64,000 bases of DNA, taken from NCBI RefSeq assembly GCF_024612015.1, contig NZ_CP102512.1:7502001-7566000 (forward strand), written 5' to 3'. The position numbers and the translations under genes were made by a program. The notes under the pieces were generated by a model. The model worked only from the letters and a program-made list of their open reading frames with translations, made no database searches and was not told where the DNA came from. The first letter of the stretch is position 1; each line of letters starts with the position of its first letter. This DNA is from Streptomyces sp. CA-210063 (GTDB lineage Bacteria > Actinomycetota > Actinomycetes > Streptomycetales > Streptomycetaceae). Below, piece by piece: positions 1 to 64,000 of this stretch.

Positions 1-60
1 ACCCAGCGGTGTGGTTGCGCCGATACCGGTGACGACCACGGTGCGATTGGTCGAGCTCAC
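1..60 (-). CDS. fabF: Beta-ketoacyl-ACP synthase II, N-terminus only
   Basis: Only the first 20 codons lie in the window. They read from a GTG at 60-58 and run off the left edge. The visible peptide (VSSTNRTVVVTGIGATTPLG) is the typical KAS II opening, with the conserved VVVTGIGxxTPLG strand and turn. It follows acpP in the same direction after about 100 bases, as expected for the fourth enzyme-coding gene of a fabD-fabH-acpP-fabF operon. The enzyme elongates acyl-ACP chains with malonyl-ACP in the cytoplasm. The catalytic Cys-His-His residues lie outside the window, so activity cannot be judged. Confidence 0.9.
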   Translation of the reverse strand, partial: MSSTNRTVVVTGIGATTPLG

Positions 61-132
61 GGGAATTTTCTCCAACGGTTACGAGGATTCAGCGGCGCCA
101 CCGCCGGGTGGCGGGGCAAACGGACTGCTCCG

Positions 133-155
133 CGGACCGGGCCGGACCCGGTCCG
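133..155 (-). terminator. Intercistronic hairpin after acpP
   Basis: An 8-9 bp stem (GGACCGGG / CCCGGTCC) with a 5-base loop begins about 6 bases after the acpP stop codon. No T tract follows and fabF lies downstream, so it is more likely a partial attenuator or mRNA 3'-end stabiliser than a full terminator. It could raise ACP output relative to FabF. Role inferred. Confidence 0.5.
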
Positions 156-160
156 TCGGA

Positions 161-409
161 TCAGGCCTGGTTCTTGAGGATGTAGTTGGTCGCGTCGCCG
201 ACCGTCTTGAGGTTCTTGACGTCGTCGTCCGGGATCTTGACGTCGAAGCGCTCTTCGGCGGCGACGACGACCTCGACCATGGACAGGGAGTCGACGTCCA
301 GGTCGTCGGTGAAGGACTTGTCCAGCTGGACGTCCTCGACCGGGATGCCGGCGATCTCGTTCACGATGTCGGCGAGACCGGCGACGATCTCTTCCTGAGT
401 GGCGGCCAT
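161..409 (-). CDS. acpP: Acyl carrier protein of fatty-acid synthesis
   Basis: 82-residue acidic protein, the usual size of type II ACP. The motif DVDSLSMVE contains Ser41, where 4'-phosphopantetheine is attached by a holo-ACP synthase. ACP carries growing acyl chains between FabH, FabF and the reductases in the cytoplasm. The ATG at 409 is chosen because GGAG sits just upstream and the product then starts MAATQEEI as in actinobacterial ACPs; a longer in-frame reading to 493 would add an unrelated basic extension. It lies between fabH and fabF on the same strand, about 100 bases from each. The helix II Asp-Ser-Leu and the C-terminal half look intact. Confidence 0.97.
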   Translation of the reverse strand: MAATQEEIVAGLADIVNEIAGIPVEDVQLDKSFTDDLDVDSLSMVEVVVAAEERFDVKIPDDDVKNLKTVGDATNYILKNQA

Positions 410-511
410 GTCGGGCGCTCCTTCGTTGTTTTCCAGAGGGTTGGCGGCCCGCCGCGTCAGCGGCAGGTTGTGCGTTTTCCCGCGCCGGACCACAAGATCC
501 GAAGCGGTTGC

Positions 512-1543
512 CTAGGGGAGGGTAACGACCGTCGCGGCGTACACGAGACCCGCCCCGAAGCCGATGACGAGCGCGGTGTCGCCGCTCTTCGCCTCGCCGG
601 TCGCCAGGAGCCGCTCCATCGCGAGCGGGATCGAGGCGGCCGAGGTGTTGCCGGTGGTGCGTACGTCACGCGCGACCGTGACATGCTCCGGCAGCTTGAG
701 TGTCTTCACCATCGAGTCGATGATCCGCTCGTTGGCCTGGTGCGGAATGAAGACGTCCAGGTCGTCCGAGCCGATCCCGGCCGCGTCCAGCGCCTGCTGA
801 GCGACCTTCGCCATCTCGAACACGGCCCAGCGGAACACCGCCTGGCCCTCCTGCGTGATCGCGGGGAACTTGACCTTGCCCTCGCTGTCGAGCGGGAGCT
901 TGTCGAGGTCACCGATCCGGTACTCGTCCCACGGGACCGTCTGCTTGATCGTTCCGGCTTTGTCGCCCTCGGAGCCCCACACCGTCGGGCCGATGTGCGG
1001 CTCCTGGGAGGGGCCGACGACGACCGCGCCGGCGCCGTCCCCGAAGAGGAAGGCCGTGGCCCGGTCCTCCAGGTCGGTCAGGTCGGACAGCCGCTCGACG
1101 CCGATGACCAGGACGTACTCCGCCGAGCCCTCGACGACCATGCCCTTGGCGAGGGTCAGGCCGTAACCGAAGCCCGCGCAGCCGGCCGAGATGTCGAAGG
1201 CGGCGGCCTTGGCGGTGCCCAGCTTGTCGGCGATCTCGGTGGCGACGGCCGGGGTCTGGCTGAAGTGCGAGACCGTCGAGACGACGACCGCGCCGATCTG
1301 CTCGACGGAGATACCGGCGTCGGCGATCGCTTTCCCGGACGCCTCGATCGACATGGCGGCGACGGTCTCCTCGTCGTTCGCCCAGTGCCGGGTCTCGATG
1401 CCGGAGCGGGAGCGGATCCACTCGTCGGACGAGTCGATCTTCTCCAGGATCACGTCGTTGGGTACCACCCGGACCGGACGGTAGCCGCCCACGCCGAGGA
1501 TGCGTGCGTAGGGGGCGCCCTTGCTCGGCCTGATCTTCGACAT
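512..1543 (-). CDS. fabH: Beta-ketoacyl-ACP synthase III
   Basis: 343 residues, normal KAS III length. FabH starts fatty-acid synthesis by condensing a short acyl-CoA primer with malonyl-ACP; streptomycete enzymes favour branched primers. The thiolase-fold triad is visible: Cys122 in SAGCAGF, His268 in PHQANERI and Asn299 in TTGNTSAAS, all in canonical context. The glycine-rich GFGAGLVYAATV end is also present. The ATG at 1543 lies 13 bases after the fabD stop, so the two are translated from one operon mRNA. Nothing looks unusual; primer specificity cannot be read from the sequence by eye. Confidence 0.97.
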   Translation of the reverse strand: MSKIRPSKGAPYARILGVGGYRPVRVVPNDVILEKIDSSDEWIRSRSGIETRHWANDEETVAAMSIEASGKAIADAGISVEQIGAVVVSTVSHFSQTPAVATEIADKLGTAKAAAFDISAGCAGFGYGLTLAKGMVVEGSAEYVLVIGVERLSDLTDLEDRATAFLFGDGAGAVVVGPSQEPHIGPTVWGSEGDKAGTIKQTVPWDEYRIGDLDKLPLDSEGKVKFPAITQEGQAVFRWAVFEMAKVAQQALDAAGIGSDDLDVFIPHQANERIIDSMVKTLKLPEHVTVARDVRTTGNTSAASIPLAMERLLATGEAKSGDTALVIGFGAGLVYAATVVTLP

Positions 1544-1556
1544 AGGTCCAGGACTC

Positions 1557-2477
1557 CTAGTTCAGGTGCTCGGCGATGAGCGCGCGAGCGGCGTCGAGGT
1601 CGTCGGGTGTCTTCAGCGCCACCGTCGCCACGCCCGGCAGTGCACGCTTGGCGAGACCCGTGAGCGTGCCGCCGGGGCACACCTCGACGAGCGCCGTCAC
1701 GCCCAGCTCCTTGAAGGTCTCCATGCACAGGTCCCAGCGGACCGGGTTGGCGACCTGACCGACCAGACGGGAGAGCACCTCGGCGCCGGTGGCGACCGCC
1801 TGCCCGTCCTTGTTCGAGACATAGGTGACCTTGGGGTCCCCGGGCGACAGATCCACGGCGGCCTCGGCGAGGCTGTCGACGGCGGGGGACATGTGGTGCG
1901 TGTGGAAGGCGCCGGCGACCTTCAGGGCGACGACCCGTCGTACGCCCTCGGGCTTGTCCGCCTCCAGGGCGGCCAGTTGCTCCAGGGTGCCGGCGGCGAC
2001 GATCTGGCCCGCGCCGTTCACGTTCGCCGGGGTCAGACCCAGCTTCTCCAGGTGCGGAATCGTCACCTCGGGGTCGCCGCCGAGGAGCGCGGACATACCG
2101 GTCTCGGTGACGGCGGCGGCCTCGGCCATGGCCAGGCCCCGCTTGCGGACGAGGGTCAGCGCGGCCGTGTCGTCCAGGACACCGGCGAACACGGCGGCGG
2201 TGATCTCACCGACGCTGTGACCGGCTACCGCGCCGGGCACGACGTCACCCAGGGCGGCGGCGGACAGCAGTCCCGCGGCGACGAGCAGCGGCTGGGCCAC
2301 GGCGGTGTCGCGGATCGCGTCGGCGTCGGCCTCGGTGCCGTAGTGGGCGAGGTCGAGGCCGATGGCGTCCGACCACTGGCCGACACGGTCGGCGGCGCCG
2401 GGGAGGTCGAGCCAAGGAGTCAGGAAGCCGGGCGTCTGGGCGCCCTGGCCGGGAGCGACGAGTACGAGCACTCTCAC
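1557..2477 (-). CDS. fabD: Malonyl-CoA:ACP transacylase
   Basis: 306 residues, typical of FabD. It transfers malonyl from CoA to ACP and so supplies the extender unit for FabH and FabF. The N-terminal APGQGAQTPGF loop forms the oxyanion hole, and the nucleophile Ser88 is in GHSVGEITAAV. Start is the GTG at 2477; the upstream purine run AGAGAGAG is only a fair ribosome site. It is the first gene of the fab operon, 83 bases after the fasR stop. A perfect dyad in that gap (2535-2561) probably controls the operon. Confidence 0.96.
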   Translation of the reverse strand: MRVLVLVAPGQGAQTPGFLTPWLDLPGAADRVGQWSDAIGLDLAHYGTEADADAIRDTAVAQPLLVAAGLLSAAALGDVVPGAVAGHSVGEITAAVFAGVLDDTAALTLVRKRGLAMAEAAAVTETGMSALLGGDPEVTIPHLEKLGLTPANVNGAGQIVAAGTLEQLAALEADKPEGVRRVVALKVAGAFHTHHMSPAVDSLAEAAVDLSPGDPKVTYVSNKDGQAVATGAEVLSRLVGQVANPVRWDLCMETFKELGVTALVEVCPGGTLTGLAKRALPGVATVALKTPDDLDAARALIAEHLN

Positions 2478-2534
2478 ACTCTCTCTTGGGGACGGCTACG
2501 GCCGCCCGTGAGGACAGGGACGAAGAACACGAGG

Positions 2535-2561
2535 GGGTTTTGTAGCCCTCCGACAAAACCC
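2535..2561. promoter_or_regulatory. Perfect dyad between fasR and fabD
   Basis: GGGTTTTGT at 2535-2543 and ACAAAACCC at 2553-2561 form perfect 9-base inverted arms separated by 9 bases. The right arm overlaps the fasR stop codon and the element lies 58 bases upstream of the fabD start. The arms are unusually A/T-rich for this genome and no T tract follows, which suits a protein-binding operator better than a terminator. FasR of S. coelicolor is known to activate the fab operon promoter, so FasR is the obvious ligand; binding here is inference. Confidence 0.65.
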
Positions 2562-3763
2562 TAGAGCTGGAGATCCCCATCGACCAGACGCCCCAGGATC
2601 AGCGCGATCCGCAAGGTGAAGGCCGAGCGTACATCGGAGGGCGACCAGCCGGTGACGTCAGTCACACGTCGGAGCCGGTAGCGCACGGTGTTGGGATGGA
2701 CAAAGAGCATCCGGGCCGCTCCCTCGAGACTTGAGGCTTGTTCGAGATAGACGCTGAGCGTCTCCAGGAGCGCGGACCCGGCCTCCTCCAGCGGTCTGTA
2801 GATCTCCTCCACCAGTTGCTCACGCGCGCTGGGGTCGCCCGCGATCGCGCGCTCCGGAAGCAGATCGTCCGCCAGGACGGGCCGGGGCGCGTCCTGCCAC
2901 GCCGAACAGGCCTTGAGCCCAGCCGCCGCCGCCTGCGCGGACCGGGTCGCGGCCAGCAGATCGGGCACGATCGGCCCGGCCACCACCGGGCCCGCCGCAT
3001 ACGGTCCGATCAGCGACTTCGCCACCTGCAACGGGTCGTTGCTGCCGCCGGCGATCACCACGAGCCGGTCGCCGAGGACACCGGTGAGCACCTGGAGCTT
3101 GGCGTGCCGGGCCGCGCGCCGGATCGCCTCCACGGTCAGCTCGCTGTCGCCGTCCGGGGCGGTGCCGAGGACCACGCAGACATGCTCGGGGGAGTTCCAG
3201 CCGAGGGCGGCGGCCCTGCTCACGGCGCCCTCGTCGGCCTCGCCGCTGAGCACCGCGTTCACGACCAGGGACTCCAGCCGGGCGTCCCAGGCACCCCGCG
3301 CCTCGGCGGCCTGCGCGTACACCTGGGCGGTGGCGAAGGCGATCTCCCGCGCGTAGACGAGCAGCGCCTCGCGCAGCACGCTCTCGTCGCCGGGGGCGGC
3401 CACCTCGTCGATGGCGGACTCCATGACCTCGATGGTCGTGCGCACCATCTCCACGGTCTGCCGGAGCGTGATCGCCCGGGTCAGTTCACGCGGCGCGGTC
3501 CCGAAGACGTCGGTGGAGATGGCCTGCGGGGCGTCCGGATGCCGGAACCACTCCGTGAAGGCGGCGATACCGGCCTGGGCGACCAGCCCGATCCACGACC
3601 GGTTCTCGGGCGGCATCGCCCGGTACCAGGGCAGCGTCTCGTCCATCCGCGCGATGGCCTGCGCGGCGAGGCTTCCGGACGACTTCTCCAGCCGCTTCAA
3701 GGTCGCGACGTGCGCGTGGACGGACGATGCGGTTCGGGACTTGCTGGCTTCGGGTTGGGGCAC
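2561..3763 (-). CDS. fasR: PucR-family activator of fatty-acid genes
   Basis: 400-residue regulator. The C-terminal PucR-type helix-turn-helix is clear: LEGAARMLFVHPNTVRYRLRRVTDVTGW near residues 340-370, where the HPNTVRYRL recognition helix is diagnostic. The N-terminal and middle parts form a predicted sensor and a GGDEF-like domain typical of CdaR/PucR proteins. Its place directly upstream of fabD-fabH-acpP-fabF identifies it as FasR, the activator that links acyl-CoA supply to the fab operon in streptomycetes. The GTG start at 3763 gives MPQPEAS. A repeat-rich gap separates it from the divergent pirin gene. Confidence 0.9.
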   Translation of the reverse strand: MPQPEASKSRTASSVHAHVATLKRLEKSSGSLAAQAIARMDETLPWYRAMPPENRSWIGLVAQAGIAAFTEWFRHPDAPQAISTDVFGTAPRELTRAITLRQTVEMVRTTIEVMESAIDEVAAPGDESVLREALLVYAREIAFATAQVYAQAAEARGAWDARLESLVVNAVLSGEADEGAVSRAAALGWNSPEHVCVVLGTAPDGDSELTVEAIRRAARHAKLQVLTGVLGDRLVVIAGGSNDPLQVAKSLIGPYAAGPVVAGPIVPDLLAATRSAQAAAAGLKACSAWQDAPRPVLADDLLPERAIAGDPSAREQLVEEIYRPLEEAGSALLETLSVYLEQASSLEGAARMLFVHPNTVRYRLRRVTDVTGWSPSDVRSAFTLRIALILGRLVDGDLQL

Positions 3764-3863
3764 GGGACCAAGACTGCCTTATCGCCGCGCCGGCTTGCGC
3801 CGGAGGGGGGCGAGGGGCAGGGGTGCGTGTGCGTCTCGTTCGGCTGCGGGTGGGTGGGGCTTC

Positions 3864-3885
3864 TCGCGCAGTTCCCCGCGCCCCT
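3864..3885 (-). repeat. Interspersed palindromic element, copy 1
   Basis: Core TCGCGCAGTTCCCCGCGCCC, the reverse of the element found at nine other sites here. A hairpin follows at about 3886-3916 (AGAAGCA / TGCTTCT around GGGGC / GCCCC). It sits between the divergent fasR and pirin genes. Confidence 0.85.
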
Positions 3886-3978
3886 GAGAAGCAGGGGGCT
3901 GCGCCCCGTGCTTCTCGGCTCGCAGGACCGTCGCCTTCCAGGGCCGTCGCAGGAGGCGGGGGATACCGTGGAGCCGTG

Positions 3979-4638
3979 ATGGACGTACGGCGCGCCGACA
4001 CGCGCTACCCCGGTGGTGACCCGGCGGCCGGCATCGAGTCGCTGCACTCCTTCTCCTTCGGGGCGCACTACGACCCGGACAATCTGCGCTTCGGTGCGGT
4101 GATCGCCTGTAACGAGGAGCGGCTCGCGCCCGGTGCCGGGTTCGACGAGCATCCGCACAGCCACACCGAGATCGTCACCTGGGTCGTCGAGGGCGAGCTG
4201 ACCCACCGGGACACCACCGGCCACGAGACGGTCGTCCGCCCCGGCGACGTCCAGCGGCTCAGCTCGGCGGGCGGCGTACGGCACGTGGAGCGCAACGACG
4301 GCTCCGCGCCCCTGACCTTCGTACAGATGTGGCTGGCCCCACTGGACCCGGGCGGCGACCCCGCGTACGAGATCGTGCACGGGATCGCCGACTCCACGCC
4401 GTACGCCGTCCCCGAGGCGGGCGCCATGCTGCACGTACGGCGGCTGACCGCGGCGGGGGAGCGGACGGCTGTGCCGGACGCGGCACGGACGTATCTGCAT
4501 GTCGTACGCGGCACCGTCCGGGTCGGGCCCCATGAGCTGGGGCCCGGCGACTCGGTGCGGGCGGAGGATGAGAAGGGGGCGGAGCTGGTCGCCGTCTCCA
4601 CCCCGGTCGAGGTGCTGATCTGGGAGTTGGCCGAGTGA
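3979..4638 (+). CDS. Pirin family protein
   Basis: 219 residues, two cupin halves. The metal-binding signature is visible: His58, His60, His62 and Glu64 in DEHPHSHTE, plus a second RHVE cluster near residue 100. Pirins are Fe/Mn-binding cupins; some act as quercetin dioxygenases. In Streptomyces one pirin is reported to affect beta-oxidation and central metabolism, and the position next to fasR and the fab operon fits a link to lipid metabolism, though this is inference. The ATG at 3979 begins MDVRRADTRYPGG; upstream in-frame codons run into the repeat element and are not used. It converges with the kinase gene 7 bases downstream. Confidence 0.88.
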   Translation: MDVRRADTRYPGGDPAAGIESLHSFSFGAHYDPDNLRFGAVIACNEERLAPGAGFDEHPHSHTEIVTWVVEGELTHRDTTGHETVVRPGDVQRLSSAGGVRHVERNDGSAPLTFVQMWLAPLDPGGDPAYEIVHGIADSTPYAVPEAGAMLHVRRLTAAGERTAVPDAARTYLHVVRGTVRVGPHELGPGDSVRAEDEKGAELVAVSTPVEVLIWELAE

Positions 4639-4645
4639 CGGGCCG

Positions 4646-6499
4646 TCAGTCGGTGATCGGTTCCTCGGCGTTGCGCCACACCGTGACGTCCACCGAGACG
4701 TAGTCACTGGGGTCGCCGCTCGGGGCCGAGCCCTGGAAGGTGACCAGCGCCATGTGACCGGAGTCGGTGCGCACGCACAGCTGGGAGCCCTTGGAGAGCT
4801 GGCCGAGTTTGACGCGCTCCGCGTACCGGGTCTCGTTCCGGCAGGTCTCCAGGGAGCCCTTCTGGGAGTTGTTCAGCAGGACGATCTTGTAGCTGCTGCT
4901 GCCCATGGTCTTGTCGCCGAAGGAGTCCGTGGAGTAGAAGAGGTCCCCGTCCTCGACGTACGCGGCGCCGATCGAGTCGTACATAGGTTTGGGCGGCGAG
5001 TCCGCGAAGCGCACGTAGTACTTCGCCGGGATGTTGACGCCCTTGAAGGTGACCGGCTTGGGGTCGGACTTCTTCTTGGCGTCACCGGAGCCGCTCGACG
5101 AACCGCCGGTCGCCCCACTCGAAGAACTGCTCGACGAGTCGTTCGACGATCCCGTCATGTCCTTCAGGAACGAGGCGCAACTGCCGAGCAGCCCCAGGCC
5201 GAACACCACGATGACGCCGATCCCGATCCACTTGCCGGCCTTGCTCGTGGGCGGCGGAACGGGCAGCGGACGCGGGTGGGGCTGCGGATGCGGGTGGCCC
5301 TGCGGATGCTGCTGCGGGTGCCAGGTGTGCTGCGGCTGCGGGTACGGCGGCTGGTGCCCGGTCGGCACGGTGTGCGGCCCCGGCTGCGGGTGGTACGGCG
5401 TCGACGGCGGGCCCGCGGGGCCCGGCGGGGGCGGGGTCACCGGCCCGGAGTGCATCGTCGGCGCCGCGTGCATCGTCTGCGCGCCGGGGCCCACGGACGG
5501 CGAACTCAGCTGGGTCACCGGGGCGGTGGGCGGCGGGGACAGGGGCGCCGAGGTCGGGGCCTCGGCCGCCGGGGCCCGCGCGGCCAGCAGCTCCGCCGAC
5601 ACCGAGACGCGCCGTGTGATGTCGGCGCCGATCGCTTCCGGCAGCCAGGAGCCGGACTGGACGAGCGGGGTGGGCGACGCGGCCTGGCACAGCGCGATGA
5701 CCTCGTCGGGCGTGGGCCGGTCCTCGGGGTTCTTCGCCAGACAGCGGGTGATGAAGCCGAGTTCGTCCGGGAGCCCGGAGAGGTCCGGCTCCTCGTGGAC
5801 GATCCGGTACAGCACGGCGTGCGAGGGCCCGTCGCCGTACGCGCCGCCGCCACGCCCCGCGTACGCCGCCACCTGGCCGAGCGCGAACATGTCCGACGCG
5901 GGGGTGATGGGCCTCCCCGCGGCCTGCTCCGGCGACATGAACGCCGGGGTGCCGATCTGGACGCCGGTGCCGGTCAGGGCGGTGGCGTCGGCGGCGCGGG
6001 CGATACCGAAGTCGATGACCCGGGGACCGTCGGAGGCGAGCAGCACGTTGGCGGGCTTCAGATCGCGGTGGACGATGCCCGCCGCGTGGATGACCTTGAG
6101 TGCCTCCGCCACCCCGGCGAGCAGCAGCAGGACCGAGGAGACCGGCAGCGCGCCGTGCTCGGCGACCGCCGCGTGCAGCGACGGCCCCGGTACGTAGGCG
6201 ATGGCCAGCCACGGCTGGTCGCTCTCGGTGTCGTGGTCGAGGACGGGGGCGGTGTAGAGGCCCTGCACACGCTGGGCGGCCTGCACCTCCTGCTTGAAGC
6301 GGCGGCGGAAGTCCGGGTCCTCGCTCAGCTCGGGCCGGATCGTCTTGAGCGCGATCGGGTGCCCACCCGGCGTGTACGACAGATACACCGTGCCCATGCC
6401 GCCCGAGCCGAGCCGTGCCGCGAGCCGGTAGCTCGCCACGGTCGTCGGGTCACCGGCCTCCAACGGCTTGAAGTGCCCGCCCGGTCGAACCTCGCCCAT
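4646..6499 (-). CDS. Membrane Ser/Thr protein kinase with extracellular sensor
   Basis: 617 residues. An N-terminal cytoplasmic Hanks-type kinase carries the glycine loop GSGGMGTVYL (about residue 31), HRDLKPANVLL (about 143) and a VIDFGIARA loop. A Pro/Gln/His-rich linker follows, then one membrane helix (WIGIGVIVVFGLGLLG, about 424-440). The roughly 170-residue outer part starts with a Ser/Gly-rich stalk and ends in a globular region with two cysteines that could form a disulfide. It has no PASTA repeats, so it is not a PknB-type muropeptide sensor; its ligand is unknown. ATG 6499 is preceded by GGGGGAGAA. It probably phosphorylates nearby or global targets on an outside signal. Confidence 0.93.
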   Translation of the reverse strand: MGEVRPGGHFKPLEAGDPTTVASYRLAARLGSGGMGTVYLSYTPGGHPIALKTIRPELSEDPDFRRRFKQEVQAAQRVQGLYTAPVLDHDTESDQPWLAIAYVPGPSLHAAVAEHGALPVSSVLLLLAGVAEALKVIHAAGIVHRDLKPANVLLASDGPRVIDFGIARAADATALTGTGVQIGTPAFMSPEQAAGRPITPASDMFALGQVAAYAGRGGGAYGDGPSHAVLYRIVHEEPDLSGLPDELGFITRCLAKNPEDRPTPDEVIALCQAASPTPLVQSGSWLPEAIGADITRRVSVSAELLAARAPAAEAPTSAPLSPPPTAPVTQLSSPSVGPGAQTMHAAPTMHSGPVTPPPPGPAGPPSTPYHPQPGPHTVPTGHQPPYPQPQHTWHPQQHPQGHPHPQPHPRPLPVPPPTSKAGKWIGIGVIVVFGLGLLGSCASFLKDMTGSSNDSSSSSSSGATGGSSSGSGDAKKKSDPKPVTFKGVNIPAKYYVRFADSPPKPMYDSIGAAYVEDGDLFYSTDSFGDKTMGSSSYKIVLLNNSQKGSLETCRNETRYAERVKLGQLSKGSQLCVRTDSGHMALVTFQGSAPSGDPSDYVSVDVTVWRNAEEPITD

Positions 6500-6623
6500 C
6501 GTTCTCCCCCGAAAGCTGTGAAGCTTGTGTGCCCCGGGGAGGTTAGCCGACGGACCGGTGCCTGTGGCCGCTCGGACCCAGCACCCGCGCCTTCCGTCGA
6601 AGAGTTGTCGTTTCCTTCACGAA

Positions 6624-7457
6624 TCAGGCACTTTTCCCGACCTCGGCGAGCACAGCGTCCGTGAACGGCGTCCACGCCTCGACCGCCCACGGCCCGAACG
6701 CCCGGTCCGTCAACGCCGCACAGGCCACACCGGCGACGGGGTCGATCCACAGGAACGTCCCCGACTGCCCGAAGTGCCCGAACGTGCGCGGCGAGGACGA
6801 AGTCCCCGTCCAGTGCGGCGACTTGGCGTCCCGGATCTCGAAACCGAGCCCCCAGTCGTTGGGGTTCTGGTGCCCGTAGCCCGGCAGGACGCCCTTCGTG
6901 CCCGGGTACTGCACGGTCATCGCCGCCGCGACCGTACGCGGGTCCAGCAGCCGGGGTGCCTGCACCTCGGCGGCGAACCGCACCAGGTCGTCGACGGTCG
7001 AGACACCGTCCTTCGCCGGGGATCCGTCGAGGGAGGTGGACGTCATCCCCAGCGGTTCGAGCACCGCCTGGCGCGCGTACTCCGCGAACGGGATGTCCGT
7101 CGCCTTGGCCACATGGTCCCCGAGCGCCTCGAACCCGGCGTTGGAGTACAGCCGCCGCTCCCCGGGCGCCGCCGTCACCCGGTGCTCGTCGAAGGCCAGC
7201 CCCGAGGTGTGCGCCAGCAGATGCCGCACGGTCGACCCGGTCGGCCCCGCAGGCTCGTCCAGCTCGATCGCCCCCTCCTCGTACGCCACCAGCACGGCGT
7301 ACGCGGCGAGCGGCTTGGTGACCGAGGCCAGCGCGAACCGCCGCCCGAGGGGGCCGTGGGTCCCGAGGAGGGTGCCGTCCGCCCGTACGACGGCCGCGGC
7401 GGCGGTGGGAACGGGCCAGTTCTCGATCAGGGCGAGGCTCTGCAGAGGCATGCTCAC
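6624..7457 (-). CDS. Beta-lactamase-fold serine hydrolase
   Basis: 277 residues (275 from the ATG at 7451). It has the class C beta-lactamase/DD-peptidase fold: S-x-x-K in ASVTKPLAAY, a YSN tyrosine motif in RLYSNAGFEAL, and HFG (GHFGQSGTF) in place of the KTG box. No signal peptide or membrane helix is seen, so it probably acts in the cytoplasm as an esterase or amidase rather than in wall synthesis or drug resistance. It starts 14 bases after the GNAT gene 7471-7950 and is likely co-transcribed with it. GTG 7457 and ATG 7451 are both possible starts; neither has a strong ribosome site. Substrate unknown. Confidence 0.85.
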   Translation of the reverse strand: MSMPLQSLALIENWPVPTAAAAVVRADGTLLGTHGPLGRRFALASVTKPLAAYAVLVAYEEGAIELDEPAGPTGSTVRHLLAHTSGLAFDEHRVTAAPGERRLYSNAGFEALGDHVAKATDIPFAEYARQAVLEPLGMTSTSLDGSPAKDGVSTVDDLVRFAAEVQAPRLLDPRTVAAAMTVQYPGTKGVLPGYGHQNPNDWGLGFEIRDAKSPHWTGTSSSPRTFGHFGQSGTFLWIDPVAGVACAALTDRAFGPWAVEAWTPFTDAVLAEVGKSA

Positions 7458-7470
7458 GAGCGTAAGCGGC

Positions 7471-7950
7471 TCAGAGGTGCAGCCGCATCGAGGGGTCCGG
7501 CTTGCGCACGAAGCCCAGCGAGGCGTAGAGCGGCTCGGCCTCGGGGGAGGCGTTCAGGTCGACCTGCGCGGCACCCCGGTCGCGGAACCAGTCGAGGAGC
7601 GTCTCCATGCAGGCACGGGCGTAGCCCCGGCGGCGGGCGTCCGGGTCGGTGGCCACGCTGAAGACGTATCCGATCGCGCCGTGCGGATTCCCGGCCCTGC
7701 CGATGCGGTACTCGATCGTCCCGGCCACCAGCGCGGCGAGCGCGCCCGGCCGCTCCGGATGGTCGACGACGAAGGCCGCGAACTCCCCGTCGGAATCGGC
7801 GAGTCGGCGGCGTACCGTGGGCAGGGACTCGGCGTGCCAGTCCGTGGAACCGCCCGTGCTCGCCATGGAGTCGATCATCACCTGGCGCAGCCGGAGCACT
7901 TCCGCCGCGTCCTCGGCCGTGGCACGTCGTACGAGACCCATGATCGGCAC
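7471..7950 (-). CDS. GNAT-family N-acetyltransferase
   Basis: 159 residues with one GNAT domain. The acetyl-CoA loop is visible as ATDPDARRRGYARACMETLLDWF, followed by the C-terminal strand with PLYASLGF. GNAT enzymes move acetyl from CoA to an amine; the acceptor cannot be inferred. Start is GTG 7950 (MPIMGLVRRA) or ATG 7941. It is the first gene of a two-gene unit with the serine hydrolase. It is divergent from the MerR/aldo-keto reductase pair, so the 100-base gap carries both promoters. Confidence 0.9.
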   Translation of the reverse strand: MPIMGLVRRATAEDAAEVLRLRQVMIDSMASTGGSTDWHAESLPTVRRRLADSDGEFAAFVVDHPERPGALAALVAGTIEYRIGRAGNPHGAIGYVFSVATDPDARRRGYARACMETLLDWFRDRGAAQVDLNASPEAEPLYASLGFVRKPDPSMRLHL

Positions 7951-8012
7951 GGTAGTCAGCCGGGCCCCTCGTGTCGCGGGAATTCCCGTCCCCGGAATTC
8001 ACCGGAATCCGC

Positions 8013-8043
8013 TTGCTTGGAGTGCACTCCAAGGTTTTAGCGT
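8013..8043 (+). promoter_or_regulatory. MerR-type promoter with 18-bp palindromic operator
   Basis: Perfect palindrome CTTGGAGTGCACTCCAAG at 8016-8033. It lies between a -35-like TTGCTT (8013-8018) and a -10-like TAGCGT (8038-8043) spaced 19 bases, the overlong spacer that MerR activators correct by twisting DNA. Transcription would start about 8050, at or next to the regulator's ATG at 8051, suggesting a leaderless message. The box resembles operators of AdhR-type MerR proteins that sense aldehydes. Confidence 0.85.
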
Positions 8044-8050
8044 GGTGGTC

Positions 8051-8536
8051 ATGACGGTGATGGAGACCACGAGTACGACGAGTGCCACGAGTACTGCCAG
8101 TACCGACAGTTGTGCCGGTCCGCCGCGGCAGCCCCGGCGGCCGGACGGGCAGGACCGGTACACGATCAGCGAGGTCGTCGTCCTCACCGGTCTCACGGCA
8201 CACACCCTGCGCTGGTACGAGCGGATCGGGCTGATGCCGCACATCGACCGCTCCCACACCGGCCAGCGCCGCTACCGCAACCGTGACCTCGACTGGCTCG
8301 ACCTCGTCGGCAAGCTCCGGCTCACCGGCATGCCGGTCGCCGACATGGTCCGGTACGCGGAACTGGTGCGCGAGGGCGACCACACCTACACCGAGCGCTT
8401 CGAACTCCTGAAGTCGACCAGGCAGGACGTCCTGTCCCGGATCGCCGAGCTCCAGGACACCCTGAACGTGCTCGACCGGAAGATCAATTTCTATGCTGAC
8501 GCCGGGCAGGCCCTGGCGTCGGAGAGGGCCTCATGA
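8051..8536 (+). CDS. MerR-family regulator (AdhR-like)
   Basis: 161 residues. After a Thr/Ser-rich N-terminus of about 35 residues comes a MerR DNA-binding domain: YTISEVVVLTGLTAHTLRWYERIGLMPHIDR, then the wing GQRRYRNRDLDWL. A C-terminal dimerisation coiled coil follows (RFELLKSTRQDVLSRIAELQDTLNVLDRKI). There are no conserved effector cysteines beyond one in the tail at the N-terminus, so it is not a metal or redox MerR by sequence. ATG 8051 is chosen because the MerR promoter reads straight into it. Its stop overlaps the next start (ATGA), so it controls and is co-translated with the aldo-keto reductase. Confidence 0.9.
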   Translation: MTVMETTSTTSATSTASTDSCAGPPRQPRRPDGQDRYTISEVVVLTGLTAHTLRWYERIGLMPHIDRSHTGQRRYRNRDLDWLDLVGKLRLTGMPVADMVRYAELVREGDHTYTERFELLKSTRQDVLSRIAELQDTLNVLDRKINFYADAGQALASERAS

Positions 8537-9546
8537 CGGACGGCAGGATCGCGAAGGCACGACTGGGCGGCGACGGACCGGAGGTCGGCGTACAGGGCCT
8601 CGGCTGTATGGGCATGAGCTTCGCGTACGGCCCCTCGGACGCGGAGGAGTCGAGGGCCACCCTGGAGCGGGCGCTGGAACTGGGCGTCACCCTCTACGAC
8701 ACGGCCCAGGCGTACGGTGCCGGCGAGAACGAGAAGTTCCTCTCGCCCTTCGTCAAGGCACACCGCGACGACCTCGTCATCGCCACCAAGTTCGGTCTGG
8801 GCATCGACCCCGACGACCCGACCAAGCGGATCATCCGCAACGACGAGCCGTACATCCGCGAGGCCGTCGAGTCGAGCCTGCGCCGCCTCGACGTCGACGT
8901 GATCGACCTCTACTACATGCACCGCCGGGACGTGAACGTCCCCATCGAGGAGACCGTCGGCGTCATGGCCGACCTCGTCCGCGAGGGCAAGGTCAAGCAG
9001 TTGGGCCTCAGCGAGGTCACGGCCACCGAACTCCGCGCCGCCCACGCCGTGCACCCCATCGCCGCCCTCCAGTCCGAGTGGTCCCTCTTCAGCCGCGACA
9101 TCGAGGCCCACGTGGTCCCCACGGCCCGCGACCTCGGCGTCACCCTCGTCGCCTACTCGCCCCTCGGCCGAGGCTTCCTCACCGGCTCCTTCGCCAAGGC
9201 CGAGGACCTCACCCCCGACGACTTCCGCCGCCAGCAGCCCCGCTTCACGGGCGACAACGCCGCCGCCAACGCGGCCCTGCTGGACCCGATCCGCAAGGTC
9301 GCCGACGCCCATGGCGCCTCCCTCGGCCAGATCGCCCTGGCCTGGGTCCACCAACAGTCCGCCCTGCACGCTCTCTCGGTCGTCCCCATCCCCGGCACCC
9401 GCAAGCCGACCAGGGTGGAGGAGAACGCGGCGGCCACCAGGATCACCCTGGGCGAGGAGGACATGGCACTCCTGGAACCGATCGCGGCAAGGGTGACGGG
9501 CGACCGCTACGCGGACATGGCGTTCACGTCGGCAGGCAGGGAGTAG
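8533..9546 (+). CDS. Aldo/keto reductase
   Basis: 337 residues, AKR TIM barrel of the YhdN/IolS kind. All four catalytic residues are in place: Asp56 and Tyr61 in LYDTAQAYG, Lys86 in IATKFGLG, His130 in YYMHRRD. The C-terminal NADPH site IPGTRKPTRVEENAAA is complete. It should reduce aldehydes or ketones with NADPH in the cytoplasm. Translational coupling to an AdhR-like regulator supports detoxification of reactive aldehydes as its role (inference). Start ATG overlaps the regulator's TGA. Confidence 0.93.
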   Translation: MTDGRIAKARLGGDGPEVGVQGLGCMGMSFAYGPSDAEESRATLERALELGVTLYDTAQAYGAGENEKFLSPFVKAHRDDLVIATKFGLGIDPDDPTKRIIRNDEPYIREAVESSLRRLDVDVIDLYYMHRRDVNVPIEETVGVMADLVREGKVKQLGLSEVTATELRAAHAVHPIAALQSEWSLFSRDIEAHVVPTARDLGVTLVAYSPLGRGFLTGSFAKAEDLTPDDFRRQQPRFTGDNAAANAALLDPIRKVADAHGASLGQIALAWVHQQSALHALSVVPIPGTRKPTRVEENAAATRITLGEEDMALLEPIAARVTGDRYADMAFTSAGRE

Positions 9547-9756
9547 CGCCGCGTTCTCAGGCGGGGTTGCGGTGGGGGTTTTGGCGCGTTCTCAGACGGG
9601 GGTGCGGCGTGTGTCGAGGCGGGCGTTGCGGCGCGTTTCAAGCGGGGAGTGCCGCAGCGCTTTCGGGGGCGCGGGGAACTGCGCGACAAGCCACGACGCA
9701 CCCGCAGCCGGCAAACAACCTCACCCGGCAGACGCCGGACGGACGCTGGACCGACG
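9547..9756. other. Gap with degenerate direct repeats and element copy 2
   Basis: 210-base gap between convergent genes. The first 110 bases are three decayed copies of a GCG(C)GTTCTCAGGCGGGG-type unit about 40-55 bases apart (9549, 9586, 9632). The interspersed palindromic element follows at 9665-9686. No coding signal. Confidence 0.6.
9665..9686 (+). repeat. Interspersed palindromic element, copy 2
   Basis: Core GGGCGCGGGGAACTGCGCGA followed by CAAGCCACGACGCACCCGCAG, matching the extended consensus of the family. Lies between the convergent aldo-keto reductase and SHOCT-protein genes. Confidence 0.9.
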
Positions 9757-10617
9757 CTAGAGCTCAGCCAACAACTCCGCCTTCTTCGCACTGAACTCCT
9801 CATCGGTCACCAGCCCCGCCTCATGCAACTCCCCAAGATGCCGGATCCGGTCGGCGATGTCGGCCGGATCCCGCCGCGGCCCGGCACCGCCCAGTGCCCC
9901 CGCACCCACAGGCCCCGCGGAGCGCACCGCCGCCAACACGGCCGCGGCGAACGGCAGTGACTCGTGCACCGGCCCATACCCCAACCCGAACACGACAGCG
10001 GCCGGATCATGATCCGGCTGAGGCGGCGCCTGCTCGCCGGAGCCATCCCGCCGCAGCAACCGCAGATACCCCTCGAACACCTCCGGCGACCGCCACTCGA
10101 CCCCACTCAGCGCACTCACCGGAAACGTCTGGTCCCCGGCCTTCCACTTCGCCGACGACGCCCCGGTCCAGAACCACCGGAACGACACGGACCGCCCGTC
10201 GAACGAAGCCTTCCCGTCGTACGCCTTGAACTGCAACGGCACCTCGGGCGGCGCCACCAGAAACCGCTCGGCGGGCCCGGACACGGTCAACCGCGCCCGC
10301 AGTTCGTCGGCGTAGTACTCCGCGAGTGTCTCCCGCTCGGCCGGCAGCACCAGCCGATACGGGTCGGAACTTTCCTTGAGCTGGTCCGCCGCCGCCTCCA
10401 TCAGCGGATCGGCGCCCGGTCGCGGCACGGCACGCAGTACAACCGTGCCCCGCTTACCCGGCGCAAGTGTCACCCCCGCGATCGCCTCCAGCGGGATACG
10501 CCGCTCGCCGAGCGCAGCGAACAGCTTCGGCGTGCGAATCCCCCGTTCGAAGCGGATGAGCACGGAGTCGGACTCGAACTCCCAGGCGGCATGAAATCCG
10601 GCCAGTACGTCACCCAT
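9757..10617 (-). CDS. DUF4429/SHOCT domain protein
   Basis: 286 residues from ATG 10617 (an ATG at 10626 would add MSR). Two repeats of a PH-like beta domain are suggested by the pair WEFESDSVLIRFERGIRTPKLF and FKAYDGKASFDGRSVSFRWFW, each followed by a lysine/glycine turn and a hydrophobic strand. That is the DUF4429 pattern. The C-terminus (DPADIADRIRHLGELHEAGLVTDEEFSAKKAELLAEL) is a clear SHOCT helix pair, common at the ends of actinobacterial stress and membrane proteins. No signal peptide. Cellular role unknown; SHOCT suggests oligomerisation or membrane association. Strong actinomycete codon bias supports a real gene. Confidence 0.8.
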   Translation of the reverse strand: MGDVLAGFHAAWEFESDSVLIRFERGIRTPKLFAALGERRIPLEAIAGVTLAPGKRGTVVLRAVPRPGADPLMEAAADQLKESSDPYRLVLPAERETLAEYYADELRARLTVSGPAERFLVAPPEVPLQFKAYDGKASFDGRSVSFRWFWTGASSAKWKAGDQTFPVSALSGVEWRSPEVFEGYLRLLRRDGSGEQAPPQPDHDPAAVVFGLGYGPVHESLPFAAAVLAAVRSAGPVGAGALGGAGPRRDPADIADRIRHLGELHEAGLVTDEEFSAKKAELLAEL

Positions 10618-10693
10618 GCGGCTCATCGTATGCGCGCGACGCGGCGAAGTCCCGACCGAGGCGAACCGCACTTTTTGCACTCCTCTACGCGCG

Positions 10694-11902
10694 TCAGGCT
10701 TCCACGCTGTCGGACAGACCCGTCAGACACGCGTCGGCTTCCGGCGCACAGCGCACCGACTCGTACGCGCCGATGCCGATTTCGGCGAAGTTGCGCAGGC
10801 TGTCGGTCCCCGGCTCGAAATAGCCGCTGTGCCCCCCGGCGTCGGCCGCCGACAGGATGCGTGCCCCGAACTCCGCGGAGACCGGGTCGGCGCCGTGGCC
10901 GAGCCCGCCGACCTCCAGATAGGGCACGTCCTGGACCCAGTCGTCGGCGTCCCGCATGGCCCACACCCGGGCCGACGTACGCAGCTGACCGACCGTCTCG
11001 GCGCGCATACCGGGGCTGCCCGCGACCGCGATGTCGGTGACCCGCGACGGCAGCGAGTGCGCGGCGACCCCGCACACCACCGAGCCGTAGCTGTGGCACG
11101 CCAGCGCGACGGTGGAACTCCCGGGCAGGCTCCGCACCAGCGCGCTCAGCCGGACCGCGCCCTGCTCGGCGCGGAGCGCGGTGGCCGAGTCGAGGCCGAG
11201 GCCGTCGGGCGCGGTGTAGTCGGCCCAGGCGATCACGGCCGTACGCGTCCCGGGGCTCGCCGCGCGCTCCGCCTTGTAGAGCGACTTGGCCATGCCGGCG
11301 GGCGCGGAGTACCGGCGGTTGGTGCGCTGGAAGTTGAGGACGTTGGTGTCGACGCCGGGGACGACGACCGAGACACGCTCGGCCTTGTCGAGGCTGCCGA
11401 AGACCTCGGCGACCCGGCCGGTGCCCTCGGGGTCGAAGGCGAGGATCTTGCGGGTCTTCACGGCCAGCATGTCGAAGCGGTGCATCCGGCGGCCGGCCTC
11501 GTACTGGCCGGTCTCGGAGAGCCGCTCGTCGTGCATGCGCCCCCGTTCACGCTTGCTCTGCTGCTTCAGCGCGATGCGGTTGGCGCGGTAGCGCAGGTTG
11601 ACGGGGGCGCCGTGCATGTTGCCGACCGCGAGCGGATAGCGGTGGGCGAGCCGGGTGCGCTGCCGTGCGGTGAGCGAGGCGAAGAAGGCGGCCAGGCGGT
11701 GCGGGGACGATTCGGCGTCCGGCAGGTCGCGGCCGTCGAGGGCTCCGCGCTGCCACGCGGAGAGCGACGCCCGCAGCGGCGACTCGTCGCGATGGCTGCG
11801 GATCGCGGTCCAGCCGGTGGTCGCCAGCATCACGAAAACCACGGCCAGCGCCAGCAGTGCGCGCCAGACGTTCAGTTGCGGGGAGGAGTCGAAGGAAGTC
11901 AC
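10694..11902 (-). CDS. DUF1023 alpha/beta hydrolase, membrane anchored
   Basis: 402 residues. One N-terminal membrane helix (WRALLALAVVFVMLATTGWTA, about 13-33) precedes an alpha/beta hydrolase of the DUF1023 type. The nucleophile elbow is HSYGS in ALACHSYGSVVCG; the preceding VSVVVPGVDTNVLNF strand and the late AGGHSGYFE, which offers the catalytic His, fit the family. It is probably anchored with the catalytic part outside. DUF1023 enzymes are mostly uncharacterised lipase/esterase relatives. Start GTG 11902. It stands alone; the TetR gene upstream is on the same strand but 115 bases away. Confidence 0.82.
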   Translation of the reverse strand: MTSFDSSPQLNVWRALLALAVVFVMLATTGWTAIRSHRDESPLRASLSAWQRGALDGRDLPDAESSPHRLAAFFASLTARQRTRLAHRYPLAVGNMHGAPVNLRYRANRIALKQQSKRERGRMHDERLSETGQYEAGRRMHRFDMLAVKTRKILAFDPEGTGRVAEVFGSLDKAERVSVVVPGVDTNVLNFQRTNRRYSAPAGMAKSLYKAERAASPGTRTAVIAWADYTAPDGLGLDSATALRAEQGAVRLSALVRSLPGSSTVALACHSYGSVVCGVAAHSLPSRVTDIAVAGSPGMRAETVGQLRTSARVWAMRDADDWVQDVPYLEVGGLGHGADPVSAEFGARILSAADAGGHSGYFEPGTDSLRNFAEIGIGAYESVRCAPEADACLTGLSDSVEA

Positions 11903-12017
11903 TGAAAGGACACACTAAGAGAACGGAAGGGTCTCGCGTTAACCGAGTGAGAGGGATCACGTTTCGATCACGCCCGTTCTGTGCAGTGCGCAGAGAAGGT
12001 CCCGAAGGTGTCGTTCC

Positions 12018-12695
12018 CTATGCGTTTCGGCCAGTACGCCACTTCTCGGCCAGCGACGGTCGTACGGCGTCCAGGTGTGTGGCGGTCAGTTCGCGCATCG
12101 TCTCCATACTGAGGTCGCCACCCAGGGCCCACAGGCGTTCGGTGACCCGCATCACGCCGCCGAAGACGGCCACCGCCACACGCGGCCGGGGGTCGGTGTC
12201 CATGTCGAGCCCCTCGCGCTCGGCGATGATCCGCTCCATCTCCCGGGCCACCTCGTCCGAGCGGCGCAGATGCGCGGCCAGCAGCGCGGGTGTCGACTCG
12301 ATCATGCCGTAGGCGCGCAGGAAGAGATCGACGGGAACGACCTGGTGGACGGCCTCGCCGATGGCGTCCCAGCCCTCCAGGAGGGCGTTGCGCATCGCCT
12401 CCAGCGGGGCCTCGTGCGTCGGCCGGGCGCGCACGGCCCCGAGGAAGTACTCCTGTGTGAGGTCGATGACCGCGAGGGCGGCCTCCTCCTTGCCCGCGAA
12501 GTACCGGAAGAAGGTGCGCTGCGAGACGTCGACGGCCTCGGCGATCTCGTCGACCGTCGTCGCCTCGTACCCCTGGGTCGTGAACAGTTCCAGGGCTGCC
12601 CGCAGCAGCGCGTCATGGGTGCGCTGCTTCTTCCGCTCGCGCAGCCCCGGCCGCTCCTCCGTCGCCGCCGTCGTAGCCGTGGCCGCCGTCTCCAT
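12018..12695 (-). CDS. TetR-family repressor
   Basis: 225 residues. The N-terminal helix-turn-helix is standard: RERKKQRTHDALLRAALELFTTQGYEATTVDEIAEAVDVSQRTFFRYFAGKEE. The all-helical C-terminal part (about 75-215) is the ligand and dimer domain. A Thr/Ala-rich stretch precedes it. It is divergent from the MFS exporter at 12796 with a 100-base shared regulatory region containing an inverted repeat. This is the classic repressor/drug-exporter arrangement, so it probably represses both genes until an exporter substrate binds. Ligand unknown. Confidence 0.93.
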   Translation of the reverse strand: METAATATTAATEERPGLRERKKQRTHDALLRAALELFTTQGYEATTVDEIAEAVDVSQRTFFRYFAGKEEAALAVIDLTQEYFLGAVRARPTHEAPLEAMRNALLEGWDAIGEAVHQVVPVDLFLRAYGMIESTPALLAAHLRRSDEVAREMERIIAEREGLDMDTDPRPRVAVAVFGGVMRVTERLWALGGDLSMETMRELTATHLDAVRPSLAEKWRTGRNA

Positions 12696-12732
12696 GAACC
12701 CTCGTCTCCACCCGCCCCTGCGGCGAGTGACG

Positions 12733-12771
12733 TGACAGTTACCGACTTGTGAACTGGTTTGTCAACTGTCA
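12733..12771. promoter_or_regulatory. Inverted repeat between TetR and MFS genes
   Basis: TGACAGTT (12733-12740) and AACTGTCA (12764-12771) are perfect 8-base inverted arms flanking a 23-base centre. The minus strand carries TTGACA (12765-12760) as a good -35 for the TetR gene. On the plus strand a -10-like TAGCCT (12784-12789) lies only 6 bases before the MFS ATG, so the exporter message may be leaderless. Likely operator. Confidence 0.6.
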
Positions 12772-12795
12772 GTCGCTGACATTAGCCTCGCACGT

Positions 12796-14421
12796 ATGAC
12801 TAGTCAGACCACTGTCGACAAGACGGGACCGGGGGACAAGGCGCCAGTCGTCCCGTCGGACCCGACGACGAACCAGGGCCGGGGCCTGCGCGGCCATCCC
12901 TGGTTCACCCTCCTCACCGTGGCCGTCGGCGTCATGATGGTCGCCCTCGACGGCACCATCGTGGCGATCGCCAACCCGGCCATCGCCAAGGACCTGGGCG
13001 CCACCTGGGCCGATGTCCAGTGGATCACCAACGCGTACTTCCTCGCCCTCGCCGTCACCCTCATCACCGCCGGGAAGCTGGGCGACCGCTTCGGCCACCG
13101 GCAGACCTTCCTCATAGGCGTGGTCGGCTTCGCCGCCGCCTCCGGGGCCATCGGACTGTCGGACTCGGTCGCCTTCGTGGTGATCTTCCGTGTCTTCCAG
13201 GGCCTCTTCGGCGCGCTGCTGATGCCGGCCGCGCTCGGCCTGCTCCGCGCCACCTTCCCCGCCGAGAAGCTGAACATGGCGATCGGCATCTGGGGCATGG
13301 TCATCGGCGCCTCCACCGCGGGCGGCCCGATCCTCGGCGGCTTCCTCGTCGAGAACGTCAGCTGGCAGTCCGTGTTCTGGATCAACGTCCCGGTCGGCGT
13401 CCTCGCCGTGGCCCTGGGCGCCTGGATCCTGCTGGACCACCGTGCCGAGAACGCCCCGCGCTCCTTCGACGTGCTGGGTATCGGCCTGCTGTCCGGAGCC
13501 ATGTTCTGCCTGGTGTGGGCGCTCATCAAGGCCCCCGAGTGGGGCTGGGGCGACGCCCAGACATGGACCTTCCTGGTCGTCTCCATCGTCGGCTTCGCCC
13601 TCTTCGCCCTCTGGGAGAAGAAGGTCAAGGAGCCGCTGATCCCGCTGGCCCTCTTCCGTTCCGTACCCCTGTCCGCCGGTGTCGTCCTGATGGTCCTGAT
13701 GGCCATCGCCTTCATGGGCGGCCTGTTCTTCGTGACGTTCTATCTGCAGAACGTGCACGGCATGAGCCCCATCGACGCGGGTCTGCACCTCCTCCCGCTC
13801 ACCGGCATGATGATCGTCGGCTCGCCGCTGGCCGGCGCGTTGATCACCAAGGCCGGACCGCGCATCCCGCTGGCCGGCGGCATGGCCCTCACCGCGATCG
13901 CGATGTACGGCATGTCGACGCTGGAGACCGACACCGGCAGCGCCGTGATGTCCCTCTGGTTCGCGCTCCTCGGCCTCGGCCTCGCCCCGGTGATGGTCGG
14001 TGCCACCGAGGTCATCGTCGGCAACGCGCCCCTGGAGCTGTCCGGTGTCGCCGGCGGTCTCCAGCAGGCCGCGATGCAGATCGGCGGCAGCCTCGGTACG
14101 GCCGTCCTGGGCGCCGTGATGACGTCCAAGGTGGACAGCGACTTCGCGGGCAACTGGGCGGACGCGGGCCTCCCGCCGCTCGACGAGGCCCAGCTCGCCC
14201 AGGCCAAGCAGGCCGTCCAGCAGGGCGCCGCGCCGGTGGCCGAGGGCACTCCGGCGGAGATCGCCGCGAAGATCACCACGGTCGCGCACGACACGTTCAT
14301 CTCCGGCATGAGCCTGGCGTCCCTCGTCGCCGCCGGGGTGGCCGCGATCGCCGTCCTCGTCGCGTTCCTGACCAAGCGCGGCGAGAACGCCGAGGCGGGT
14401 GCCGGAGCGGCGCACATCTAA
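12796..14421 (+). CDS. MFS multidrug exporter, DHA2 (14-TM) type
   Basis: 541 residues. The EmrB/QacA signature is complete: motif C-like MVALDGTIVAIANPAIAKDLGATWADVQWITNAYFLALAV, motif A GKLGDRFGHRQ, and the proton-antiport segment with FRVFQGLFGALLMPAAL. Hydrophobicity suggests 14 membrane helices. It should expel cationic or lipophilic compounds using the proton gradient. The divergent TetR repressor implies substrate-induced expression. No ribosome site is seen before ATG 12796. The C-terminal tail is short and not fused to anything. Confidence 0.94.
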   Translation: MTSQTTVDKTGPGDKAPVVPSDPTTNQGRGLRGHPWFTLLTVAVGVMMVALDGTIVAIANPAIAKDLGATWADVQWITNAYFLALAVTLITAGKLGDRFGHRQTFLIGVVGFAAASGAIGLSDSVAFVVIFRVFQGLFGALLMPAALGLLRATFPAEKLNMAIGIWGMVIGASTAGGPILGGFLVENVSWQSVFWINVPVGVLAVALGAWILLDHRAENAPRSFDVLGIGLLSGAMFCLVWALIKAPEWGWGDAQTWTFLVVSIVGFALFALWEKKVKEPLIPLALFRSVPLSAGVVLMVLMAIAFMGGLFFVTFYLQNVHGMSPIDAGLHLLPLTGMMIVGSPLAGALITKAGPRIPLAGGMALTAIAMYGMSTLETDTGSAVMSLWFALLGLGLAPVMVGATEVIVGNAPLELSGVAGGLQQAAMQIGGSLGTAVLGAVMTSKVDSDFAGNWADAGLPPLDEAQLAQAKQAVQQGAAPVAEGTPAEIAAKITTVAHDTFISGMSLASLVAAGVAAIAVLVAFLTKRGENAEAGAGAAHI

Positions 14422-14581
14422 CAGCTCCACCGCTGCTTCAGGCGCGGGTTTCGGCCCGTGTTCGCCTATCAGGGTGACAACGCTGAAGATCGCTTCCACC
14501 CGGTACGCGCCGCAGGTGACAGTGGGTCAAGTCCTCCGCACGGCATGGTCGTCGACGGCGGAGTGACCCGGGGGGTCTGCG

Positions 14582-14608
14582 GCGCGCTGCCGGAGGGGGG
14601 CAGCGCGC
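14582..14608 (+). terminator. GC hairpin downstream of MFS exporter
   Basis: A 10-bp perfect stem (GCGCGCTGCC / GGCAGCGCGC) closes a 7-base purine loop, 160 bases after the exporter stop and 100 bases before the next gene. No T run. It could end exporter transcription, or be a leader structure for the small membrane protein. Confidence 0.5.
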
Positions 14609-14707
14609 ACAGACAGTTCCGCCCACACTCCCCGGTTTCAACCACTCCGCAGGGGTACCCGCCGTTCTGTACGCGAACTGACCGCGAGGTTCAGGGAGTT
14701 GTTGACG

Positions 14708-15013
14708 ATGGCGGGCTTCGGACACGGTACGCGCAGGCACCCCCGGTCACGTGGCCGGACGTGGTCACGGACCGGGCCGGATCGCGCGACCCTCGGGATC
14801 ATCGGAGTCATCTGCGCGATCGCGGGCTTCTTCGTTCTGGGCATCATTCTCGGCCCCATCGCGATCCTCTGCGGCTGGCTGGCGATGAACCGAACCTGGT
14901 CCGGCGCCCGCCCCGTCCCCGCCGTCATCGCGGTCGTTCTCGGCGCCATCGACACCGTCCTGGCCATCATCTGGCTGGCGGGCACAGCCACTCCGGGGAC
15001 CGGATTCTTCTGA
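14708..15013 (+). CDS. Small DUF4190-like membrane protein
   Basis: 101 residues. A basic N-terminus (about 28 residues, rich in Arg) precedes two membrane helices: LGIIGVICAIAGFFVLGIILGPIAILCGWLAM and AVIAVVLGAIDTVLAIIWLAGTA. The layout resembles DUF4190 actinobacterial proteins. ATG 14708 has AGGGAG 10 bases upstream. Alone, with its own terminator at 15040-15071. Function unknown; such proteins often modulate or scaffold other membrane proteins, but nothing here shows which. Confidence 0.75.
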   Translation: MAGFGHGTRRHPRSRGRTWSRTGPDRATLGIIGVICAIAGFFVLGIILGPIAILCGWLAMNRTWSGARPVPAVIAVVLGAIDTVLAIIWLAGTATPGTGFF

Positions 15014-15039
15014 TCCCGGTGGAGTGAGGGAAAAGGGCA

Positions 15040-15071
15040 GGGGCCGTCGACGGAAGTCGGCGGCCCCTTTT
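15040..15071 (+). terminator. Rho-independent terminator
   Basis: GGGGCCG ... CGGCCCC stem with an inner CGA/TCG pairing, followed by TTTT at 15068-15071. It lies 27 bases after the small membrane protein stop. Flanking GGAAAAG/CTTTTCC can extend the stem. One of the few terminators here with a T run. Confidence 0.8.
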
Positions 15072-15105
15072 CCGCGTTGGCCGAGGGGCGGCGGGCCTGC
15101 TTTTC

Positions 15106-15127
15106 AGGGGCGCGGGGAACTGCGCGA
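15106..15127 (+). repeat. Interspersed palindromic element, copy 3
   Basis: Core GGGCGCGGGGAACTGCGCGA followed by GCAACCCCCACGG. Lies between the small membrane protein terminator and the convergent potassium-channel gene. Confidence 0.9.
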
Positions 15128-15174
15128 GCAACCCCCACGGACCGTCAGCCGCGAACCCACCCAGCCCCCCACGG

Positions 15175-15930
15175 TCATCGGCGCTGCTCAGGCACCCCTT
15201 CGACAGCCCGCAACGACGCAACCTCCGCCCGCAACAACCGAACCTCCTGAGCCAGTTCCGCTATCGCTGCGGTCTGCCGCCGCTCCTCCGCGTCGTCCTT
15301 CTCGAACCGCGCTATGAACCACGCCGCGATATTCGCCGTCACCACACCCAGCAACGCGATCCCCGACAGCATCAGCCCCACGGCCAGCACCCGCCCCAGC
15401 CCGGTCGTCGGCGCGTGGTCCCCGTACCCCACCGTCGTCATCGTCGTGAACGACCACCACACCGCGTCGCCCAACGTGTCGATGTTCCCCTCGGGGGAGT
15501 CCCGCTCCACGGACAGCACCGCCAGCGACCCGAACATCAACAGCCCGATCACCGACCCGCCGACATACGTCGTGAGCCGTATCTGCGACGCCATCCGCGC
15601 CCGCTGCCCGACCAGCAGCAACGTCGCCACCAGCCGCAGCAGCCGCAGCGGCTGGATCATCGGCAGTATCACCGCGCACAGGTCCAGCCAGCGCGACCGT
15701 ACGAACTCCCAGCGCCGCTCGGCGAGGAGCAGCCGGATGACGTAGTCGACCGCGAACGCGGCCCAGACACCCCATTCGACGACCTCGCACCACCACTTCA
15801 CCTCGGCGCTCGCGTCCGGCCGCACGATCGGCACGGCGTACGCGACGGCGAACGCCGCGGCCAGGCAGAACAGGGGCCGCTGTGTGTGCTGTTCCCAACG
15901 CGCCTGCGCCGAGTCCGATCGCTGCTTCAT
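15175..15930 (-). CDS. Voltage-gated-type potassium channel
   Basis: 251 residues. Six predicted helices: an S1-S4-like half with an arginine-containing segment (LPMIQPLRLLRLVATLLLVGQRAR), then a pore with the K+ filter TTVGYGD (about residue 165) between the last two helices. The C-terminal cytoplasmic tail (about 210-251) is a heptad coiled coil, likely for tetramer assembly (DDAEERRQTAAIAELAQEVRLLRAEVASL). It should pass K+ across the cytoplasmic membrane; gating is unproven. ATG 15930 starts MKQRSDSAQ and has no clear ribosome site. A strong hairpin ends 22 bases upstream of the start. Confidence 0.92.
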   Translation of the reverse strand: MKQRSDSAQARWEQHTQRPLFCLAAAFAVAYAVPIVRPDASAEVKWWCEVVEWGVWAAFAVDYVIRLLLAERRWEFVRSRWLDLCAVILPMIQPLRLLRLVATLLLVGQRARMASQIRLTTYVGGSVIGLLMFGSLAVLSVERDSPEGNIDTLGDAVWWSFTTMTTVGYGDHAPTTGLGRVLAVGLMLSGIALLGVVTANIAAWFIARFEKDDAEERRQTAAIAELAQEVRLLRAEVASLRAVEGVPEQRR

Positions 15931-15951
15931 GCCCGCATCGTAGAAAACGTG

Positions 15952-15985
15952 AAGGGGTGGTGAACCCGCAGGTTCACCACCCCTT
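15952..15985 (-). terminator. Perfect 15-bp hairpin after aceE
   Basis: AAGGGGTGGTGAACC and GGTTCACCACCCCTT pair perfectly around a 4-base loop CGCA. It lies 133 bases after the aceE stop on the minus strand and should stop aceE transcription. It ends just 22 bases before the K+ channel ATG, so there is little room for a channel promoter after it; it may instead be part of that leader. Confidence 0.75.
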
Positions 15986-16048
15986 GACAGCGCTGCCCGC
16001 GCTGTGCGGCCGTGGCAGGCGCCCCCGACAGCGGCGCAGCCGCTCCCA

Positions 16049-16070
16049 AGGGGCGCGGGGGACTGCGCGA
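16049..16070 (+). repeat. Interspersed palindromic element, copy 4
   Basis: GGGCGCGGGGGACTGCGCGA, one base different from the majority core, followed by TCAGCCCCCACGGCCCGCAG. Lies between the aceE stop and the hairpin at 15952. Confidence 0.85.
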
Positions 16071-16118
16071 TCAGCCCCCACGGCCCGCAGCGTTGGGACG
16101 GCCTAGCCGGCGCAGCGT

Positions 16119-18866
16119 CTACGCGTCGCCGCCGGCCGCTCCCGGGTCCGCCGCCGACACGTCGAGCAGCTGGTAGCGGTCGATCGCCTGCTTCAGCAGT
16201 GAGCGGTCGACCTTGCCCTCGCGGGCCAGTTCGGTCAGCACCGCGACCACGATCGACTGGGCGTCGATGTGGAAGAAGCGCCGGGCCGCGCCCCGGGTGT
16301 CCGCGAAGCCGAAGCCGTCCGCGCCCAGCGACTGGTACGTGCCCGGCACCCACCGCGAGATCTGGTCCGGCACCGACCGCATCCAGTCGGAGACGGCCAC
16401 GAACGGACCCTCGGAGCCGCTCAGCTTCCGCGTCACGTACGGGGCCTGCTGCTCCTCCTCGGGGTGCAGCAGATTGTGCCGCTCCACCTCGACCGCCTCG
16501 CGGCGCAGCTCGTTCCAGGACGTCGCCGACCAGACGTCCGCCTTCACGTTCCAGTCGGCGGCCAGGATCCGCTGCGCCTCGACCGCCCACGGCACCGCGA
16601 CACCGGAGGCGATGATCTGCGCGGGGATCGCGCCCGACTCGCCGGCCCCGATGCGGTGGATGCCCTTGAGGATGCCCTCGACGTCCACGTCCGCCGGCTC
16701 GGCCGGGTGCTGGATCGGCTCGTTGTAGACGGTGAGGTAGTAGAAGACGTCCTCGCCCGGCTTGCCGTCGGCGGTCTCCCCGTACATCCGGCGCAGACCG
16801 TCCCTCACGATGTGCGCGATCTCGTACCCGTACGCCGGGTCGTACGCGACACAGCCCGGGTTCGTCGAGGCGAGCAGCTGCGAGTGCCCGTCCGCGTGCT
16901 GGAGACCCTCACCGGTCAGCGTCGTACGGCCGGCGGTCGCACCGAGGACGAACCCGCGCGCCAGCTGGTCGGACATCTGCCAGAACTGGTCACCGGTGCG
17001 CTGGAAACCGAACATCGAGTAGAAGACGTAGACCGGGATGAGCGGCTCGCCGTGCGTCGCGTACGCCGAACCGGCCGCGATCAGCGAGGCCGTGCAGCCC
17101 GCCTCGGAGATGCCGTCGTGCAGCATCTGCCCGGTCGGCGACTCCTTGTACGCGAGCAGCAGATCGCGGTCGACCGCCTCGTACTGCTGGCCGAGCGGGT
17201 TGTAGATCTTCGCGCTCGGGAAGAACGAGTCCATGCCGAAGGTGCGGTACTCGTCGGGCGCGATCAGCACGAACCGCCTGCCGATCTCCTTGTCCCGCAT
17301 GAGGTCCTTCAGCAGCCGTACGAACGCCATGGTCGTGGCGATCGACTGCTGACCGGAGCCCTTCTTCACACTCGCGTACGTCTTGTCCTCGGGCAGGGCC
17401 AGCGGCTTGGCGCGCACGACACGCGTCGGGACGTACCCGCCGAGCCCCTTGCGGCGGTCGTGCATGTACTGGATCTCCTCCGAGTCCCGCCCCGGGTGGT
17501 AGTACGGCGGCGCGCCGGACTCCAGCTCCTTGTCGGAGATGGGCAGGTGGAGGCGGTCGCGGAAGCCCTTGAGGTCGGCGACCGTCAGTTTCTTCATCTG
17601 GTGCGTGGCGTTGCGGCCCTCGAAGTTCGGGCCCAGCGTCCAGCCCTTGACCGTCTTCGCCAGGATGACCGTCGGCTGGCCCTTGTGCTCGTGGGCCGCC
17701 TTGTACGCCGCGTAGATCTTGCGGTGGTCGTGACCGCCGCGGCCCAGGTGCAGGATCTGGTCGTCGGTCATGTTCTCGACCATCGCGCGCAGCCGCTGGT
17801 CGTCGCCGAAGAAGTGGTCGCGGATGTACGCGCCGGTCTCGGTGGCGTACGTCTGGAACTGGCCGTCCGGCGTGGTGTTCATCCGGTTCACCAGCACACC
17901 GTCGCGGTCCTGCGCGAGCAGCGGGTCCCACGTCCGGTCCCAGACCAGCTTGATCACGTTCCAGCCGGCGCCCCGGAAGACCGACTCCAGCTCCTGGATG
18001 ACCTTGCCGTTGCCGCGCACCGGGCCGTCGAGGCGCTGGAGGTTGCAGTTGACGACGAAGGTCAGGTTGTCGAGGCCCTCGCGGGCGGCGATCGTGAGCT
18101 GGCCGAGCGACTCCGGCTCGTCCATCTCGCCGTCGCCGAGGAACGCCCAGACGTGGGACTTGGAGGTGTCCGCGATGCCGCGCGCCTCCATGTACCGGTT
18201 CATCCGCGCCTGGAAGATCGCGCCCAGCGGACCGAGGCCCATGGACACGGTCGGGAACTCCCAGAAGTCCGGCATCAGCCGCGGGTGCGGGTAGCTGGAC
18301 AGGCCGTACGGCGCCTTCGACTTCTCCTGGCGGAAGGCGTCGAGCTGCGGCTCGCCCAGCCGGTCGAGGAGGAACGCGCGGGCGTAGATGCCCGGGGAGG
18401 CGTGCCCCTGGAAGAAGATCTGGTCGCCGCCGTCGCCCTCGTCCTTGCCCCGGAAGAAGTGGTTGAAGCCCACGTCGTAGAGGGAGGCGGAGGACGCGAA
18501 GGTCGCGATGTGGCCGCCGACGCCGATGCCGGGCCGCTGGGCGCGCGACACCATGACGGCGGCGTTCCACCGGGTCGCGTTGAGGATCTTCCGCTCGATC
18601 TCCTCGTTGCCCGGGAAGAACGGCTCGCTCTTGGTGGGGATGGTGTTGATGTAGTCCGTGCTGCGCATCTCGGGCACGGCCACGCGCTTCTCGCGGGCCC
18701 GCTCGATGAGCCGGAGCATCAGGTAGCGCGCGCGCTCACGGCCGCGCTGGTCCACCGCGGCGTCGAGCGAGTCGAGCCACTCCTGGGTCTCCTCGGGATC
18801 GAAGTCAGGGACCTGACTCGGAAGGCCGCCAATGATGATCGGATTGCGATCGGATCCGGAAGCCAC
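16119..18866 (-). CDS. aceE: Pyruvate dehydrogenase E1, homodimeric type
   Basis: 915 residues, the normal size of the single-chain E1 found in Actinobacteria and gamma-proteobacteria. E1 uses thiamine diphosphate to decarboxylate pyruvate and load acetyl onto the lipoyl domain of E2. The TPP/Mg motif [10 protein letters not shown] is at about residue 244. Other family landmarks are [22 protein letters not shown] and [19 protein letters not shown] 18866 begins [19 protein letters not shown]2/E3 genes are not adjacent, as is usual in streptomycetes. Its acetyl-CoA product feeds the fab operon about 13 kb away. A 400-base upstream gap with two dyads suggests real promoter control. Confidence 0.97.
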
Positions 18867-19269
18867 GCTGTTCCTTAGCTGTCAGAGGGCCGCTCTTCAG
18901 GGTGTTCCATAGGTGTCTGCACCGTCCCCCATCGTGTACCTCGGGGGCCAAAACGTCATCTCTACCGAGAGGTAACCCGGGCGGTTACTTGCTCGACAAA
19001 GGTAGTAAAGGTATTCGATGCTCGTACCCCCGGATGGTTGCCGAATACGCAAAACGGGCAGAACGGTGTGGTGTGCGTCACGCGAGGCTGTGAATCGGCG
19101 TAGAGAGTTGCGGTGACACCGCCCGGATCGTCACCGTTTCGGCGGTCTGGAAGGCTGGGTACTTGCGCGATCCGTCCCGCCCGTGTGGACTACGGCCAAC
19201 GCTTCGCGCACGCGCGTGGCTGAACTTCCCCGGGGGCAACCCCACCCGAACATGATCAGGAGGCAACCC
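18867..19269. promoter_or_regulatory. aceE / DUF3052 divergent control region
   Basis: 403 bases without a gene. Two inverted repeats stand out. GTAACC/GGTTAC with a 5-base gap lies at 18972-18988, about 106 bases upstream of the aceE start and probably its operator. CGGTGAC/GTCACCG with a 12-base gap lies at 19111-19136, nearer the DUF3052 gene. The A/T-rich stretch 18996-19016 (GACAAAGGTAGTAAAGG) is atypical for the region and may hold promoter elements. A strong ribosome site AGGAGG (19258-19263) ends the gap. Confidence 0.5.
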
Positions 19270-19710
19270 GTGAGCGCGACCGCGGACCACGCGGAGGAGC
19301 GGACGAACCCTGCCGCGAGGCTGGGGTTCCAGCCCGAGCAGGTGGTCCAGGAGATCGGCTACGACGACGATGTCGACCAGGAGCTCCGCGAGTCCATCGA
19401 GGAAGTCGTAGGCAGTGAGCTCGTCGACGAGGACTACGACGACGTGGCCGATGCCATCGTCCTGTGGTTCCGCGACGACGACGGCGACCTGACCGACGTA
19501 CTGGTGGACGCCACCACGTACATCGAGGAGGGTGGCTCGATCCTGCTGCTGACGCCCAAGACCGGGCGGGACGGCTATGTGGAGCCCAGCGACATCTCCG
19601 AAGCCGCGACGACCGCGGGGCTGTCCGCGTCGAAGAGCGTCAGCGTCGGCAAGGACTGGAGTGGCAGCCGACTGGTGACGCCGAAGGCGGCGAAGTCCGG
19701 CAAGAAGTGA
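19270..19710 (+). CDS. DUF3052 family protein
   Basis: 146 residues, very acidic in the first half (QEIGYDDDVDQELRESIEEVVGSELVDEDYDDV). The family is conserved across Actinobacteria, often next to aceE; the second half (DVLVDATTYIEEGGSILLLTPKTGRDGYVEPSDISEAA) looks like a Rossmann-type small domain, and the tail is basic (TPKAAKSGKK). GTG 19270 is the start: AGGAGG lies 6 bases upstream, and the upstream in-frame codons lack a ribosome site. Divergent from aceE, which hints at coordinated expression. Function unknown; cytoplasmic. Confidence 0.88.
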   Translation: MSATADHAEERTNPAARLGFQPEQVVQEIGYDDDVDQELRESIEEVVGSELVDEDYDDVADAIVLWFRDDDGDLTDVLVDATTYIEEGGSILLLTPKTGRDGYVEPSDISEAATTAGLSASKSVSVGKDWSGSRLVTPKAAKSGKK

Positions 19711-19777
19711 GTTTCAAGTTCGCCTGAGAGCTCGATGGGTCCTGTGCGATGGCGGCTGCGGCCCCGTCGTGGCTTGT

Positions 19778-19799
19778 CGCACAGTTCCCCGCGCCCCTG
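19778..19799 (-). repeat. Interspersed palindromic element, copy 5
   Basis: TCGCACAGTTCCCCGCGCCC, one base off the consensus. It merges on its right into the long hairpin 19791-19836. Confidence 0.85.
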
Positions 19800-19836
19800 G
19801 ACGGTGCCCCTTCGGGGCGACCGTCCAGGGGCGCGC
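19791..19836 (+). terminator. Long hairpin after DUF3052 gene
   Basis: CGCGCCCCTGGACGGT pairs with ACCGTCCAGGGGCGCG (16 bp), continued by GCCCC/GGGGC with one bulged G. The stem is over 20 bp with a 3-base loop. It uses the end of repeat copy 5 as its left arm. Likely the terminator of the DUF3052 gene, 80 bases past its stop. Confidence 0.75.
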
Positions 19837-19904
19837 CGTTTCTCCCGGCGATCTCTGCGTAGGCTGGGCCACCCGAACAGTCCATGAAGGGACGCAGGAG
19901 AATC

Positions 19905-20363
19905 ATGGCGATCCAGGTCGGCGACAAGGCCCCCGACTTCGAACTCAAGGACAACCACGGCGCCACCGTGAAGCTCTCGGACTTCCGGGGCGAGAAGAAC
20001 GTGGTGGTGCTCTTCTACCCGTTCGCGTTCACCGGCGTCTGCACCGGGGAGCTGTGCGAGCTGCGCGACAACCTGCCGAAGTTCGTGAACGACGACGTAC
20101 AGCTGCTGGCCGTGTCGAACGACTCGATCCACACGCTGCGGGTCTTCGGGGAGCAGGAGGGCCTTGAGTACCCGCTGCTGTCGGACTTCTGGCCGCACGG
20201 CGAGGTCTCCCGGGCGTACGGCGTGTTCGACGCGGACAAGGGCTGCGCGGTGCGCGGCACGTTCATCATCGACAAGGAGGGCGTCGTCCGTTGGTCGGTC
20301 GTCAACGCCCTTCCGGACGCCCGCGACCTGAACGAGTACGTCGCCGCCCTCGACACCCTGTGA
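19905..20363 (+). CDS. AhpE-type peroxiredoxin
   Basis: 152 residues, thioredoxin fold. Peroxidatic Cys46 sits in the [15 protein letters not shown] motif with the conserved Thr43; Cys51 follows five residues later and is not a typical resolving position. This matches the AhpE/one-cysteine group of actinobacteria, which reduces peroxides and peroxynitrite with thioredoxin- or mycoredoxin-like donors. ATG 19905 has CAGGAG 4 bases upstream. Its place just before the ter genes suggests a common oxidative or metal stress context (inference). Confidence 0.93.
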
Positions 20364-20475
20364 TTCTTCGGTTCCAGGGCCTGCGAGGAACGGGAACCCG
20401 TCACTAGGATCGACACGTTGATCCGATACCAACGCACGACGGGGCTCCCCGCCCCTGACTATCAAGGGAGGACTC

Positions 20476-21051
20476 GTGGGAGTCAGCCTCAGCAAGGGCG
20501 GCAACGTATCGCTGACCAAGGAGGCACCGGGCCTGACCGCGGTCATCGTCGGTCTTGGGTGGGACATCCGCACCACGACCGGCACCGACTTCGACCTCGA
20601 CGCCAGTGCTCTGCTGCTGGAATCGTCCGGCAAGGTCAGCAGCGACGCCAACTTCGTCTTCTTCAACAACCTCAAGAGCCCCGACGGCTCGGTCGAGCAC
20701 ACCGGTGACAACCTCACCGGTGAGGGCGAGGGCGACGACGAGCAGATCAAGGTCAATCTCGCGGGCGTCCCGGCAGAGATCGAGAAGATCGTCTTCCCCG
20801 TCTCGATCTACGACGCCGAGAACCGTCAGCAGTCCTTCGGCCAGGTCCGCAACGCCTTCATCCGGGTGGCGAACCAGGCCGGCGGTGCCGAGATCGCACG
20901 GTACGACCTCTCCGAGGACGCCTCCACCGAGACCGCCATGGTCTTCGGCGAGCTGTACCGGCACGGTGCCGAGTGGAAGTTCCGCGCCATCGGCCAGGGC
21001 TACGCCTCGGGCCTGCGCGGTATCGCCCAGGACTTCGGTGTGAACGTCTGA
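20476..21051 (+). CDS. terD: TerD-family stress protein, copy 1
   Basis: 191 residues, one TerD domain over the whole length. Calcium-binding features are present: [10 protein letters not shown] and the acidic loop [13 protein letters not shown]. It opens [14 protein letters not shown] as TerD/TerE/TerZ proteins do. GTG 20476 is preceded by GGGAGGACTC. TerD proteins bind Ca2+ and are tied to tellurite, phage and envelope stress, and in Streptomyces to development; the exact mechanism is unknown. First of a tandem pair, 161 bases before its twin. Confidence 0.95.
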
Positions 21052-21212
21052 GCCACCGGGGAAGACCCACTGGGCTCACCACGTCCGGCGCCGCTGTCAT
21101 CAACGACCGCGGCGCCGGTCGCGCTCGTACGACGTGGGCGGACGGCCCGCGCGTACGACCACAACTGAACAGCTGAGCAACTGAAGCTCGAAAATCGGGG
21201 AGGACCAGCACC

Positions 21213-21788
21213 ATGGGCGTCACACTCGCCAAGGGAGGCAATGTCTCCCTCTCCAAGGCCGCGCCGAACCTCACTCAGGTGATGGTCGGGCTCGGCTGGG
21301 ACGTCCGGACCACCACCGGAGCCCCATTCGATCTCGACGCCAGCGCCCTGCTCTGCCAGGGCGGCCGGGTGCTGGGGGACGAGTGGTTCGTCTTCTACAA
21401 CAACCTCAAGAGCCCCGAGGGCTCGGTCGAGCACACCGGTGACAACCTCACCGGTGAGGGCGACGGCGACGACGAGTCGCTCATCGTCGACCTCTCCAAG
21501 GTGCCGGCCACCGTCGACAAGATCGTCTTCCCGGTCTCCATCCATGACGCGGAGAACCGCGGCCAGGCCTTCGGCCAGGTCAGCAACGCCTTCATCCGCG
21601 TGGTCAACCAGGCCGACGGCCAGGAACTCGCCCGCTACGACCTCTCCGAGGACGCTTCCACCGAGACCGCGATGATCTTCGGGGAGGTCTACCGCTATGG
21701 CGGGGAGTGGAAGTTCCGCGCGGTGGGACAGGGGTACGCGTCCGGTCTGCGGGGCATCGCACTCGACTTCGGAGTCAATGTCTCGTAG
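21213..21788 (+). CDS. terD: TerD-family stress protein, copy 2
   Basis: 191 residues, the same length as copy 1 and closely similar along its entire length, with shared [22 protein letters not shown] and [13 protein letters not shown] blocks. That shows a tandem duplication. Calcium loop [13 protein letters not shown] is intact; [13 protein letters not shown] introduces a cysteine absent from copy 1. ATG 21213 has GGGGAGGACC upstream. It precedes the DUF475 membrane protein by 125 bases and is likely part of the same unit. Differences cluster in the surface loops, so the two may bind different partners. Confidence 0.95.
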
Positions 21789-21913
21789 CGCGATATGCGC
21801 AAAAGCCGGGGCCGTGTGGGGTGCGAGGGGTGCCCGACTAGACTTCGGGTTCAAAAGTTCGTAAAGCCGCGCGCGGCGCGGGGGAACCCCGTACACACAC
21901 GATTGGGTAGCCA

Positions 21914-23056
21914 GTGGTTCTGAAAACCTTCGGCTGGTCGTTCGCGGTCACCGCGCTCGGCTTGGTAGCAGCAGTTCTCTACGGTGGGTGGGCGGCGTTC
22001 GGTGTCGTCGCGATCCTGTCCGTCCTGGAGATCTCGCTGTCCTTCGACAACGCGGTGGTCAACGCCGGGATCCTGAAGAAGATGAATGCCTTCTGGCAGA
22101 AGATCTTCCTCACCATCGGCATCCTGATCGCCGTCTTCGGTATGCGGCTGGTCTTCCCCGTCGTCATCGTCGCCATCAGCGCCAAACTGGGTCCGATCGA
22201 GGCCGTCGACCTGGCGCTCACCGACAAGGACATGTACCAGCAGTACGTGACCGACGCCCACCCGTCGATCGCGGCCTTCGGCGGTATGTTCCTGCTGATG
22301 ATCTTCCTGGACTTCATCTTCGAGGACCGGGACATCAAGTGGCTGGGCTGGCTCGAGCGTCCGCTGTCCAAGCTCGGCAAGATCGACATGCTGTCGGCCT
22401 GCATCGCGATGATCGTCCTGCTGATCACCTCGATGACCTTCGCGACCAACGCCCACCAGCACGGCGGCGCCCACGTCGACAAGGCGCAGACCGTTCTGAT
22501 CTCCGGTCTCGCGGGCCTGATCACCTATCTCGTCGTCGGCGGTCTCTCCGGCTACTTCGAGGGCAAGCTGGAGGAAGAGGAGGAGCGCGAGCACGAGGAG
22601 GAGGAAGCGGCGGAGCGTACGGGCAAGCCGCGTTCGGCCGTCGCCCTCGCGGGCAAGGCCGCGTTCTTCATGTTCCTCTACCTGGAGGTCCTGGACGCGT
22701 CCTTCTCCTTCGACGGTGTCATCGGCGCCTTCGCCATCACCAACGACATCGTCCTGATGGCGCTGGGCCTCGGAATCGGCGCGATGTACGTCCGGTCGCT
22801 GACCGTATACCTGGTCCGCCAGGGCACCCTCGACGACTACGTCTACCTGGAGCACGGCGCGCACTACGCGATCGGCGCCCTCGCCGCGATCCTCCTCGTC
22901 ACCATCCAGTACGAGATCAACGAGTTCATCACCGGTTCCGTCGGTGTCATCCTGATCGCCTGGTCCTTCTGGTCCTCCGTCCGCCGCAACAAGGCGCTGG
23001 CGGCCGCGGAGGGAAAAGCTGACGCCTCCAAGGAGGAGGTCTCCTCCGGGGTGTGA
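21914..23056 (+). CDS. DUF475 / TerC-like membrane protein
   Basis: 380 residues, about nine membrane helices. Two copies of the TerC hallmark are present: LEISLSFDNAVVNAGIL (about 38) and LEVLDASFSFDGVIGAF (about 258). The acidic residues there probably bind metal. A Glu-rich loop (about 218-232) lies on the cytoplasmic side. TerC relatives move or sense Mn2+ or other ions and form membrane complexes with TerD proteins. GTG 21914 starts VVLKTFGWSF. Located between the terD pair and a TerA-like gene, so it is probably the membrane anchor of this Ter system. Confidence 0.9.
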   Translation: MVLKTFGWSFAVTALGLVAAVLYGGWAAFGVVAILSVLEISLSFDNAVVNAGILKKMNAFWQKIFLTIGILIAVFGMRLVFPVVIVAISAKLGPIEAVDLALTDKDMYQQYVTDAHPSIAAFGGMFLLMIFLDFIFEDRDIKWLGWLERPLSKLGKIDMLSACIAMIVLLITSMTFATNAHQHGGAHVDKAQTVLISGLAGLITYLVVGGLSGYFEGKLEEEEEREHEEEEAAERTGKPRSAVALAGKAAFFMFLYLEVLDASFSFDGVIGAFAITNDIVLMALGLGIGAMYVRSLTVYLVRQGTLDDYVYLEHGAHYAIGALAAILLVTIQYEINEFITGSVGVILIAWSFWSSVRRNKALAAAEGKADASKEEVSSGV

Positions 23057-23126
23057 CCCGGAACGCCGGGCCGGTGTGACCGGTTCCGGAGTGTGACGGC
23101 CCTCCGGGTGAGGGAACGCTCTGAGC

Positions 23127-23165
23127 GGGGCGGCCGACGAGGACTCGTCCTCCGTCGGCCGCCCC
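23127..23165 (+). terminator. Hairpin after DUF475/TerC gene
   Basis: GGGGCGGCCGACG (23127-23139) pairs with CGTCGGCCGCCCC (23153-23165); an inner GGAC/GTCC extends the stem. It lies 70 bases after the TerC-like stop. Probably ends or attenuates the terD-terD-terC transcript before the TerA-like gene. Confidence 0.75.
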
Positions 23166-23205
23166 GTGGTGGTTGACGCGACGACACGGCAGTTGTGGGG
23201 CGGGC

Positions 23206-23946
23206 ATGAGTTTCCTGGACAACCTCTGGCGCGGGCGGGCCACGGAGTTCGACGCGGGCAACGCGGCGACCAACGCGATCGAGCTGACCAAGCGGCACCA
23301 GAAGGTGTCCCTCAGCAAGCAGAACGCCGCGGCGGGGCACCTGCGCGTCAACCTGTCCTGGCGGATGCGGACGTCCGACATCGGCGGGATGAAGCGGCAG
23401 AGTGTGCTGCGGCACCCCTTCAAGGCGCTCAGGCCGGAGGAGGTGCAGGCGCACAGCCAGAGCATGGTGAACGTCGACCTCGACCTCGGCTGTCTGTATG
23501 AGCTGGCCGACGGGACGAAGGGGGTCGTGCAGCCGCTGGGCGGCTTCCTCGGTGACATCAACGAACCGCCGTACATGCGGCTCAGTGGGGACGACCGGTT
23601 CGGGTCGGGGTCCGGCGAGACGATGTACATCAATCTCGATCACCGCGAGAACTTCAAGCGGATGCTGGTGTTCGTCTACATCTACGACCAGACGCCGGCG
23701 TTCGACCGTACGCACGCGATCGTGACGCTGTATCCGAGCAATGGGCCGCGGATCGAGATAGGCCTGGATGAGAGGCATCCTCAGGCTCGGTCGTGTGCGG
23801 TGGTGATGATCGAGAACGTCAAGGGGGAGATCGTTGTGCGCCGGGAAGTGAAGTTTGTCTATGGCTTTCAGGCGGAGCTTGATCGGTTGTATGGGTGGGG
23901 GTTGCAGTGGGGGCGGGGTTACAAGACCAAGGCTGAGCAGAGGTGA
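23206..23946 (+). CDS. TerA-like tellurium-resistance family protein
   Basis: 246 residues. The centre (VNVDLDLGCLYELADGTKGVVQPLG, then SPPYMRLSGDDRFGSGSGE-type text) is the TerA/TerD-superfamily calcium-binding region. The end (IENVKGEIVVRREVKFVYGFQAELDRLYGWGLQW) is the usual TerA close. About 120 residues shorter than enterobacterial TerA. ATG 23206 (MSFLDNLWRGRATEF) is favoured over the upstream in-frame starts at 23173, which read into the hairpin. Same direction as the ter genes before it. Converges with the tailed TerD gene 51 bases on. Confidence 0.8.
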   Translation: MSFLDNLWRGRATEFDAGNAATNAIELTKRHQKVSLSKQNAAAGHLRVNLSWRMRTSDIGGMKRQSVLRHPFKALRPEEVQAHSQSMVNVDLDLGCLYELADGTKGVVQPLGGFLGDINEPPYMRLSGDDRFGSGSGETMYINLDHRENFKRMLVFVYIYDQTPAFDRTHAIVTLYPSNGPRIEIGLDERHPQARSCAVVMIENVKGEIVVRREVKFVYGFQAELDRLYGWGLQWGRGYKTKAEQR

Positions 23947-23951
23947 GGAAG

Positions 23952-23963
23952 CCCCGCGCCCCT
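23952..23963 (-). repeat. Partial palindromic element
   Basis: Only CCCCGCGCCCCT of the family core is present, without the TCGCGCAGTT half. A decayed or truncated copy between two convergent ter genes. Confidence 0.45.
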
Positions 23964-23997
23964 GAAAGCACCGGGGAGCCCCCTGGTTGCAAGCCCC

Positions 23998-24807
23998 TCA
24001 GCGCCCGATGAACTGCGGCCCCTGCGGGGGTAGGCGGAAGTCGGGGTTCAGGGCCGCCGCTGTGGGCTGGGGGTAGCCGTAGGCCGGGCCGTTGGCCGTG
24101 GCGGGGGTCGGCTGGGGGTAGCCGTAGGCCGGCTGGGACGGGACGCCGGCGGGGGGCTGCTCCGGGGGCAGGGGGGCCGAGATCTCCGGGGCCGGGGGCT
24201 GGGTCGTGGCCGTCTGGTCGGTCGCGGCCGCTGCGGCTGCCGCCGCCTCCGACTCGTCGACCGAGATGCCGAAGTCCGTGGCGAGGCCCTGGAGGCCGTT
24301 GGTGTAACCCTCACCCAGGGCGCGGAACTTCCAGCCGCCGCCGCGACGGTAGAGCTCGCCGCAGATGAGGGCGGTCTCGTCGCCGGTCTCGGGCTTGATG
24401 TCGAAGTACGCCAGCGGTTCGGCCTCGGCGACGGTGGCGTCGTACAGCAGGATGCGCAGGGACCGTACGCGGGCGAAGGAGACGGGGTTCCCGGAGACGT
24501 CGTCGGCGGAGGCCACGAGGAGAATCTGGCCGACGGCGGACTCGACACCCGCCAGATCGGTCTGGATGGTGTCGGTGAGGCCCTCGGCCACACGCTTTTT
24601 GCCGAGCCGCCACACCTTGCCCGAGGGGTGGCGTGGCTGGTTGTAGAAGACGAAGTCCTCGTCGGACCGTACGCGTCCGTCGAGACCGAGGAGCAGCGCC
24701 GAGGCGTCGACGTCCGGGGAGTCCTGACCCGGCGCCCAGCGCAGCACGGCACGGACCGCCGTGGCTTCGATCGGGACGTTCGACCCCTTCAGCATCGCGT
24801 GCGTCAT
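23998..24807 (-). CDS. TerD-family protein with Pro/Ala-rich tail
   Basis: 269 residues. The first ~180 form a TerD domain ([60 protein letters not shown]). The remaining ~85 residues are a disordered tail: an Ala run, then Pro-rich text with two copies of [14 protein letters not shown] motifs (YGYPQP at about 232 and 247). The canonical GDNLTGEG calcium loop of the other two TerDs is not kept. Opposite strand to the rest of the island and divergent from the CitE-like gene, so it may respond to its own signal. The tail may tether it to a partner. Confidence 0.88.
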
Positions 24808-24996
24808 GCGGTCATCCTGCCCTCTCGGTCCTGGTCACGACAACGCGGGGGCGGCGAACCGTCAGTGGAATCGTCCTGCGCCCGACATGGCCGGGTTACC
24901 AGAACTTCACGCCCGGCGGGAACTGATGTCACACATTTGTACGTACTATTACCGGCCACCATCGCGACGGCCGCCTAGCAGCCACGGGGGAATCAC

Positions 24997-26163
24997 ATGC
25001 GTCATTTCGGGCACATCGCCCCTGAGGAGCGTCAGCGCCTCTTCTACCGGGAGCCTGGTGAGTTCGACGCCGACTCCCCGGCCCGCGTGCTCGCCGCCGC
25101 CCTCGGCGCCACGCTCTACAGCCCGGCCACCCGCGAGCGGCTGGCCGACGACATCGTCAAGCAGGCCGGACGTGGCGTGGTCTCCATGGTGCTGTGCCTG
25201 GAGGACTCGATCGACGACGCGGAGGTCGTGGGCGCCGAGGAGAACCTGGTCCGGCAGTTCGCCGACCTCGCCGGCCGGCCGGACGTCGAGCTTCCGCTGC
25301 TGTTCATCCGGGTCCGCTTCCCCGAGCAGATACCCGACCTCGTCAGCCGTTTCGGCCCGGCGGTACGGCTGCTGTCCGGGTTCGTGTTCCCGAAGTTCAC
25401 CGAGGAGCGGGGCGTCGCGTTCCTGGAGGCGCTCACCGCCGCGGAGTCCGCGAGCGGGCGGCGGCTGTTCGGGATGCCGGTGCTGGAATCGCCCGAGTTG
25501 ATGTACAGGGAGACGCGCGTAGAAGCGCTCCAGGGCATCGCCCACACCGTCGACAAGTACCGCGACCGCGTCCTCGCGCTGCGCCTCGGCGTCACCGACT
25601 TCTGCTCCTCGTACGCGCTGCGCCGCCCGCCCGACATGACCGCGTACGACGTCCAGATCGTCGCCTCCGTGATCGCGGACGTGGTGAACGTGCTGGGGCG
25701 CGCCGACGGCACCGGATTCACGGTCACCGGGCCGGTGTGGGAGTACTTCCGGGTCCAGGAGCGGATGTTCAAGCCACAGCTGCGCACCAGCCCCTTCCTG
25801 GAGAACCGGGCCGGGCGGCTGCGCGAGACGCTCATCGAGCACGCGCTGGACGGTCTGCTGCGCGAGATCTCCCTCGACCAGGCCAACGGGCTGCTCGGCA
25901 AGACCTGCATCCATCCCTCGCACGTACTGCCGGTGCACGCGCTCTCCGTGGTCAGCCACGAGGAGTTCGGCGACGCCGAGGACATCGTGCGGCCCGACCG
26001 CAACGGCGGCGGAGTTCTGCGTTCCGCCTCCCGGAACAAGATGAACGAGGTCAAGCCGCATCGCGCCTGGGCCGAAAGGGTTCTGCAGCGCGCCGAGGTC
26101 TTCGGGGTCGCCAACGAGGACATCGGGTTCGTGGATCTCCTGGCCGCCGGGCTGCCCGACTGA
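24997..26163 (+). CDS. CitE-like / HpcH-HpaI aldolase-family enzyme of Ter module
   Basis: 388 residues, TIM-barrel of the CitE/HpcH group but longer. Metal/substrate residues are visible: CLEDSIDD (about 67-74) and the strand GFVFPKF; a Gly-Arg-Ala-Asp-Gly motif lies at about 238. CitE relatives cleave or form C-C bonds of acyl-CoA or oxo-acids with Mg2+. A CitE-like enzyme of this kind is a known partner of TerD in comparative-genomic work, together with phosphoribosyltransferases and a HAD protein. That is exactly the order here. Actual substrate unknown. Next gene starts 80 bases on. Confidence 0.82.
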   Translation: MRHFGHIAPEERQRLFYREPGEFDADSPARVLAAALGATLYSPATRERLADDIVKQAGRGVVSMVLCLEDSIDDAEVVGAEENLVRQFADLAGRPDVELPLLFIRVRFPEQIPDLVSRFGPAVRLLSGFVFPKFTEERGVAFLEALTAAESASGRRLFGMPVLESPELMYRETRVEALQGIAHTVDKYRDRVLALRLGVTDFCSSYALRRPPDMTAYDVQIVASVIADVVNVLGRADGTGFTVTGPVWEYFRVQERMFKPQLRTSPFLENRAGRLRETLIEHALDGLLREISLDQANGLLGKTCIHPSHVLPVHALSVVSHEEFGDAEDIVRPDRNGGGVLRSASRNKMNEVKPHRAWAERVLQRAEVFGVANEDIGFVDLLAAGLPD

Positions 26164-26242
26164 ACTTTCCGCTCACGCGGCTCATGTACCGACGCCCGTA
26201 TGCACGTCGTACCGTCGTACTGACGTACCGACTAAGGAATCG

Positions 26243-28864
26243 ATGATTAACGCAGCGAACGACACGACCGACACGACCGGCGCGTCCGGCGCGGTCTGGT
26301 CCGGGGCCTGGGTCGCCGAGCGGCTCGGGGTCGAACTGGTTGGCGACGAGGAGCTGAGCGGTCTGCTGGGGCTCGCGCTGCGGCGCAACCCCAAGCGGGC
26401 ACATCTGCTGGTGTCGAACGTGCTCGGCAAGCATGTGCCGCAGTCGCCGGCCGTCGTGCACGGCTACGGTTTCGAGCTCGGGCGCCGGGTGCGTGAGCTG
26501 CTGGGCGCGGCCGGGGCGCGGACCGCCGTCGTCCTCGGGTACGCCGAGACGGCCACCGGGCTCGGGCACTCGGTCGCGGACGGGGTGGGCGAGGCGCCCT
26601 ACCTCCACTCCACCCGGCGCCCGGTCGAGGGCGTCCACCAGGCGGGCGGCTTCGAGGAGTCCCACTCCCACGCGACGTCGCATCTGCTGCTGCCGGAGGA
26701 CCCCACGCTGCTCGCGGGGCGGGGGCCGCTGGTGCTCGTCGACGACGAGTTCTCCACCGGGAACACGGTGCTCAACACCATCCGGGCGCTGCACGAGCGG
26801 TACCCGCGGAAGCGGTACGTCGTCGTGGCGCTGGTCGACATGAGGTCGGCCGCCGACCAGGGGCGCCTGGCCGAGTTCGCTCAGGAGATCGGGGCGCGGG
26901 TCGATCTGGTGGCCGCGGCGAAGGGGACCGTGCGGCTGCCGGAGGGGGTGCTGGAGAAGGGGCAGGCGCTGGTCGCGGAGTACGAGAAGGCTGCGGCGCC
27001 CACGGCCGCGGCCCGGGCGGCGCAGGTCACCCGGGTCGAGCTGGGCTGGCCGGACGGGGTGCCCGATGGGGGGCGGCACGGCTTCACGCCCTCCCATCGT
27101 GCGCGTCTGGAGAGCGCGCTGCCCGGTATGGCCGCACGCCTCGCGGAGGCCTTGCCGCCCGGTGCCCGCCGGGTGCTCGTGCTCGGCTTCGAGGAGCTGA
27201 TGTACGCGCCGCTCGCGCTCGCGCGGGAGCTGGAGAAGTCGACGAACGGGCTGGAGAAGTCCGCGAACGGGCTGGAGATACGGTTCTCCACCACCACGCG
27301 GTCGCCCGTCCTCGCCGTCGACGACCCCGGTTACGCGATACGCAGCCGCATCGTCTTCCCCGCGCACGACGAGCCCGCGGACGGGCCGGGGGAGCGGTAC
27401 GCGTACAACGTGGCGGGCGGGGACTTCGACGCGGTCGTCGCCGTCGTCGACTCGACGGCGGACACGCCGGCCTTGCACGCCGCCGACGGCCTGCTGGCGA
27501 CCCTCGCCGCGCACACGCCGAGCGTGCTGCTCGCCGTGGTCCCGTCGTACACCCCGCCGGTCCGGCACCACCGGGCCGCACCGTCCCGGCCGAGCGCCGC
27601 CGCGGCGGGAAAAGAGGGCCGGCGGTTCGAGGGGACCGGAGTGAAGGAGCCGCTTGACGCGGCAGAACAGAAGAAGTCGATCTCGCCCGTCACCGAAAGG
27701 TCCTCCATGCTGCCCGAGCCCCTACGCGGCCCCGACTTCTCCTCCTACGCGCCGGACGAGGTCGGCTGGCTGCTGCGGGATCTCTCGGAGGTGACGCTGG
27801 AGGCGCCCACCGAGGAGCGGGAGGAGGCCATTCAGAGCGGCGGCGCGCACTACGCGGAGTCTCTGCCGGTCGAGTACCAGCCGAGTGAGCAGTACCAGGC
27901 GCTCTTCCACAGCGCGCTGGAGGCCTCCGCCGAGCGGATCGCCCTGGCTGTGGGGGTCGTCACCGAGACCCTGCTGGCCGAGCGGGCGGCGCGGCCCGTC
28001 CTCGTGTCGTTGGCCCGGGCCGGGACGCCCGTCGGGGTGCTGATGCGGCGGTGGGCGCAGTACCGGCATGGGGTCGAGGTGCCGCACTACGCCGTGTCGA
28101 TCGTGCGGGGCCGGGGTATCGACGCCAACGCGCTGCGGTGGCTGGCGGCCCATCATGACCCCGCCGCTGTCGTCTTCGTCGACGGCTGGACCGGCAAGGG
28201 GGCGATCACCCGTGAACTCGCCGCCGCGCTGCTGGAGTTCGAGGAGTCCGACGGGATCACCGGGTTCGATCCGGAGATCGCGGTGCTCGCCGATCCGGGG
28301 TCGTGTGTGCGGACGTACGGCACGCGGGAGGACTTCCTCATTCCGTCCGCCTGTCTCAACTCGACCGTCTCCGGGCTGATATCGCGGACCGTGCTGCGTT
28401 CGGATCTCGTCGGGCCCGACGACTTCCACGGGGCCAAGTTCTACCGGGAGCTGGCCGGCGTCGATGTGTCGGTGGAGTTCCTGGACGCCATAGCCGCGCG
28501 GTTCGCGGATGTCGTGGACGCCGTCGACGCCCGTACCAAGGAGCTGCTCGCCGCCGATCGCACGCCCACCTGGGAGGGCTGGGCGGCCGTCGAGCGCATC
28601 AGCGAGGAGTACGGGATCCACGACGTCAACCTGGTCAAGCCCGGTGTCGGCGAGACCACGCGCGTCCTGTTGCGCCGGGTACCGTGGAAGATCCTCGCGC
28701 GGGCCGGGGCGGGCGCGGACCTCGACCATGTACGTCTGCTCGCCGAACAGAGAGGGGTACCGGTGGAAGAGGTGGCCGAACTGCCGTACACCTGCGTGGG
28801 GTTGATCCACCCGCAGTACACGCGGGGCGCGACCGGCGCCGACGGTAAGGCGGTGGCGGTCTGA
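26243..28864 (+). CDS. Double phosphoribosyltransferase (PRTase_2-TRSP + StiP/PRTase_1)
   Basis: 873 residues in one frame. Residues ~20-245 form a type I phosphoribosyltransferase with the PRPP loop VLVDDEFSTGNT (about 165-176) and ETATGLGHSVAD. Residues ~255-440 fit the TRSP domain that follows such enzymes. A low-complexity linker comes next (about 450-490, PSRPSAAAAGKEGRRF...). Residues ~490-870 match the StiP/PRTase_1 family, with LVSLARAGTPVGVLMRRW and a second PRPP-like loop VFVDGWTGKG (about 643-652). An internal ATG at 27707 with GAAAGG 6 bases upstream could also yield the second half alone. Two PRTases imply two ribosylation steps on unknown bases. The stop overlaps the next ATG. 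Confidence 0.85.
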   Translation: MINAANDTTDTTGASGAVWSGAWVAERLGVELVGDEELSGLLGLALRRNPKRAHLLVSNVLGKHVPQSPAVVHGYGFELGRRVRELLGAAGARTAVVLGYAETATGLGHSVADGVGEAPYLHSTRRPVEGVHQAGGFEESHSHATSHLLLPEDPTLLAGRGPLVLVDDEFSTGNTVLNTIRALHERYPRKRYVVVALVDMRSAADQGRLAEFAQEIGARVDLVAAAKGTVRLPEGVLEKGQALVAEYEKAAAPTAAARAAQVTRVELGWPDGVPDGGRHGFTPSHRARLESALPGMAARLAEALPPGARRVLVLGFEELMYAPLALARELEKSTNGLEKSANGLEIRFSTTTRSPVLAVDDPGYAIRSRIVFPAHDEPADGPGERYAYNVAGGDFDAVVAVVDSTADTPALHAADGLLATLAAHTPSVLLAVVPSYTPPVRHHRAAPSRPSAAAAGKEGRRFEGTGVKEPLDAAEQKKSISPVTERSSMLPEPLRGPDFSSYAPDEVGWLLRDLSEVTLEAPTEEREEAIQSGGAHYAESLPVEYQPSEQYQALFHSALEASAERIALAVGVVTETLLAERAARPVLVSLARAGTPVGVLMRRWAQYRHGVEVPHYAVSIVRGRGIDANALRWLAAHHDPAAVVFVDGWTGKGAITRELAAALLEFEESDGITGFDPEIAVLADPGSCVRTYGTREDFLIPSACLNSTVSGLISRTVLRSDLVGPDDFHGAKFYRELAGVDVSVEFLDAIAARFADVVDAVDARTKELLAADRTPTWEGWAAVERISEEYGIHDVNLVKPGVGETTRVLLRRVPWKILARAGAGADLDHVRLLAEQRGVPVEEVAELPYTCVGLIHPQYTRGATGADGKAVAV

Positions 28865-29682
28865 TGCCGGGCCCCCAGGTTCTTGTGGCGAGCGATCTCG
28901 ACCGTACGCTCATCTACTCGGCCGCCGCGCTCGCGCTGACGATGCCGGACGCACACGCGCCCCGGCTGCTCACCGTCGAGGTGCACGAGAGCAAGCCGCT
29001 GTCGTACATGACGGAGACGGCCTCGCGGCTGCTCGCGGAGCTGGGGGACGCGGCGGTGTTCGTGCCGACGACGACCCGGACGCGCAAGCAGTACCAGCGG
29101 ATCAATCTGCCGGGGCCGGAGCCGACGTACGCGATCTGCGCCAACGGCGGGCATCTGCTGGTTGACGGTGTCACGGACGTCGCCTGGTACGAGCGGGTCA
29201 CGGCGCGGCTCGCGGACGAGTGCGCGTCGCTCGCGGAGGTGCGGGACCATCTGGCGGCCACGACCGACCCGGCGTGGGTGCGTAAGCACCGCGTCGCGGA
29301 GGATCTGTTCGTCTATCTCGTCGTGGAGCGTGAGCTGCTGCCCGAGGAGTGGGTGAAGGATCTGGCGGTGTGGGCGGAGAACCGGGGGTGGACCGTGTCG
29401 CTCCAGGGGCGCAAGCTCTATGCCGTGCCGAAGCCGCTCACCAAGAGCGCGGCCATGCGTGAGGTCGCGCGGAGGACCGGGGCGGAGTTGACGTTGGCCG
29501 CGGGGGATTCGTTGCTCGATGCGGATCTGTTGCTCGCGGTGGATCGGGCCTGGCGGCCCGGGCATGGGGAGCTGGCGGATGCGGGGTGGGTGGGGCCGGC
29601 GGTCAGTGCTCTTCCCGAGCGGGGTGTGTTGGCCGGGGAGCGGATTCTGCGGGAGTTTCTGCGGGCCGTGAAGGAAGGCTGA
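28864..29682 (+). CDS. HAD-superfamily hydrolase of Ter module
   Basis: 272 residues. Motif I is SDLDRTLIYS (nucleophile Asp11, acid Asp13); motif II is the PTTTRTRKQYQ strand; motif IV is AAGDSLLDADLLLAVD with the Mg2+ aspartates. The C2-type cap between them resembles sucrose-phosphate/mannosyl phosphatases, so it should remove phosphate from a sugar- or nucleotide-like product. It overlaps the PRTase stop by one base (TGATG), so the two proteins are translationally coupled and probably act in sequence. Completes the Ter-associated metabolite module. Confidence 0.88.
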   Translation: MPGPQVLVASDLDRTLIYSAAALALTMPDAHAPRLLTVEVHESKPLSYMTETASRLLAELGDAAVFVPTTTRTRKQYQRINLPGPEPTYAICANGGHLLVDGVTDVAWYERVTARLADECASLAEVRDHLAATTDPAWVRKHRVAEDLFVYLVVERELLPEEWVKDLAVWAENRGWTVSLQGRKLYAVPKPLTKSAAMREVARRTGAELTLAAGDSLLDADLLLAVDRAWRPGHGELADAGWVGPAVSALPERGVLAGERILREFLRAVKEG

Positions 29683-29706
29683 GCGGGGTTCGGGTGACTG
29701 GGCCGG

Positions 29707-30420
29707 TCAGGGGGTGGGGGTGCTGTGGTTGGCGGGCTGCGGGTCGTTCGTGGCTTGTCGCGCAGTTCCCCGCGCCCCTTGGCGGCGGCTGCCCCTGCCC
29801 CCTCTCAAGAAGCGGGTCAGCGCGAACGCCAGCACCGCCAAGGCCGCCGCAGCCAGCACGATCTTCGAGTACGTCGAGGCGATCGCCGTCACCTCCGGCC
29901 AGTTGGCGCCCAGGAAGTAGCCGGTCAGGACGAAGGCCGTGTTCCAGAGGGCGCTGCCCAGGGTGGTGAGGAGGGTGAAGGTGGGGAGGGGCATGCGTTC
30001 CACGCCGGCCGGTAGGGAGATGAGGCTGCGGAAGACGGGGATCATGCGGCCGAAGAAGATCGCCTTGGTGCCGTGCCTGAGGAACCAGGCCTCGGTCTTC
30101 TCGATGTCGGAGACCTTGACCAGGGGCAGCTTGGCCGCGAGGGCGACCGTACGCTCGCGGCCGAGGAGGGCGCCGACGCCGTAGAGGGCGAGGGCGCCCA
30201 CGACGGAGCCGGCGGTGGTCCAGAGGAGGGCGGCCCAGAGGCTCATCTGACCGGTGCTCGCGGCGAAGCCGGCGAGGGGGAGGACGACCTCGCTGGGGAT
30301 CGGCGGGAAGAGGTTCTCCAGCGCTACGGCCAGGCCGGCGCCCGGCGCCCCCAGGAGATCCATCAGACCGATGACCCACAGGGGCGCGCCGCTCATCGAC
30401 TCCGCTTGCATGGCTGTCAT
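29707..30420 (-). CDS. DedA-family membrane protein
   Basis: 237 residues, about five to six membrane helices. The DedA signature ENLFPPIPSEVVLPLAGFAAS (about 36) is complete, and the second FFGRMIPVFRSLISLPAG region carries the conserved Arg residues. DedA proteins act in proton-dependent lipid scrambling, notably of undecaprenyl phosphate. It lies at the end of the ter island but on the opposite strand. The tail is basic (FLRGGRGSRRQGARG...) and reads into repeat copy 6, an odd C-terminus that suggests the element has extended this frame. Start ATG 30420; 30411 also possible. Confidence 0.92.
   Translation of the reverse strand: MTAMQAESMSGAPLWVIGLMDLLGAPGAGLAVALENLFPPIPSEVVLPLAGFAASTGQMSLWAALLWTTAGSVVGALALYGVGALLGRERTVALAAKLPLVKVSDIEKTEAWFLRHGTKAIFFGRMIPVFRSLISLPAGVERMPLPTFTLLTTLGSALWNTAFVLTGYFLGANWPEVTAIASTYSKIVLAAAALAVLAFALTRFLRGGRGSRRQGARGTARQATNDPQPANHSTPTP
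29758..29779 (-). repeat. Interspersed palindromic element, copy 6 (inside dedA)
   Basis: TCGCGCAGTTCCCCGCGCCC at the 3' end of the DedA gene, so on the coding strand it encodes RQGARGTARQ of the protein tail. One of two coding copies. Confidence 0.9.
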
Positions 30421-30538
30421 GGGGGCACGCTAGGCGGGCGTGGCTGAAGAGAACCTGAGGGACGGGTGAACGGTCAGGGGCGGGCCGGAGGACCGGTGAA
30501 CGCTGCCGGTCCCGGGGCCGTTGATCGAAGTGTGTTGA

Positions 30539-30760
30539 TCAACCGCAACAGCCGCCACCACAGCAGCCGCCCCCGCCGCCGCCCGCCCGGGGTGCGGGCG
30601 CGGACGCGGTGGCCGAGCCGCCGACCGCGACCGTCGACAACAGTTTGACCGTGTCGGAGTGGCCCCCGGGGCAGTCCGCGGGGGCGGACGACTCGGCCAT
30701 CGGGCGGCTCAGTTCGAAGGTGTCGCCGCAGGTCCGGCAGCGGTACTCGTAGCGAGGCAT
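30539..30760 (-). CDS. FmdB-family zinc ribbon protein
   Basis: 73 residues. Opens MPRYEYRCRTCGDTFEL, the FmdB signature with CxxC, and supplies further ligands in DCPGGH. The tail is a Gly/Cys string (GGGGGGCCGGGCCG) with two vicinal Cys pairs. A small cytoplasmic zinc-ribbon protein, probably regulatory; FmdB homologues were first tied to amide-metabolism genes but no partner is adjacent here. Alone between DedA and the PBP. The Cys pairs in the tail could bind metal or be redox-active. Confidence 0.9.
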   Translation of the reverse strand: MPRYEYRCRTCGDTFELSRPMAESSAPADCPGGHSDTVKLLSTVAVGGSATASAPAPRAGGGGGGCCGGGCCG

Positions 30761-31122
30761 GGGCCCAGGCTAACCGGCGCCGGGGTGGTGGCAGGAGGCC
30801 CCGGTTCGGGCTCGTCGGTCTTTCTGGCTAAATTTTCACGCTGCCGACCGAAGCGGTTGTGAAAGTGACTGATAATTTGTGGTCGCTGTGTGGAGGCCGA
30901 AAGGCCGGGGGAAGAGGGGGCTCGTAGCCGCGGGTGTGGCGGCTGCGACTGTCCACGCGGGCGATGCCAAGTGGGGAGGGGGGACAGTAGTGACCGCTGT
31001 CCTTTGTCGATCGGGAGCTACGTCTCCCGGTCGGATAGTCGCCGTGCGCGAGCGAAACGTTGCCGCGCACTGCAGAATCGTTGCCGCGCATCGCTCGGGC
31101 CGCCCGTTCGAGGGAGCCCGCC
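30761..31122. other. Leader of the PBP gene, no coding signal
   Basis: 362 bases between FmdB and the PBP. TTTTCAC/GTGAAAG inverted arms (30833-30839 and 30859-30865) with a 19-base centre lie in an A/T-rich patch (30826-30880) that also has GATAAT at 30871; it is the likely promoter/operator. I see no other feature. A ribosome site AGGGAG (31111-31116) closes the leader. Confidence 0.45.
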
Positions 31123-33300
31123 GTGGCTAGCGGGGAGGAGCCTCAGGAGATACCCCAGGAGTCCGACCTCACCATGCAGTTGAAGCTCCCCGCCGTCCCG
31201 GCGGACGAGACCATGCAGCTGCGGGTGCTCGATCCGGGCGTACTCGACAGTCCGACGGAGCAGCCGAAGTCGGGAAAGAGGGGCAGACGCAAGGCGCCCC
31301 GGCCGTCCGTTCCAGCCAGATTCGCCGCCGTCGTCGGCTCGCGGCTCGCCCCTTTCGCCCCCTTCGTCCGCCGTATGCGTCCGCGGTACCCGCGCCCGGG
31401 CCGGGCCGACTGGCGTCGCTGGGTACCGTCCTGGCGGCAGTCGTTGGGGGCCGCCGGCCTGACCGTGGGCATCAGCACCATGTTGCTGACCGTGGCCTAC
31501 GCCACCACGGAGATACCGAACGACCTCAACACCTTCGCCACCCAGCAGGACAACGTGTACTTCTGGTCCGACGGCACCCCCATGGCCCGTACCGGCTGGG
31601 TGCGGCGCCAGGCGATGCCGCTCAAGGACGTCCCCGAGGACGTGCGCTGGGCGGTCCTCGCGGCGGAGAACGCGAGCTTCTACTCCGACCCCGGCATCTC
31701 CGTCAGCGGCATCACCCGCGCGCTGGTGCGCACCGTCGGCGACGGCGACACCCAGGGCGGCTCGACGATCACCCAGCAGTACGTCAAGAACGTGTACCTG
31801 TCCCAGGACCGCTCGCTCAGCCGCAAGTTCGACGAGGCGATGATCGCCCTCAAGCTCGACAACAAGATGAGCAAGGACAAGATCCTCGAGGCCTATCTCA
31901 ACACCAGCTGGTTCGGCCGCGGCACCTACGGCATCCAGCGGGCGGCCCAGGCGTACTACGGCAAGGACGTCAACGAACTGAACGTCAGCGAAGCCGCGGT
32001 CCTCGCCTCCCTCCTCAAGGGCGCCGGCCTGTACGACCCCTCCCTCAGCAAGGCCAACCGCGAGCGGGCGGTCGAGCGGTGGGAGTGGACCCTGGACCGG
32101 ATGGTGGCGATCGGGAAGCTGTCCAAGGCCGAGCGGGCCACGTACACGAAGTTCCCCGAGCCGATCGAGCAGTCGAACCAGTACGACACCGGCAAGCAGA
32201 GCGACTACCTGGTGGTGCTGGCCTCCCAGTACGCCAAGAAGGCCGCGAACCTCACCGACCAGGAGTTCGACCGGGGCGGCTACCAGATCTACACGACCTT
32301 CGACAAGGACCGGCAGAGCGAGCTGACCGACGCCGTGACCAAGGCGCGCGAGCAGGTGGAGAAGGACAAGCCGAAGAAGGCGAAGACGGCCCACTTCGGG
32401 GCCTCCTCGGTCGCCGCCGACGGGCGGATCCTCGCCGTCTACGGCGGCCCCGACCACCGTAAGCAGGGCTACAACGAGTCGAACGCGACCACCGTCCCGT
32501 CCGGCTCGGCCTTCCTGCCGTTCGTCTACGCCGCGGGCCTGGAACACGGTGTCGTCAAGGAACGCGGCGGCGAGGCTACACCTGTCACCCCGGAGACGGT
32601 CTACGACGGCAACGACGCCGTCCCGGTGACCACCCCCGAGGGGCCGTACTGGGACCGGGACGGCGACCAGGTCTACGCCCACAACGACGGCGAGAAGTCC
32701 TGGGGCCCGATCACCCTGCACGACGCGCTCGCCGGATCGGTGAACACACCGTTCATGCAGCTCGGCATGGACACCGGCCTGGACAAGGTGCGTGACACCG
32801 CCGAGGCGGCCGGACTGCTCTCCTCCAGCTTCGGGGCTCAGGTGCCCGCGCTGTCCGTGGGCAGCGCCACGCCCAGCGCGATCCGCATGGCCAGCGGCTA
32901 CAGCACCTTCGCCGCCCTGGGCAAGCACACCGAGCCGTACTCCGTGCGGAAGGTGACCCACAACGGGTCCAAGGCCGCCCTGAACACCCCGAAGCCGAAG
33001 CGCGCGGTGGGCGCCGACGTGGCCGCCGAGGTCACCTCGGCGCTCACGGACGCCTTCCGCGCCGACCACCCCGTCTCGCCCGGCGCCGCCTCCTTCGAGG
33101 CGGCCGGCAAGGGCGGGACCACCCAGGACGACAAGGCCGCCTGGTACGTCGGGACGGCGAAGGACGTGTCGACCGCCGTCGTCGTCTACCGCATCGACCT
33201 CACCGAGAGCCTGGAGCCGCTGCCGCTCGACGGGATCGCCGGGACGCCCAACTCCGGTGTCCCCTACGACATCTGGTCCAGTGCGATGAGCGTCGGCTGA
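31123..33300 (+). CDS. Class A PBP-like transglycosylase with degenerate transpeptidase
   Basis: 725 residues from GTG 31123 (AGGGAG 6 bases upstream). A cytoplasmic basic tail and one membrane helix (about 105-130) precede a GT51 glycosyltransferase that looks active: AENASFYSDPGIS, QGGSTITQQYVKN and EAYLNTSWFGRGTYGIQRAA. The transpeptidase half keeps its Ser462 and SVN (Ser539). However, the SxxK lysine is Leu465 (SAFL), and the KTG box reads KGG (Lys663, AGKGGTTQ). So it can probably polymerise glycan strands but not cross-link by the normal mechanism. The frame is intact. The Thr-Met-Gln-Leu pair (TMQLKL, TMQLRV) at the N-terminus may be kinase targets. Confidence 0.9.
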   Translation: MASGEEPQEIPQESDLTMQLKLPAVPADETMQLRVLDPGVLDSPTEQPKSGKRGRRKAPRPSVPARFAAVVGSRLAPFAPFVRRMRPRYPRPGRADWRRWVPSWRQSLGAAGLTVGISTMLLTVAYATTEIPNDLNTFATQQDNVYFWSDGTPMARTGWVRRQAMPLKDVPEDVRWAVLAAENASFYSDPGISVSGITRALVRTVGDGDTQGGSTITQQYVKNVYLSQDRSLSRKFDEAMIALKLDNKMSKDKILEAYLNTSWFGRGTYGIQRAAQAYYGKDVNELNVSEAAVLASLLKGAGLYDPSLSKANRERAVERWEWTLDRMVAIGKLSKAERATYTKFPEPIEQSNQYDTGKQSDYLVVLASQYAKKAANLTDQEFDRGGYQIYTTFDKDRQSELTDAVTKAREQVEKDKPKKAKTAHFGASSVAADGRILAVYGGPDHRKQGYNESNATTVPSGSAFLPFVYAAGLEHGVVKERGGEATPVTPETVYDGNDAVPVTTPEGPYWDRDGDQVYAHNDGEKSWGPITLHDALAGSVNTPFMQLGMDTGLDKVRDTAEAAGLLSSSFGAQVPALSVGSATPSAIRMASGYSTFAALGKHTEPYSVRKVTHNGSKAALNTPKPKRAVGADVAAEVTSALTDAFRADHPVSPGAASFEAAGKGGTTQDDKAAWYVGTAKDVSTAVVVYRIDLTESLEPLPLDGIAGTPNSGVPYDIWSSAMSVG

Positions 33301-33347
33301 CGACCGATGAGCACCCGCACCCGCCACCCTCGCAGAATGAGCCGTAC

Positions 33348-34640
33348 ATGAAGCCTGGCAGCAAGCCGCACCGGGGCCGCCGACGCAAGGCCCGCCCGCA
33401 GCGCCGCACCACCCGCCCGCAGTTCCTCACCCTGGCCGCGCTCCTCGTGGCCGCCTCGCTCGTCGGCGGTTATCTGGTGCTGAATCGTTCGGCCGACACC
33501 GCGCCGACCGCTTCTTCGGCAGGCAGCGGGAACAACAAGGGGTCCACCAAGGCCTCCGCGGAGCCCGAGTGGGACGGCAAGACGAAGATCATCGGGGACG
33601 GCTCCACCTCCTACACGGGCCCGCAGAAGGGCCGGCTGAAGGCCGTACCGCTCAAGAAGGGCGAGAAGCCGCCGCAGTTCGTCGTCTTCTCCTGGGACGG
33701 CGCGCTCGCCGGCGACGACGAACTCTTCCAGCACTACCGGCAGCTGGCGAAGAAGTACGACGCCCATATGACGTTCTTCCTCACCGGCATCTATCTGCTG
33801 CCCAAGGACAAGCGGAGCCTCTACGACCCGCCGCAGCACGACAAGGGCTCCGCCGCGATCAGCTACCCCACCGACGAACACGTCCGCACCACCCTCGAAC
33901 AGCTCGGCAAGGCGTGGGAGGAGGGCAATGAGATCGGCACCCACTTCAACGGCCACTTCTGCGGCGAGAAGGGCGGCGGCGACTGGAGCGTCGCGGAGTG
34001 GAAGCAGGAGATCGAGGAGTTCAACTCCTTCCTGGAGAACTGGAAGACCAACACCGGCTACACCGACGTCGACCCGCTGCCCTTCGACGTCAAGGCCGTC
34101 AAGGGCGGCCGCGCCCCCTGCCTGGAGGGCCAGGAGAACCTGCTGAAGGCCGTCAAGGACTTCGGCTACCGCTACGACGCCAGCTCCCCGGGCGCCTACC
34201 AGGTATGGCCCGGCAAGAAGAACGGCGTCTGGGACTTCCCGCTGCAGATGCTCCCGTACAACGACGAGTACCAGGCGCTGTCGATGGACTTCAACTTCCT
34301 CTACAACCAGTCCGACGGGCAGACCGAGGGCGATCCGGCCATGTACCCGACGTGGCAGCAGGAGACCATCGACACCTACATGGCCGGCTTCAACCGCGTG
34401 TACTACGGCAGCCGGGCGCCCCTGTTCATCGGCAACCACTTCGAGCAGTGGAACGGCGGCATCTACATGAACGCCGTCGACGAGGTCATCAAGACCGTGT
34501 GCGTGAAGAAGGACGTGAAGTGCGTGTCCTTCGACGAACTGGCCGACTGGATGGACGTACAGACCCCGCAGACCCTCGCGAACCTGCGCGGACTCGACCC
34601 CGCCCAGGCGCCGGACGACTGGGCGACGGTCGTGAAATAG
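33348..34640 (+). CDS. Exported polysaccharide-deacetylase-like protein
   Basis: 430 residues. A basic start (RGRRRKARPQRRTTRPQ) and one N-terminal helix (FLTLAALLVAASLVGGYLVL, about 26-45) anchor or export it. A Ser/Gly spacer then leads to a NodB-like fold: FSWDGALAGDDE in place of the FDDGP motif, and the metal HxxxH as GTHFNGHF. The first Asp is present but the usual DD pair is altered, so the metal site is atypical. Family members remove acetyl groups from wall glycans. It starts 48 bases after the PBP stop and is likely co-transcribed. Confidence 0.82.
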   Translation: MKPGSKPHRGRRRKARPQRRTTRPQFLTLAALLVAASLVGGYLVLNRSADTAPTASSAGSGNNKGSTKASAEPEWDGKTKIIGDGSTSYTGPQKGRLKAVPLKKGEKPPQFVVFSWDGALAGDDELFQHYRQLAKKYDAHMTFFLTGIYLLPKDKRSLYDPPQHDKGSAAISYPTDEHVRTTLEQLGKAWEEGNEIGTHFNGHFCGEKGGGDWSVAEWKQEIEEFNSFLENWKTNTGYTDVDPLPFDVKAVKGGRAPCLEGQENLLKAVKDFGYRYDASSPGAYQVWPGKKNGVWDFPLQMLPYNDEYQALSMDFNFLYNQSDGQTEGDPAMYPTWQQETIDTYMAGFNRVYYGSRAPLFIGNHFEQWNGGIYMNAVDEVIKTVCVKKDVKCVSFDELADWMDVQTPQTLANLRGLDPAQAPDDWATVVK

Positions 34641-34718
34641 CCGCATGGATACCCATGTTGCCCACTTGTTATTCCCCCCGGCCTCACTTCACTTGAGGAG
34701 GTCATGTAAAGATTCGCT

Positions 34719-34739
34719 CCCGGGTACGACCAACCCGGG
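34719..34739 (+). promoter_or_regulatory. Small hairpin before the amidase gene
   Basis: CCCGGGT / ACCCGGG, 7 bp around a 7-base loop, ending 3 bases before the AAGGAG ribosome site at 34743. Could tune translation of the downstream gene or be a weak terminator of the upstream unit. Confidence 0.45.
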
Positions 34740-34755
34740 GTCAAGGAGAATCCCA

Positions 34756-35895
34756 GTGAGATCAAGGACGTTGAGCCTCGCAGGCTCGACCCTCACGGCG
34801 GCCGTGCTGGCATCCGCACTGTTGCCCGTCACCGCCGCGACCGCCGCCGCGTCGACGCCCAAGGTCACGAGCGCCACCAAGGACGCCTTCGGCCGCGTCG
34901 CGGACAACGTGCTCACCGACCGCACGGCCGTCCTGCTCGGCGGCAAGGCCGCCCGCAAGTCGCTGAAGCCCACGGGCGGCGTCAAGCTGTCCGCCGCCCA
35001 GAAGAAGGCCGAGGACGGCAAGCTGTCCGCCCTGAAGGGCACCAGGTCCCGGCTCGCCGGCCTGGGCGAGGCGTACACGTCGGCGGACACCAAGGTCACC
35101 GTCGACAGCGCCAAGGTCAAGGGCAAGAAGGCCACGGTCGAGGTCACCGAGACCACGACCCTGAAGTACAAGAAGATACGCGGCGACGAGCCCGCCTCCA
35201 CGGGCTTCGAGGCCCACCACGTGCTCACCTTCACCGCCACCGCCGGCACATGGCAGCTGACCGCCATGCGCTCCACGGACGGCGGCGCCCCCCGCATCAA
35301 CGAGCCCGTGGTCCCGGCCGCGGACGCCAAGCTGAGCCGTACGCCGATGGCCGTCATCAACGCCCCGAAGGCGGCCACCACCCGCAACCCCGCGGCCAAG
35401 CCGAAGACGCTCACCGGCGGCGCCTACGACTACAAGGCGATGGCGACGTACACCGAGCAGTACTGGAAGAACTACAACCCGGCGTACCGCAAGTACAACG
35501 CGGCCGGCGGCGACTGCACCAACTACCTCAGCCAGGGCCTCCTGGCGGGCGGCTGGAAGCAGATCTCCACGGTCACGCCCGAGGAGTACGACACCTGGTA
35601 CTACGCGTCGAACGGCACGGCCGACGCCTGGATCGGCGTCAACGAGTGGTCCTGGTTCACCCAGACCGCCAAGCGGACCACCGCGCTCGCGAACGTCTAC
35701 CAGATGGACATCGGTGACGTCCTCCAGGTGGACTTCAACGCGGACGGGGACAAGGACCACTCCATGATGACGACCTACCGCAGCTCCAGCGGCGTCCCGT
35801 ACCTGACGTACCACGACGCGGACACCTACCGCCGTTCGGTCGCGAGCATCATCGCCTCGTACCCGACCGCGAGCTACTACGCCTACCGCACCTGA
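34756..35895 (+). CDS. Secreted amidase-domain protein
   Basis: 379 residues. GTG 34756 after AAGGAG starts a classic signal peptide: RSRTLSLAGSTLTAAVLASALLPVTAATAAA with an AxA cleavage site near 32. A coiled, Lys-rich central region follows. The C-terminal ~130 residues form an Amidase_6/NlpC-like domain. Cys254 in GGDCTNYLSQ and His in DKDHSMMTTY are the catalytic pair, with the tail YHDADTYRRSVASIIASYP. Exported; probably cuts peptides of the wall or acts on a surface substrate. Third in a plus-strand set of envelope genes (PBP, deacetylase-like, amidase). Confidence 0.87.
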   Translation: MRSRTLSLAGSTLTAAVLASALLPVTAATAAASTPKVTSATKDAFGRVADNVLTDRTAVLLGGKAARKSLKPTGGVKLSAAQKKAEDGKLSALKGTRSRLAGLGEAYTSADTKVTVDSAKVKGKKATVEVTETTTLKYKKIRGDEPASTGFEAHHVLTFTATAGTWQLTAMRSTDGGAPRINEPVVPAADAKLSRTPMAVINAPKAATTRNPAAKPKTLTGGAYDYKAMATYTEQYWKNYNPAYRKYNAAGGDCTNYLSQGLLAGGWKQISTVTPEEYDTWYYASNGTADAWIGVNEWSWFTQTAKRTTALANVYQMDIGDVLQVDFNADGDKDHSMMTTYRSSSGVPYLTYHDADTYRRSVASIIASYPTASYYAYRT

Positions 35896-35926
35896 GCCGC
35901 CCGGCCCGATCGGGCCGCGCCAGGTG

Positions 35927-36598
35927 TCAGCCGGCGCCCTTCCCGTCCGTGTCGTCCGTCGCGTCCGTCGCGTCCGTCGCGTTCGTCGCGTTCGTCTCGG
36001 ATTCGGGGAGGGCGTCGGCCCGCGTCAGTTTCGCCATCCCCACCCCGGCCTTGCGCCGCATCTCGCGTTCCGACTCCTCCGGGTGGCGGGCGCGCCAGTA
36101 CGGGTTGTCGTGCGGCAGCGCCGAACCGACTCTGCCGTACATCCCGAACGTCATCAGCAGGATGCCGACGACAAAGCTGAACAGCACGTTCTGGATGCGG
36201 AACGCCAGGAAGTTGGAGTCGGTGTCCAGCAGGGCCATGTTGCCGAAGCCGCTCAGGATGAACAGGATGCCCAGCGTCATGTTCAGCGTGGAGGCGAAGT
36301 TGCCGCCGATCACCATGCCGACGAGCAGCAGCAGCCCCACGGCGACCGACAGGACGCTCAGCGTGCCGTTGGTACTCAGCCCCGCGACCTCGTCGCCGCG
36401 GGTGTCGAACCAGCCCACCTTGTCGATGAGGCCCAGGATGCCGAAGACGAGCAGGAACAGACCCATCAGGCCGGCCCCGAACCGGTAGACCCTGCTGAGG
36501 CGGTGGTCGACGGGAAGATGCTCGTCGATCCTGATCCGCCGCCGGGGACTTGCGTGCCGGCCCTTCGGACGCGCTGAGTGCGTGGCATGCGTGGCCAT
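35927..36598 (-). CDS. DUF4383 membrane protein
   Basis: 223 residues, four membrane helices (about 42-62, 82-102, 105-125, 130-152). The family DUF4383 is widespread in Actinobacteria without known function. The N-terminus is basic and cytoplasmic. The C-terminus ends in a tandem string, NATNATDATDATDDTDG, encoded by 9-base repeats at about 35951-35997; length may vary between strains. Starts 250 bases after a repeat-rich gap. Could be a stress-induced integral protein, but nothing in the sequence assigns a job. Confidence 0.85.
   Translation of the reverse strand: MATHATHSARPKGRHASPRRRIRIDEHLPVDHRLSRVYRFGAGLMGLFLLVFGILGLIDKVGWFDTRGDEVAGLSTNGTLSVLSVAVGLLLLVGMVIGGNFASTLNMTLGILFILSGFGNMALLDTDSNFLAFRIQNVLFSFVVGILLMTFGMYGRVGSALPHDNPYWRARHPEESEREMRRKAGVGMAKLTRADALPESETNATNATDATDATDDTDGKGAG
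35951..35997 (+). repeat. 9-base tandem repeat in DUF4383 C-terminus
   Basis: About five units of GTCCGTCGC or GTTCGTCGC. Nine bases keep the reading frame, so copy-number change would only alter the (N/D)AT tail. Confidence 0.7.
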
Positions 36599-36707
36599 GT
36601 CCGCCTCCCATCGGGTTCGGGTGCGAGCGGAGGCCTGCGTACCCCTTCAGCATCCGACGGGGGGCTCGGACGGGCAACCCAGCGGTGGTCGTCCACTCGG
36701 GCAGGGC

Positions 36708-36765
36708 GCACTCAGCCTGTCCGGCGTGTGAGGCCAAGCGCACTCAGCCTGTCCGGCGTTTGAGG
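36708..36765 (+). repeat. Two direct copies of a 26-bp Streptomyces repeat
   Basis: CACTCAGCCTGTCCGGCG followed by TGTGAGG (36708-36733) or TTTGAGG (36740-36765); 25 of 26 bases agree. A common interspersed motif in streptomycete genomes by my recollection. It lies in the 249-base gap between DUF4383 and the coiled-coil gene and adjoins the next element. Confidence 0.75.
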
Positions 36766-36784
36766 ACGAGCCCGAAGGGCGATC

Positions 36785-36843
36785 GAGGGGGTCTGGGGGC
36801 GCAGCCCCCAGGGATGGGACGGGTAGGGGCGGCGGGGGCGAAA
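36785..36843 (+). repeat. Second interspersed element, copy A
   Basis: Contains hairpin CTGGGGGC / GCCCCCAG followed by a 32-base segment (36812-36843) identical to the reverse of 41491-41522. Ends at the coiled-coil gene stop. Confidence 0.85.
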
Positions 36844-36847
36844 GAGA

Positions 36848-38386
36848 TCAGGCCCCCGCCCCGCGCTCCTTGCGGATCAGGTCCACCACCCGGGCCACGT
36901 TCTGCCGCACCGCCTCGGTCTCCGTCAGGAAGTGCCAGTAGTCGGGGTGACGGCCCTCCAGCGTCGCTATCGCGCGCTCCAGCCGGGCGACCGAGTCGTC
37001 CAGCGGCCGGGCGTGCCGCGGGTCGGGCGTGGAACGGCCGGCCATGGCGAGGCGCTGGGCGTCCCGGATCGCGAACCGGGTCCGGTCGATCTCCTGCTGC
37101 GAGTCCTTCTGCACCGCGTTCAGCCGCCGCAGCCGGTCGCCCGCCGCCGAGACCGCCTCGTCGCTGTGGTTCAGCAACGCCCGTACGGTCGACAGCAGCG
37201 AGGTCGCGTCCGGCCAGCGCTGGGCGTCCCGCGCGGCCCGCGCCTCACGCAGCTTCAGCTGGGCCTGCTCGACGTCCCGCGCGACCTGGTCCGGCACCTG
37301 CTGGAGGTCCTGCCAGCAGGCCGCCACGAACCGCCGCCGCAGCTCGCTCAGTATCTGCGGCACCTGCCCCGCCCGGGTGCCCAGCGCCTCCGCGCGGGTC
37401 CGCAGCGACACGAGCCGGTGGTCGATCTCGGCGGCCTTCTCCGGCAGCCGCTCGGCCTCCGTCCGCACCGCCTCCGCCTCGCGTACGACCCGGTCGGCAC
37501 GCTCCAGCGTCTCCCGTACGCCGTGCTGTCCCGCCCCCTGGTTGAGCTTGGTCAGCTCGGGCGCGAGGGCGGCGAGCCGGGCGGCGAGATCGTCGGCCGT
37601 GAGCCCCGAACCCCGTACGGCGTCCAGGGCGTTGGAGGCGGCGAGCAGCCCCTGTCGGGCGCGCTCCACCGCCGGGACAAGCCGGGCCAGCTGGGTCTCG
37701 GCCGTGCCGAGCAGCGGCCCGAGCCCCTGCGCGAAACGGTCCAGCTCCTGCTTGACCCGCCCCAGCTCGTCCTTGGCGGCGGTCAGCTCGGTCCGGGCCC
37801 GGGTGGCGACGGACGCCTCCAGGTCGTCCCGGTCCAGGTCGTGGGCGTCGACGGCGTTGATGTACTGGTGGCTGGCCTCGTCGATCCGCCGCCCCAGCGC
37901 CTCGAAACCGGAGACGGCCTGCCGGGCGGCGGGGGAGTCGTCCACCGCCGTGATCGTCTCTATCGAGATGCGCAGATCCCGCTGGGCGGTGTCCAGCTCG
38001 TAGAACGCGGCCGCCGCCGCGTCCTTCGCCGCCTGCGCCTCGGCCCGCTGGCTCTCCGCCCGCCCGCCGAACCACCGCCGGGTGCCGCCCCCGGCGAACG
38101 CGGCGGGCAGCACCAGCGCGGCGAGAAGGGGCAGGGCGAGGAGGGCGACGGCGTCCCGGCCCGCCGAGCGGCGGACCCGCCGGGGGCGGGGCGTAGGGCT
38201 GTCGGCCGTGCGGGGCGCGCGGCTGTGGGGTTCCGGCGATGGCGCGCGGCCGGGGGGTTCGGGCCGTGGTGCGCGGCTTTCGGGTTCTTGTCGTGGTGCA
38301 CGGCTGTGGGGTAGTTGTGCGCTCGGCACACTCGGCGTGTACGGCTCTGCAGGTGTCGCCGTCACATCCCTCTCCCGTGCTGTCAT
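36848..38386 (-). CDS. Membrane-anchored coiled-coil protein, unknown
   Basis: 512 residues. The N-terminal ~75 residues are Pro/Arg-rich with repeated (R)APxPEP-type motifs. One membrane helix follows (DAVALLALPLLAALVLPAAFA, about 77-97). The rest (about 110-505) is almost wholly helical, with long heptad stretches rich in Ala, Arg, Glu and Leu ([40 protein letters not shown]). I do not recognise a domain. Architecture resembles cell-division or envelope-spanning septum-associated proteins, but that is only by analogy. Strong GC codon bias supports coding. A tRNA gene lies just upstream of the start. Confidence 0.7.
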   Translation of the reverse strand: MTARERDVTATPAEPYTPSVPSAQLPHSRAPRQEPESRAPRPEPPGRAPSPEPHSRAPRTADSPTPRPRRVRRSAGRDAVALLALPLLAALVLPAAFAGGGTRRWFGGRAESQRAEAQAAKDAAAAAFYELDTAQRDLRISIETITAVDDSPAARQAVSGFEALGRRIDEASHQYINAVDAHDLDRDDLEASVATRARTELTAAKDELGRVKQELDRFAQGLGPLLGTAETQLARLVPAVERARQGLLAASNALDAVRGSGLTADDLAARLAALAPELTKLNQGAGQHGVRETLERADRVVREAEAVRTEAERLPEKAAEIDHRLVSLRTRAEALGTRAGQVPQILSELRRRFVAACWQDLQQVPDQVARDVEQAQLKLREARAARDAQRWPDATSLLSTVRALLNHSDEAVSAAGDRLRRLNAVQKDSQQEIDRTRFAIRDAQRLAMAGRSTPDPRHARPLDDSVARLERAIATLEGRHPDYWHFLTETEAVRQNVARVVDLIRKERGAGA

Positions 38387-38582
38387 CCACCCTGGCCGGT
38401 TGCCATTCTCCCACCGGTCAAGGACGAAAACACGGGTCGATCGGTTCGCTGTTCGCCGTGAGGGGCTCAGCCCACGTTCCGCACGGTGACCGAGCCGTCC
38501 TTCGTGCCCGCCCTGACACTAACCCCCGGTTATAGGTTTGCGGGGCACGCCGTCGGGCAATGTAGGCTGTCGGCTCGTACTC

Positions 38583-38657
<75 letters not shown>

Positions 38658-38666
38658 GTAGGTGAC

Positions 38667-38698
38667 GAAGACCCCGGCCGTGATCGGCCGGGGTCTTC
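38667..38698 (+). terminator. tRNA-Val terminator
   Basis: GAAGACCCCGGCCG pairs perfectly with CGGCCGGGGTCTTC around TGAT: 14 bp, 4-base loop. It begins 9 bases after the tRNA CCA and ends just before the stop of the convergent gene, so it may serve both. Confidence 0.85.
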
Positions 38699-38703
38699 GC
38701 GTG

Positions 38704-39030
38704 TCAGGAACCGCGGGCGTGCTTCAGCCGGGTCCGGGCGTCGACCTTCTCCTCGGTGGCTACCTCCGCCCAGAAGCGGTGGCAGCTCACGAACACCGCC
38801 AGTTCGCGCTCCCGCTCGCGGAGCTTCTCCACCTCGGCCTGCTCGTCGGGCGTCCAGCCCGGCGAGGCGGGGCGCTCGACCTTCCGCCAGCCGTTGTCGT
38901 CACTGAAACCGTCCAGGGGCTCGACCGACCAGGGCAGCCGCTTCAGCAGCGCCAGGAGCTCGGCCCGGACCTGATGCAGCTCCTCCTGACCGGCGAGGAG
39001 GTCACTGGGGAAGTCATAGGTCTTAGCCAC
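38704..39030 (-). CDS. Small conserved hypothetical protein
   Basis: 108 residues, acidic and helical. MAKTYDFPSDLLAGQEELHQVRAELLALLKRLPWS is followed by a central loop with WRKVERPASPGWTPDEQAEVEKLRERERELAVFVSCHRFWAEV, then EEKVDARTRLKHARGS. The two helix runs suggest a small helical bundle or a coiled dimer. No membrane segment or signal. Start is GTG 39030. I do not recognise the family; the balanced coding bias and length make it a real gene. Converges with the tRNA-Val terminator. Confidence 0.75.
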   Translation of the reverse strand: MAKTYDFPSDLLAGQEELHQVRAELLALLKRLPWSVEPLDGFSDDNGWRKVERPASPGWTPDEQAEVEKLRERERELAVFVSCHRFWAEVATEEKVDARTRLKHARGS

Positions 39031-39184
39031 GCGGCAATGCTACGCCTGTTCGATTTTGGGATGCGAGTTCCTTCTGTCACTTCGGGCACGGCTTCACACG
39101 GACGGGTGGATGGGACGGAGGGGGACCTTGGGGAACCGCTGATGCACTGAAGGTGGACCTTGAGGGCTTCGGTATCTTCACGCC

Positions 39185-40111
39185 ATGACCCTCGACGATC
39201 TCCGTGTCTTCGTCGCCGTCTGCCGGGCCGGGAGCCTCAGTGCGGTGGCCCGGGAGCTGGGGTGCACCCAGTCGGCGGTGAGTCAGCATGTGCGCCGGCT
39301 GGAGCGGGAGACCGGGGTCGCACTCGTGGAGCGGCAGGCCCGCGGGGTCGTGCCGACCCGGGCCGGGCGGGTGCTCCAGGAGGCGGCGGCCGAGGGCATC
39401 ACCGGGCTCGACCTCGCACTGCGCCGACTGGCCGAGACGGTGCGCGGCGACGGCGGGGTCGTACGGATCGCCACCGGCGGCACCACCGTGCGGCACTTCA
39501 TGGCGCAGGGCATCGTCGACTTCCGGCGCTCGTATCCGGACGTGGGCCTGGAGTTCCAGACCGTACGGTCGAGCGCCGGGTGTCACGACGCGCTGGCCGA
39601 CCCGTCCCGGGACCTCGACCTGTCGTGGCTGACCCTCGGGCCCGCCGTCCGGGGCATCGAACAGCGGGCCGTGGCGGAGCTGCCCTGGGTGCTCGCCGTA
39701 CGCGCCGACGACGAACTCGCCGGACGGGAGTGGGTGGAGGGCAAGGAGCTGGACGGGATGCGGCTCATCGGACTGCCGGAGAACTCCACCTCCTACGCCC
39801 ACCTCGACGGCGCCTACCGCGAGTTGGGCATCAGCGTCAGTCACTCCGGCGCCGGTGTGGCCGACTGGGACACCGCGATCCTCCTCACCGAACTCGGCGT
39901 CGGCCACGCCGTGGTCCCCGCGCTCCCCGGCTGGACCGGCCCCGGCCACCCCGGGCTGCGCTTCGTCCCGGTCCCCGATCTGCCGCCGCTCACCGTCGGC
40001 TGGGCCGTACGGTCCTGGGAGGCGCTGTCACCGCCGGCCCGCGCCTTCGCCGACACGGTGGCCCGGCACGCGGTGCGGGTGGGAGGTGGGGTGCGGGCGG
40101 TCGAGGGGTGA
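39185..40111 (+). CDS. LysR-family regulator
   Basis: 308 residues. The N-terminal winged helix is typical: LDDLRVFVAVCRAGSLSAVARELGCTQSAVSQHVRRLERETGVALVERQARGVVPTRAGR. A linker helix and a two-lobed ligand domain follow (about 90-300). It faces convergent with the ketopantoate reductase at 40183 and divergent from the small protein at 38704. So the usual target, a divergent neighbour, is only the small hypothetical. Inducer not inferable. ATG 39185; no strong ribosome site. Confidence 0.92.
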   Translation: MTLDDLRVFVAVCRAGSLSAVARELGCTQSAVSQHVRRLERETGVALVERQARGVVPTRAGRVLQEAAAEGITGLDLALRRLAETVRGDGGVVRIATGGTTVRHFMAQGIVDFRRSYPDVGLEFQTVRSSAGCHDALADPSRDLDLSWLTLGPAVRGIEQRAVAELPWVLAVRADDELAGREWVEGKELDGMRLIGLPENSTSYAHLDGAYRELGISVSHSGAGVADWDTAILLTELGVGHAVVPALPGWTGPGHPGLRFVPVPDLPPLTVGWAVRSWEALSPPARAFADTVARHAVRVGGGVRAVEG

Positions 40112-40182
40112 ACTCGCGTCGCTGCGACGCGGGTTCAGCTGGTGGAGAGGTGTTTGGCCGGGGCCGGGCGCGATGGGTCGGC

Positions 40183-41091
40183 TCAGTGGCCCGCCGCCCG
40201 CAGCCCCTCCACCACCTTGGCCGCCACCGGGACCGATACGCCGTGGCGGTCCGCCGCGCGGAGCAACGCGGCTCCGATCGCGTCCAGTTCGAGGGGGCGG
40301 CCGGCCTCGGCGTCGCGCTGCATGGAGGACTTCATGGCGGGCGGGAAGGCGTCGTAGCGGCGCAGGGCCTCGGCCGGGTCCACGGGGGCGCCGGAGGCCG
40401 CGCTGACGGCCGCCGTCTCCTCGACCAGGGCGGTCAACTCCGCACGGTGGCGCGTACGGACCTCGCCGAGGGGCAGGCCGTAACGGGTCGTCAGCAGCGC
40501 GAACGGGGCCAGGAACGACATCTTCGCCCACAGTGCCGCCGTCTCGTCCCCCAGGACCCGGGTGCCCACGCCGGACCATTCCAGCGCTCCGGCAAGGGAG
40601 TTGAGGCGTCCTCGCGGGACCGTGTCGCCGGTCAGGTCGACCTCCGCGAAGGGGCTGCCGTGCTCGATGACGCCCGGGGCCACGCGGGTCGACTCGACGC
40701 GGATGGTGGCCGGGGCGATGTGCGCGGCCTCGCCGTAGTGGGCGCGGAGGAAGGCCGGGTGCTCGACACCGTTCAGGAACGGGACGACCAGCGTGTCGGC
40801 GCCGAGCGCCGCCGCGGGGAGCCGGTCCAGGGCCGCCTCCAGAGTCGTGTGCTTTACGGCGATCAGGACCGCGTCGACCGGTTCGCGGAGCTCGGCCGCG
40901 GTCTCCACTCGGGCGGTGAACTCCCCGAAGCGGGCGCTCCTGACCTGGATGCCGTCCTTCTCCAGCGTGCTCGCCGTCTCCTCCCCGGCCAGGCAGATCA
41001 CGCGGTTCCCGGCGCGGCCCAGCAGCGCGGCGAGCAGGCCGCCCACGCCGCCCGGGCCCAGTACCGCCACCGTGAGCCGTTCGTTCGTCAT
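40183..41091 (-). CDS. panE: 2-Dehydropantoate 2-reductase (ketopantoate reductase)
   Basis: 302 residues. The NADPH Rossmann start VAVLGPGGVGGLLAALLGRAG is complete. LIAVKHTTLEAAL carries the Lys of the family, and the C-terminal ketopantoate-binding helices include LWAKMSFLAPFALLTTRYGLPLGEV with a second conserved Lys. It reduces ketopantoate to pantoate, the third step in pantothenate/CoA synthesis. In many Actinobacteria several paralogues exist, so a non-pantothenate substrate remains possible; none of its pathway partners are adjacent. Confidence 0.85.
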   Translation of the reverse strand: MTNERLTVAVLGPGGVGGLLAALLGRAGNRVICLAGEETASTLEKDGIQVRSARFGEFTARVETAAELREPVDAVLIAVKHTTLEAALDRLPAAALGADTLVVPFLNGVEHPAFLRAHYGEAAHIAPATIRVESTRVAPGVIEHGSPFAEVDLTGDTVPRGRLNSLAGALEWSGVGTRVLGDETAALWAKMSFLAPFALLTTRYGLPLGEVRTRHRAELTALVEETAAVSAASGAPVDPAEALRRYDAFPPAMKSSMQRDAEAGRPLELDAIGAALLRAADRHGVSVPVAAKVVEGLRAAGH

Positions 41092-41260
41092 GGTCCCCTC
41101 GTTTCTGTCGGTCGAGCCGGCGCTCGGTGATGATCACAAAGGGTGGAGGGCCGAGTCAATCCTCGGGGGAACTTGCTGATGCCCAAGGATGTGCTTGGTG
41201 AGGGCCATGACCTGCGCGGTCGGCCTGGGATTGGGCGGGGATGCGCGCGAGACTGTTTCC

Positions 41261-41488
41261 ATGTGCCGCAGCATCAAGACTCTCCGACCGCCCGTCCTCC
41301 CCGAAGAGGCCACCGAGGACGACATCCGTGCCGCCGCCCTGCAGTACGTCCGCAAGGTCTCCGGCTTCCGTGCGCCCGCCGCGCACAACCGGGAGGTGTT
41401 CGAGCGGGCGGTGGACGCGGTCGCCGAGGCCACGGCGGAGTTGTTGGCGGGGTTGGAGGTACGGGGCGCCACCCGAAGGGCCGGGTAG
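41261..41488 (+). CDS. DUF2277 family protein
   Basis: 75 residues. Starts MCRSIKTLRPPVLPEEATEDDIRAAALQYVRKVSGFRAPAAHN, the DUF2277 pattern with Cys2, Arg3 and the FRxPA box. Function of the family unknown; helical, cytoplasmic. ATG 41261 is used, because an upstream in-frame ATG would add 24 residues that do not fit the family. The gene ends at the second copy of interspersed element two. Confidence 0.85.
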   Translation: MCRSIKTLRPPVLPEEATEDDIRAAALQYVRKVSGFRAPAAHNREVFERAVDAVAEATAELLAGLEVRGATRRAG

Positions 41489-41490
41489 GT

Positions 41491-41549
41491 TTTCGCCCCC
41501 GCCGCCCCTACCCGTCCCATCCCCAGGGGCTGCGCCCCTTCGACCCCGG
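41491..41549 (-). repeat. Second interspersed element, copy B
   Basis: 41491-41522 is a 32-base identity to the reverse of 36812-36843. The neighbouring hairpin GGGGCTGCGCCCC (41526-41538) is shorter than in copy A. The element follows the DUF2277 stop directly. Confidence 0.85.
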
Positions 41550-41627
41550 GGTGCTTTGGGTGGGTGGGTTGGTCGTGGGTGGGGGGTGGTGTGGGGTGTG
41601 GGGTGTGTGCGGGTGGGTGGGGGCTGG

Positions 41628-41649
41628 TCGCGCAGTTCCCCGCGCCCCT
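41628..41649 (-). repeat. Interspersed palindromic element, copy 7
   Basis: Core TCGCGCAGTTCCCCGCGCCC, directly followed by a hairpin CGCGCCCCTTTAGGGGCGCG (41641-41660). Between DUF2277 and the VTT gene, which is convergent. A G/T-rich tract (41557-41627) precedes it. Confidence 0.9.
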
Positions 41650-41740
41650 TTAGGGGCGCGAGCAACCACAACGCGCCTGCACCCGCCCGACAACGCACAC
41701 CCCGAGCTCGACCGCGTGCGGGGTCGAAGGGGCGGCGGCG

Positions 41741-42352
41741 TCAGCCGCTCAGGCGGGGCCGGCGCATGAAGTACGCCGCCCCCGCCCCCGCGCCGAAGAG
41801 CGCGGCCACGGAGACGGCCGTCGCCAGCCACGTCGGGCCGAGCCACTGCGCGCCGAGGTAGCCGAGGGCGACGCTGTACGCGGCCCAGGCGACCCCGGCC
41901 ACCGCCGACCAGGGGAGGAAGTCGCGGGCGCGATGCCGGGCCGCGCCCGCGCCGAGGGAGACGACGGAGCGGCCGGCGGGGGCGAAGCGGGCGACGACGA
42001 CCAGGAGACCGCCGCCCCGGGCGAGCGCCGCGCCGAGACGTTCCTGCGCGGTCGTCAGGCGCCGGGAGCGGGCGATGGCGCGGTCGAGACGCGCGCTGCC
42101 CCGCCAGGCCAGCCGGTACGCCACGAGATCACCGAGCACGGACGCGGTCGCCGCGGAGAGCATCAGCACCAGGATGTCGGGGACCTCGCGAGGCATCGCG
42201 CCCGCCGCCGTCTCGGCCGCGGCCGCCGTGGCCGCCGCGACGACCAGGACACCGCTCGGCAGGACCGGGAGGAACACGTCCAGCACGATGGACACGCCCA
42301 CGACGGCGTAGATCCATGGGCCGGCGGTCAGCCAACCCAGACTCTCAAACAC
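41741..42352 (-). CDS. VTT/DedA-like membrane protein
   Basis: 203 residues, five to six helices. VLDVFLPVLPSGVLVVAAATAA corresponds to the DedA/VTT signature; ARFAPAGRSVVSLGAGAARHRARDFLPWSAVAGV is the second conserved segment with Arg residues. DedA/VTT proteins move lipids across the membrane. It is less conserved than the DedA at 29707 and has an Arg-rich loop. GTG 42352 (VFESLGWL) starts it. Alone, on the minus strand. Second DedA-type gene in the window. Confidence 0.85.
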   Translation of the reverse strand: MFESLGWLTAGPWIYAVVGVSIVLDVFLPVLPSGVLVVAAATAAAAETAAGAMPREVPDILVLMLSAATASVLGDLVAYRLAWRGSARLDRAIARSRRLTTAQERLGAALARGGGLLVVVARFAPAGRSVVSLGAGAARHRARDFLPWSAVAGVAWAAYSVALGYLGAQWLGPTWLATAVSVAALFGAGAGAAYFMRRPRLSG

Positions 42353-42550
42353 CGAACACTCTCCTGTTGTCCCCCGACGTCACGGCGACCCGTGACAGCC
42401 GAACAGCGTACGCCCCGGGTACGACACACGGCTCACAGGGGCTCATGTGTCTGTCACGCCGTGTTCATTCGGACTGCTCGGCGACAGCGTCCGAGTGGGA
42501 GTGACGGGGGATCAGGGAGAACAGGGGAGTCAGGGGGGGGCGATCGGGGA

Positions 42551-42585
42551 CGGGCCGCCGGGGCGCGTGGCACCCCGGCGGCCCG
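42551..42585. terminator. GC hairpin between DoxX and VTT genes
   Basis: CGGGCCGCCGGGG pairs with CCCCGGCGGCCCG, 13 bp around a 9-base loop, followed by TTTCG on the plus side. It lies 54 bases after the DoxX stop on the minus strand. No gene in 42353-42638 apart from it. Confidence 0.75.
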
Positions 42586-42638
42586 TTTCGTGCGACCGGC
42601 GATCGGGCCGGGGCAGACCGAAGCGGCCCGGCCCGGGA

Positions 42639-43094
42639 TCAGGCCGCCACGGGCGCCTTGTCCTTGGCGGTCCTGTCCGCGGACGCGGCCTGGCGCTTGC
42701 CGAGGAGCTGGTCGAGGCCGAGCGCGCCCGAGCCGGTGAAGATCAGCAGGAACATGGCCCAGGAGTAGAGGGCCGCGCCCTCACCGCCGTTCTCGACCGG
42801 CCACAGGGCCTGCGGCTGGTGGACCTTGAAGTACGCGTAGGCCATGGCGCCCGAGGCGATGAACGCCGCGAAGCGGGTGCCGAGGCCGAGGAGGACCAGG
42901 GCGCCGCCGACGAGTTCGATGACGCCCGAGTACCAGCCGGGCCAGGTGCCGGCGGAGACGGTGCCGCCCTGTCCGTCCGCGCCGCCCAGGACGCCGAAGA
43001 GCTTCTGGGCGCCGTGGCAGGTGAAGAGCAGGCCGATGACGATACGGAAGAGACCGAGGGCGTATGGCTGGGCGCTGTTGAGGCGTCCGGTCAT
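42639..43094 (-). CDS. DoxX-family membrane protein
   Basis: 151 residues, four helices. Contains ALGLFRIVIGLLFTCHGAQKLFG with the family His-Gly, and GVIELVGGALVLLGLGTRFAAF. DoxX proteins are linked to thiosulfate or redox stress and, in mycobacteria, to superoxide resistance. ATG 43094 is chosen because GGAG precedes it by 8 bases; reading on to 43202 adds a non-family leader. The tail RQAASADRTAKDKAPVAA is soluble. Lies between the FAD protein and a terminator, same direction as the FAD gene and 85 bases after it. Confidence 0.92.
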   Translation of the reverse strand: MTGRLNSAQPYALGLFRIVIGLLFTCHGAQKLFGVLGGADGQGGTVSAGTWPGWYSGVIELVGGALVLLGLGTRFAAFIASGAMAYAYFKVHQPQALWPVENGGEGAALYSWAMFLLIFTGSGALGLDQLLGKRQAASADRTAKDKAPVAA

Positions 43095-43179
43095 TGTGGG
43101 GGACTCCTTCGGTAGTGACCCGGTCCTTGTGGGACCAGTGGGGACGGTTATTACCGGTGAGTCACCAACGTAGGCAGGC

Positions 43180-45372
43180 CTAATCGATACTTGCAAGTTC
43201 AACTTCTGGCCAGCTCTTCATCTCTGCTGAAGCGGCCTTTTCGTATGTCGTCGCACGTAGAACCGCCCGCGCCACGGCATCCGCGTCCGAGAGTGTGACC
43301 GAATCCACTCCCGGTCGGGCGCCCGCCGCCGTCACCCAGTGCACGCCCTCCGTGGGTACGCCGAAGGCGAACCGCCGTGGGTGCGCGGCACCCTGACGGT
43401 TGATCAGACGGTACGGCCGTGGTGTTACGTCCAGCCCACCCGTCTCGTAACCATCCACCCGGTGCGGGCGGCATCCGCCCGTCCGCAGCAGTCCGGCGAG
43501 CAGTTCGTCGGCGGTCCTGCGCAGGTCCGGCTCCGGGAGGCGGGCCTCGACGACCGTGGTCACCCGGACCGCCGAGCCCGGCACGTCGGGCGAGTGTGCC
43601 AGCCAGGTCCCGTCCTCCGGCCGTACCTCAAGGCGCGGGCCGAGCACCGTCAGGACGCCCGCCTCGATCAGCGCGGACATCTCCTCGATACGGCTGCGGG
43701 GCGGGCCGATGGACAGGAACGCGTTCAACGGCGTGTACCAGCGGTCCAGATGCTCCCGGCGCGACGCGCCGGCCAGCCCGCCGTGGTCCACGATCAGCCG
43801 CAGCTCGTTCCGCAGGTCCCGCAGCACGTCCAGCGCCGCCTTCACCGGCCCCTCGACGTTCCCGAGCGCGGCTTGCGCGGCGTCCTCCCGCAGATACCCC
43901 AGCAGCCAGCCCCGCCAGTCCTCCGGGCCCGCGAACTCCCGTCCCGTATACGGCCGCGAAACCCGGCCCCACGACCAGCGCTCGGCCTCCGCGACCCCGA
44001 ACTCGTCCAGAACGGCGGCCTCTTGGGCGGAACGATGGGGCGCGGCGAGGAAACGGTCGCGGAAGGCGCGGCGGGACGCGTCGTCGGCGGGACCGTCGCA
44101 GGGGGCGTCGAGGAGCTCGCACGACGGGCCGTGAAGCGACTGGTGCGGCATATCGCCACGCGTACGGCCACGCGGACCGCCCTGGGAATCGCTGCCGGAA
44201 GCGCTGCCGGAATCGCTACGGGAATCGCTGCCGGAATCGCTACGGGAATCGCTGCGGGGATCGCTACGGCAATCGTTGCGGGGATCGCGGCACGTGGCCG
44301 AATCCGAGGCCCCCAACACCCCCTCGTAGTAAACCGTTTCGACCTCCTTCGCCACCAACGGCCATATCTCCGCGAGGAAGTCGGGCGCCTCCCCGGAGTC
44401 CGAGCGTTTGCGGAGGCCGGCGATCACCTCGGGGGTCAGGACGAGCGGGGTGTGGCGGCCGTAGGGGCCCTTGGCGTTGTCGCCGCGCGCCTGGTAGGGG
44501 ACGCCGCGCCGGGAGCCCGCGTAGAGGCGGGGCTCGCGGCCGGAGGGGACGTACCGCAGACGCCGCTTCTCCCGGGACCGGTCGTCGCGATCGTCGCCGT
44601 CGTCGTGTACGAAGCGGCCGCCCCGGCCGGTCGTCAGCAGGGCCATGTGGTCGAAGAAGTTGAGGCCGAGACCGCGCAGGAGGACCGGTTCGCCGGGGGC
44701 TACGGGGGAGAGGTCGAGGTCGGCCGGATTGGCGGGCGGGAAGTGGCGCAGGCCGTGGCGGGCGGCGTACGCGGTCAGGTCCCGTTCCGCCCGGTCCGGG
44801 ACCGTGGGGAGATGGCCCTGGGCGAGGACCACGGCGGCGAGGCGGGTGAGGACGCGGCCGGTGGCGAGGGTGAGCCGCTGGGCGCCGTCGGGGGCGTCGT
44901 CGAGGCGGACCGCCCGGGTGCCGTGGACCTCGACCCGGATCTCGGGCGGCGCGCCGCGCACCACCTCGGCGAAGACCCACTCCAGATAGCGCCCGTACTG
45001 GGCCCGCGTCGGATAGTCGTCGGGTCCCAACTGGCCCGGCCCATCCGCCCCGCCCGACTCCCCACTCGCCCACTCGTACAGGCTCGGGCCCGGACGTATC
45101 GGGCCCGAGCAGTCCACGCTCTCGTCGGTGAAGAGGGTGACCTGGGAGGCCACGGTGTTCATCAGCAGGTGGGGGGACTGGGCGGTGCGCCACACCCGGC
45201 CCGGCCCCGGTGGCGCGGGGTCGATGACGTGGACGGTCAGACGGGTGCCGGGGCGGAGCAGTTCGGGGGCGGAGGCGCAGAGACGTTCCAGGACGCTGGT
45301 GCCGCGCGGGCCGGCGCCGACGAGAGCGATACCGATGTCACTGATCCCTGAGAAACCTGGAATGTCCGACAA
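43180..45372 (-). CDS. Large FAD/NAD(P)-binding protein with Ser-Asp repeat insert
   Basis: 730 residues from TTG 45372 (GGGAG 8 bases upstream). The N-terminal Rossmann motif VGAGPRGTSVLERL (about 18-31) and the later HLLMNTVASQVTLFTDE text fit the FAD-NAD(P)-binding family (PF13454-like), related to N-hydroxylating monooxygenases. The long C-terminal half has no second strong motif. An insert of about 35 residues (SDSR, SDSG, SGSDS repeats) from 12-base DNA repeats interrupts the middle, near residue 365-395. Flavin-dependent redox role likely; substrate unknown. Longer than siderophore monooxygenases (~440 aa), so not a standard one. Codon bias is normal. Confidence 0.83.
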   Translation of the reverse strand: MSDIPGFSGISDIGIALVGAGPRGTSVLERLCASAPELLRPGTRLTVHVIDPAPPGPGRVWRTAQSPHLLMNTVASQVTLFTDESVDCSGPIRPGPSLYEWASGESGGADGPGQLGPDDYPTRAQYGRYLEWVFAEVVRGAPPEIRVEVHGTRAVRLDDAPDGAQRLTLATGRVLTRLAAVVLAQGHLPTVPDRAERDLTAYAARHGLRHFPPANPADLDLSPVAPGEPVLLRGLGLNFFDHMALLTTGRGGRFVHDDGDDRDDRSREKRRLRYVPSGREPRLYAGSRRGVPYQARGDNAKGPYGRHTPLVLTPEVIAGLRKRSDSGEAPDFLAEIWPLVAKEVETVYYEGVLGASDSATCRDPRNDCRSDPRSDSRSDSGSDSRSDSGSASGSDSQGGPRGRTRGDMPHQSLHGPSCELLDAPCDGPADDASRRAFRDRFLAAPHRSAQEAAVLDEFGVAEAERWSWGRVSRPYTGREFAGPEDWRGWLLGYLREDAAQAALGNVEGPVKAALDVLRDLRNELRLIVDHGGLAGASRREHLDRWYTPLNAFLSIGPPRSRIEEMSALIEAGVLTVLGPRLEVRPEDGTWLAHSPDVPGSAVRVTTVVEARLPEPDLRRTADELLAGLLRTGGCRPHRVDGYETGGLDVTPRPYRLINRQGAAHPRRFAFGVPTEGVHWVTAAGARPGVDSVTLSDADAVARAVLRATTYEKAASAEMKSWPEVELASID
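44185..44291 (+). repeat. 12-base tandem repeat inside the FAD protein gene
   Basis: About nine units of GGAATCGCTGCC or variants (alternating GCTACG, GCTGCC). Each unit gives four residues, so changes in number keep the frame and lengthen or shorten an Asp/Ser linker. Confidence 0.8.
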
Positions 45373-45568
45373 GGGGGTAACTCCCGTGCGAGTGGGGCGC
45401 AACGTGGGGCGCGGTGCGGCGACCGCCCGCCGGGAAGCGGACGGTCCGCCTCATCATGCCGTCGCACACCACGGGAGAAGAGCCCTGGGACCGATCAGGC
45501 GCGCCCGGTGTGGGATGCCTCACGAGCATCTCGGACAACAGGGGCAACAACCGTGTGCAATGGGTGCA

Positions 45569-47272
45569 TTAGGGGGTGAGAGCCGACTCGGTCGCCGTCT
45601 CCAGTCGTGCCTTTCCGCCGTTCCGCGCCCGCGCCCGGTCGAGCCGTAGCCGGGCCGAACGGCCCTGCAGCGTCAGCGTCATGAGGTGGTTGCCGAACCA
45701 GGGGCCGCCCGTCCTGCGCCAGTCGATCGAGGGCCGCGCTCCCCGCCCGTGCCGCCCGAACCACCGGCCGAGGGCCCGCCCCGTGCCGCTCCAGCCGAAG
45801 CGGAAGCCGAGCTTTATGGAGAGCGGGATGGAGTTGTGCACGGGCGAGCAGGTGAGTTGGAGGACGCGGGCGTCGGGGCCGCCCGGATCACCGTCGGGGG
45901 CACGGCCCGAATCACCGCCGGAGCCCCCCGGATGACCGCCCGCGTCGCCCTCCGGCCACGACGGTTCGGCGATGTACGCGTGGTGCACGTCCCCGGAGAG
46001 CACGAGCACGGTCGCCGGGGCGTCCGCGCCCGAACCCGCCTCGGCGATCAGCCGGGTCAGGCCCTCGAAGGAGGCGGGGAAGGCCGCCCAGTGCTCCAGG
46101 TCGGCGCGCTGCCGCAGGTCCTCCCCGAACCGCGCCCAGCGGTCCCCGCGCTCGCCCCGGCAGAGCGCGGCGCTCCAGGCCTCGGCGTCGTGCACGAGGT
46201 GGGGCAGCAGCCAGGGCAGGGACGTACCGATGAGGAGATGGTCGTACGAGCCCCGCGCGTCCAGCGCCTGGGTGCGCAGCCACTCCGTCGCGTCGGGGTT
46301 CAGCATCGAGCGGTTCCCCTCGTCGAGGACGCGCGCGGCCCGGGTGTCGAGCATCAGAACACGTACGCGCCCGAAGTCCCGCCGATAGCTCCAGCGGACC
46401 GAGGCCGGGTCCTGGTCGGCTTGGGAGGCGTGGGCGCGCAGCGCGTCCGTACCGTCCGGGGTGGCGCGTACGGCGGCGTGGACCGGGTCGGCGGCCAGTT
46501 CGGCGGGGGAGAGGTTGCCGAGGTGCTGGTGGACCCAGTACGACATCAGGCCGCTCAGGATGCGCTCGCGCCACCAGGGGGTGGTCCGCATGTCGGCGAG
46601 CCAGGCCTCGCTGGTGTTCCAGTCGTCTATGACGTCGTGGTCGTCGAAGATCATGCAGCTGGGGACGGTGGAGAGCAGCCAGCGGATCTCGGGGTCGAGC
46701 CAGGACTCGTAATAGAGGTGGGTGTACTCCTCGTAGTCCGCCACCTGGTCGCCCGGCGGGTCCGTCAGGTTCCGGCGGGCGGCCAGCCACTGGCGGGTGG
46801 CCTTGGAGGTCTCGTCCGCGTACACCTGGTCGCCCAGGAGGAGGAGTACGTCGGGGCGCTCGGCGCCCGGTTCGGCGGCCAGGTGGGCCGCCAGGGTGTC
46901 CAGGGCGTCCGGGCCCACCGGGTCCGGTTCGCCGGCGGGCGGCGCGGCCCAGCGGCAGGAGCCGAAGGCGACCCGGACGGTGTCGCCCTCGGCCGGGGTG
47001 CGGATCTCGGAGGGCGGGAAGGCCGAGCCGGGCTCGGGCCACACGGGCGTGCCGTCCAGCAGGATGTCGTACGCCGATGCCGTGCCCGGCGTGAGTCCCG
47101 TCACCGGGACGAGCGCGTAGTGGTGGCCGGCGATCTGGAAGGTGCGGGCCTCGCCGCCCCCGCCGCCGGCGCAGCGCACCTCGGCGACGCAGGGACGGCT
47201 CGCCTCGACCCATACGGTCGCGGACGAGCCGTCCACATATCTCAGCAGTGGTCCCAGGCGCAGCCCCGCCAT
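45569..47272 (-). CDS. phoD: PhoD-type alkaline phosphatase
   Basis: 567 residues. PhoD signature text is present: LLLLGDQVYADETS (metal Asp), FDDHDVIDDWNTSEAWLADM, and SGDVHHAYIAE near the end. PhoD enzymes are Ca/Fe phosphodi- and monoesterases released under phosphate starvation. No signal peptide or Tat motif is visible before residue 30 (MAGLRLGPLLRYVDGSSATVWVEAS), so this may be a cytoplasmic paralogue. Starts ATG 47272. No PHO box could be recognised. Confidence 0.85.
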   Translation of the reverse strand: MAGLRLGPLLRYVDGSSATVWVEASRPCVAEVRCAGGGGGEARTFQIAGHHYALVPVTGLTPGTASAYDILLDGTPVWPEPGSAFPPSEIRTPAEGDTVRVAFGSCRWAAPPAGEPDPVGPDALDTLAAHLAAEPGAERPDVLLLLGDQVYADETSKATRQWLAARRNLTDPPGDQVADYEEYTHLYYESWLDPEIRWLLSTVPSCMIFDDHDVIDDWNTSEAWLADMRTTPWWRERILSGLMSYWVHQHLGNLSPAELAADPVHAAVRATPDGTDALRAHASQADQDPASVRWSYRRDFGRVRVLMLDTRAARVLDEGNRSMLNPDATEWLRTQALDARGSYDHLLIGTSLPWLLPHLVHDAEAWSAALCRGERGDRWARFGEDLRQRADLEHWAAFPASFEGLTRLIAEAGSGADAPATVLVLSGDVHHAYIAEPSWPEGDAGGHPGGSGGDSGRAPDGDPGGPDARVLQLTCSPVHNSIPLSIKLGFRFGWSGTGRALGRWFGRHGRGARPSIDWRRTGGPWFGNHLMTLTLQGRSARLRLDRARARNGGKARLETATESALTP

Positions 47273-47357
47273 CGGTGATCACCCTCCTCCGTCGCCCCGT
47301 ACGGTACGGAACGACGGAGGCCGGCGGGGAGGTTCCGGGTCACAACTTGGGGCTGGT

Positions 47358-48002
47358 TCAGCAGCTGGCCAGGTAGCTGGTGAGCGCGCTCTTCTCGGCC
47401 GAGTCGACGGAGAGGTCGTAGTAGTACTTCACCTGGACCCAGGCGCGGACGTACGTGCAGCGGTAGGACGTGACCGAGGGCATCCACTCGGCCGGGTCCT
47501 GGTCGCTCTTCGACTGGTTCACGTTGTCCGTGACGGCGATGAGCTGCGGGCGGGTCAGGTCGTTGGCGAAGGCCTGACGGGTGGCGCTGCTCCAGCTGTC
47601 GGCGCCGGAGTCCCAGGCCTCGGCCAGCGGCACGAGGTGGTCGATGTCGAGGTCGGAGGCGGCGGTCCAGGTGGCGCCGTCGTAGGGGGAGTACCAGGAG
47701 CCGCTGGTGGCGGCGCAGGCGGAGCTGGTGACGACGTTCGAACCGTCGCGCTTGAGGACCGTCTCGCGGGTGTTGCAGGTGCCGCTGATGGTGATCCAGT
47801 GGTTGAACAGGTCCCGGTTGTACCCGGTGCGGTCCTCGGTCGCCACGGTCAGGCTCGCGAGGTAGGTACGGGCGGTGGCGGCGCTGACGGGGGTGGGCAG
47901 CGCGGCGGAGGCGGTCGGAGCGTTGAAGAGCGCGACGGAGGCTATCAATCCGCTGAGCGCCGCGAGTATGCTGACTCGTCGACGCGCGTAGAACCTGCGC
48001 AT
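47358..48002 (-). CDS. Secreted HNH-family nuclease
   Basis: 214 residues. ATG 48002 has AAGGAG 4 bases upstream. A signal peptide (RRFYARRRVSILAALSGLIASVALFNAPTASAA, cleaved about 34) exports it. The HNH/DUF1524 core is ASDLDIDHLVPLAEAWDSGAD, then NDLTRPQLIAVTDNVNQSKSDQDPAEWMP: DH, N and H/K/E positions as in the family. Two cysteine pairs suggest disulfides outside the cell. It should cut nucleic acid for nutrient release or defence. No immunity gene is visible beside it, consistent with a secreted nuclease. Confidence 0.9.
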   Translation of the reverse strand: MRRFYARRRVSILAALSGLIASVALFNAPTASAALPTPVSAATARTYLASLTVATEDRTGYNRDLFNHWITISGTCNTRETVLKRDGSNVVTSSACAATSGSWYSPYDGATWTAASDLDIDHLVPLAEAWDSGADSWSSATRQAFANDLTRPQLIAVTDNVNQSKSDQDPAEWMPSVTSYRCTYVRAWVQVKYYYDLSVDSAEKSALTSYLASC

Positions 48003-48198
48003 GGGAACTCCTTGTGGGGCCGGGGGTGTTGGGGCGCGAGCGATTGAAGGGTCGCGTCGCTGTGTTACCGGCGGATGTGCGTCTGGTGAGAAGCTAATGA
48101 CGTGTGCATGACACGACAAGGGTTGCGTCGTGATTGATGGGCGCGTAGGGGGTGGGGGCGCTTGGGTTGTGGTGCGGGTGCGGGTGCGTCGTGGTTGC

Positions 48199-48220
48199 TC
48201 GCGCAGTTCCCCGCGCCCCT
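48199..48220 (-). repeat. Interspersed palindromic element, copy 8
   Basis: Core TCGCGCAGTTCCCCGCGCCC with GTGGTTGC in front, the reverse of the GCAACCAC flank seen at copy 7. Between the nuclease promoter and the riboswitch. Confidence 0.9.
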
Positions 48221-48305
48221 AAAAGACCAGGCCCCACTCACCCGCAGCCGCCACACGACCCGGCGCCCCGATCCCCTAGGCGACCCGCGTATCATGGGCC
48301 GCGCA

Positions 48306-48409
48306 GAAGGGGAGTAGCTCTTCGCCGGACCGTCGACATACTGCTCAGCTCGTCTGAGCCGGCGCCCGGAGGCAGGTCCCGTGATTCGGGACCGGCCAGC
48401 GAGACCTTC
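48306..48409 (+). ncRNA. yybP-ykoY (manganese) riboswitch
   Basis: The conserved pieces occur in order: GAAGGGGAGTAGC at 48306, GTCGACATAC in the middle, and CCAGCGAGACCTTC at the end (P1 closing strand). This is the yybP-ykoY consensus. Internal stems (CTCAG/CTGAG; GGTCCCGTGATTCGGGACC) are intact. It senses Mn2+. It lies about 95 bases ahead of a GDT1/UPF0016 gene, a family that exports Mn2+, so high Mn2+ should turn the exporter on. Confidence 0.95.
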
Positions 48410-48505
48410 GGCAAGCAGTGCACCCATGACCGTGTGCTGCCGTGCCGAGGTGTCGCGACAGCGGATGATTTCTCTCGGTGGGGCGGCCCGACCGATTGAG
48501 GAACT

Positions 48506-49087
48506 TTGATCAGCTTCAGTGTCACGGCGCTCGTCTTCGGCGTCGTCTTCCTCGCCGAACTCCCCGACAAGACCGCGCTCGCCGGTCTCGTCCTCGGCAC
48601 CCGTTACCGCGCCTCGTACGTCTTCGCCGGAGTCGCGGCCGCGTTCGCCGTGCATGTCGCGCTGGCCGTGGCGGCGGGAAGCGTCCTCACGTTGCTGCCG
48701 CAGCAGATCGTGCACGCGCTGACGGGTGTGCTGTTCCTGGGCGGCGCGGCGATGCTGCTCATGAAGGGGGACGAGGGCGACGAAGAGATCCGGAAGCCCG
48801 AGAACCAGAGTTTCTGGAAGGTCTCGGGCGCCGGCTTCATGCTCATCCTGGTCGCCGAGTTCGGGGATCTGACGCAGATCATGACGGCGAACCTCGCGGC
48901 CCGCTACGACGATCCGCTGTCCGTCGGCCTCGGCGCGGTCCTCGCCCTGTGGGCCGTGGCCGGGCTCGGCATCGTCGGCGGCAAGGCGCTGATGAAGCGG
49001 GTGCCGCTGACGCTGATCACCCGGGTCGCCGCCGTGCTGATGGTGGCACTCGGTGTGTGGAGTCTGTGGGAAGCCGTGGCGGGATGA
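48506..49087 (+). CDS. GDT1/TMEM165 (UPF0016) Mn2+ transporter
   Basis: 193 residues, six helices in two related halves. Both halves carry the hallmark E-x-G-D-(K/R)-(T/S): AELPDKTALAGLVLGTR (Pro in place of Gly, about 18) and VAEFGDLTQIMTANLAA (about 117). The family exports Mn2+ or exchanges it with protons. Start is TTG 48506 with GAGGAAC 5 bases upstream, or the in-frame reading gives MISFSVTALV. Controlled by the Mn2+ riboswitch just before it. A second half ends RVPLTLITRVAAVLMVALGVWSLWEA. Confidence 0.93.
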   Translation: MISFSVTALVFGVVFLAELPDKTALAGLVLGTRYRASYVFAGVAAAFAVHVALAVAAGSVLTLLPQQIVHALTGVLFLGGAAMLLMKGDEGDEEIRKPENQSFWKVSGAGFMLILVAEFGDLTQIMTANLAARYDDPLSVGLGAVLALWAVAGLGIVGGKALMKRVPLTLITRVAAVLMVALGVWSLWEAVAG

Positions 49088-49110
49088 GTGAGGGGGTGGC
49101 GGTGCCCCGG

Positions 49111-49136
49111 TTTGTTTTGTACCGTAGAGGAACAAA
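49111..49136. promoter_or_regulatory. A/T-rich dyad before HAD gene
   Basis: TTTGTT (49111-49116) and AACAAA (49131-49136) are perfect inverted arms with a 14-base centre. Stands out in GC-rich surroundings in the 229-base gap. Possible operator or promoter of the HAD gene. Confidence 0.4.
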
Positions 49137-49316
49137 GTGGCTCCCGCCCGCACTCCCTGACCGGTGGGCGGGGCCACCTTGTCCCTCCGGGGCCGCCTGG
49201 TCCTTCCAGGCCGGGGCTCCCGCGTTCCCGGCCGGACGGCCGGATCTTCGGGGCTCGCGGTTCCGGACTCCCGGGGCCGGCCTTCGCGGCCCCCTTCCCG
49301 CGCCTTGGAGCTGCTG

Positions 49317-49985
49317 ATGACGGCCACCACCGTTCTGACCGCCCGTGCCCTCCTGCTGGACATGGACGGCACCCTCGTCAACTCGGACGCCGCCGTCGAA
49401 CGCGTCTGGCGGCGCTGGGCCGAGCGGCACGGGCTGGACGGCACCGAGATCATGAAGGTGGTGCACGGCCGCCAGGGGTACGCCACGATGGCCGTGCTCC
49501 TGCCCGACCGGCCCATGGAGCAGAACCTCGCGGACAACGTGCGGATGCTGGCCGAGGAGACCGCCGACGTCGACGGTGTCGTCCCCATACCCGGCGCGCC
49601 GGAGTTCCTCGCCTCCCTCGTCGCCGACGGTGTGCCGCACGCCCTGGTGACCTCGGCGGACGTCGCCCTCTCCACGGCACGGATGGCCGCCGCCGGGCTG
49701 GCGCTGCCGGGGGTGCGCGTCACCGCCGAGTCGGTCGGCGCGAGCAAGCCGGACCCCGAGGGCTTCCTGAAGGGCGCCGCCGAGCTGGGTGTCGCCCCCG
49801 AGGACTGTGTCGTCTTCGAGGACTCCGGGGCGGGCATCGAGGCCGGCCGGGCCGCGGGGATGCGGGTCGTGGGCATCGGGGAGCGGGCGCGGTCCCATGG
49901 GCCGGATGTGGTGGTGCCGGATCTGACAGGCGTGCGGGTCGAGGTGACCGAGGGCGGGGCGATCCGGGTGCACGTCGGCGGTTGA
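49317..49985 (+). CDS. HAD-family sugar-phosphate phosphatase
   Basis: 222 residues. Motif I is [20 protein letters not shown] (Asp nucleophile and acid), followed by a small helical C1 cap. Motif II is ALVTSADV, motif III KPDPEGF, and motif [20 protein letters not shown]. This is the beta-phosphoglucomutase/2-deoxyglucose-6-phosphatase-like group, so a sugar-phosphate substrate is likely. ATG 49317 has GGAG 7 bases upstream. An upstream in-frame extension from 49164 lacks family similarity. Stands alone after the Mn2+ transporter. Confidence 0.9.
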
Positions 49986-50366
49986 TCGCGCTGACGGCGG
50001 CCCAGAAGCTCTGCCCAGCCCGGTGAACCGTCGGTGCCATGGCCCAGGCCGGATGGCTCGGCGGGCGATGCCGTCGGCCGAGCGCATGACGCTCGCGTCG
50101 GTGCCTGGAACTCGATCCCGTGGGACTCGATCCCGTGGGACTCGGAGACGTGGACGATGCGGGCCGTGGGGGATGCGGGCCGTGGGGGACACCGCCGAGG
50201 TGGGCGGGGCGCCCTGGCCCTGATGCCGTTCCGTGCTCTGCTCCCGGCCGCGCCGAGGGCGTCGGTCCCGGGTGGCTTCGGGTGCCGATTCGCCCCCGTC
50301 CGGCGGCGGTTGCCGAGCCGGCGGACGGGGGCGATGACCTGCTTGGGGCGTTCGGGGTGGTGGACC
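49986..50366. repeat. Gap with two short tandem repeats
   Basis: 381 bases without a recognisable gene. Two copies of CTCGATCCCGTGGGA (50111-50140) are followed by two copies of GATGCGGGCCGTGGGG (50156-50187). Flanking sequence is non-coding by codon usage in every frame I checked. The repeats lie between a plus HAD gene and a minus ABM gene. Confidence 0.7.
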
Positions 50367-50687
50367 TCAGCCCTCGGTCTTCGGGCCCGTCTGCTGGAGG
50401 ACCTCGAAGCTCCAGAGGGTCGAGTCGGAGGCGGCGGGCTTGGGGCGTTCGCCGCCGCCCTGGTGGGCCTGCTTCATGGGGCCCTCCATCCACGCCTGGA
50501 AGGCGTCCTCGTCGCGCCAGCGGGTGTAGACGAGGTAGTTGTCGGTGCCGTCGACGGGGCGGAGGAGCTCGAACCACTCGAAGCCGTCGGAGTTCTCGAC
50601 CACCCCGGCGCGGGAAGCGAACCGCTTCTCCAGCACCTCGCGCTGCTCGGCCGGAACCGTGAGGACGTTGATCTTGACGATGCTCAT
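50367..50687 (-). CDS. Antibiotic biosynthesis monooxygenase-fold protein
   Basis: 106 residues with an ABM ferredoxin-like fold. Core text: IVKINVLTVPAEQREVLEKRFASRAGVVENSDGFEWFELLRPVDGTDNYLVYTRWRDEDAFQAWM. Family members oxidise small aromatic or polyketide substrates without cofactors, or bind/degrade heme (IsdG-like). No heme-binding His-Asn-Trp set can be confirmed here. ATG 50687 has GGAT 8 bases upstream; M at 50702 would add a few residues. The C-terminus (RPKPAASDSTLWSFEVLQQTGPKTEG) is a short tail. Not near a biosynthetic cluster. Confidence 0.85.
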   Translation of the reverse strand: MSIVKINVLTVPAEQREVLEKRFASRAGVVENSDGFEWFELLRPVDGTDNYLVYTRWRDEDAFQAWMEGPMKQAHQGGGERPKPAASDSTLWSFEVLQQTGPKTEG

Positions 50688-50854
50688 GCCTTCATCCTGC
50701 ATCACGCGAAGGGGAAGGGCGTGGGCCGACCCCCTCCACCGGCTGCCGAGCACCGGCCTGGGCGTACCGGGCGGTTCTCGCCGGCCGGGGCGCTTGGCGG
50801 GGGACCTCGGCTCGACGCCCACCCCGGTCCCGCCCCGCCGGTCCCGCCCGCCCG

Positions 50855-52183
50855 TCACGGCTCCTTCGTCTCGGACTCCAGGCGCTCCCGGGTCACCAGG
50901 CCGTAGACGCCCGGCTCTTCCCTGTCCTGCGTGATGCCGCGGCTGTTCTGGTAGAAGGTGACGGCCTGTTGGACCTGGCTGTCGTAGCTCTCGTCGATGT
51001 CGCCGTTGTATAAACCCAACTGGCGCAGCCGGAGCTGTAGTTCGGTGACCTCGGGGTCGTCGTCGCCGAGGCGCAGCGTCTTGGGGACGACGAGCCGGCT
51101 GTCGTCCGCGCCCTCCGCTCCGGCGGCCGACGAGCCGTCGGAGGCGCCGGCGCTGGGCGTGCTCTGCGTCGGCGTGGCCGAGGCGGACGCCGACGGTGAA
51201 CCGGACGACCGCGCGGGTGAAGGAGACGAGGACGGGCTCTTCCGGGGGCTCGGCGGCGGCGCGTCGCTCGACGGCGCCGCCGCGGGCGCCCCGCCCCCGC
51301 CCTCCCCGGACGGCTCCACCGGCGACGCCTCCCCGTCGGGCGACGTGTCCGGCGCGCTCGCCCGTACGTCGTCCGGCAGCGCGTGGTCCCGCTCCGGGGC
51401 GTCGTAGGAGAACAGCCCGCTCGCGAATGCGGCGGTGGCCATCGCGCCCGCGGCGGCGGTTGCCGCGAGGGCCACGACGATTCCCCTACGGCGTCGGTGT
51501 CGACGCCCGGGGTGCCGCGCCGAAGCCGAAGAAGAGGCGGGCGAGGTGGAGGGGCCGGGCGACGGCGCCGACGGGACCGATGGGCCACCGAACAGGGGTG
51601 ACGGGACCGGCGGTGCCGACGAGGGCGATGACGGTGACACATACGGCGAGGGTGACGCGTAAGGCGTTGAGGCCGACGCGTAAGGCGATGAGGGCGACGC
51701 GTAAGGCGTAGAGGGCGACTGCGGTGTCGGGGAAAGCTCCCCGCTCGATGAGGCGCCCGGCCCGTTTTCCCTCGCCTCCCCGTCCAGATCCTCGAACAGC
51801 CGTACGTCCGTCGCGTTCGGTCGGGTCGCGGTCGCCGCCGTGGTCACCGGCATGGCGATCGTCGGAGTGTGGTCGGGCATCGACGTGCCCGGTACGGCCG
51901 GGCCTGGCCCCGGCTCCACCCGCCCCTGCTGAATCGTTAAGGCTTCATCGTTCCCGGCGCGGCCTTGGGGATGTTCGGCGCTGCCGGCGGGCTCGTTCTC
52001 GTCGCCCAGCTCCACATAGGGCCGTATCCGGAGGGGGTCGAAATCCTCCGCGGCCGCCGCCTCGGCCGTACGCGCTTCGAGAAGGGCCTCGGACGCGCGG
52101 CGGCCGCACGCGCAGGACGGCGTGCCGTCCGAGGCCCTGGGTGTGGAGCACTCCGGGCATATGTGACTGTTCGGTTCACTCAT
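50855..52183 (-). CDS. Membrane peptidoglycan-binding protein with N-terminal zinc ribbon
   Basis: 442 residues. Opens with CPEC...CACG (zinc-ribbon type, residues 9-26), then a low-complexity region (about 60-240) with repeated SPYAS units. One membrane helix (GIVVALAATAAAGAMATAAFASG) leads to a second Ser/Pro-rich stalk and a C-terminal peptidoglycan-binding domain (LRLGDDDPEVTELQLRLRQLGLYNGDIDESYDSQVQQAVTFYQ). ATG 52183 is preceded by GGGGAGGAA. Probably links a cytoplasmic zinc domain to the wall. The DNA behind the repeats is a 21-base tandem array at 51654-51716. Confidence 0.85.
   Translation of the reverse strand: MSEPNSHICPECSTPRASDGTPSCACGRRASEALLEARTAEAAAAEDFDPLRIRPYVELGDENEPAGSAEHPQGRAGNDEALTIQQGRVEPGPGPAVPGTSMPDHTPTIAMPVTTAATATRPNATDVRLFEDLDGEARENGPGASSSGELSPTPQSPSTPYASPSSPYASASTPYASPSPYVSPSSPSSAPPVPSPLFGGPSVPSAPSPGPSTSPASSSASARHPGRRHRRRRGIVVALAATAAAGAMATAAFASGLFSYDAPERDHALPDDVRASAPDTSPDGEASPVEPSGEGGGGAPAAAPSSDAPPPSPRKSPSSSPSPARSSGSPSASASATPTQSTPSAGASDGSSAAGAEGADDSRLVVPKTLRLGDDDPEVTELQLRLRQLGLYNGDIDESYDSQVQQAVTFYQNSRGITQDREEPGVYGLVTRERLESETKEP
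51654..51716 (-). repeat. 21-base tandem repeat in the wall-binding gene
   Basis: Three units of 21 bases starting GACGCGTAAGGCG. They encode the SPYAS-type units of the low-complexity region. Unit number can change without a frameshift. Confidence 0.8.
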
Positions 52184-52379
52184 GTGTCGTTCCTCCCCGC
52201 GAAGACTCCAGAGTTTAAGCAAACGGTCGCCACAGAATCTCCCAGGCGCCCCAGGAATCACGGGTTCCGGAAGTGCTCGACAGGCCATAACCGGTCACAC
52301 CGGCCACGATGGAATGCAGAGCGGAGGAAGGGGAAACCGGGGACGCTGTACGAGACCCTCGGGCCCTCGGGAGGTCTTC

Positions 52380-54521
52380 ATGACGGACGACACCGACGAC
52401 ACCGGCGACACCACGGAGAAGGCGGAGAAGAGCACCACCCTCACCCCACGCCCGCACGGCGCGCCCGTCGCCGAGCGGGTGCCCGGTGGCGTGATGGTCT
52501 CCATCGGCGCCCTGCTGACGGGGATGCTGCTGGCGGCGCTCGACCAGACGATCGTGGCGACGGCGCTGCCGACGATCGTGAGCGACCTCGGCGGGCTGGA
52601 ACACCTGTCGTGGGTGGTCACGGCGTACCTGCTGGCCGCGACGGCGGCGACTCCGCTGTGGGGGAAGCTGGGGGACCAGTACGGCCGGAAGAGGCTGTTC
52701 CAGACGGCGATCGTGATTTTTCTCATCGGGTCGGCGCTGTGCGGAATGGCGCAGAACATGCCCCAGTTGATCGGATTCCGGGCGCTTCAGGGCCTCGGCG
52801 GCGGCGGTCTGATGGTGCTGTCGATGGCGATCGTCGGGGATCTCGTCCCGCCACGTGAACGCGGGCGCTACCAGGGGCTGTTCGGCGCGGTCTTCGGCGC
52901 GACGAGCGTGCTCGGGCCGCTGCTCGGCGGGTTGTTCACCGAGCATCTGAGCTGGCGCTGGGTGTTCTACGTCAACCTGCCGGTCGGAGCGGTGGCGTTG
53001 GCCGTCATCGCCGCCGTGCTGCGCATCCCGCGCCGGACCGAGCGGCATGCCATCGACTACCTCGGCACCTTCCTCATCGCCTCCGTGGCCACCTCCCTGG
53101 TCCTGGTGGCCTCCCTCGGCGGCACCACCTGGGACTGGGACTCACCGCAGATCGTCGGCCTCGCCGTGCTGGCCGTGCTGCTCACCGCCGCGTTCGTGGC
53201 CGTCGAGCGGCGGGCCGCCGAACCCGTCCTCCCCCTCAAGCTGTTCCGCGTCCGCACCTTCACCCTCTCCGCCGTGATCAGCTTCGTCGTCGGCTTCGCG
53301 ATGTTCGGGGCGATGACGTACGTGCCGACGTTCCTCCAGGTCGTGCACGGTGTGACGCCGACCATGTCGGGTGTGCACATGCTGCCGATGGTGTTCGGGC
53401 TGCTGCTGTCCTCGACGGTCTCCGGGCAGATCGTCAGCCGTACGGGCCGCTGGAAGGTGTTCCCCGTCGTCGGCACGGCCGTCACCACGCTCGGCCTGCT
53501 GCTCCTGCACCAACTCGACGCCGGCAGCGGCGACGGCGAGATGAGCGCGTACCTCTTCGTCTTCGGCCTCGGGCTCGGCCTCGTCATGCAGGTCCTCGTC
53601 CTCATCGTGCAGAACGCCGTCTCGTACGAGGACCTGGGCGTCGCCACCTCCGGCGCGACCTTCTTCCGGTCCATCGGCGCCTCGTTCGGCGTGGCCGTCT
53701 TCGGTACGGTCTTCGCCGGGCGCCTCGGCGACAAGCTCACCGACGCGCTCGCCGGGGCCCGACTCCCGTCCGGTGTCAGCGTGGACGGGCTGCAGGCGGA
53801 CCCGCGCGAGATCGCCGAACTCCCGGCCGCGCTGCGACCGCCCGTCCTCGACGCCTACGCCTCCGCCATCACCGACGTGTTCATCTACGCCGCACCGGTC
53901 GCCCTCCTCGGCTTCGTCCTCGCCTGGTTCCTGCGCGAGGACCGGCTGCGGGCGTCCGTCACCGCCCCCGACGCCACCGAGACGCTCGCCAGCAACCCCG
54001 TCGCGCGGTCGTCGTACGACGAGGTGTGCCGGGCGCTGTCGCTGCTCGGCTCGCGGGAGGGGCGGCGCGAGATCTACCGGACGATCACCGCGCGGGCCGG
54101 CTACGACCTGCTGCCCGCCGCGAGCTGGCTGCTGCTGCGGATCAGGAAGTACGGCTGGGCCGAACCCGCCGTGCTCGCGGAACGCAGCGCCGTGCCGCTC
54201 GACGTGATCATGGCTGCGAGCCGGCAGGTCGAGGAGCGCCGCCTCGCCCGCCGCGAGGGCCTCGACCTCGTCCTCACCGACACCGGTCACGAGGCCGCCG
54301 AGCGGCTCGCCAAGGCCCGCGAGGACTCCCTCGCCGAACTCCTCGGCGACTGGTGGGGCCCCGACCGCCCGACCGACCTCGTCCACCTCGTCGAGGAACT
54401 CAACGCCGAACTCTGCGGCTCGGACGCCGAACGCCCCCACGACGCGCGGACGCTCACGCGACCGGCGAGGGGAACGTCCAAGGCCGGTACGCCCCCGACG
54501 TCTACGTCAGTGTCTTCGTGA
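52380..54521 (+). CDS. MFS drug exporter fused to winged-helix-like domain
   Basis: 713 residues. The first ~520 form a 14-helix DHA2 exporter: LAALDQTIVATALPTIVSDLGGLEHLSWVVTAYLLAATAATPLWGKLGDQYGRK, then GASFFRSIGASFG-type motif. Residues ~535-700 are a soluble extension. It resembles a MarR-like winged helix: YDLLPAASWLLLRI, AVLAERSAVPLDVIMAASRQVEERRLARREGLDLVLTDTG with a helix-turn-helix and wing, then AAERLAKAREDSLAELLGDWW. ATG 52380 follows GGGAGG. The 3' end overlaps the GNAT gene by 20 bases. Exporters with such domains may sense their own substrate. Confidence 0.88.
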   Translation: MTDDTDDTGDTTEKAEKSTTLTPRPHGAPVAERVPGGVMVSIGALLTGMLLAALDQTIVATALPTIVSDLGGLEHLSWVVTAYLLAATAATPLWGKLGDQYGRKRLFQTAIVIFLIGSALCGMAQNMPQLIGFRALQGLGGGGLMVLSMAIVGDLVPPRERGRYQGLFGAVFGATSVLGPLLGGLFTEHLSWRWVFYVNLPVGAVALAVIAAVLRIPRRTERHAIDYLGTFLIASVATSLVLVASLGGTTWDWDSPQIVGLAVLAVLLTAAFVAVERRAAEPVLPLKLFRVRTFTLSAVISFVVGFAMFGAMTYVPTFLQVVHGVTPTMSGVHMLPMVFGLLLSSTVSGQIVSRTGRWKVFPVVGTAVTTLGLLLLHQLDAGSGDGEMSAYLFVFGLGLGLVMQVLVLIVQNAVSYEDLGVATSGATFFRSIGASFGVAVFGTVFAGRLGDKLTDALAGARLPSGVSVDGLQADPREIAELPAALRPPVLDAYASAITDVFIYAAPVALLGFVLAWFLREDRLRASVTAPDATETLASNPVARSSYDEVCRALSLLGSREGRREIYRTITARAGYDLLPAASWLLLRIRKYGWAEPAVLAERSAVPLDVIMAASRQVEERRLARREGLDLVLTDTGHEAAERLAKAREDSLAELLGDWWGPDRPTDLVHLVEELNAELCGSDAERPHDARTLTRPARGTSKAGTPPTSTSVSS

Positions 54522-55053
54522 ACCAGTGCTCCGCGTACGGGTGGTCGTTGTGCGGCGCGCTCTCCTCGTAGCCGAGGCGGGTGTACAGCGCACGTGCCTC
54601 CACCAGGTCGCCGCGGGTGTCGAGGACGATCCGCTCGGTGCCGAGCGCCCGGGCCGCGTCCTCGGCGGCCGACACGAGCAGCGCGGCACCGCCCTTGCCG
54701 CGCGCCTCCTCCAGCAGGAAGACCCGCTTCAGCTCGGCCGTCGCGGCGTCCATCAGCCGCACCCCCGCCGTACCGACCGGCTCGTCCCCGTACCGCGCCA
54801 CCAGCAGCACCCCGCCCGGCGGCGCCAGATACTCCCCGGTGTCCGCCGCGACCTCGCGCTCCAACTCGTCCGGGTCCGTGGCGTGTCCCTCGTGCAGCAG
54901 ATACCAGCGGTCGCTGACCTCCGTGTAGTACGCCCGCCAGAGCGCGGCGGCGACGGGGGAGTCGTGGGGCTCGGGGGCGATGGCCCACAGGGGCGCCGTA
55001 CGAGGCATGCGGGGCACGCGGGTCATGCGGGTCATGCGGGTCATGCGTGTCAT
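54502..55053 (-). CDS. GNAT acetyltransferase with start codon in tandem repeat
   Basis: Up to 183 residues. The GNAT fold is clear: DPDELEREVAADTGEYL, ARYGDEPVGTAGVRLMD, KRVFLLEEARGKGGAALLVSAAEDAARALGTERIVLDTR (acetyl-CoA loop), LYTRLGYEES. The N-terminus MTRMTRMTRMTR is a run of a 9-base ATGACCCGC unit, so four start codons lie in frame; ATG 55008 (MPRTAPLWAIAP) is another candidate and fits the family length. Acceptor unknown. Overlaps the convergent MFS gene end. Confidence 0.88.
   Translation of the reverse strand: MTRMTRMTRMTRVPRMPRTAPLWAIAPEPHDSPVAAALWRAYYTEVSDRWYLLHEGHATDPDELEREVAADTGEYLAPPGGVLLVARYGDEPVGTAGVRLMDAATAELKRVFLLEEARGKGGAALLVSAAEDAARALGTERIVLDTRGDLVEARALYTRLGYEESAPHNDHPYAEHWFTKTLT
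55024..55053 (-). repeat. 9-base tandem repeat of start codons
   Basis: Units of ATGACCCGC (first one ATGACACGC), read on the minus strand at the GNAT start. Each carries an ATG in frame, so a change in number alters only the N-terminus. Confidence 0.8.
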
Positions 55054-55233
55054 GGCGGGTCATTGTCGGGAGGGGGTGCGGGTGGCCCGCAAACGATTTA
55101 CGGGGCCGCCGCGTCCGACCACGGGCCGTAGTTCTCCTGGGCGCTTGCCGTTTGAACGAAGGGGTTCGGGCAACCCGGTGCGAAACGGCCCGTTGGGGCG
55201 AGACGCCCGGGCCGAGGACTCTGGAAGGCATTC

Positions 55234-55959
55234 ATGTCCACAGGCTTGATCATCGCTTTGATCGTGATCGTGGCGGCCGTGGTCGTCGTGGCGGCCGTCC
55301 TGACCCGGCGAGCCCGCGCCGGTGCGGGTGGCGGATCGTTGAAGCGGCGTTTCGGACCGGAGTACGACCGGACCGTGACCCGCCATGACGGTGACGAGCG
55401 GGCCGCCGCCCGGGAGCTCGCGGAGCGCGTGAAGCGGCACGGCTCGCTGGAGAAGCGGCCGCTGCCGGGCGCGGAGCGCGAACGGTACGAGTCCCGCTGG
55501 GCCGCCGCCCAGGAGCGCTTCGTCGACTCGCCTCGCGAGGCGGTCGCCGAGGCGGACCGGCTGCTCGCCGAGGTGGCCGGGGCGCGTGGCTTCCCGGGCG
55601 GCGACCGCTACGAGACCCAGTTGGAGGCGCTCTCCGTCCACCACGCCCACCATGTGCACGGCTACCGCCGGGTGCACCTCGCGGCGCACAGCAACGGCGC
55701 CGCCCCCGGCACCGGCACAGGCACCGGCACCGAGGAGATGCGCGAGGCCATGATCGAGGCCCGCGCGCTGTTCGAGGACCTGGTGACACCGGACCGCCGG
55801 GATGCGCGGGCGGACCGTGCCGGCAGCGCCGGGCGCGAGGGCCTCGGCCACCGTCACGGCAAGGCGCGGCGCGACGAGCGCGACGGTACGGCCGCCGACG
55901 GCCGCCACCGGTCCCATCTGCCATCGGTGCTCACCAGGCGCCACGCGAAGGGGAGTTGA
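55234..55959 (+). CDS. Membrane-anchored protein with DSPREAVAEAD domain
   Basis: 241 residues. One N-terminal helix (STGLIIALIVIVAAVVVVAAVL) and a basic juxtamembrane segment precede a helical domain with FVDSPREAVAEADRLLAEVAGARGF, which has a counterpart in the next gene. A Gly-Thr linker (GTGTGTGTEE) divides it from a highly basic tail (RRDERDGTAADGRHRSHLPSVLTRRHAKGS). No known family. ATG 55234 opens MSTGL. It ends 5 bases before the next start and is likely co-expressed. Confidence 0.75.
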   Translation: MSTGLIIALIVIVAAVVVVAAVLTRRARAGAGGGSLKRRFGPEYDRTVTRHDGDERAAARELAERVKRHGSLEKRPLPGAERERYESRWAAAQERFVDSPREAVAEADRLLAEVAGARGFPGGDRYETQLEALSVHHAHHVHGYRRVHLAAHSNGAAPGTGTGTGTEEMREAMIEARALFEDLVTPDRRDARADRAGSAGREGLGHRHGKARRDERDGTAADGRHRSHLPSVLTRRHAKGS

Positions 55960-55964
55960 CGGGT

Positions 55965-56564
55965 ATGACGGACGACGTGACGAGGGTCGAGGGCATCCGC
56001 GAACGCGGCCCGCGCGAAGCGCGGGAGACGCGGGAGGCGGACGCGAGCCGTGACGGCGTGAAGGGCACCGGAACGGCGCCCGGCACCCGGCCGCCGACGG
56101 ACACGACGAGCTCCGCGGTCACCACGGGCACGGGCTCTGCGGGCGGCATGAGCCCCGCGGGCACTACGGGCTCCACCGGCAGCACGAGCCCCGCGGGCGG
56201 CACAAGCTCCGCCGCGGGTGCCACCGGTACCCACGCCGCCGTCGTGGCGGGTCACGACCGGACCGACGAGCGCGGTGGCGGCGGTCACCTCCTGCCCCAC
56301 GACGAGTGCGACAAGCTGAACCTGCGGATGCAGCATGCGCTCGGCGGATTCGTCGACGGGCCCCGGTCCGCCGTCGAGGAGGCCGATCACGTACTGGAGG
56401 AGGTCACCGCCCGCTTCACCGACGCGATGACCCAGCGGCGCCGCACCCTCCGCGCCACCTGGCAGCCCACCGCCGAGGACCGCGCGACCTCCGCCGACAC
56501 GGAACAACTCCGCCTGGCCCTCCGCGACTACCGCGAACTCACCGAACGGCTGCTCCGGCTGTAA
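55965..56564 (+). CDS. Small protein with paralogous helical domain
   Basis: 199 residues. The first half (about 1-95) is disordered: charged, then a run of Ser/Thr/Gly/Ala. The second half begins LLPHDECDKLNLRMQHALGGFVDGPRSAVEEADHVLEEVTARFTDAM, which echoes FVDSPREAVAEADRLLAEVAGARGF of the neighbour, then an Arg-rich helix. So the two genes share one helical unit. No signal or membrane segment. ATG 55965 lies 5 bases after the previous stop. Function unknown. Confidence 0.75.
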   Translation: MTDDVTRVEGIRERGPREARETREADASRDGVKGTGTAPGTRPPTDTTSSAVTTGTGSAGGMSPAGTTGSTGSTSPAGGTSSAAGATGTHAAVVAGHDRTDERGGGGHLLPHDECDKLNLRMQHALGGFVDGPRSAVEEADHVLEEVTARFTDAMTQRRRTLRATWQPTAEDRATSADTEQLRLALRDYRELTERLLRL

Positions 56565-56586
56565 CCCCGCCGACAGCCCCCCCGAC

Positions 56587-56626
56587 GAGGCCGCGCCCCC
56601 GGATCGTGCGCCGGGGACGCGGCCTC
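56587..56626 (+). terminator. Hairpin after the small-protein pair
   Basis: GAGGCCGCG pairs with CGCGGCCTC; an inner CCCCGG/CCGGGG extends it (16 or more pairs). 23 bases past the second stop. Confidence 0.75.
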
Positions 56627-56740
56627 ATGTTTCGCGGGGGAGGGGACGCTTACCGGCGCTGACAGGGTGCCGCTGCGCCCACCCGTGCCGCCCCAGCGGC
56701 ACGACTGCCCGCAGCTGGGACGACGGCGTCGCGCCCCTTC

Positions 56741-56762
56741 AGGGGCGCGGGGAACTGCGCGA
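56741..56762 (+). repeat. Interspersed palindromic element, copy 9
   Basis: GGGCGCGGGGAACTGCGCGA with a hairpin GCGCCCCTTCAGGGGCGC at its left (56731-56748). Followed by TCAGCCACCGACGACCCGCAG. Between a plus and a minus gene. Confidence 0.9.
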
Positions 56763-56853
56763 TCAGCCACCGACGACCCGCAGTCGCCGTACTACAGAAC
56801 CCCCCGAGCTGTCAGGCGCCCGACCGAGGAGCAATCGGCGCCCGACCACCCCA

Positions 56854-57267
56854 TCAGCCGCCCGACCCAGCCCCCCGCCGACCACGCCACTCCTCAACCA
56901 CCGCTTCGACGTCATACGGCTTCAAACCCAGAGGCGGCCCCGGCGGCGGCTTGAACATCATCTCGCTGATCTTGGCGTTGATCTCGGTGATGATCTTGCG
57001 GACGAGGCGCTCGGAAGGGGCCACGGCGGCCGCGGCCAGCGCGTCCTCCGCCTCCTTGCGGAGCGCCAGCGTCGGCGGCAGGACGGACATCCCCTCGCGG
57101 GCCATCTTCTGCTTGATCCACCAGAGCTCGTCGTAGGTGGTGTCGTCGCCGCTCAGGGGGCGGCCCGCGCCGGGCAGGGCCTGGAAATCGCCGCGCGCCT
57201 CCGCCTCGCGGATCTGTTTCTCGACGAAGGACTCGAAGCTGACACCGGGTGGCTTTCGCTCGGTCAT
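56854..57267 (-). CDS. DUF1992 (DnaJ-C28-like) protein
   Basis: 137 residues. The family motif is clear: ESFVEKQIREAEARGDFQALPGAGRPLSGDD, then YDELWWIKQKMAREGMSVLPPTLALRKEAEDAL. Members resemble the region of eukaryotic DNAJC28, function unknown. ATG 57267 is chosen because the reading on to 57357 adds a basic extension unlike the family. The C-terminus (PPPGPPLGLKPYDVEAVVEEWRGRRGAGSGG) is short. Cytoplasmic. Divergent from the FHA gene. Confidence 0.9.
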   Translation of the reverse strand: MTERKPPGVSFESFVEKQIREAEARGDFQALPGAGRPLSGDDTTYDELWWIKQKMAREGMSVLPPTLALRKEAEDALAAAAVAPSERLVRKIITEINAKISEMMFKPPPGPPLGLKPYDVEAVVEEWRGRRGAGSGG

Positions 57268-57385
57268 GACTCCATTGTGCCGGAGCCCGCACAACAGGAC
57301 GATCCGGCGAATTATCATGCGGCGGCGGCGCGTCAACCGTGCCGTGCGCAGCGACAATTGGAGTTTGACCCGTTAGGAGCGGTAC

Positions 57386-57781
57386 GTGCTCGAACTCACC
57401 ATGGCCTCGGTCTCCGAGGCGGACGCCGGGGCGACGGCCGGCATGCAGATGGCCGACGCGCCCAGCGAGCCGGGCGCCGTGCTCCGGGTGGGCCGCGATC
57501 GGGCGGTGTGCCGGCTCGCGACACCGGACGACTGGCTCTTCGTATCCCGTGTGCACCTGGAGTTCCTGTGCGGCCCGGACGGGACCTGGCAGGTCACGTG
57601 GCTGCGCGGCTCGCACGCCGACCCCTCCTCCGAGGTACGGCTGACCCTGCTCGGCCACCCGCCGCAGCCGCTCCCGTACGGCGGTACGGCGAAGCTTCCG
57701 AACGGCGGCTCCGGGGAGCTCGTCGTCTACGACCGCACGGCCCCGCGCAGCGTCAACGTGGGCTTCTACCACGAGGCCTGA
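57386..57781 (+). CDS. FHA-domain protein
   Basis: 131 residues. LRVGRDRAVCRLATPDDWLFVSRVHLEFLCGPDGTWQV has the FHA landmarks: Gly-Arg, Ser-Arg-x-His, then an ordered beta sandwich. FHA domains bind phosphothreonine, so this may be a reader for Hanks-type kinases. There is no catalytic or membrane part. GTG 57386 follows AGGAG. Converges with the methyltransferase 40 bases away. A kinase lies about 51 kb away in the window; no local partner. Confidence 0.86.
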   Translation: MLELTMASVSEADAGATAGMQMADAPSEPGAVLRVGRDRAVCRLATPDDWLFVSRVHLEFLCGPDGTWQVTWLRGSHADPSSEVRLTLLGHPPQPLPYGGTAKLPNGGSGELVVYDRTAPRSVNVGFYHEA

Positions 57782-57822
57782 TCGGCGGGACCCGGCGGTC
57801 CCTGGCGGGCTCCGGCGCGAGG

Positions 57823-58494
57823 TCAGTCCAGCACCCGGGCCAGCGCGAACCCGTCGTACCCCTTGCTGCCCACCGTCTGGATCGCCGTGCCGCTCAACTT
57901 CGGGTGCGTGGCGATGAGTTCGATGGCGGCCCGGGTGCCGCGGACATCCGGCTCGGTGGTGTCGGCGTCGGCGACCCGGCCGCCGCGTACGACGTTGTCG
58001 ACGACGATGACGCTGCCGGCCCGGGTGAGCTTGAGGGCCCACTCCACGTAGTGCGGGTTGTTGGCCTTGTCCGCGTCGATGAAGACCAGGTCGAACGGCT
58101 CGGGGTTCTCGTCGGTCAGCTTGGGCAGCGACTCCAGGGCGGGACCCACCCGGACCTCGACGAGCGTGTCGAGCCCGGCGCGCGCGATGTTGCGGTTGGC
58201 GACCTCGGCGTGCCGGGCGCTGTACTCCAGGGAGATCAGCCGGCCGTCGGCGGGCAGCGCCCGGCCCAGCCAGATGGTGCTGTAGCCGCCGAGGGTGCCG
58301 ATCTCCAGGATGCGGCGGGCGCCCTGGATCTGGGCGAGGAGATGGAGGAACTTGCCCTGGTTGGCGGCGACGTCGATGGCCGGGAGCCCGGCCGCCTCGT
58401 TGTCACGCAGGGCCGCCGCCAGGGCCTCGTCGTTCGGGGCGAGGTGGGTGGTGAAGTAGTCGTCGACGTCGTTCCAGGTCCGCGACTCGCTCAT
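57823..58494 (-). CDS. SAM-dependent O-methyltransferase
   Basis: 223 residues, catechol-type O-methyltransferase family. SAM motif I is ILEIGTLGGYSTIWLGRALP; Mg2+ Asp residues are in FDLVFIDADKANNPHYVEWAL. VVDNVVRGGRVAD is the next conserved strand. It methylates hydroxyl groups of small aromatics; specific substrate unknown. ATG 58494 opens MSESRTWNDVDDYFTTHL. Alone; A/T-rich inverted promoter sequence TTAGATGAGCTAAGTAGATG (58532-58551) precedes it and may bind a regulator. Confidence 0.92.
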   Translation of the reverse strand: MSESRTWNDVDDYFTTHLAPNDEALAAALRDNEAAGLPAIDVAANQGKFLHLLAQIQGARRILEIGTLGGYSTIWLGRALPADGRLISLEYSARHAEVANRNIARAGLDTLVEVRVGPALESLPKLTDENPEPFDLVFIDADKANNPHYVEWALKLTRAGSVIVVDNVVRGGRVADADTTEPDVRGTRAAIELIATHPKLSGTAIQTVGSKGYDGFALARVLD

Positions 58495-58606
58495 GAAGCT
58501 GTGCCTCCCGCGCCTTCCATCAGGACAGTTACTTAGATGAGCTAAGTAGATGCGCTAATGAATATAGGCGCGGGCAGGCCCTCTGTCAGCGGTTCCAGGG
58601 AGTGTT

Positions 58607-59875
58607 TCAGTCGTTCGGACCGGGCTTCCGGTCCACCGACGGCGGCACGGGAGTCCCCGGCGGCACTGGCGCACCCTGCGGGTAGGCCACGGGCGCACCC
58701 TGCGGATAGGCCCCCGGCGGTATGAAGGCCGCCCCCGCCGGCGGCAGCGGCGGCTGCTTCCGCGCGTTGCGCTTGAGCACGATCGCGACGGCCACCGCCT
58801 TGATCGCGAGCACGGCGATGCCGATGCCGAAGGACACCAGCCAGCCGGGGATGCCCCACACGGTCCACATCTCGTCCACGTAGATGACCTTTCGATAGGT
58901 GTCGTCGGCCGCGGTCCGCCGCAGCGTGTGGTCGCCGGAGATCCGCTCCGGCTGCGGGAAGTCCTGCTCGACGGCCGTGAGGAAGTCCGTGCCGCCCCCG
59001 GTGAGGTCGCCGAGCGTGCCGACGGGCGCGTCGAGGCGTCCGGCGAACGTCACCCTCGGCTCGCCCCCGCCGATCGTGGAGCTGGGCTCCATGCGGTGCG
59101 CGGCGAGGACGTACAGGTCCAGAGCCTGCGGGGTGGTGGCGAGGCGCGACAGGCGCATCGGGTAGACCAGCTCGTCGCTGGCGAAGGTGAGGTGGAGCGG
59201 GTCGAGGGTGCCGGAGAGCGGGAGGTCGGAGGCGGTGTCCTCCGGCGCCAGCCGGATCGCCACGTACTCCCACTTCTGCTGGACGTACGGCTCCAGCGCC
59301 GACTCCAGCCGGTCCGGGAGCTCGAAGCCGTTCTCGTCGAGCCAGTCGCCGAGGGCGCCGGAGTCCGTGGCGGTCAGCCGGGCCACGTCGAACGGGCCGA
59401 GCCGTTCGCGGCCGACGACGTCCACCGAGGACTCGGGGTTCTGGGGCGGGGCCCCCGCCCCGTCGTAGCTCTCGAACATGTCCCACGGCCAGTCGTGCGA
59501 GCGCGGCCAGAAATACTCACGCTTCCGGTACTCGGGCGCGGTCTCCCCCTCGAGCTGGTCGAAGAGGGCCGCGTCGCCGAGCTTCACCGTCGCCCGGTTC
59601 GGCACCGGCATGATCCAGGCCGCCGTACGGGCGTCACCGGCGACCGTCAGGCTCATCACGATCTGTTCCTCGCGGCCGTCCCAGCGCACGACGGACCTCT
59701 CGCTGTCCACAGACATGCTCCGCTCGCTGTCCGGCACCATCGCGCCACAGCCGCAGGCGTACGCCGGTGCCACGAGTGACGCCAGCTGGAAGCCGAGCAG
59801 GGCGAGGACCACCACCCAGAGCCGGCCACGCGCCCACTCGGCCGGACGCGTGCGCCCCCGTACGAAACCGTTCAT
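58607..59875 (-). CDS. DUF2330 exported membrane protein
   Basis: 422 residues. ATG 59875 has AGGAGG 9 bases upstream. A signal peptide (WVVVLALLGFQLASLVAPAYA, then CGCG) begins the outer part; the CGCGAMVPDS start with adjacent Cys is typical of DUF2330. A large outer domain follows (about 50-350), then a membrane helix (WGIPGWLVSFGIGIAVLAIKAVAVAIVL) and a Pro/Gln-rich cytoplasmic tail with PQGAPV repeats. Function unknown. Divergent from the glycosyltransferase/phosphatase gene. Confidence 0.87.
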   Translation of the reverse strand: MNGFVRGRTRPAEWARGRLWVVVLALLGFQLASLVAPAYACGCGAMVPDSERSMSVDSERSVVRWDGREEQIVMSLTVAGDARTAAWIMPVPNRATVKLGDAALFDQLEGETAPEYRKREYFWPRSHDWPWDMFESYDGAGAPPQNPESSVDVVGRERLGPFDVARLTATDSGALGDWLDENGFELPDRLESALEPYVQQKWEYVAIRLAPEDTASDLPLSGTLDPLHLTFASDELVYPMRLSRLATTPQALDLYVLAAHRMEPSSTIGGGEPRVTFAGRLDAPVGTLGDLTGGGTDFLTAVEQDFPQPERISGDHTLRRTAADDTYRKVIYVDEMWTVWGIPGWLVSFGIGIAVLAIKAVAVAIVLKRNARKQPPLPPAGAAFIPPGAYPQGAPVAYPQGAPVPPGTPVPPSVDRKPGPND

Positions 59876-60135
59876 CCCCCGTGCCCTCCTGCTGTGCATA
59901 TGCGGCTGCCGCCATGCTTCCAGGTATTTGTCAGTGGCCTGTCACAGACCCACCTGTGATGTGCATCTGTGATCTGCGTCGCGCCCTTGAGGGTGCGGGC
60001 AACCGTCCGCGCACTATCGTCATCCGGACAAAAGAAGGGCGACTCTCAGGTGAAGAGGGGGTTGCCCGCGTCTCACATCGAGGGCGGTGCGAGTCTTCTG
60101 AGTGGGACATCAACGGGGCGGGAGGACTACGGGGC

Positions 60136-62202
60136 GTGGCGACGGAGCAGAGCAGACCGGGCGGTGCCGTGAGTGCGGGTGTGACGGCGGCGCGGTTGGG
60201 GACGGTGCGAGCCGTGCTGTGGCTGGTCGCCGGGATCCTGGCGGTGCGGCAGATCGCGGTCGTGCTGAGCACGCCCAGAGGCGAGCGGCTGACGGATCTG
60301 GAGACCTGGGTCGGGCCCAGCGGCGTCCTGCATGTGAACGGCTCGCTGTACGACTCGACGCGGTTCACGGGCACCCCCTTCGGTGGCCTCGTCCTCAAGC
60401 CCCTCACCCGAATGGCCGAACAGGCGCTCGGCTGGGGCTGGACCTTCGGCACCCTCCTGCTGGTGGTCGCCCTCGGCCTGGTCGCCGCACGCGCCCTGCC
60501 CCAGCCCGTCACCCGGCGTACGGCCCTGCTCGCGGCCCCCGTCGCGGTCACCCTGCTGATGCTGTCGCTGCCGGTACGGAACACGCTGTACCTGGGCCAG
60601 ACCAGCATCATCCCGGTGCTGCTCGTCCTCGCGGGCTGCTTCGCGGTCCGGGGCGAGCGGACCAGCGGGGTCTGCATCGGGCTCGCCGCGGCCTTGCAGC
60701 CGACCGTGCTGCTCTTCGTACCGCTGCTGTGGTTCACGGGGCGCAAGCGGGCCGCCGCGAGCACCGGGATCACGTTCGCCGGGGCCACCGCGCTGGCCTG
60801 GGCCGCGATGCCGCACGACTCCTTCACCTACTGGGTGCACCACCTCGCCGGCGTCGGCCTCGGCGGCCGGGCGGACGACCTCGCCAACCAGTCCCTGCAC
60901 GGCGCGCTGCTCCGGCTGGGCCTTACGGGCCCGCTGGAGATCGTCGTCTTCTTCGCGCTGGCCGCCGCCGTCGCCGTACTCGGTATGCGGCGGGCCATCC
61001 ACTACGCCCGCGACGGACAGCTGCTGCTCGCCGTCGCCGTCACCGGCTGTGTCGTGGTCGCCGTCTCGCCGACGTCCTGGAAGCACCAGCTGCTGTGGGT
61101 GCTGCTCGCGGTGGTCGGCCGGGTCGGCAAGAAGGCCTCGTCGCGGTATGTGTGGCCGGTCGCGGTCGTCCTGGTGATGACGCTGCCCGCGAAGATGATG
61201 GTGCCGAACATGGGCGCCCTGCACCCGCTGCGTGACAACGTCGTCCTGCTGGCCGCGCTCGCCGCCGCCCTCGTCGTGCCGTTCCTGTCCCGCACCTCGG
61301 AGTACTACCGGACGCCGATCCCCACGGAGTACGCCCCGAAGGCCGAGACCCGCTTCCGCTGGGCCCCGCTCCTGCGCCGGGTCGCCACCCGCCCGAACCT
61401 GCTCCTCGAACTGCTGCTGATCCGCGTCACGTACGCCGCCTACCAGCGCACCCGTCTGGAGGCCACCGGCAGCCGGGCCGCCGCCGAGGACCACGCCGGG
61501 CAGATCCTCGCCGTCGAGAAGGCCCTGTTCCTCGACATCGAGCACTGGTTCAACCACGCGGTGGTCCAGGTCGGCTGGCTGCGGAGCTTCTTCGACTTCT
61601 ACTACACGTCGTTCCACTTCGTCGTGCCGCTCAGCGTCCTCGGCATCCTCTACTGGCGTCGCCCCGCCGACTACCGCTGGGCCCGCACGGCCATCGGCTT
61701 CACCACGGTCCTCGCGCTCGTCGGCTTCTTCTTCTATCCGCTGGCGCCGCCGCGCCTGATGCCCGGCCTCGGCATCATCGACACCATCCACGGCGTCCAG
61801 GACTTCTCCCAGCCGGACTACGGCAAGCTGACCGAGCTGACCAACCAGTACGCGGCGATGCCGTCCCTGCACTTCGGCTGGTCGCTGTGGTGCGGGCTCA
61901 CGATCGCGCTGGTCGCGCCCAGGGTGTGGATGAAGGTGCTGGGCCTGATGCACCCCTTCTTCACGGTCCTGGCCATCGTCGCGACGGGCAACCACTGGAT
62001 CCTCGACGCGGTGGGCGGCGCGGCGGTGGTGGGCGCGGGCTTCGGCCTGACGTACCTCCTGACCGGGCCGAGGACCACCGCGCCCCGTCAGGGGCGCGGG
62101 GAACCGCGCGAGCAACCGGAGACGACCGGCACCCTCGCCACGGCCGTCCAGCACAACGGCGGCGGAGTGGGTGGAGACGACGGAGGCCGGGGCGGGGCGT
62201 AG
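60136..62202 (+). CDS. GT87 mannosyltransferase-PAP2 phosphatase fusion
   Basis: 688 residues. The first ~430 form a multi-helix GT87 (DUF2029) glycosyltransferase using polyprenyl-phosphate sugar; SLYDSTRFTGTPF and LGQTSIIPVLLVLAG are its landmarks. The last ~230 hold a PAP2_3 (Ipt/Aur1-like) domain: PLAPPRLMPG, AAMPSLHFGWSLW and ATGNHWILDAVGG, with the His-Ser-His catalytic set. Start is GTG 60136, GGGAGG about 11 bases upstream. The tail includes repeat copy 10 (RQGRGEPREQ). It may add a sugar and remove or transfer a phospholipid headgroup in the envelope. Confidence 0.9.
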   Translation: MATEQSRPGGAVSAGVTAARLGTVRAVLWLVAGILAVRQIAVVLSTPRGERLTDLETWVGPSGVLHVNGSLYDSTRFTGTPFGGLVLKPLTRMAEQALGWGWTFGTLLLVVALGLVAARALPQPVTRRTALLAAPVAVTLLMLSLPVRNTLYLGQTSIIPVLLVLAGCFAVRGERTSGVCIGLAAALQPTVLLFVPLLWFTGRKRAAASTGITFAGATALAWAAMPHDSFTYWVHHLAGVGLGGRADDLANQSLHGALLRLGLTGPLEIVVFFALAAAVAVLGMRRAIHYARDGQLLLAVAVTGCVVVAVSPTSWKHQLLWVLLAVVGRVGKKASSRYVWPVAVVLVMTLPAKMMVPNMGALHPLRDNVVLLAALAAALVVPFLSRTSEYYRTPIPTEYAPKAETRFRWAPLLRRVATRPNLLLELLLIRVTYAAYQRTRLEATGSRAAAEDHAGQILAVEKALFLDIEHWFNHAVVQVGWLRSFFDFYYTSFHFVVPLSVLGILYWRRPADYRWARTAIGFTTVLALVGFFFYPLAPPRLMPGLGIIDTIHGVQDFSQPDYGKLTELTNQYAAMPSLHFGWSLWCGLTIALVAPRVWMKVLGLMHPFFTVLAIVATGNHWILDAVGGAAVVGAGFGLTYLLTGPRTTAPRQGRGEPREQPETTGTLATAVQHNGGGVGGDDGGRGGA
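62090..62111 (+). repeat. Interspersed palindromic element, copy 10 (inside GT87-PAP2 gene)
   Basis: GGGCGCGGGGAACCGCGCGA, one base different from the consensus, with GCAACC following. It sits in the coding tail of the gene after its last catalytic motif. Confidence 0.85.
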
Positions 62203-62283
62203 GAGAGAGTGCCCCGGCCTCCCGTTGAACGGGCCGACGGCGCCGGGAGGCCGTCGGCCCGAGTGTGACGGGGCGGTGCTCGC

Positions 62284-63519
62284 TCAGCCGGTGGTCACCT
62301 GAAGGTGCTTGACCCCGTTGATCCAGGCGGAGCGCAACCGGCTCGGCTCGCCCGCGAGCCTGAGCCCCGGCATCGCGTCGGCGATCGCGTTGAAGATCAG
62401 GTTGATTTCCAGGACGGCCAGGGACTTGCCGAGGCAGAAGTGCGGGCCTCCGCCGCCGAAGCCGAGGTGGGGGTTGGGGTCGCGGGTGATGTCGAAGGTG
62501 TCGGGGTCGGTGAAGACGTCCGGGTCGTGATTGGCGGAGGCGTAGAAGATGCCGACACGGTCGCCCTGCTTGATCAGCTTGCCGCCGAGTTCGACGTCCT
62601 GGGTGGCGGTGCGCTGGAAGGAGTTGACCGGGGCGGCCCAGCGGACGATCTCCTCGGCGGCCGTCGCGGGGCGCTCGCGCTTGTAGAGGTCCCACTGGTC
62701 GGGGTGGGTGAGGAAGGCGTGCATGCCGTGGGTGATGGCGTTGCGGGTCGTCTCGTTGCCCGCGACCGCCAGCATCAGCACGAAGAAGCCGAACTCGTCG
62801 GAGGCGAGGTTGCCCTCGTCCTCGGCGGCCACCAGCGTGCTGACGATGTCCTTCGCCGGGCACTGCTTGCGGTCGGCGGCCATGTTCATGGCGTACGCGA
62901 TGAGTTCCATCGCCGACTGCTGGCCGACCTCCTCGGTGATGGCGTACTCCGGGTCGTCGTACGAGATCATCCGGTTCGACCACTCGAAGATCCGGATGCG
63001 GTCCTCCTGCGGGATGCCGATCAGCTCGGCTATGGCCTGGAGGGGGAGTTCGCAGGCGACCTCGGTGACGAAGTCGAACGGGCCGGGGTGGGCGACGGCC
63101 TCCCGGGCGATGTTCAGGGCGCGGTGGCGCAGGTTGTCCTCCAGCGCGCGGATCGCCCGCGGGGTGAAGACGCGCTGCACGATCTGGCGGACCCGGGTGT
63201 GCTCCGGCGGATCCATGTTCAGCAGGATCAGCCGCTGGGCGTCGATCGCGTCGCGCTCGATGTGCTCGTTGAAGCGGATGATCGCGGTGTTGACCGTCGA
63301 GGAGAACAACTCCGGGTGCGTGGAGACGTACTTGACGTCCGCGTGCCGGGTGACGGCCCAGTAGCCCTCGTCCGCGAAGCCCGCGATGCCGGGCGCCTGC
63401 GGGATCCAGTGGACCGGTTCCGTGCGGCGCAGTTCGGCGAACTCCGGGAGGGGGACACGGTGGTGCAGCAGGTCGGGGTCGGTGAAGTCGAACCCGTCGG
63501 GCAGCGCTGGACAGGGCAT
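62284..63519 (-). CDS. CYP125-like steroid-type cytochrome P450
   Basis: 411 residues. I-helix AGNETTRNAITHG (acid/alcohol pair altered to Asn-Glu-Thr-Thr), E-x-x-R in EEIVRWAAPV, and heme motif FGGGGPHFCLGKSLA with Cys362. Close overall in layout to CYP125/CYP142/CYP124-type enzymes that hydroxylate the steroid side-chain terminus. ATG 63519 follows AGGAG by 7 bases. Divergent from a FadA5-like thiolase with palindromic operators between them, as in mycobacterial cholesterol genes. Soluble; needs ferredoxin partners not seen here. Confidence 0.86.
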   Translation of the reverse strand: MPCPALPDGFDFTDPDLLHHRVPLPEFAELRRTEPVHWIPQAPGIAGFADEGYWAVTRHADVKYVSTHPELFSSTVNTAIIRFNEHIERDAIDAQRLILLNMDPPEHTRVRQIVQRVFTPRAIRALEDNLRHRALNIAREAVAHPGPFDFVTEVACELPLQAIAELIGIPQEDRIRIFEWSNRMISYDDPEYAITEEVGQQSAMELIAYAMNMAADRKQCPAKDIVSTLVAAEDEGNLASDEFGFFVLMLAVAGNETTRNAITHGMHAFLTHPDQWDLYKRERPATAAEEIVRWAAPVNSFQRTATQDVELGGKLIKQGDRVGIFYASANHDPDVFTDPDTFDITRDPNPHLGFGGGGPHFCLGKSLAVLEINLIFNAIADAMPGLRLAGEPSRLRSAWINGVKHLQVTTG

Positions 63520-63542
63520 CGGCGACTCCTGACGGAGCATCA

Positions 63543-63587
63543 GATATAGGGAATTGCGGTGACCGTAGTAACGGGTTCTAGAACTAG
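63543..63587 (-). promoter_or_regulatory. P450 promoter with GTTCTAGAAC palindrome
   Basis: On the minus strand a -35-like TTACTA (63571-63566) and -10-like TATATC (63548-63543) are 17 bases apart. The palindrome GTTCTAGAAC (63575-63584), extended by TAG, overlaps the upstream edge. A TetR-type repressor such as KstR would block it. Confidence 0.65.
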
Positions 63588-63671
63588 CAAGGGGTACGGG
63601 CCTTTCCGTCAGCTTTTCAATTGCCGCACGCCCCTTGCGGTGGTGGAGCCGCGCTCAGCAGACTGCTGAAG

Positions 63672-63695
63672 AGAACTAGAACGCGTACTAGTTCT
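63672..63695. promoter_or_regulatory. 24-bp dyad operator, KstR-like
   Basis: AGAACTAGAACG and CGTACTAGTTCT are inverted arms with one mismatched pair over 24 bases. The core TAGAACGCGTACTA agrees with the mycobacterial KstR pattern TNNAACNNGTTNNA except for one base. About 60 bases upstream of the thiolase start. Confidence 0.7.
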
Positions 63696-63755
63696 GCGTG
63701 GCGGGCCGGGCCGGGACGCCCCGCGCCGCGCGGGTAACCGTTGAGAGGATCCCCC

Positions 63756-64000
63756 ATGGCCGCGGAACCCGTGATCGTCGAAGCCGTACGCACCCCCATC
63801 GGCAAGCGCGGCGGCGCGCTCGCCAACCTCCACCCCGCCTATCTCCTGGGCGAGACCTACCGCGAACTCCTCGGCCGCACCGGCATCCCCGCCGACTGCG
63901 TCGAACAGATCATCGGCGGCACGGTGACCCACGCCGGCGAACAGTCCATGAACCCCGCGCGCACGGCCTGGCTGACCATGGGCCTGCCGTACGAGACGGC
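63756..64000 (+). CDS. FadA5-like steroid thiolase, N-terminus only
   Basis: First 81 residues; the gene runs off the right edge. EPVIVEAVRTPIGKRGGALANLHP and VEQIIGGTVTHAGEQSMNPARTAWLTMGLPYE match 3-ketoacyl-CoA thiolases, and the closest recalled pattern is FadA5 of mycobacterial cholesterol catabolism. The nucleophilic Cys lies beyond the window. ATG 63756 has GAGAGGAT upstream. Divergent from the CYP125-like gene and behind a KstR-like operator. It should cleave the steroid side-chain in beta-oxidation. Confidence 0.85.
   Translation, partial: MAAEPVIVEAVRTPIGKRGGALANLHPAYLLGETYRELLGRTGIPADCVEQIIGGTVTHAGEQSMNPARTAWLTMGLPYET

Follow-up and report, generated by a model that had tools for sequence, protein, structure and literature searches.

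Described Ter-associated systems

The product of the enzymes encoded beside ter genes has, since 2012, been a prediction only. In that year Anantharaman, Iyer and Aravind reportedly predicted a Ter-associated nucleoside-type biosynthetic module, and our literature search found no experiment on either the product or the enzymes of this module. Passages in PMC8115787 and PMC7824862 describe the module, and the Pfam text for PF15632 reads 'ATP-grasp in the biosynthetic pathway with Ter operon'. The published module places a CitE-like lyase, PRTase_2 and TRSP domains, PF11202 (StiP) and PELOTA domains and a HAD protein beside TerD/TerC genes. All of these are present in the locus studied here, which lies in a 64,000-nucleotide stretch of Streptomyces sp. 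CA-210063 (the window; NZ_CP102512.1, positions 7,502,001 to 7,566,000). The locus differs from the published module in that the ATP-grasp gene is ~6.1 Mb away, the PRTase and StiP are fused, and sites resembling those of ECF sigma factors are found at both operons.

Two plasmids carry close relatives. Pseudomonas aeruginosa plasmid Rms139 (L030) encodes PRTase_2, StiP-PELOTA, CitE, HAD and ATP-grasp proteins beside terZABCDE. Unlike the locus described here, its genes form a single run that includes the ATP-grasp, the PRTase and StiP are separate genes, a trypsin-like gene and TerB are present, and its StiP lacks the cysteine discussed below. Lactococcus plasmid pFI430 (L029) shares CitE, PRTase_2, StiP, HAD, terD genes and DUF475 and, like the window, has no ATP-grasp annotated in the stretch fetched; however, it carries YceG and toxic-anion-resistance (TelA) genes, its PRTase and StiP are separate, and no TerA is annotated there. 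The S. coelicolor sco2368 locus is also similar, since sco2368, a terD, is listed as a sigma-E target in PMC6767563. A literature search found no study of the enzymes neighbouring sco2368, except for SCO2362 in one expression table.

Gene content of the locus

ORF calls and Pfam matches confirmed every gene named in the initial annotation, at the position given there. The ter genes comprise terD1 (20476..21051, + strand; PF02342, 3.7e-88; solved homologue 3ibz at 8.3e-118), terD2 (21213..21788, + strand; PF02342, 5.8e-84), a DUF475/TerC-family membrane protein (21914..23056, + strand; PF04332, 3.2e-138 and PF03741, 2.5e-20) and a TerA-like protein (23206..23946, + strand) with 39% identity over 220 aa to a plasmid TerA and a sub-threshold TerD match in Pfam. 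An alternative TTG start is possible for the TerA-like gene at 23173. On the opposite strand, and divergent from the enzyme operon, lies a tailed terD (23998..24807, - strand) in which PF02342 covers residues 1-179 of 269 (2e-45) and is followed by a Pro-rich C-terminal tail.

The enzyme operon begins with a CitE-like C-C bond lyase (24997..26163, + strand; PF15617, 1.1e-120). Residues ED (69-70) and the GKT.IHP motif of this protein are invariant (n=6 sequences), and CitE structures match the CitE-like profile with a best value of 2.2e-10. It is followed by the PRTase_2-TRSP-StiP-PELOTA fusion gene and by a HAD-superfamily phosphatase gene (28864..29682, + strand), the start of which overlaps the preceding stop as TGATG, again in agreement with the initial annotation. 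The HAD protein has DLDRT near its N terminus; a Pfam search at 1e-3 assigned it to no family, and it matches two distinct trehalose-phosphatase chains at 3.3e-9. Its gene is homologous to HAD genes in other Ter loci, and so corresponds to the HAD member of the module.

A TerB search of the window with one plasmid query (1e-4) gave no match; in this respect the locus departs from the classical terZABCDEF operon. An anti-phage role was considered and discarded, as PADLOC returned 0 matches for the 8 proteins. Here TerD and TerC are linked to the enzymes, as in the published Ter-associated nucleotide-type module, and the proposed membership in it is supported. The locus had also been put forward as an undescribed pathway, which does not hold because the Ter-associated module was predicted in 2012 and is present in Pfam. 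The enzyme genes are the common Ter-module core and are not peculiar to the window. We regard the locus as the Streptomycetaceae form of the module, and this forms one part of the explanation proposed below.

Distribution of the core and of the ATP-grasp

Among the best 80 of at least 593 loci retrieved, CitE was present in 79, PRTase in 79, StiP in 80 and HAD in 78, and TerD lay within 9.5 kb of the core in 75. This set leans towards Firmicutes because the first query sequence came from Brevibacillus; two of the loci (L042 and L145) are apparently the same stretch, and another two (L128 and L131) share a genome and carry the same ATP-grasp sequence. Only 22 of these best 80 loci carried an ATP-grasp within the fetched flanks, and we have therefore treated this enzyme as an accessory to the module. 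The core often occurs without it.

The initial annotation had noted that an ATP-grasp is missing, and indeed there is no PF15632 match in the window. The best copy in the genome is found at C1:1399646 (132 bits to PF15632). This protein is 29-38% identical over 291-338 residues to the 22 Ter-linked Firmicutes ATP-grasps (7e-65 to 8e-49), and a tree places it among them, with two PF15632 proteins from genomes lacking CitE falling outside (support 100/99). The apparently missing enzyme is probably this far-off ATP-grasp on the same chromosome. Of the two possibilities raised earlier, a split module is supported by this distant relative of the Ter-linked ATP-grasps, and a reduced module is not supported for this genome. 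The further suggestion that the gene would lie near another terD copy failed in this genome, where no terD match at 1e-6 occurs in the surrounding 19 kb. Instead, the gene is flanked by a phosphopantetheinyl transferase/metallophosphoesterase pair and a sulfotransferase. These neighbours are not Ter genes, which counts against our preferred explanation. Co-inheritance of the ATP-grasp with its neighbours in Streptomyces was rejected, since a phosphopantetheinyl transferase was nearby in 7 of 20 regions, its own included.

It is possible, at a lower probability than the reading we prefer, that the four-gene core is complete without an ATP-grasp, and that the distal protein belongs to another pathway and shares only ancestry with the Ter-linked ones. 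The lack of any Ter gene in the 19 kb around the distal gene fits this possibility, as do the genomes in which an ATP-grasp was not detected. No ATP-grasp was detected at 1e-20 in 55 of the 109 core-bearing Streptomycetaceae, with the 14 best candidates per genome scored. A search for unlinked copies used 48 of the best 80 of at least 593 loci, namely 3 of the 22 linked loci as positive controls (all found) and 45 of the 58 without a linked copy, the other 13 being metagenome bins, fragments or a second strain of one species; at 1e-15, no ATP-grasp was found in 33 of these 45 genomes. Given the absences in 55/109 and 33/45, the enzyme cannot be essential to the core.

Co-occurrence argues against a separate pathway. 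In Streptomycetaceae (n=121), an ATP-grasp was found in 54 of 109 genomes with CitE and in 0 of 12 without, where eight genomes with only weak CitE matches (9.1e-4 to 3.8e-7) are counted as lacking it, and where the 0/12 contrast ignores descent, being one joint loss in the mixed genus (aceE tree). In a second family of 245 genomes, CitE and the ATP-grasp were present in the same 97 (97/97 versus 0/148), when matches at 34% identity in two CitE-less genomes (G505 and G671) are counted as paralogues by a 1e-80 line that was set afterwards. In addition, terD lies <1 kb from the unlinked ATP-grasp in 5 of 7 Bacillus/Neobacillus genomes. The module looks split in this genome, and the ATP-grasp appears to be absent from many relatives.

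The PRTase_2-TRSP-StiP-PELOTA fusion protein

The fusion protein (26243..28864, + strand; 873 aa) is encoded by a single ORF, and all four domains score above the cut-off. With the boundary between the halves placed by our choice at 27679/27680, the N-terminal half (26243..27679, + strand) contains PRTase_2 (residues 41-229; 5.5e-69) and TRSP (275-418; 4.7e-38), and the C-terminal half (27680..28864, + strand) contains StiP/PF11202 (500-750; 1.3e-106) and PELOTA_1 (777-856; 3.5e-35). A frame without stops runs through both PRTase_2 and StiP in 26 of 99 loci, from several groups.

The description of this protein as a double PRTase stood for the first half, in which the PRPP loop is intact: D167, D168 and E169 are present in 100%, and T172 in 99%, of 98 sequences. 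For the StiP half this description is doubtful. This half lacks the acidic pair (DG in place of DD), although the order of motifs appears PRTase-like by eye, and comparison of StiP with PRTase_2 using hhalign revealed no profile similarity (P 0.034-0.25) that would mark StiP as a PRTase. Between TRSP and StiP, the likelier candidate for a degenerate second PRTase-like domain is TRSP, as judged from the sequences. No solved relative of StiP could be found by sequence, the best matches being ribosomal proteins with E values of 0.33 or worse.

Proteins with PF11202 are named cysteine protease StiP at NCBI. Cys225 is present in 36/36 sequences of a set of Firmicutes, actinobacteria and one Blastocatellia bin; in contrast, the same position is Ile or Val in 120/120 proteins obtained with a Pseudomonas query, and therefore a cysteine protease there is not the family-wide activity. 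His250 is present in all 156 sequences of both sets, and no other alignment position has more than 50% Cys in both sets (36 and 120 sequences). These residues, the RNA-binding PELOTA domain and the Pfam and NCBI names of PF11202 are what would be expected if the enzymes built no signal and StiP-PELOTA instead bound RNA or the ribosome and processed damaged protein or RNA, with PRTase_2, CitE and HAD recycling the base and ribose. We consider such a repair or turnover role unlikely, as Cys225 is replaced throughout the Pseudomonas-query proteins, and the fusion and operon order place StiP with a PRTase.

Linkage and promoter-like sites

Gene order is kept, more than expected by chance, across the 16 Streptomycetaceae loci fetched, of which one (L046) is truncated by the end of its contig before the ter genes are reached and another (L050) lacks the tailed terD and AhpE. 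Synteny in Streptomycetaceae spans the entire region from aceE onward, and linkage inside this family therefore carries little independent weight. However, ter genes and these enzymes are also neighbours, in differing gene orders, in Firmicutes, in other actinobacteria and on plasmids.

Exact matches to an ECF-sigma-like site were found upstream of terD1 (GGAAC-N18-CGTT; 20393..20419, + strand) and of the CitE gene (GGAAC-N18-CGTA; 24919..24945, + strand). The pattern GGAAC-N18-CGTW preceded terD1 in 20 of 21 upstream regions, window included (mean of 0.05 in shuffles), 2 of 23 loci having been dropped by the identity or length filter, and preceded CitE in 12 of 23, window included (mean of 0.09 in shuffles). 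Its background was 3 in 597,030 strand-bases of 15 unrelated regions. That the CitE site occurs in 12/23 loci only counts against our preferred explanation. Among five terD loci sampled from elsewhere in this genome the site was upstream of one, the third terD; a second site in the third-terD region is not upstream of terD. No such site was seen upstream of the ATP-grasp in the 9 readable regions, these being the ones of 20 in which the start could be placed; this result and the single site among five terD loci likewise weigh against the preferred explanation.

Compared with published sigma-E promoters, the sites are of sigma-E type, with GGAAC at -35, a spacer of about 17-18 bp and CGT at -10; an 18-bp spacer is found in 59/100 sigma-E sites, and the -10 element here is CGTT or CGTA versus CGTC in most listed sites. 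PMC6767563 also reports that the sco2368 protein rises after vancomycin, and proposes a different promoter 317 bp upstream of sco2368, which counts against our preferred explanation. The site common to terD1, CitE and the third terD suggests that the three are co-regulated.

Synteny, linkage and the common promoter-like site support the tie of the ter genes to the enzymes. It is improbable that the two sets are merely co-inherited in Streptomycetaceae and expressed and used apart, as the intervening tailed terD on the opposite strand, the synteny from aceE on and the listing of SCO2362 (which may, by gene order, be the S. coelicolor equivalent of the fusion gene) as GlnR-dependent under nitrogen starvation would allow, for the linkage recurs elsewhere in other gene orders and terD1 and CitE have a site in common.

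A proposed mechanism and its significance

We consider that there is about an even chance that one joint explanation, combining the module, ECF sigma control, a nucleotide-type product and an optional distal ligase, is correct. Gene content, order, conservation, co-occurrence and motif conservation are its observed basis, and the reactions, product and binding are predicted. Judging from the shared sites, envelope or oxidative stress would act through a sigma-E-like ECF sigma factor to induce both the terD1 and the enzyme operons, together with at least one distant terD. On the basis of its family, the CitE-like enzyme would make or cleave a small carboxylated compound, to which PRTase_2 would add ribose-5-phosphate from PRPP, with TRSP as a putative non-catalytic PRTase-like repeat, and the HAD enzyme would take off a phosphate. 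Given the families of its domains, StiP-PELOTA, fused to the PRTase, may act on that intermediate as well, or on an RNA or protein that is its target. The distal ATP-grasp ligase could join an amino compound to a carboxylate of the product in an optional last step. TerD and TerA proteins may act close to the TerC-like membrane protein, with the product or a divalent metal as their ligand.

The module itself is known; new here are the frequent occurrence of the core without an ATP-grasp, the distal ATP-grasp relative, the ECF-sigma-like sites and the doubt on the double PRTase. Streptomyces is a genetically tractable genus with a chromosomal core. The ligase is unlinked, and was not found in half of the Streptomycetaceae examined, so that it should be possible to test the core and the ligation step separately, and the promoter-like sites in common point to a choice of stress for such tests. 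A bolder and doubtful extension is that a sigma-E-type regulon makes a nucleotide-like signal in core and ligated forms, the ligated form being made only where a transposed Ter ATP-grasp has been kept. If true, the presence or absence of the ATP-grasp gene alone would switch the chemical signal read by TerD proteins.

Gene content and conservation of the locus

The window (bases 7,502,001-7,566,000) lies on a single 10.86-Mb contig, and every gene that the initial annotation had called between 20476 and 29682 was borne out. The ter part of this interval comprises terD1, terD2, DUF475/TerC and a TerA-like gene, with a terD carrying a proline-rich tail on the opposite strand; the enzyme part comprises genes for a CitE-like protein, an 873-amino acid PRTase_2-TRSP-StiP-PELOTA protein and a HAD protein. 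The 'double phosphoribosyltransferase' described earlier consists of a PRTase_2 (PRT2) half and a StiP half, the nearest named relatives of the latter being from Streptomyces (S. europaeiscabiei, 96%; S. capitiformicae and S. scabiei, 92%). The source genome contains 15 matches to the TerD domain, of which 12 are located outside the window, and several lie within open frames of 420-700 codons.

The locus is conserved within Streptomycetaceae. CitE, PRT2, StiP and HAD (the core) were each present in all 16 fetched loci; terD1, terD2, DUF475 and the TerA-like gene were present in all but L046, which ends at a contig edge. The tailed terD was found in 15/16 loci, as was DUF3052, and AhpE and aceE were each found in 14/16 (the L042 stretch stops short of aceE). 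CitE matches better than 1e-80 occurred in 109 of 121 Streptomycetaceae genomes; the 12 scored as lacking CitE, by a line that we set, were eight with weak matches only and four blanks. Four loci from another family of the same class carried the core, terD and DUF475 in a different arrangement.

Of 99 loci, 26 had PRT2 and StiP in a single frame without a stop; they include Streptomyces, Nocardia, Pelosinus, two Paenibacillus and two loci from that other family of actinobacteria, and this repeated fusion argues that the two act jointly. Within Streptomycetaceae the fusion varies, with one frame in 8 of the 16 loci (L041-L056) and separate genes in the rest.

A 2012 study reportedly predicted a Ter-linked module and a nucleotide-like product, and the earlier description of the locus as an undescribed pathway was therefore too strong. 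No report of the module's product, of a split ATP-grasp, or of a promoter common to terD and the CitE operon was found in the open-licence papers searched.

Domain chemistry

The PRPP loop of PRTase_2 is kept, with D167, D168 and E169 at 100% and T172 at 99% in 98 sequences, and its top sequence matches among solved structures were PyrR-type chains (0.0022). Comparison of the TRSP profile with that of PRTase_2 gave a score of 33.4 (P 1.3e-4; hhalign probability 54%), against 12.2 for the reversed profile, a maximum of 22.5 in 60 column shuffles, and at most 22.0 for the CitE, HAD, ATP-grasp and StiP profiles used as controls. The TTRSP motif of TRSP was lined up with the STRRP motif of PRTase_2. 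From this alignment and motif correspondence we infer that TRSP (within 26243-27679) is a degenerate PRTase-like repeat of PRTase_2, the signal being modest. StiP gave no PRTase_2-like signal in profile comparison.

The DGWTGKG motif of StiP was invariant in 156 sequences. Cys225 was present in 36/36 sequences of a set from Firmicutes, actinobacteria and one Blastocatellia bin, and was Ile or Val in 120/120 proteins retrieved with a Pseudomonas query; for this reason, it is doubtful that the family as a whole has the activity implied by its database name, 'cysteine protease StiP'. No demonstration of such activity was found in the open-licence papers searched, and the name is absent from PMC10318531. 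The CitE-like protein retains ED and GKT.IHP. In the ter cluster of Pseudomonas aeruginosa plasmid Rms139, a partial TerD domain is fused to a trypsin-like peptidase (L030:10809-11948).

A probably dispersed ATP-grasp

The ATP-grasp gene is often missing in cis from the core. Among 80 named loci (the best 80 of 593), mostly from Firmicutes, with genes counted up to 9.5 kb away at 1e-5, StiP was found in 80, CitE and PRT2 in 79 each, HAD in 78, TerD in 75, YceG in 39, TelA in 37, TerA in 31, TerC in 27, ATP-grasp in 22, a vWA-query match in 11 and TerB in nine. In a set of 45 core-bearing genomes whose locus has no ATP-grasp, an unlinked copy was detected in 12 (seven Bacillus/Neobacillus, five Streptomycetaceae) and none in the other 33. 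In five of the seven Bacillus/Neobacillus genomes, terD lay 0.7-0.9 kb from the unlinked copy.

The earlier suggestion of a split version is supported by a Ter-related ATP-grasp in the same genome: the best PF15632 match lies in a gene at 1,398,908-1,400,188, ~6.1 Mb from the locus. This protein was 29-38% identical to 22 Ter-linked Firmicutes proteins over 291-338 residues (7e-65 to 8e-49), more distant from the Pseudomonas plasmid ATP-grasp (30%, 4e-24), and matched two PF15632 proteins of CitE-less actinobacteria at 25% (6e-6) and 21% (0.002). A maximum-likelihood tree of 41 rows separated the Streptomyces copies and Ter-linked ATP-grasps from the two proteins of CitE-less genomes with support of 100/99, in an analysis with unsettled bootstrap, three very long rows, just two outside proteins, and the Pseudomonas row placed on a very long branch inside the Streptomyces group. 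The ATP-grasp gene of the source genome is flanked by a phosphopantetheinyl transferase and metallophosphoesterase pair on one side and a sulfotransferase on the other. No terD was found close to the ATP-grasp in 20 Streptomycetaceae regions, two of which (L072 and L073) had a weak or short TerD-like match ~9 kb away. Three Streptomycetaceae genomes (G045, G102 and G105) each carry two ATP-grasps of this clade, 57-63% and 38-40% identical to that of the source genome.

When the 14 best candidates per genome were scored, ATP-grasp was present at 1e-20 in 54 of 109 CitE-bearing Streptomycetaceae genomes, whereas none of the other 12 carried it (121 genomes; probability 5e-4 by simple sampling, uncorrected for descent). 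Within a genus having both states, ATP-grasp was found in 8/9 genomes with CitE and 0/5 without, and the aceE tree of this genus gave one joint loss of CitE and ATP-grasp plus one loss of ATP-grasp only. In 245 genomes of the Paenibacillus albidus family, the 97 with CitE at 1e-40 were exactly the 97 with an ATP-grasp at better than 1e-80; the two genes shared a contig in 96 of these, 4.3-5.0 kb apart, start to start. Two further genomes lacked CitE and had an ATP-grasp of 34% identity. In a phylum sample of 346 genomes, CitE was present in 8/8 genomes with an ATP-grasp of at least 117 bits, and 14 others, with best ATP-grasp matches of 58-97 bits, lacked CitE at 1e-50; six of the 14 CitE genomes in this sample had no ATP-grasp at 1e-15. 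Given this distribution and linkage, we read the ATP-grasp as a putative ligase that serves the module in an accessory role; some lineages have its gene in cis, in Streptomyces it would have become separated from the cluster, and losses would have been frequent.

Promoter-like sites

The ECF-sigma-like site GGAAC-N18-CGTW preceded terD1 (20393-20419 in the window) in 20/21 loci and CitE (24919-24945) in 12/23, the window being counted in both (dinucleotide shuffle means of 0.05 and 0.09, respectively), and nine control upstream sets contained none or one. The whole window held four sites against 0.75 expected, a number reached by 2/100 shuffles, and two of the four lie at the terD1 and CitE starts. 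Background in 15 unrelated regions was three per 597,030 strand-bases, and one extra site occurred in the unrelated stretch L014. For five terD loci elsewhere in the genome (L003, L004 and L006-L008), one had an upstream site; at 5.85 Mb it ends ~76 bp 5' of the start codon of a canonical terD, and a second site in that region is not upstream of this terD.

These sites resemble the sigma-E sites of S. coelicolor, which have a GGAAC-like -35 element and a spacer of 18 bp in 59/100 cases, in a spacer count that may differ from ours (PMC10771440). In that species sco2368 (terD) is listed as a sigma-E regulon member with increased protein after vancomycin, and a different site was proposed for it in the same study (PMC6767563). 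A common ECF sigma factor for the ter and CitE operons is probable from the shared site, which by itself cannot separate sigma-E from other ECF sigmas.

A second motif, GGTYAC-N6-TTCAY (24894-24910), was found upstream of CitE in 9/23 loci, against an average of 0.01 in single-base shuffles, and six other upstream sets lacked it altogether; we take it to resemble a PhoP or GlnR half-site. Sven_2176/SCO2362 is listed among GlnR-dependent genes induced more than five-fold under nitrogen starvation, and SCO2362 would be the fusion gene solely on the assumption of consecutive numbering from SCO2368.

Taken together, the locus is real, conserved and of a known kind, and the variant in this genome would be one in which the ligase is dispersed from the cluster and the operons probably share a common ECF sigma factor.
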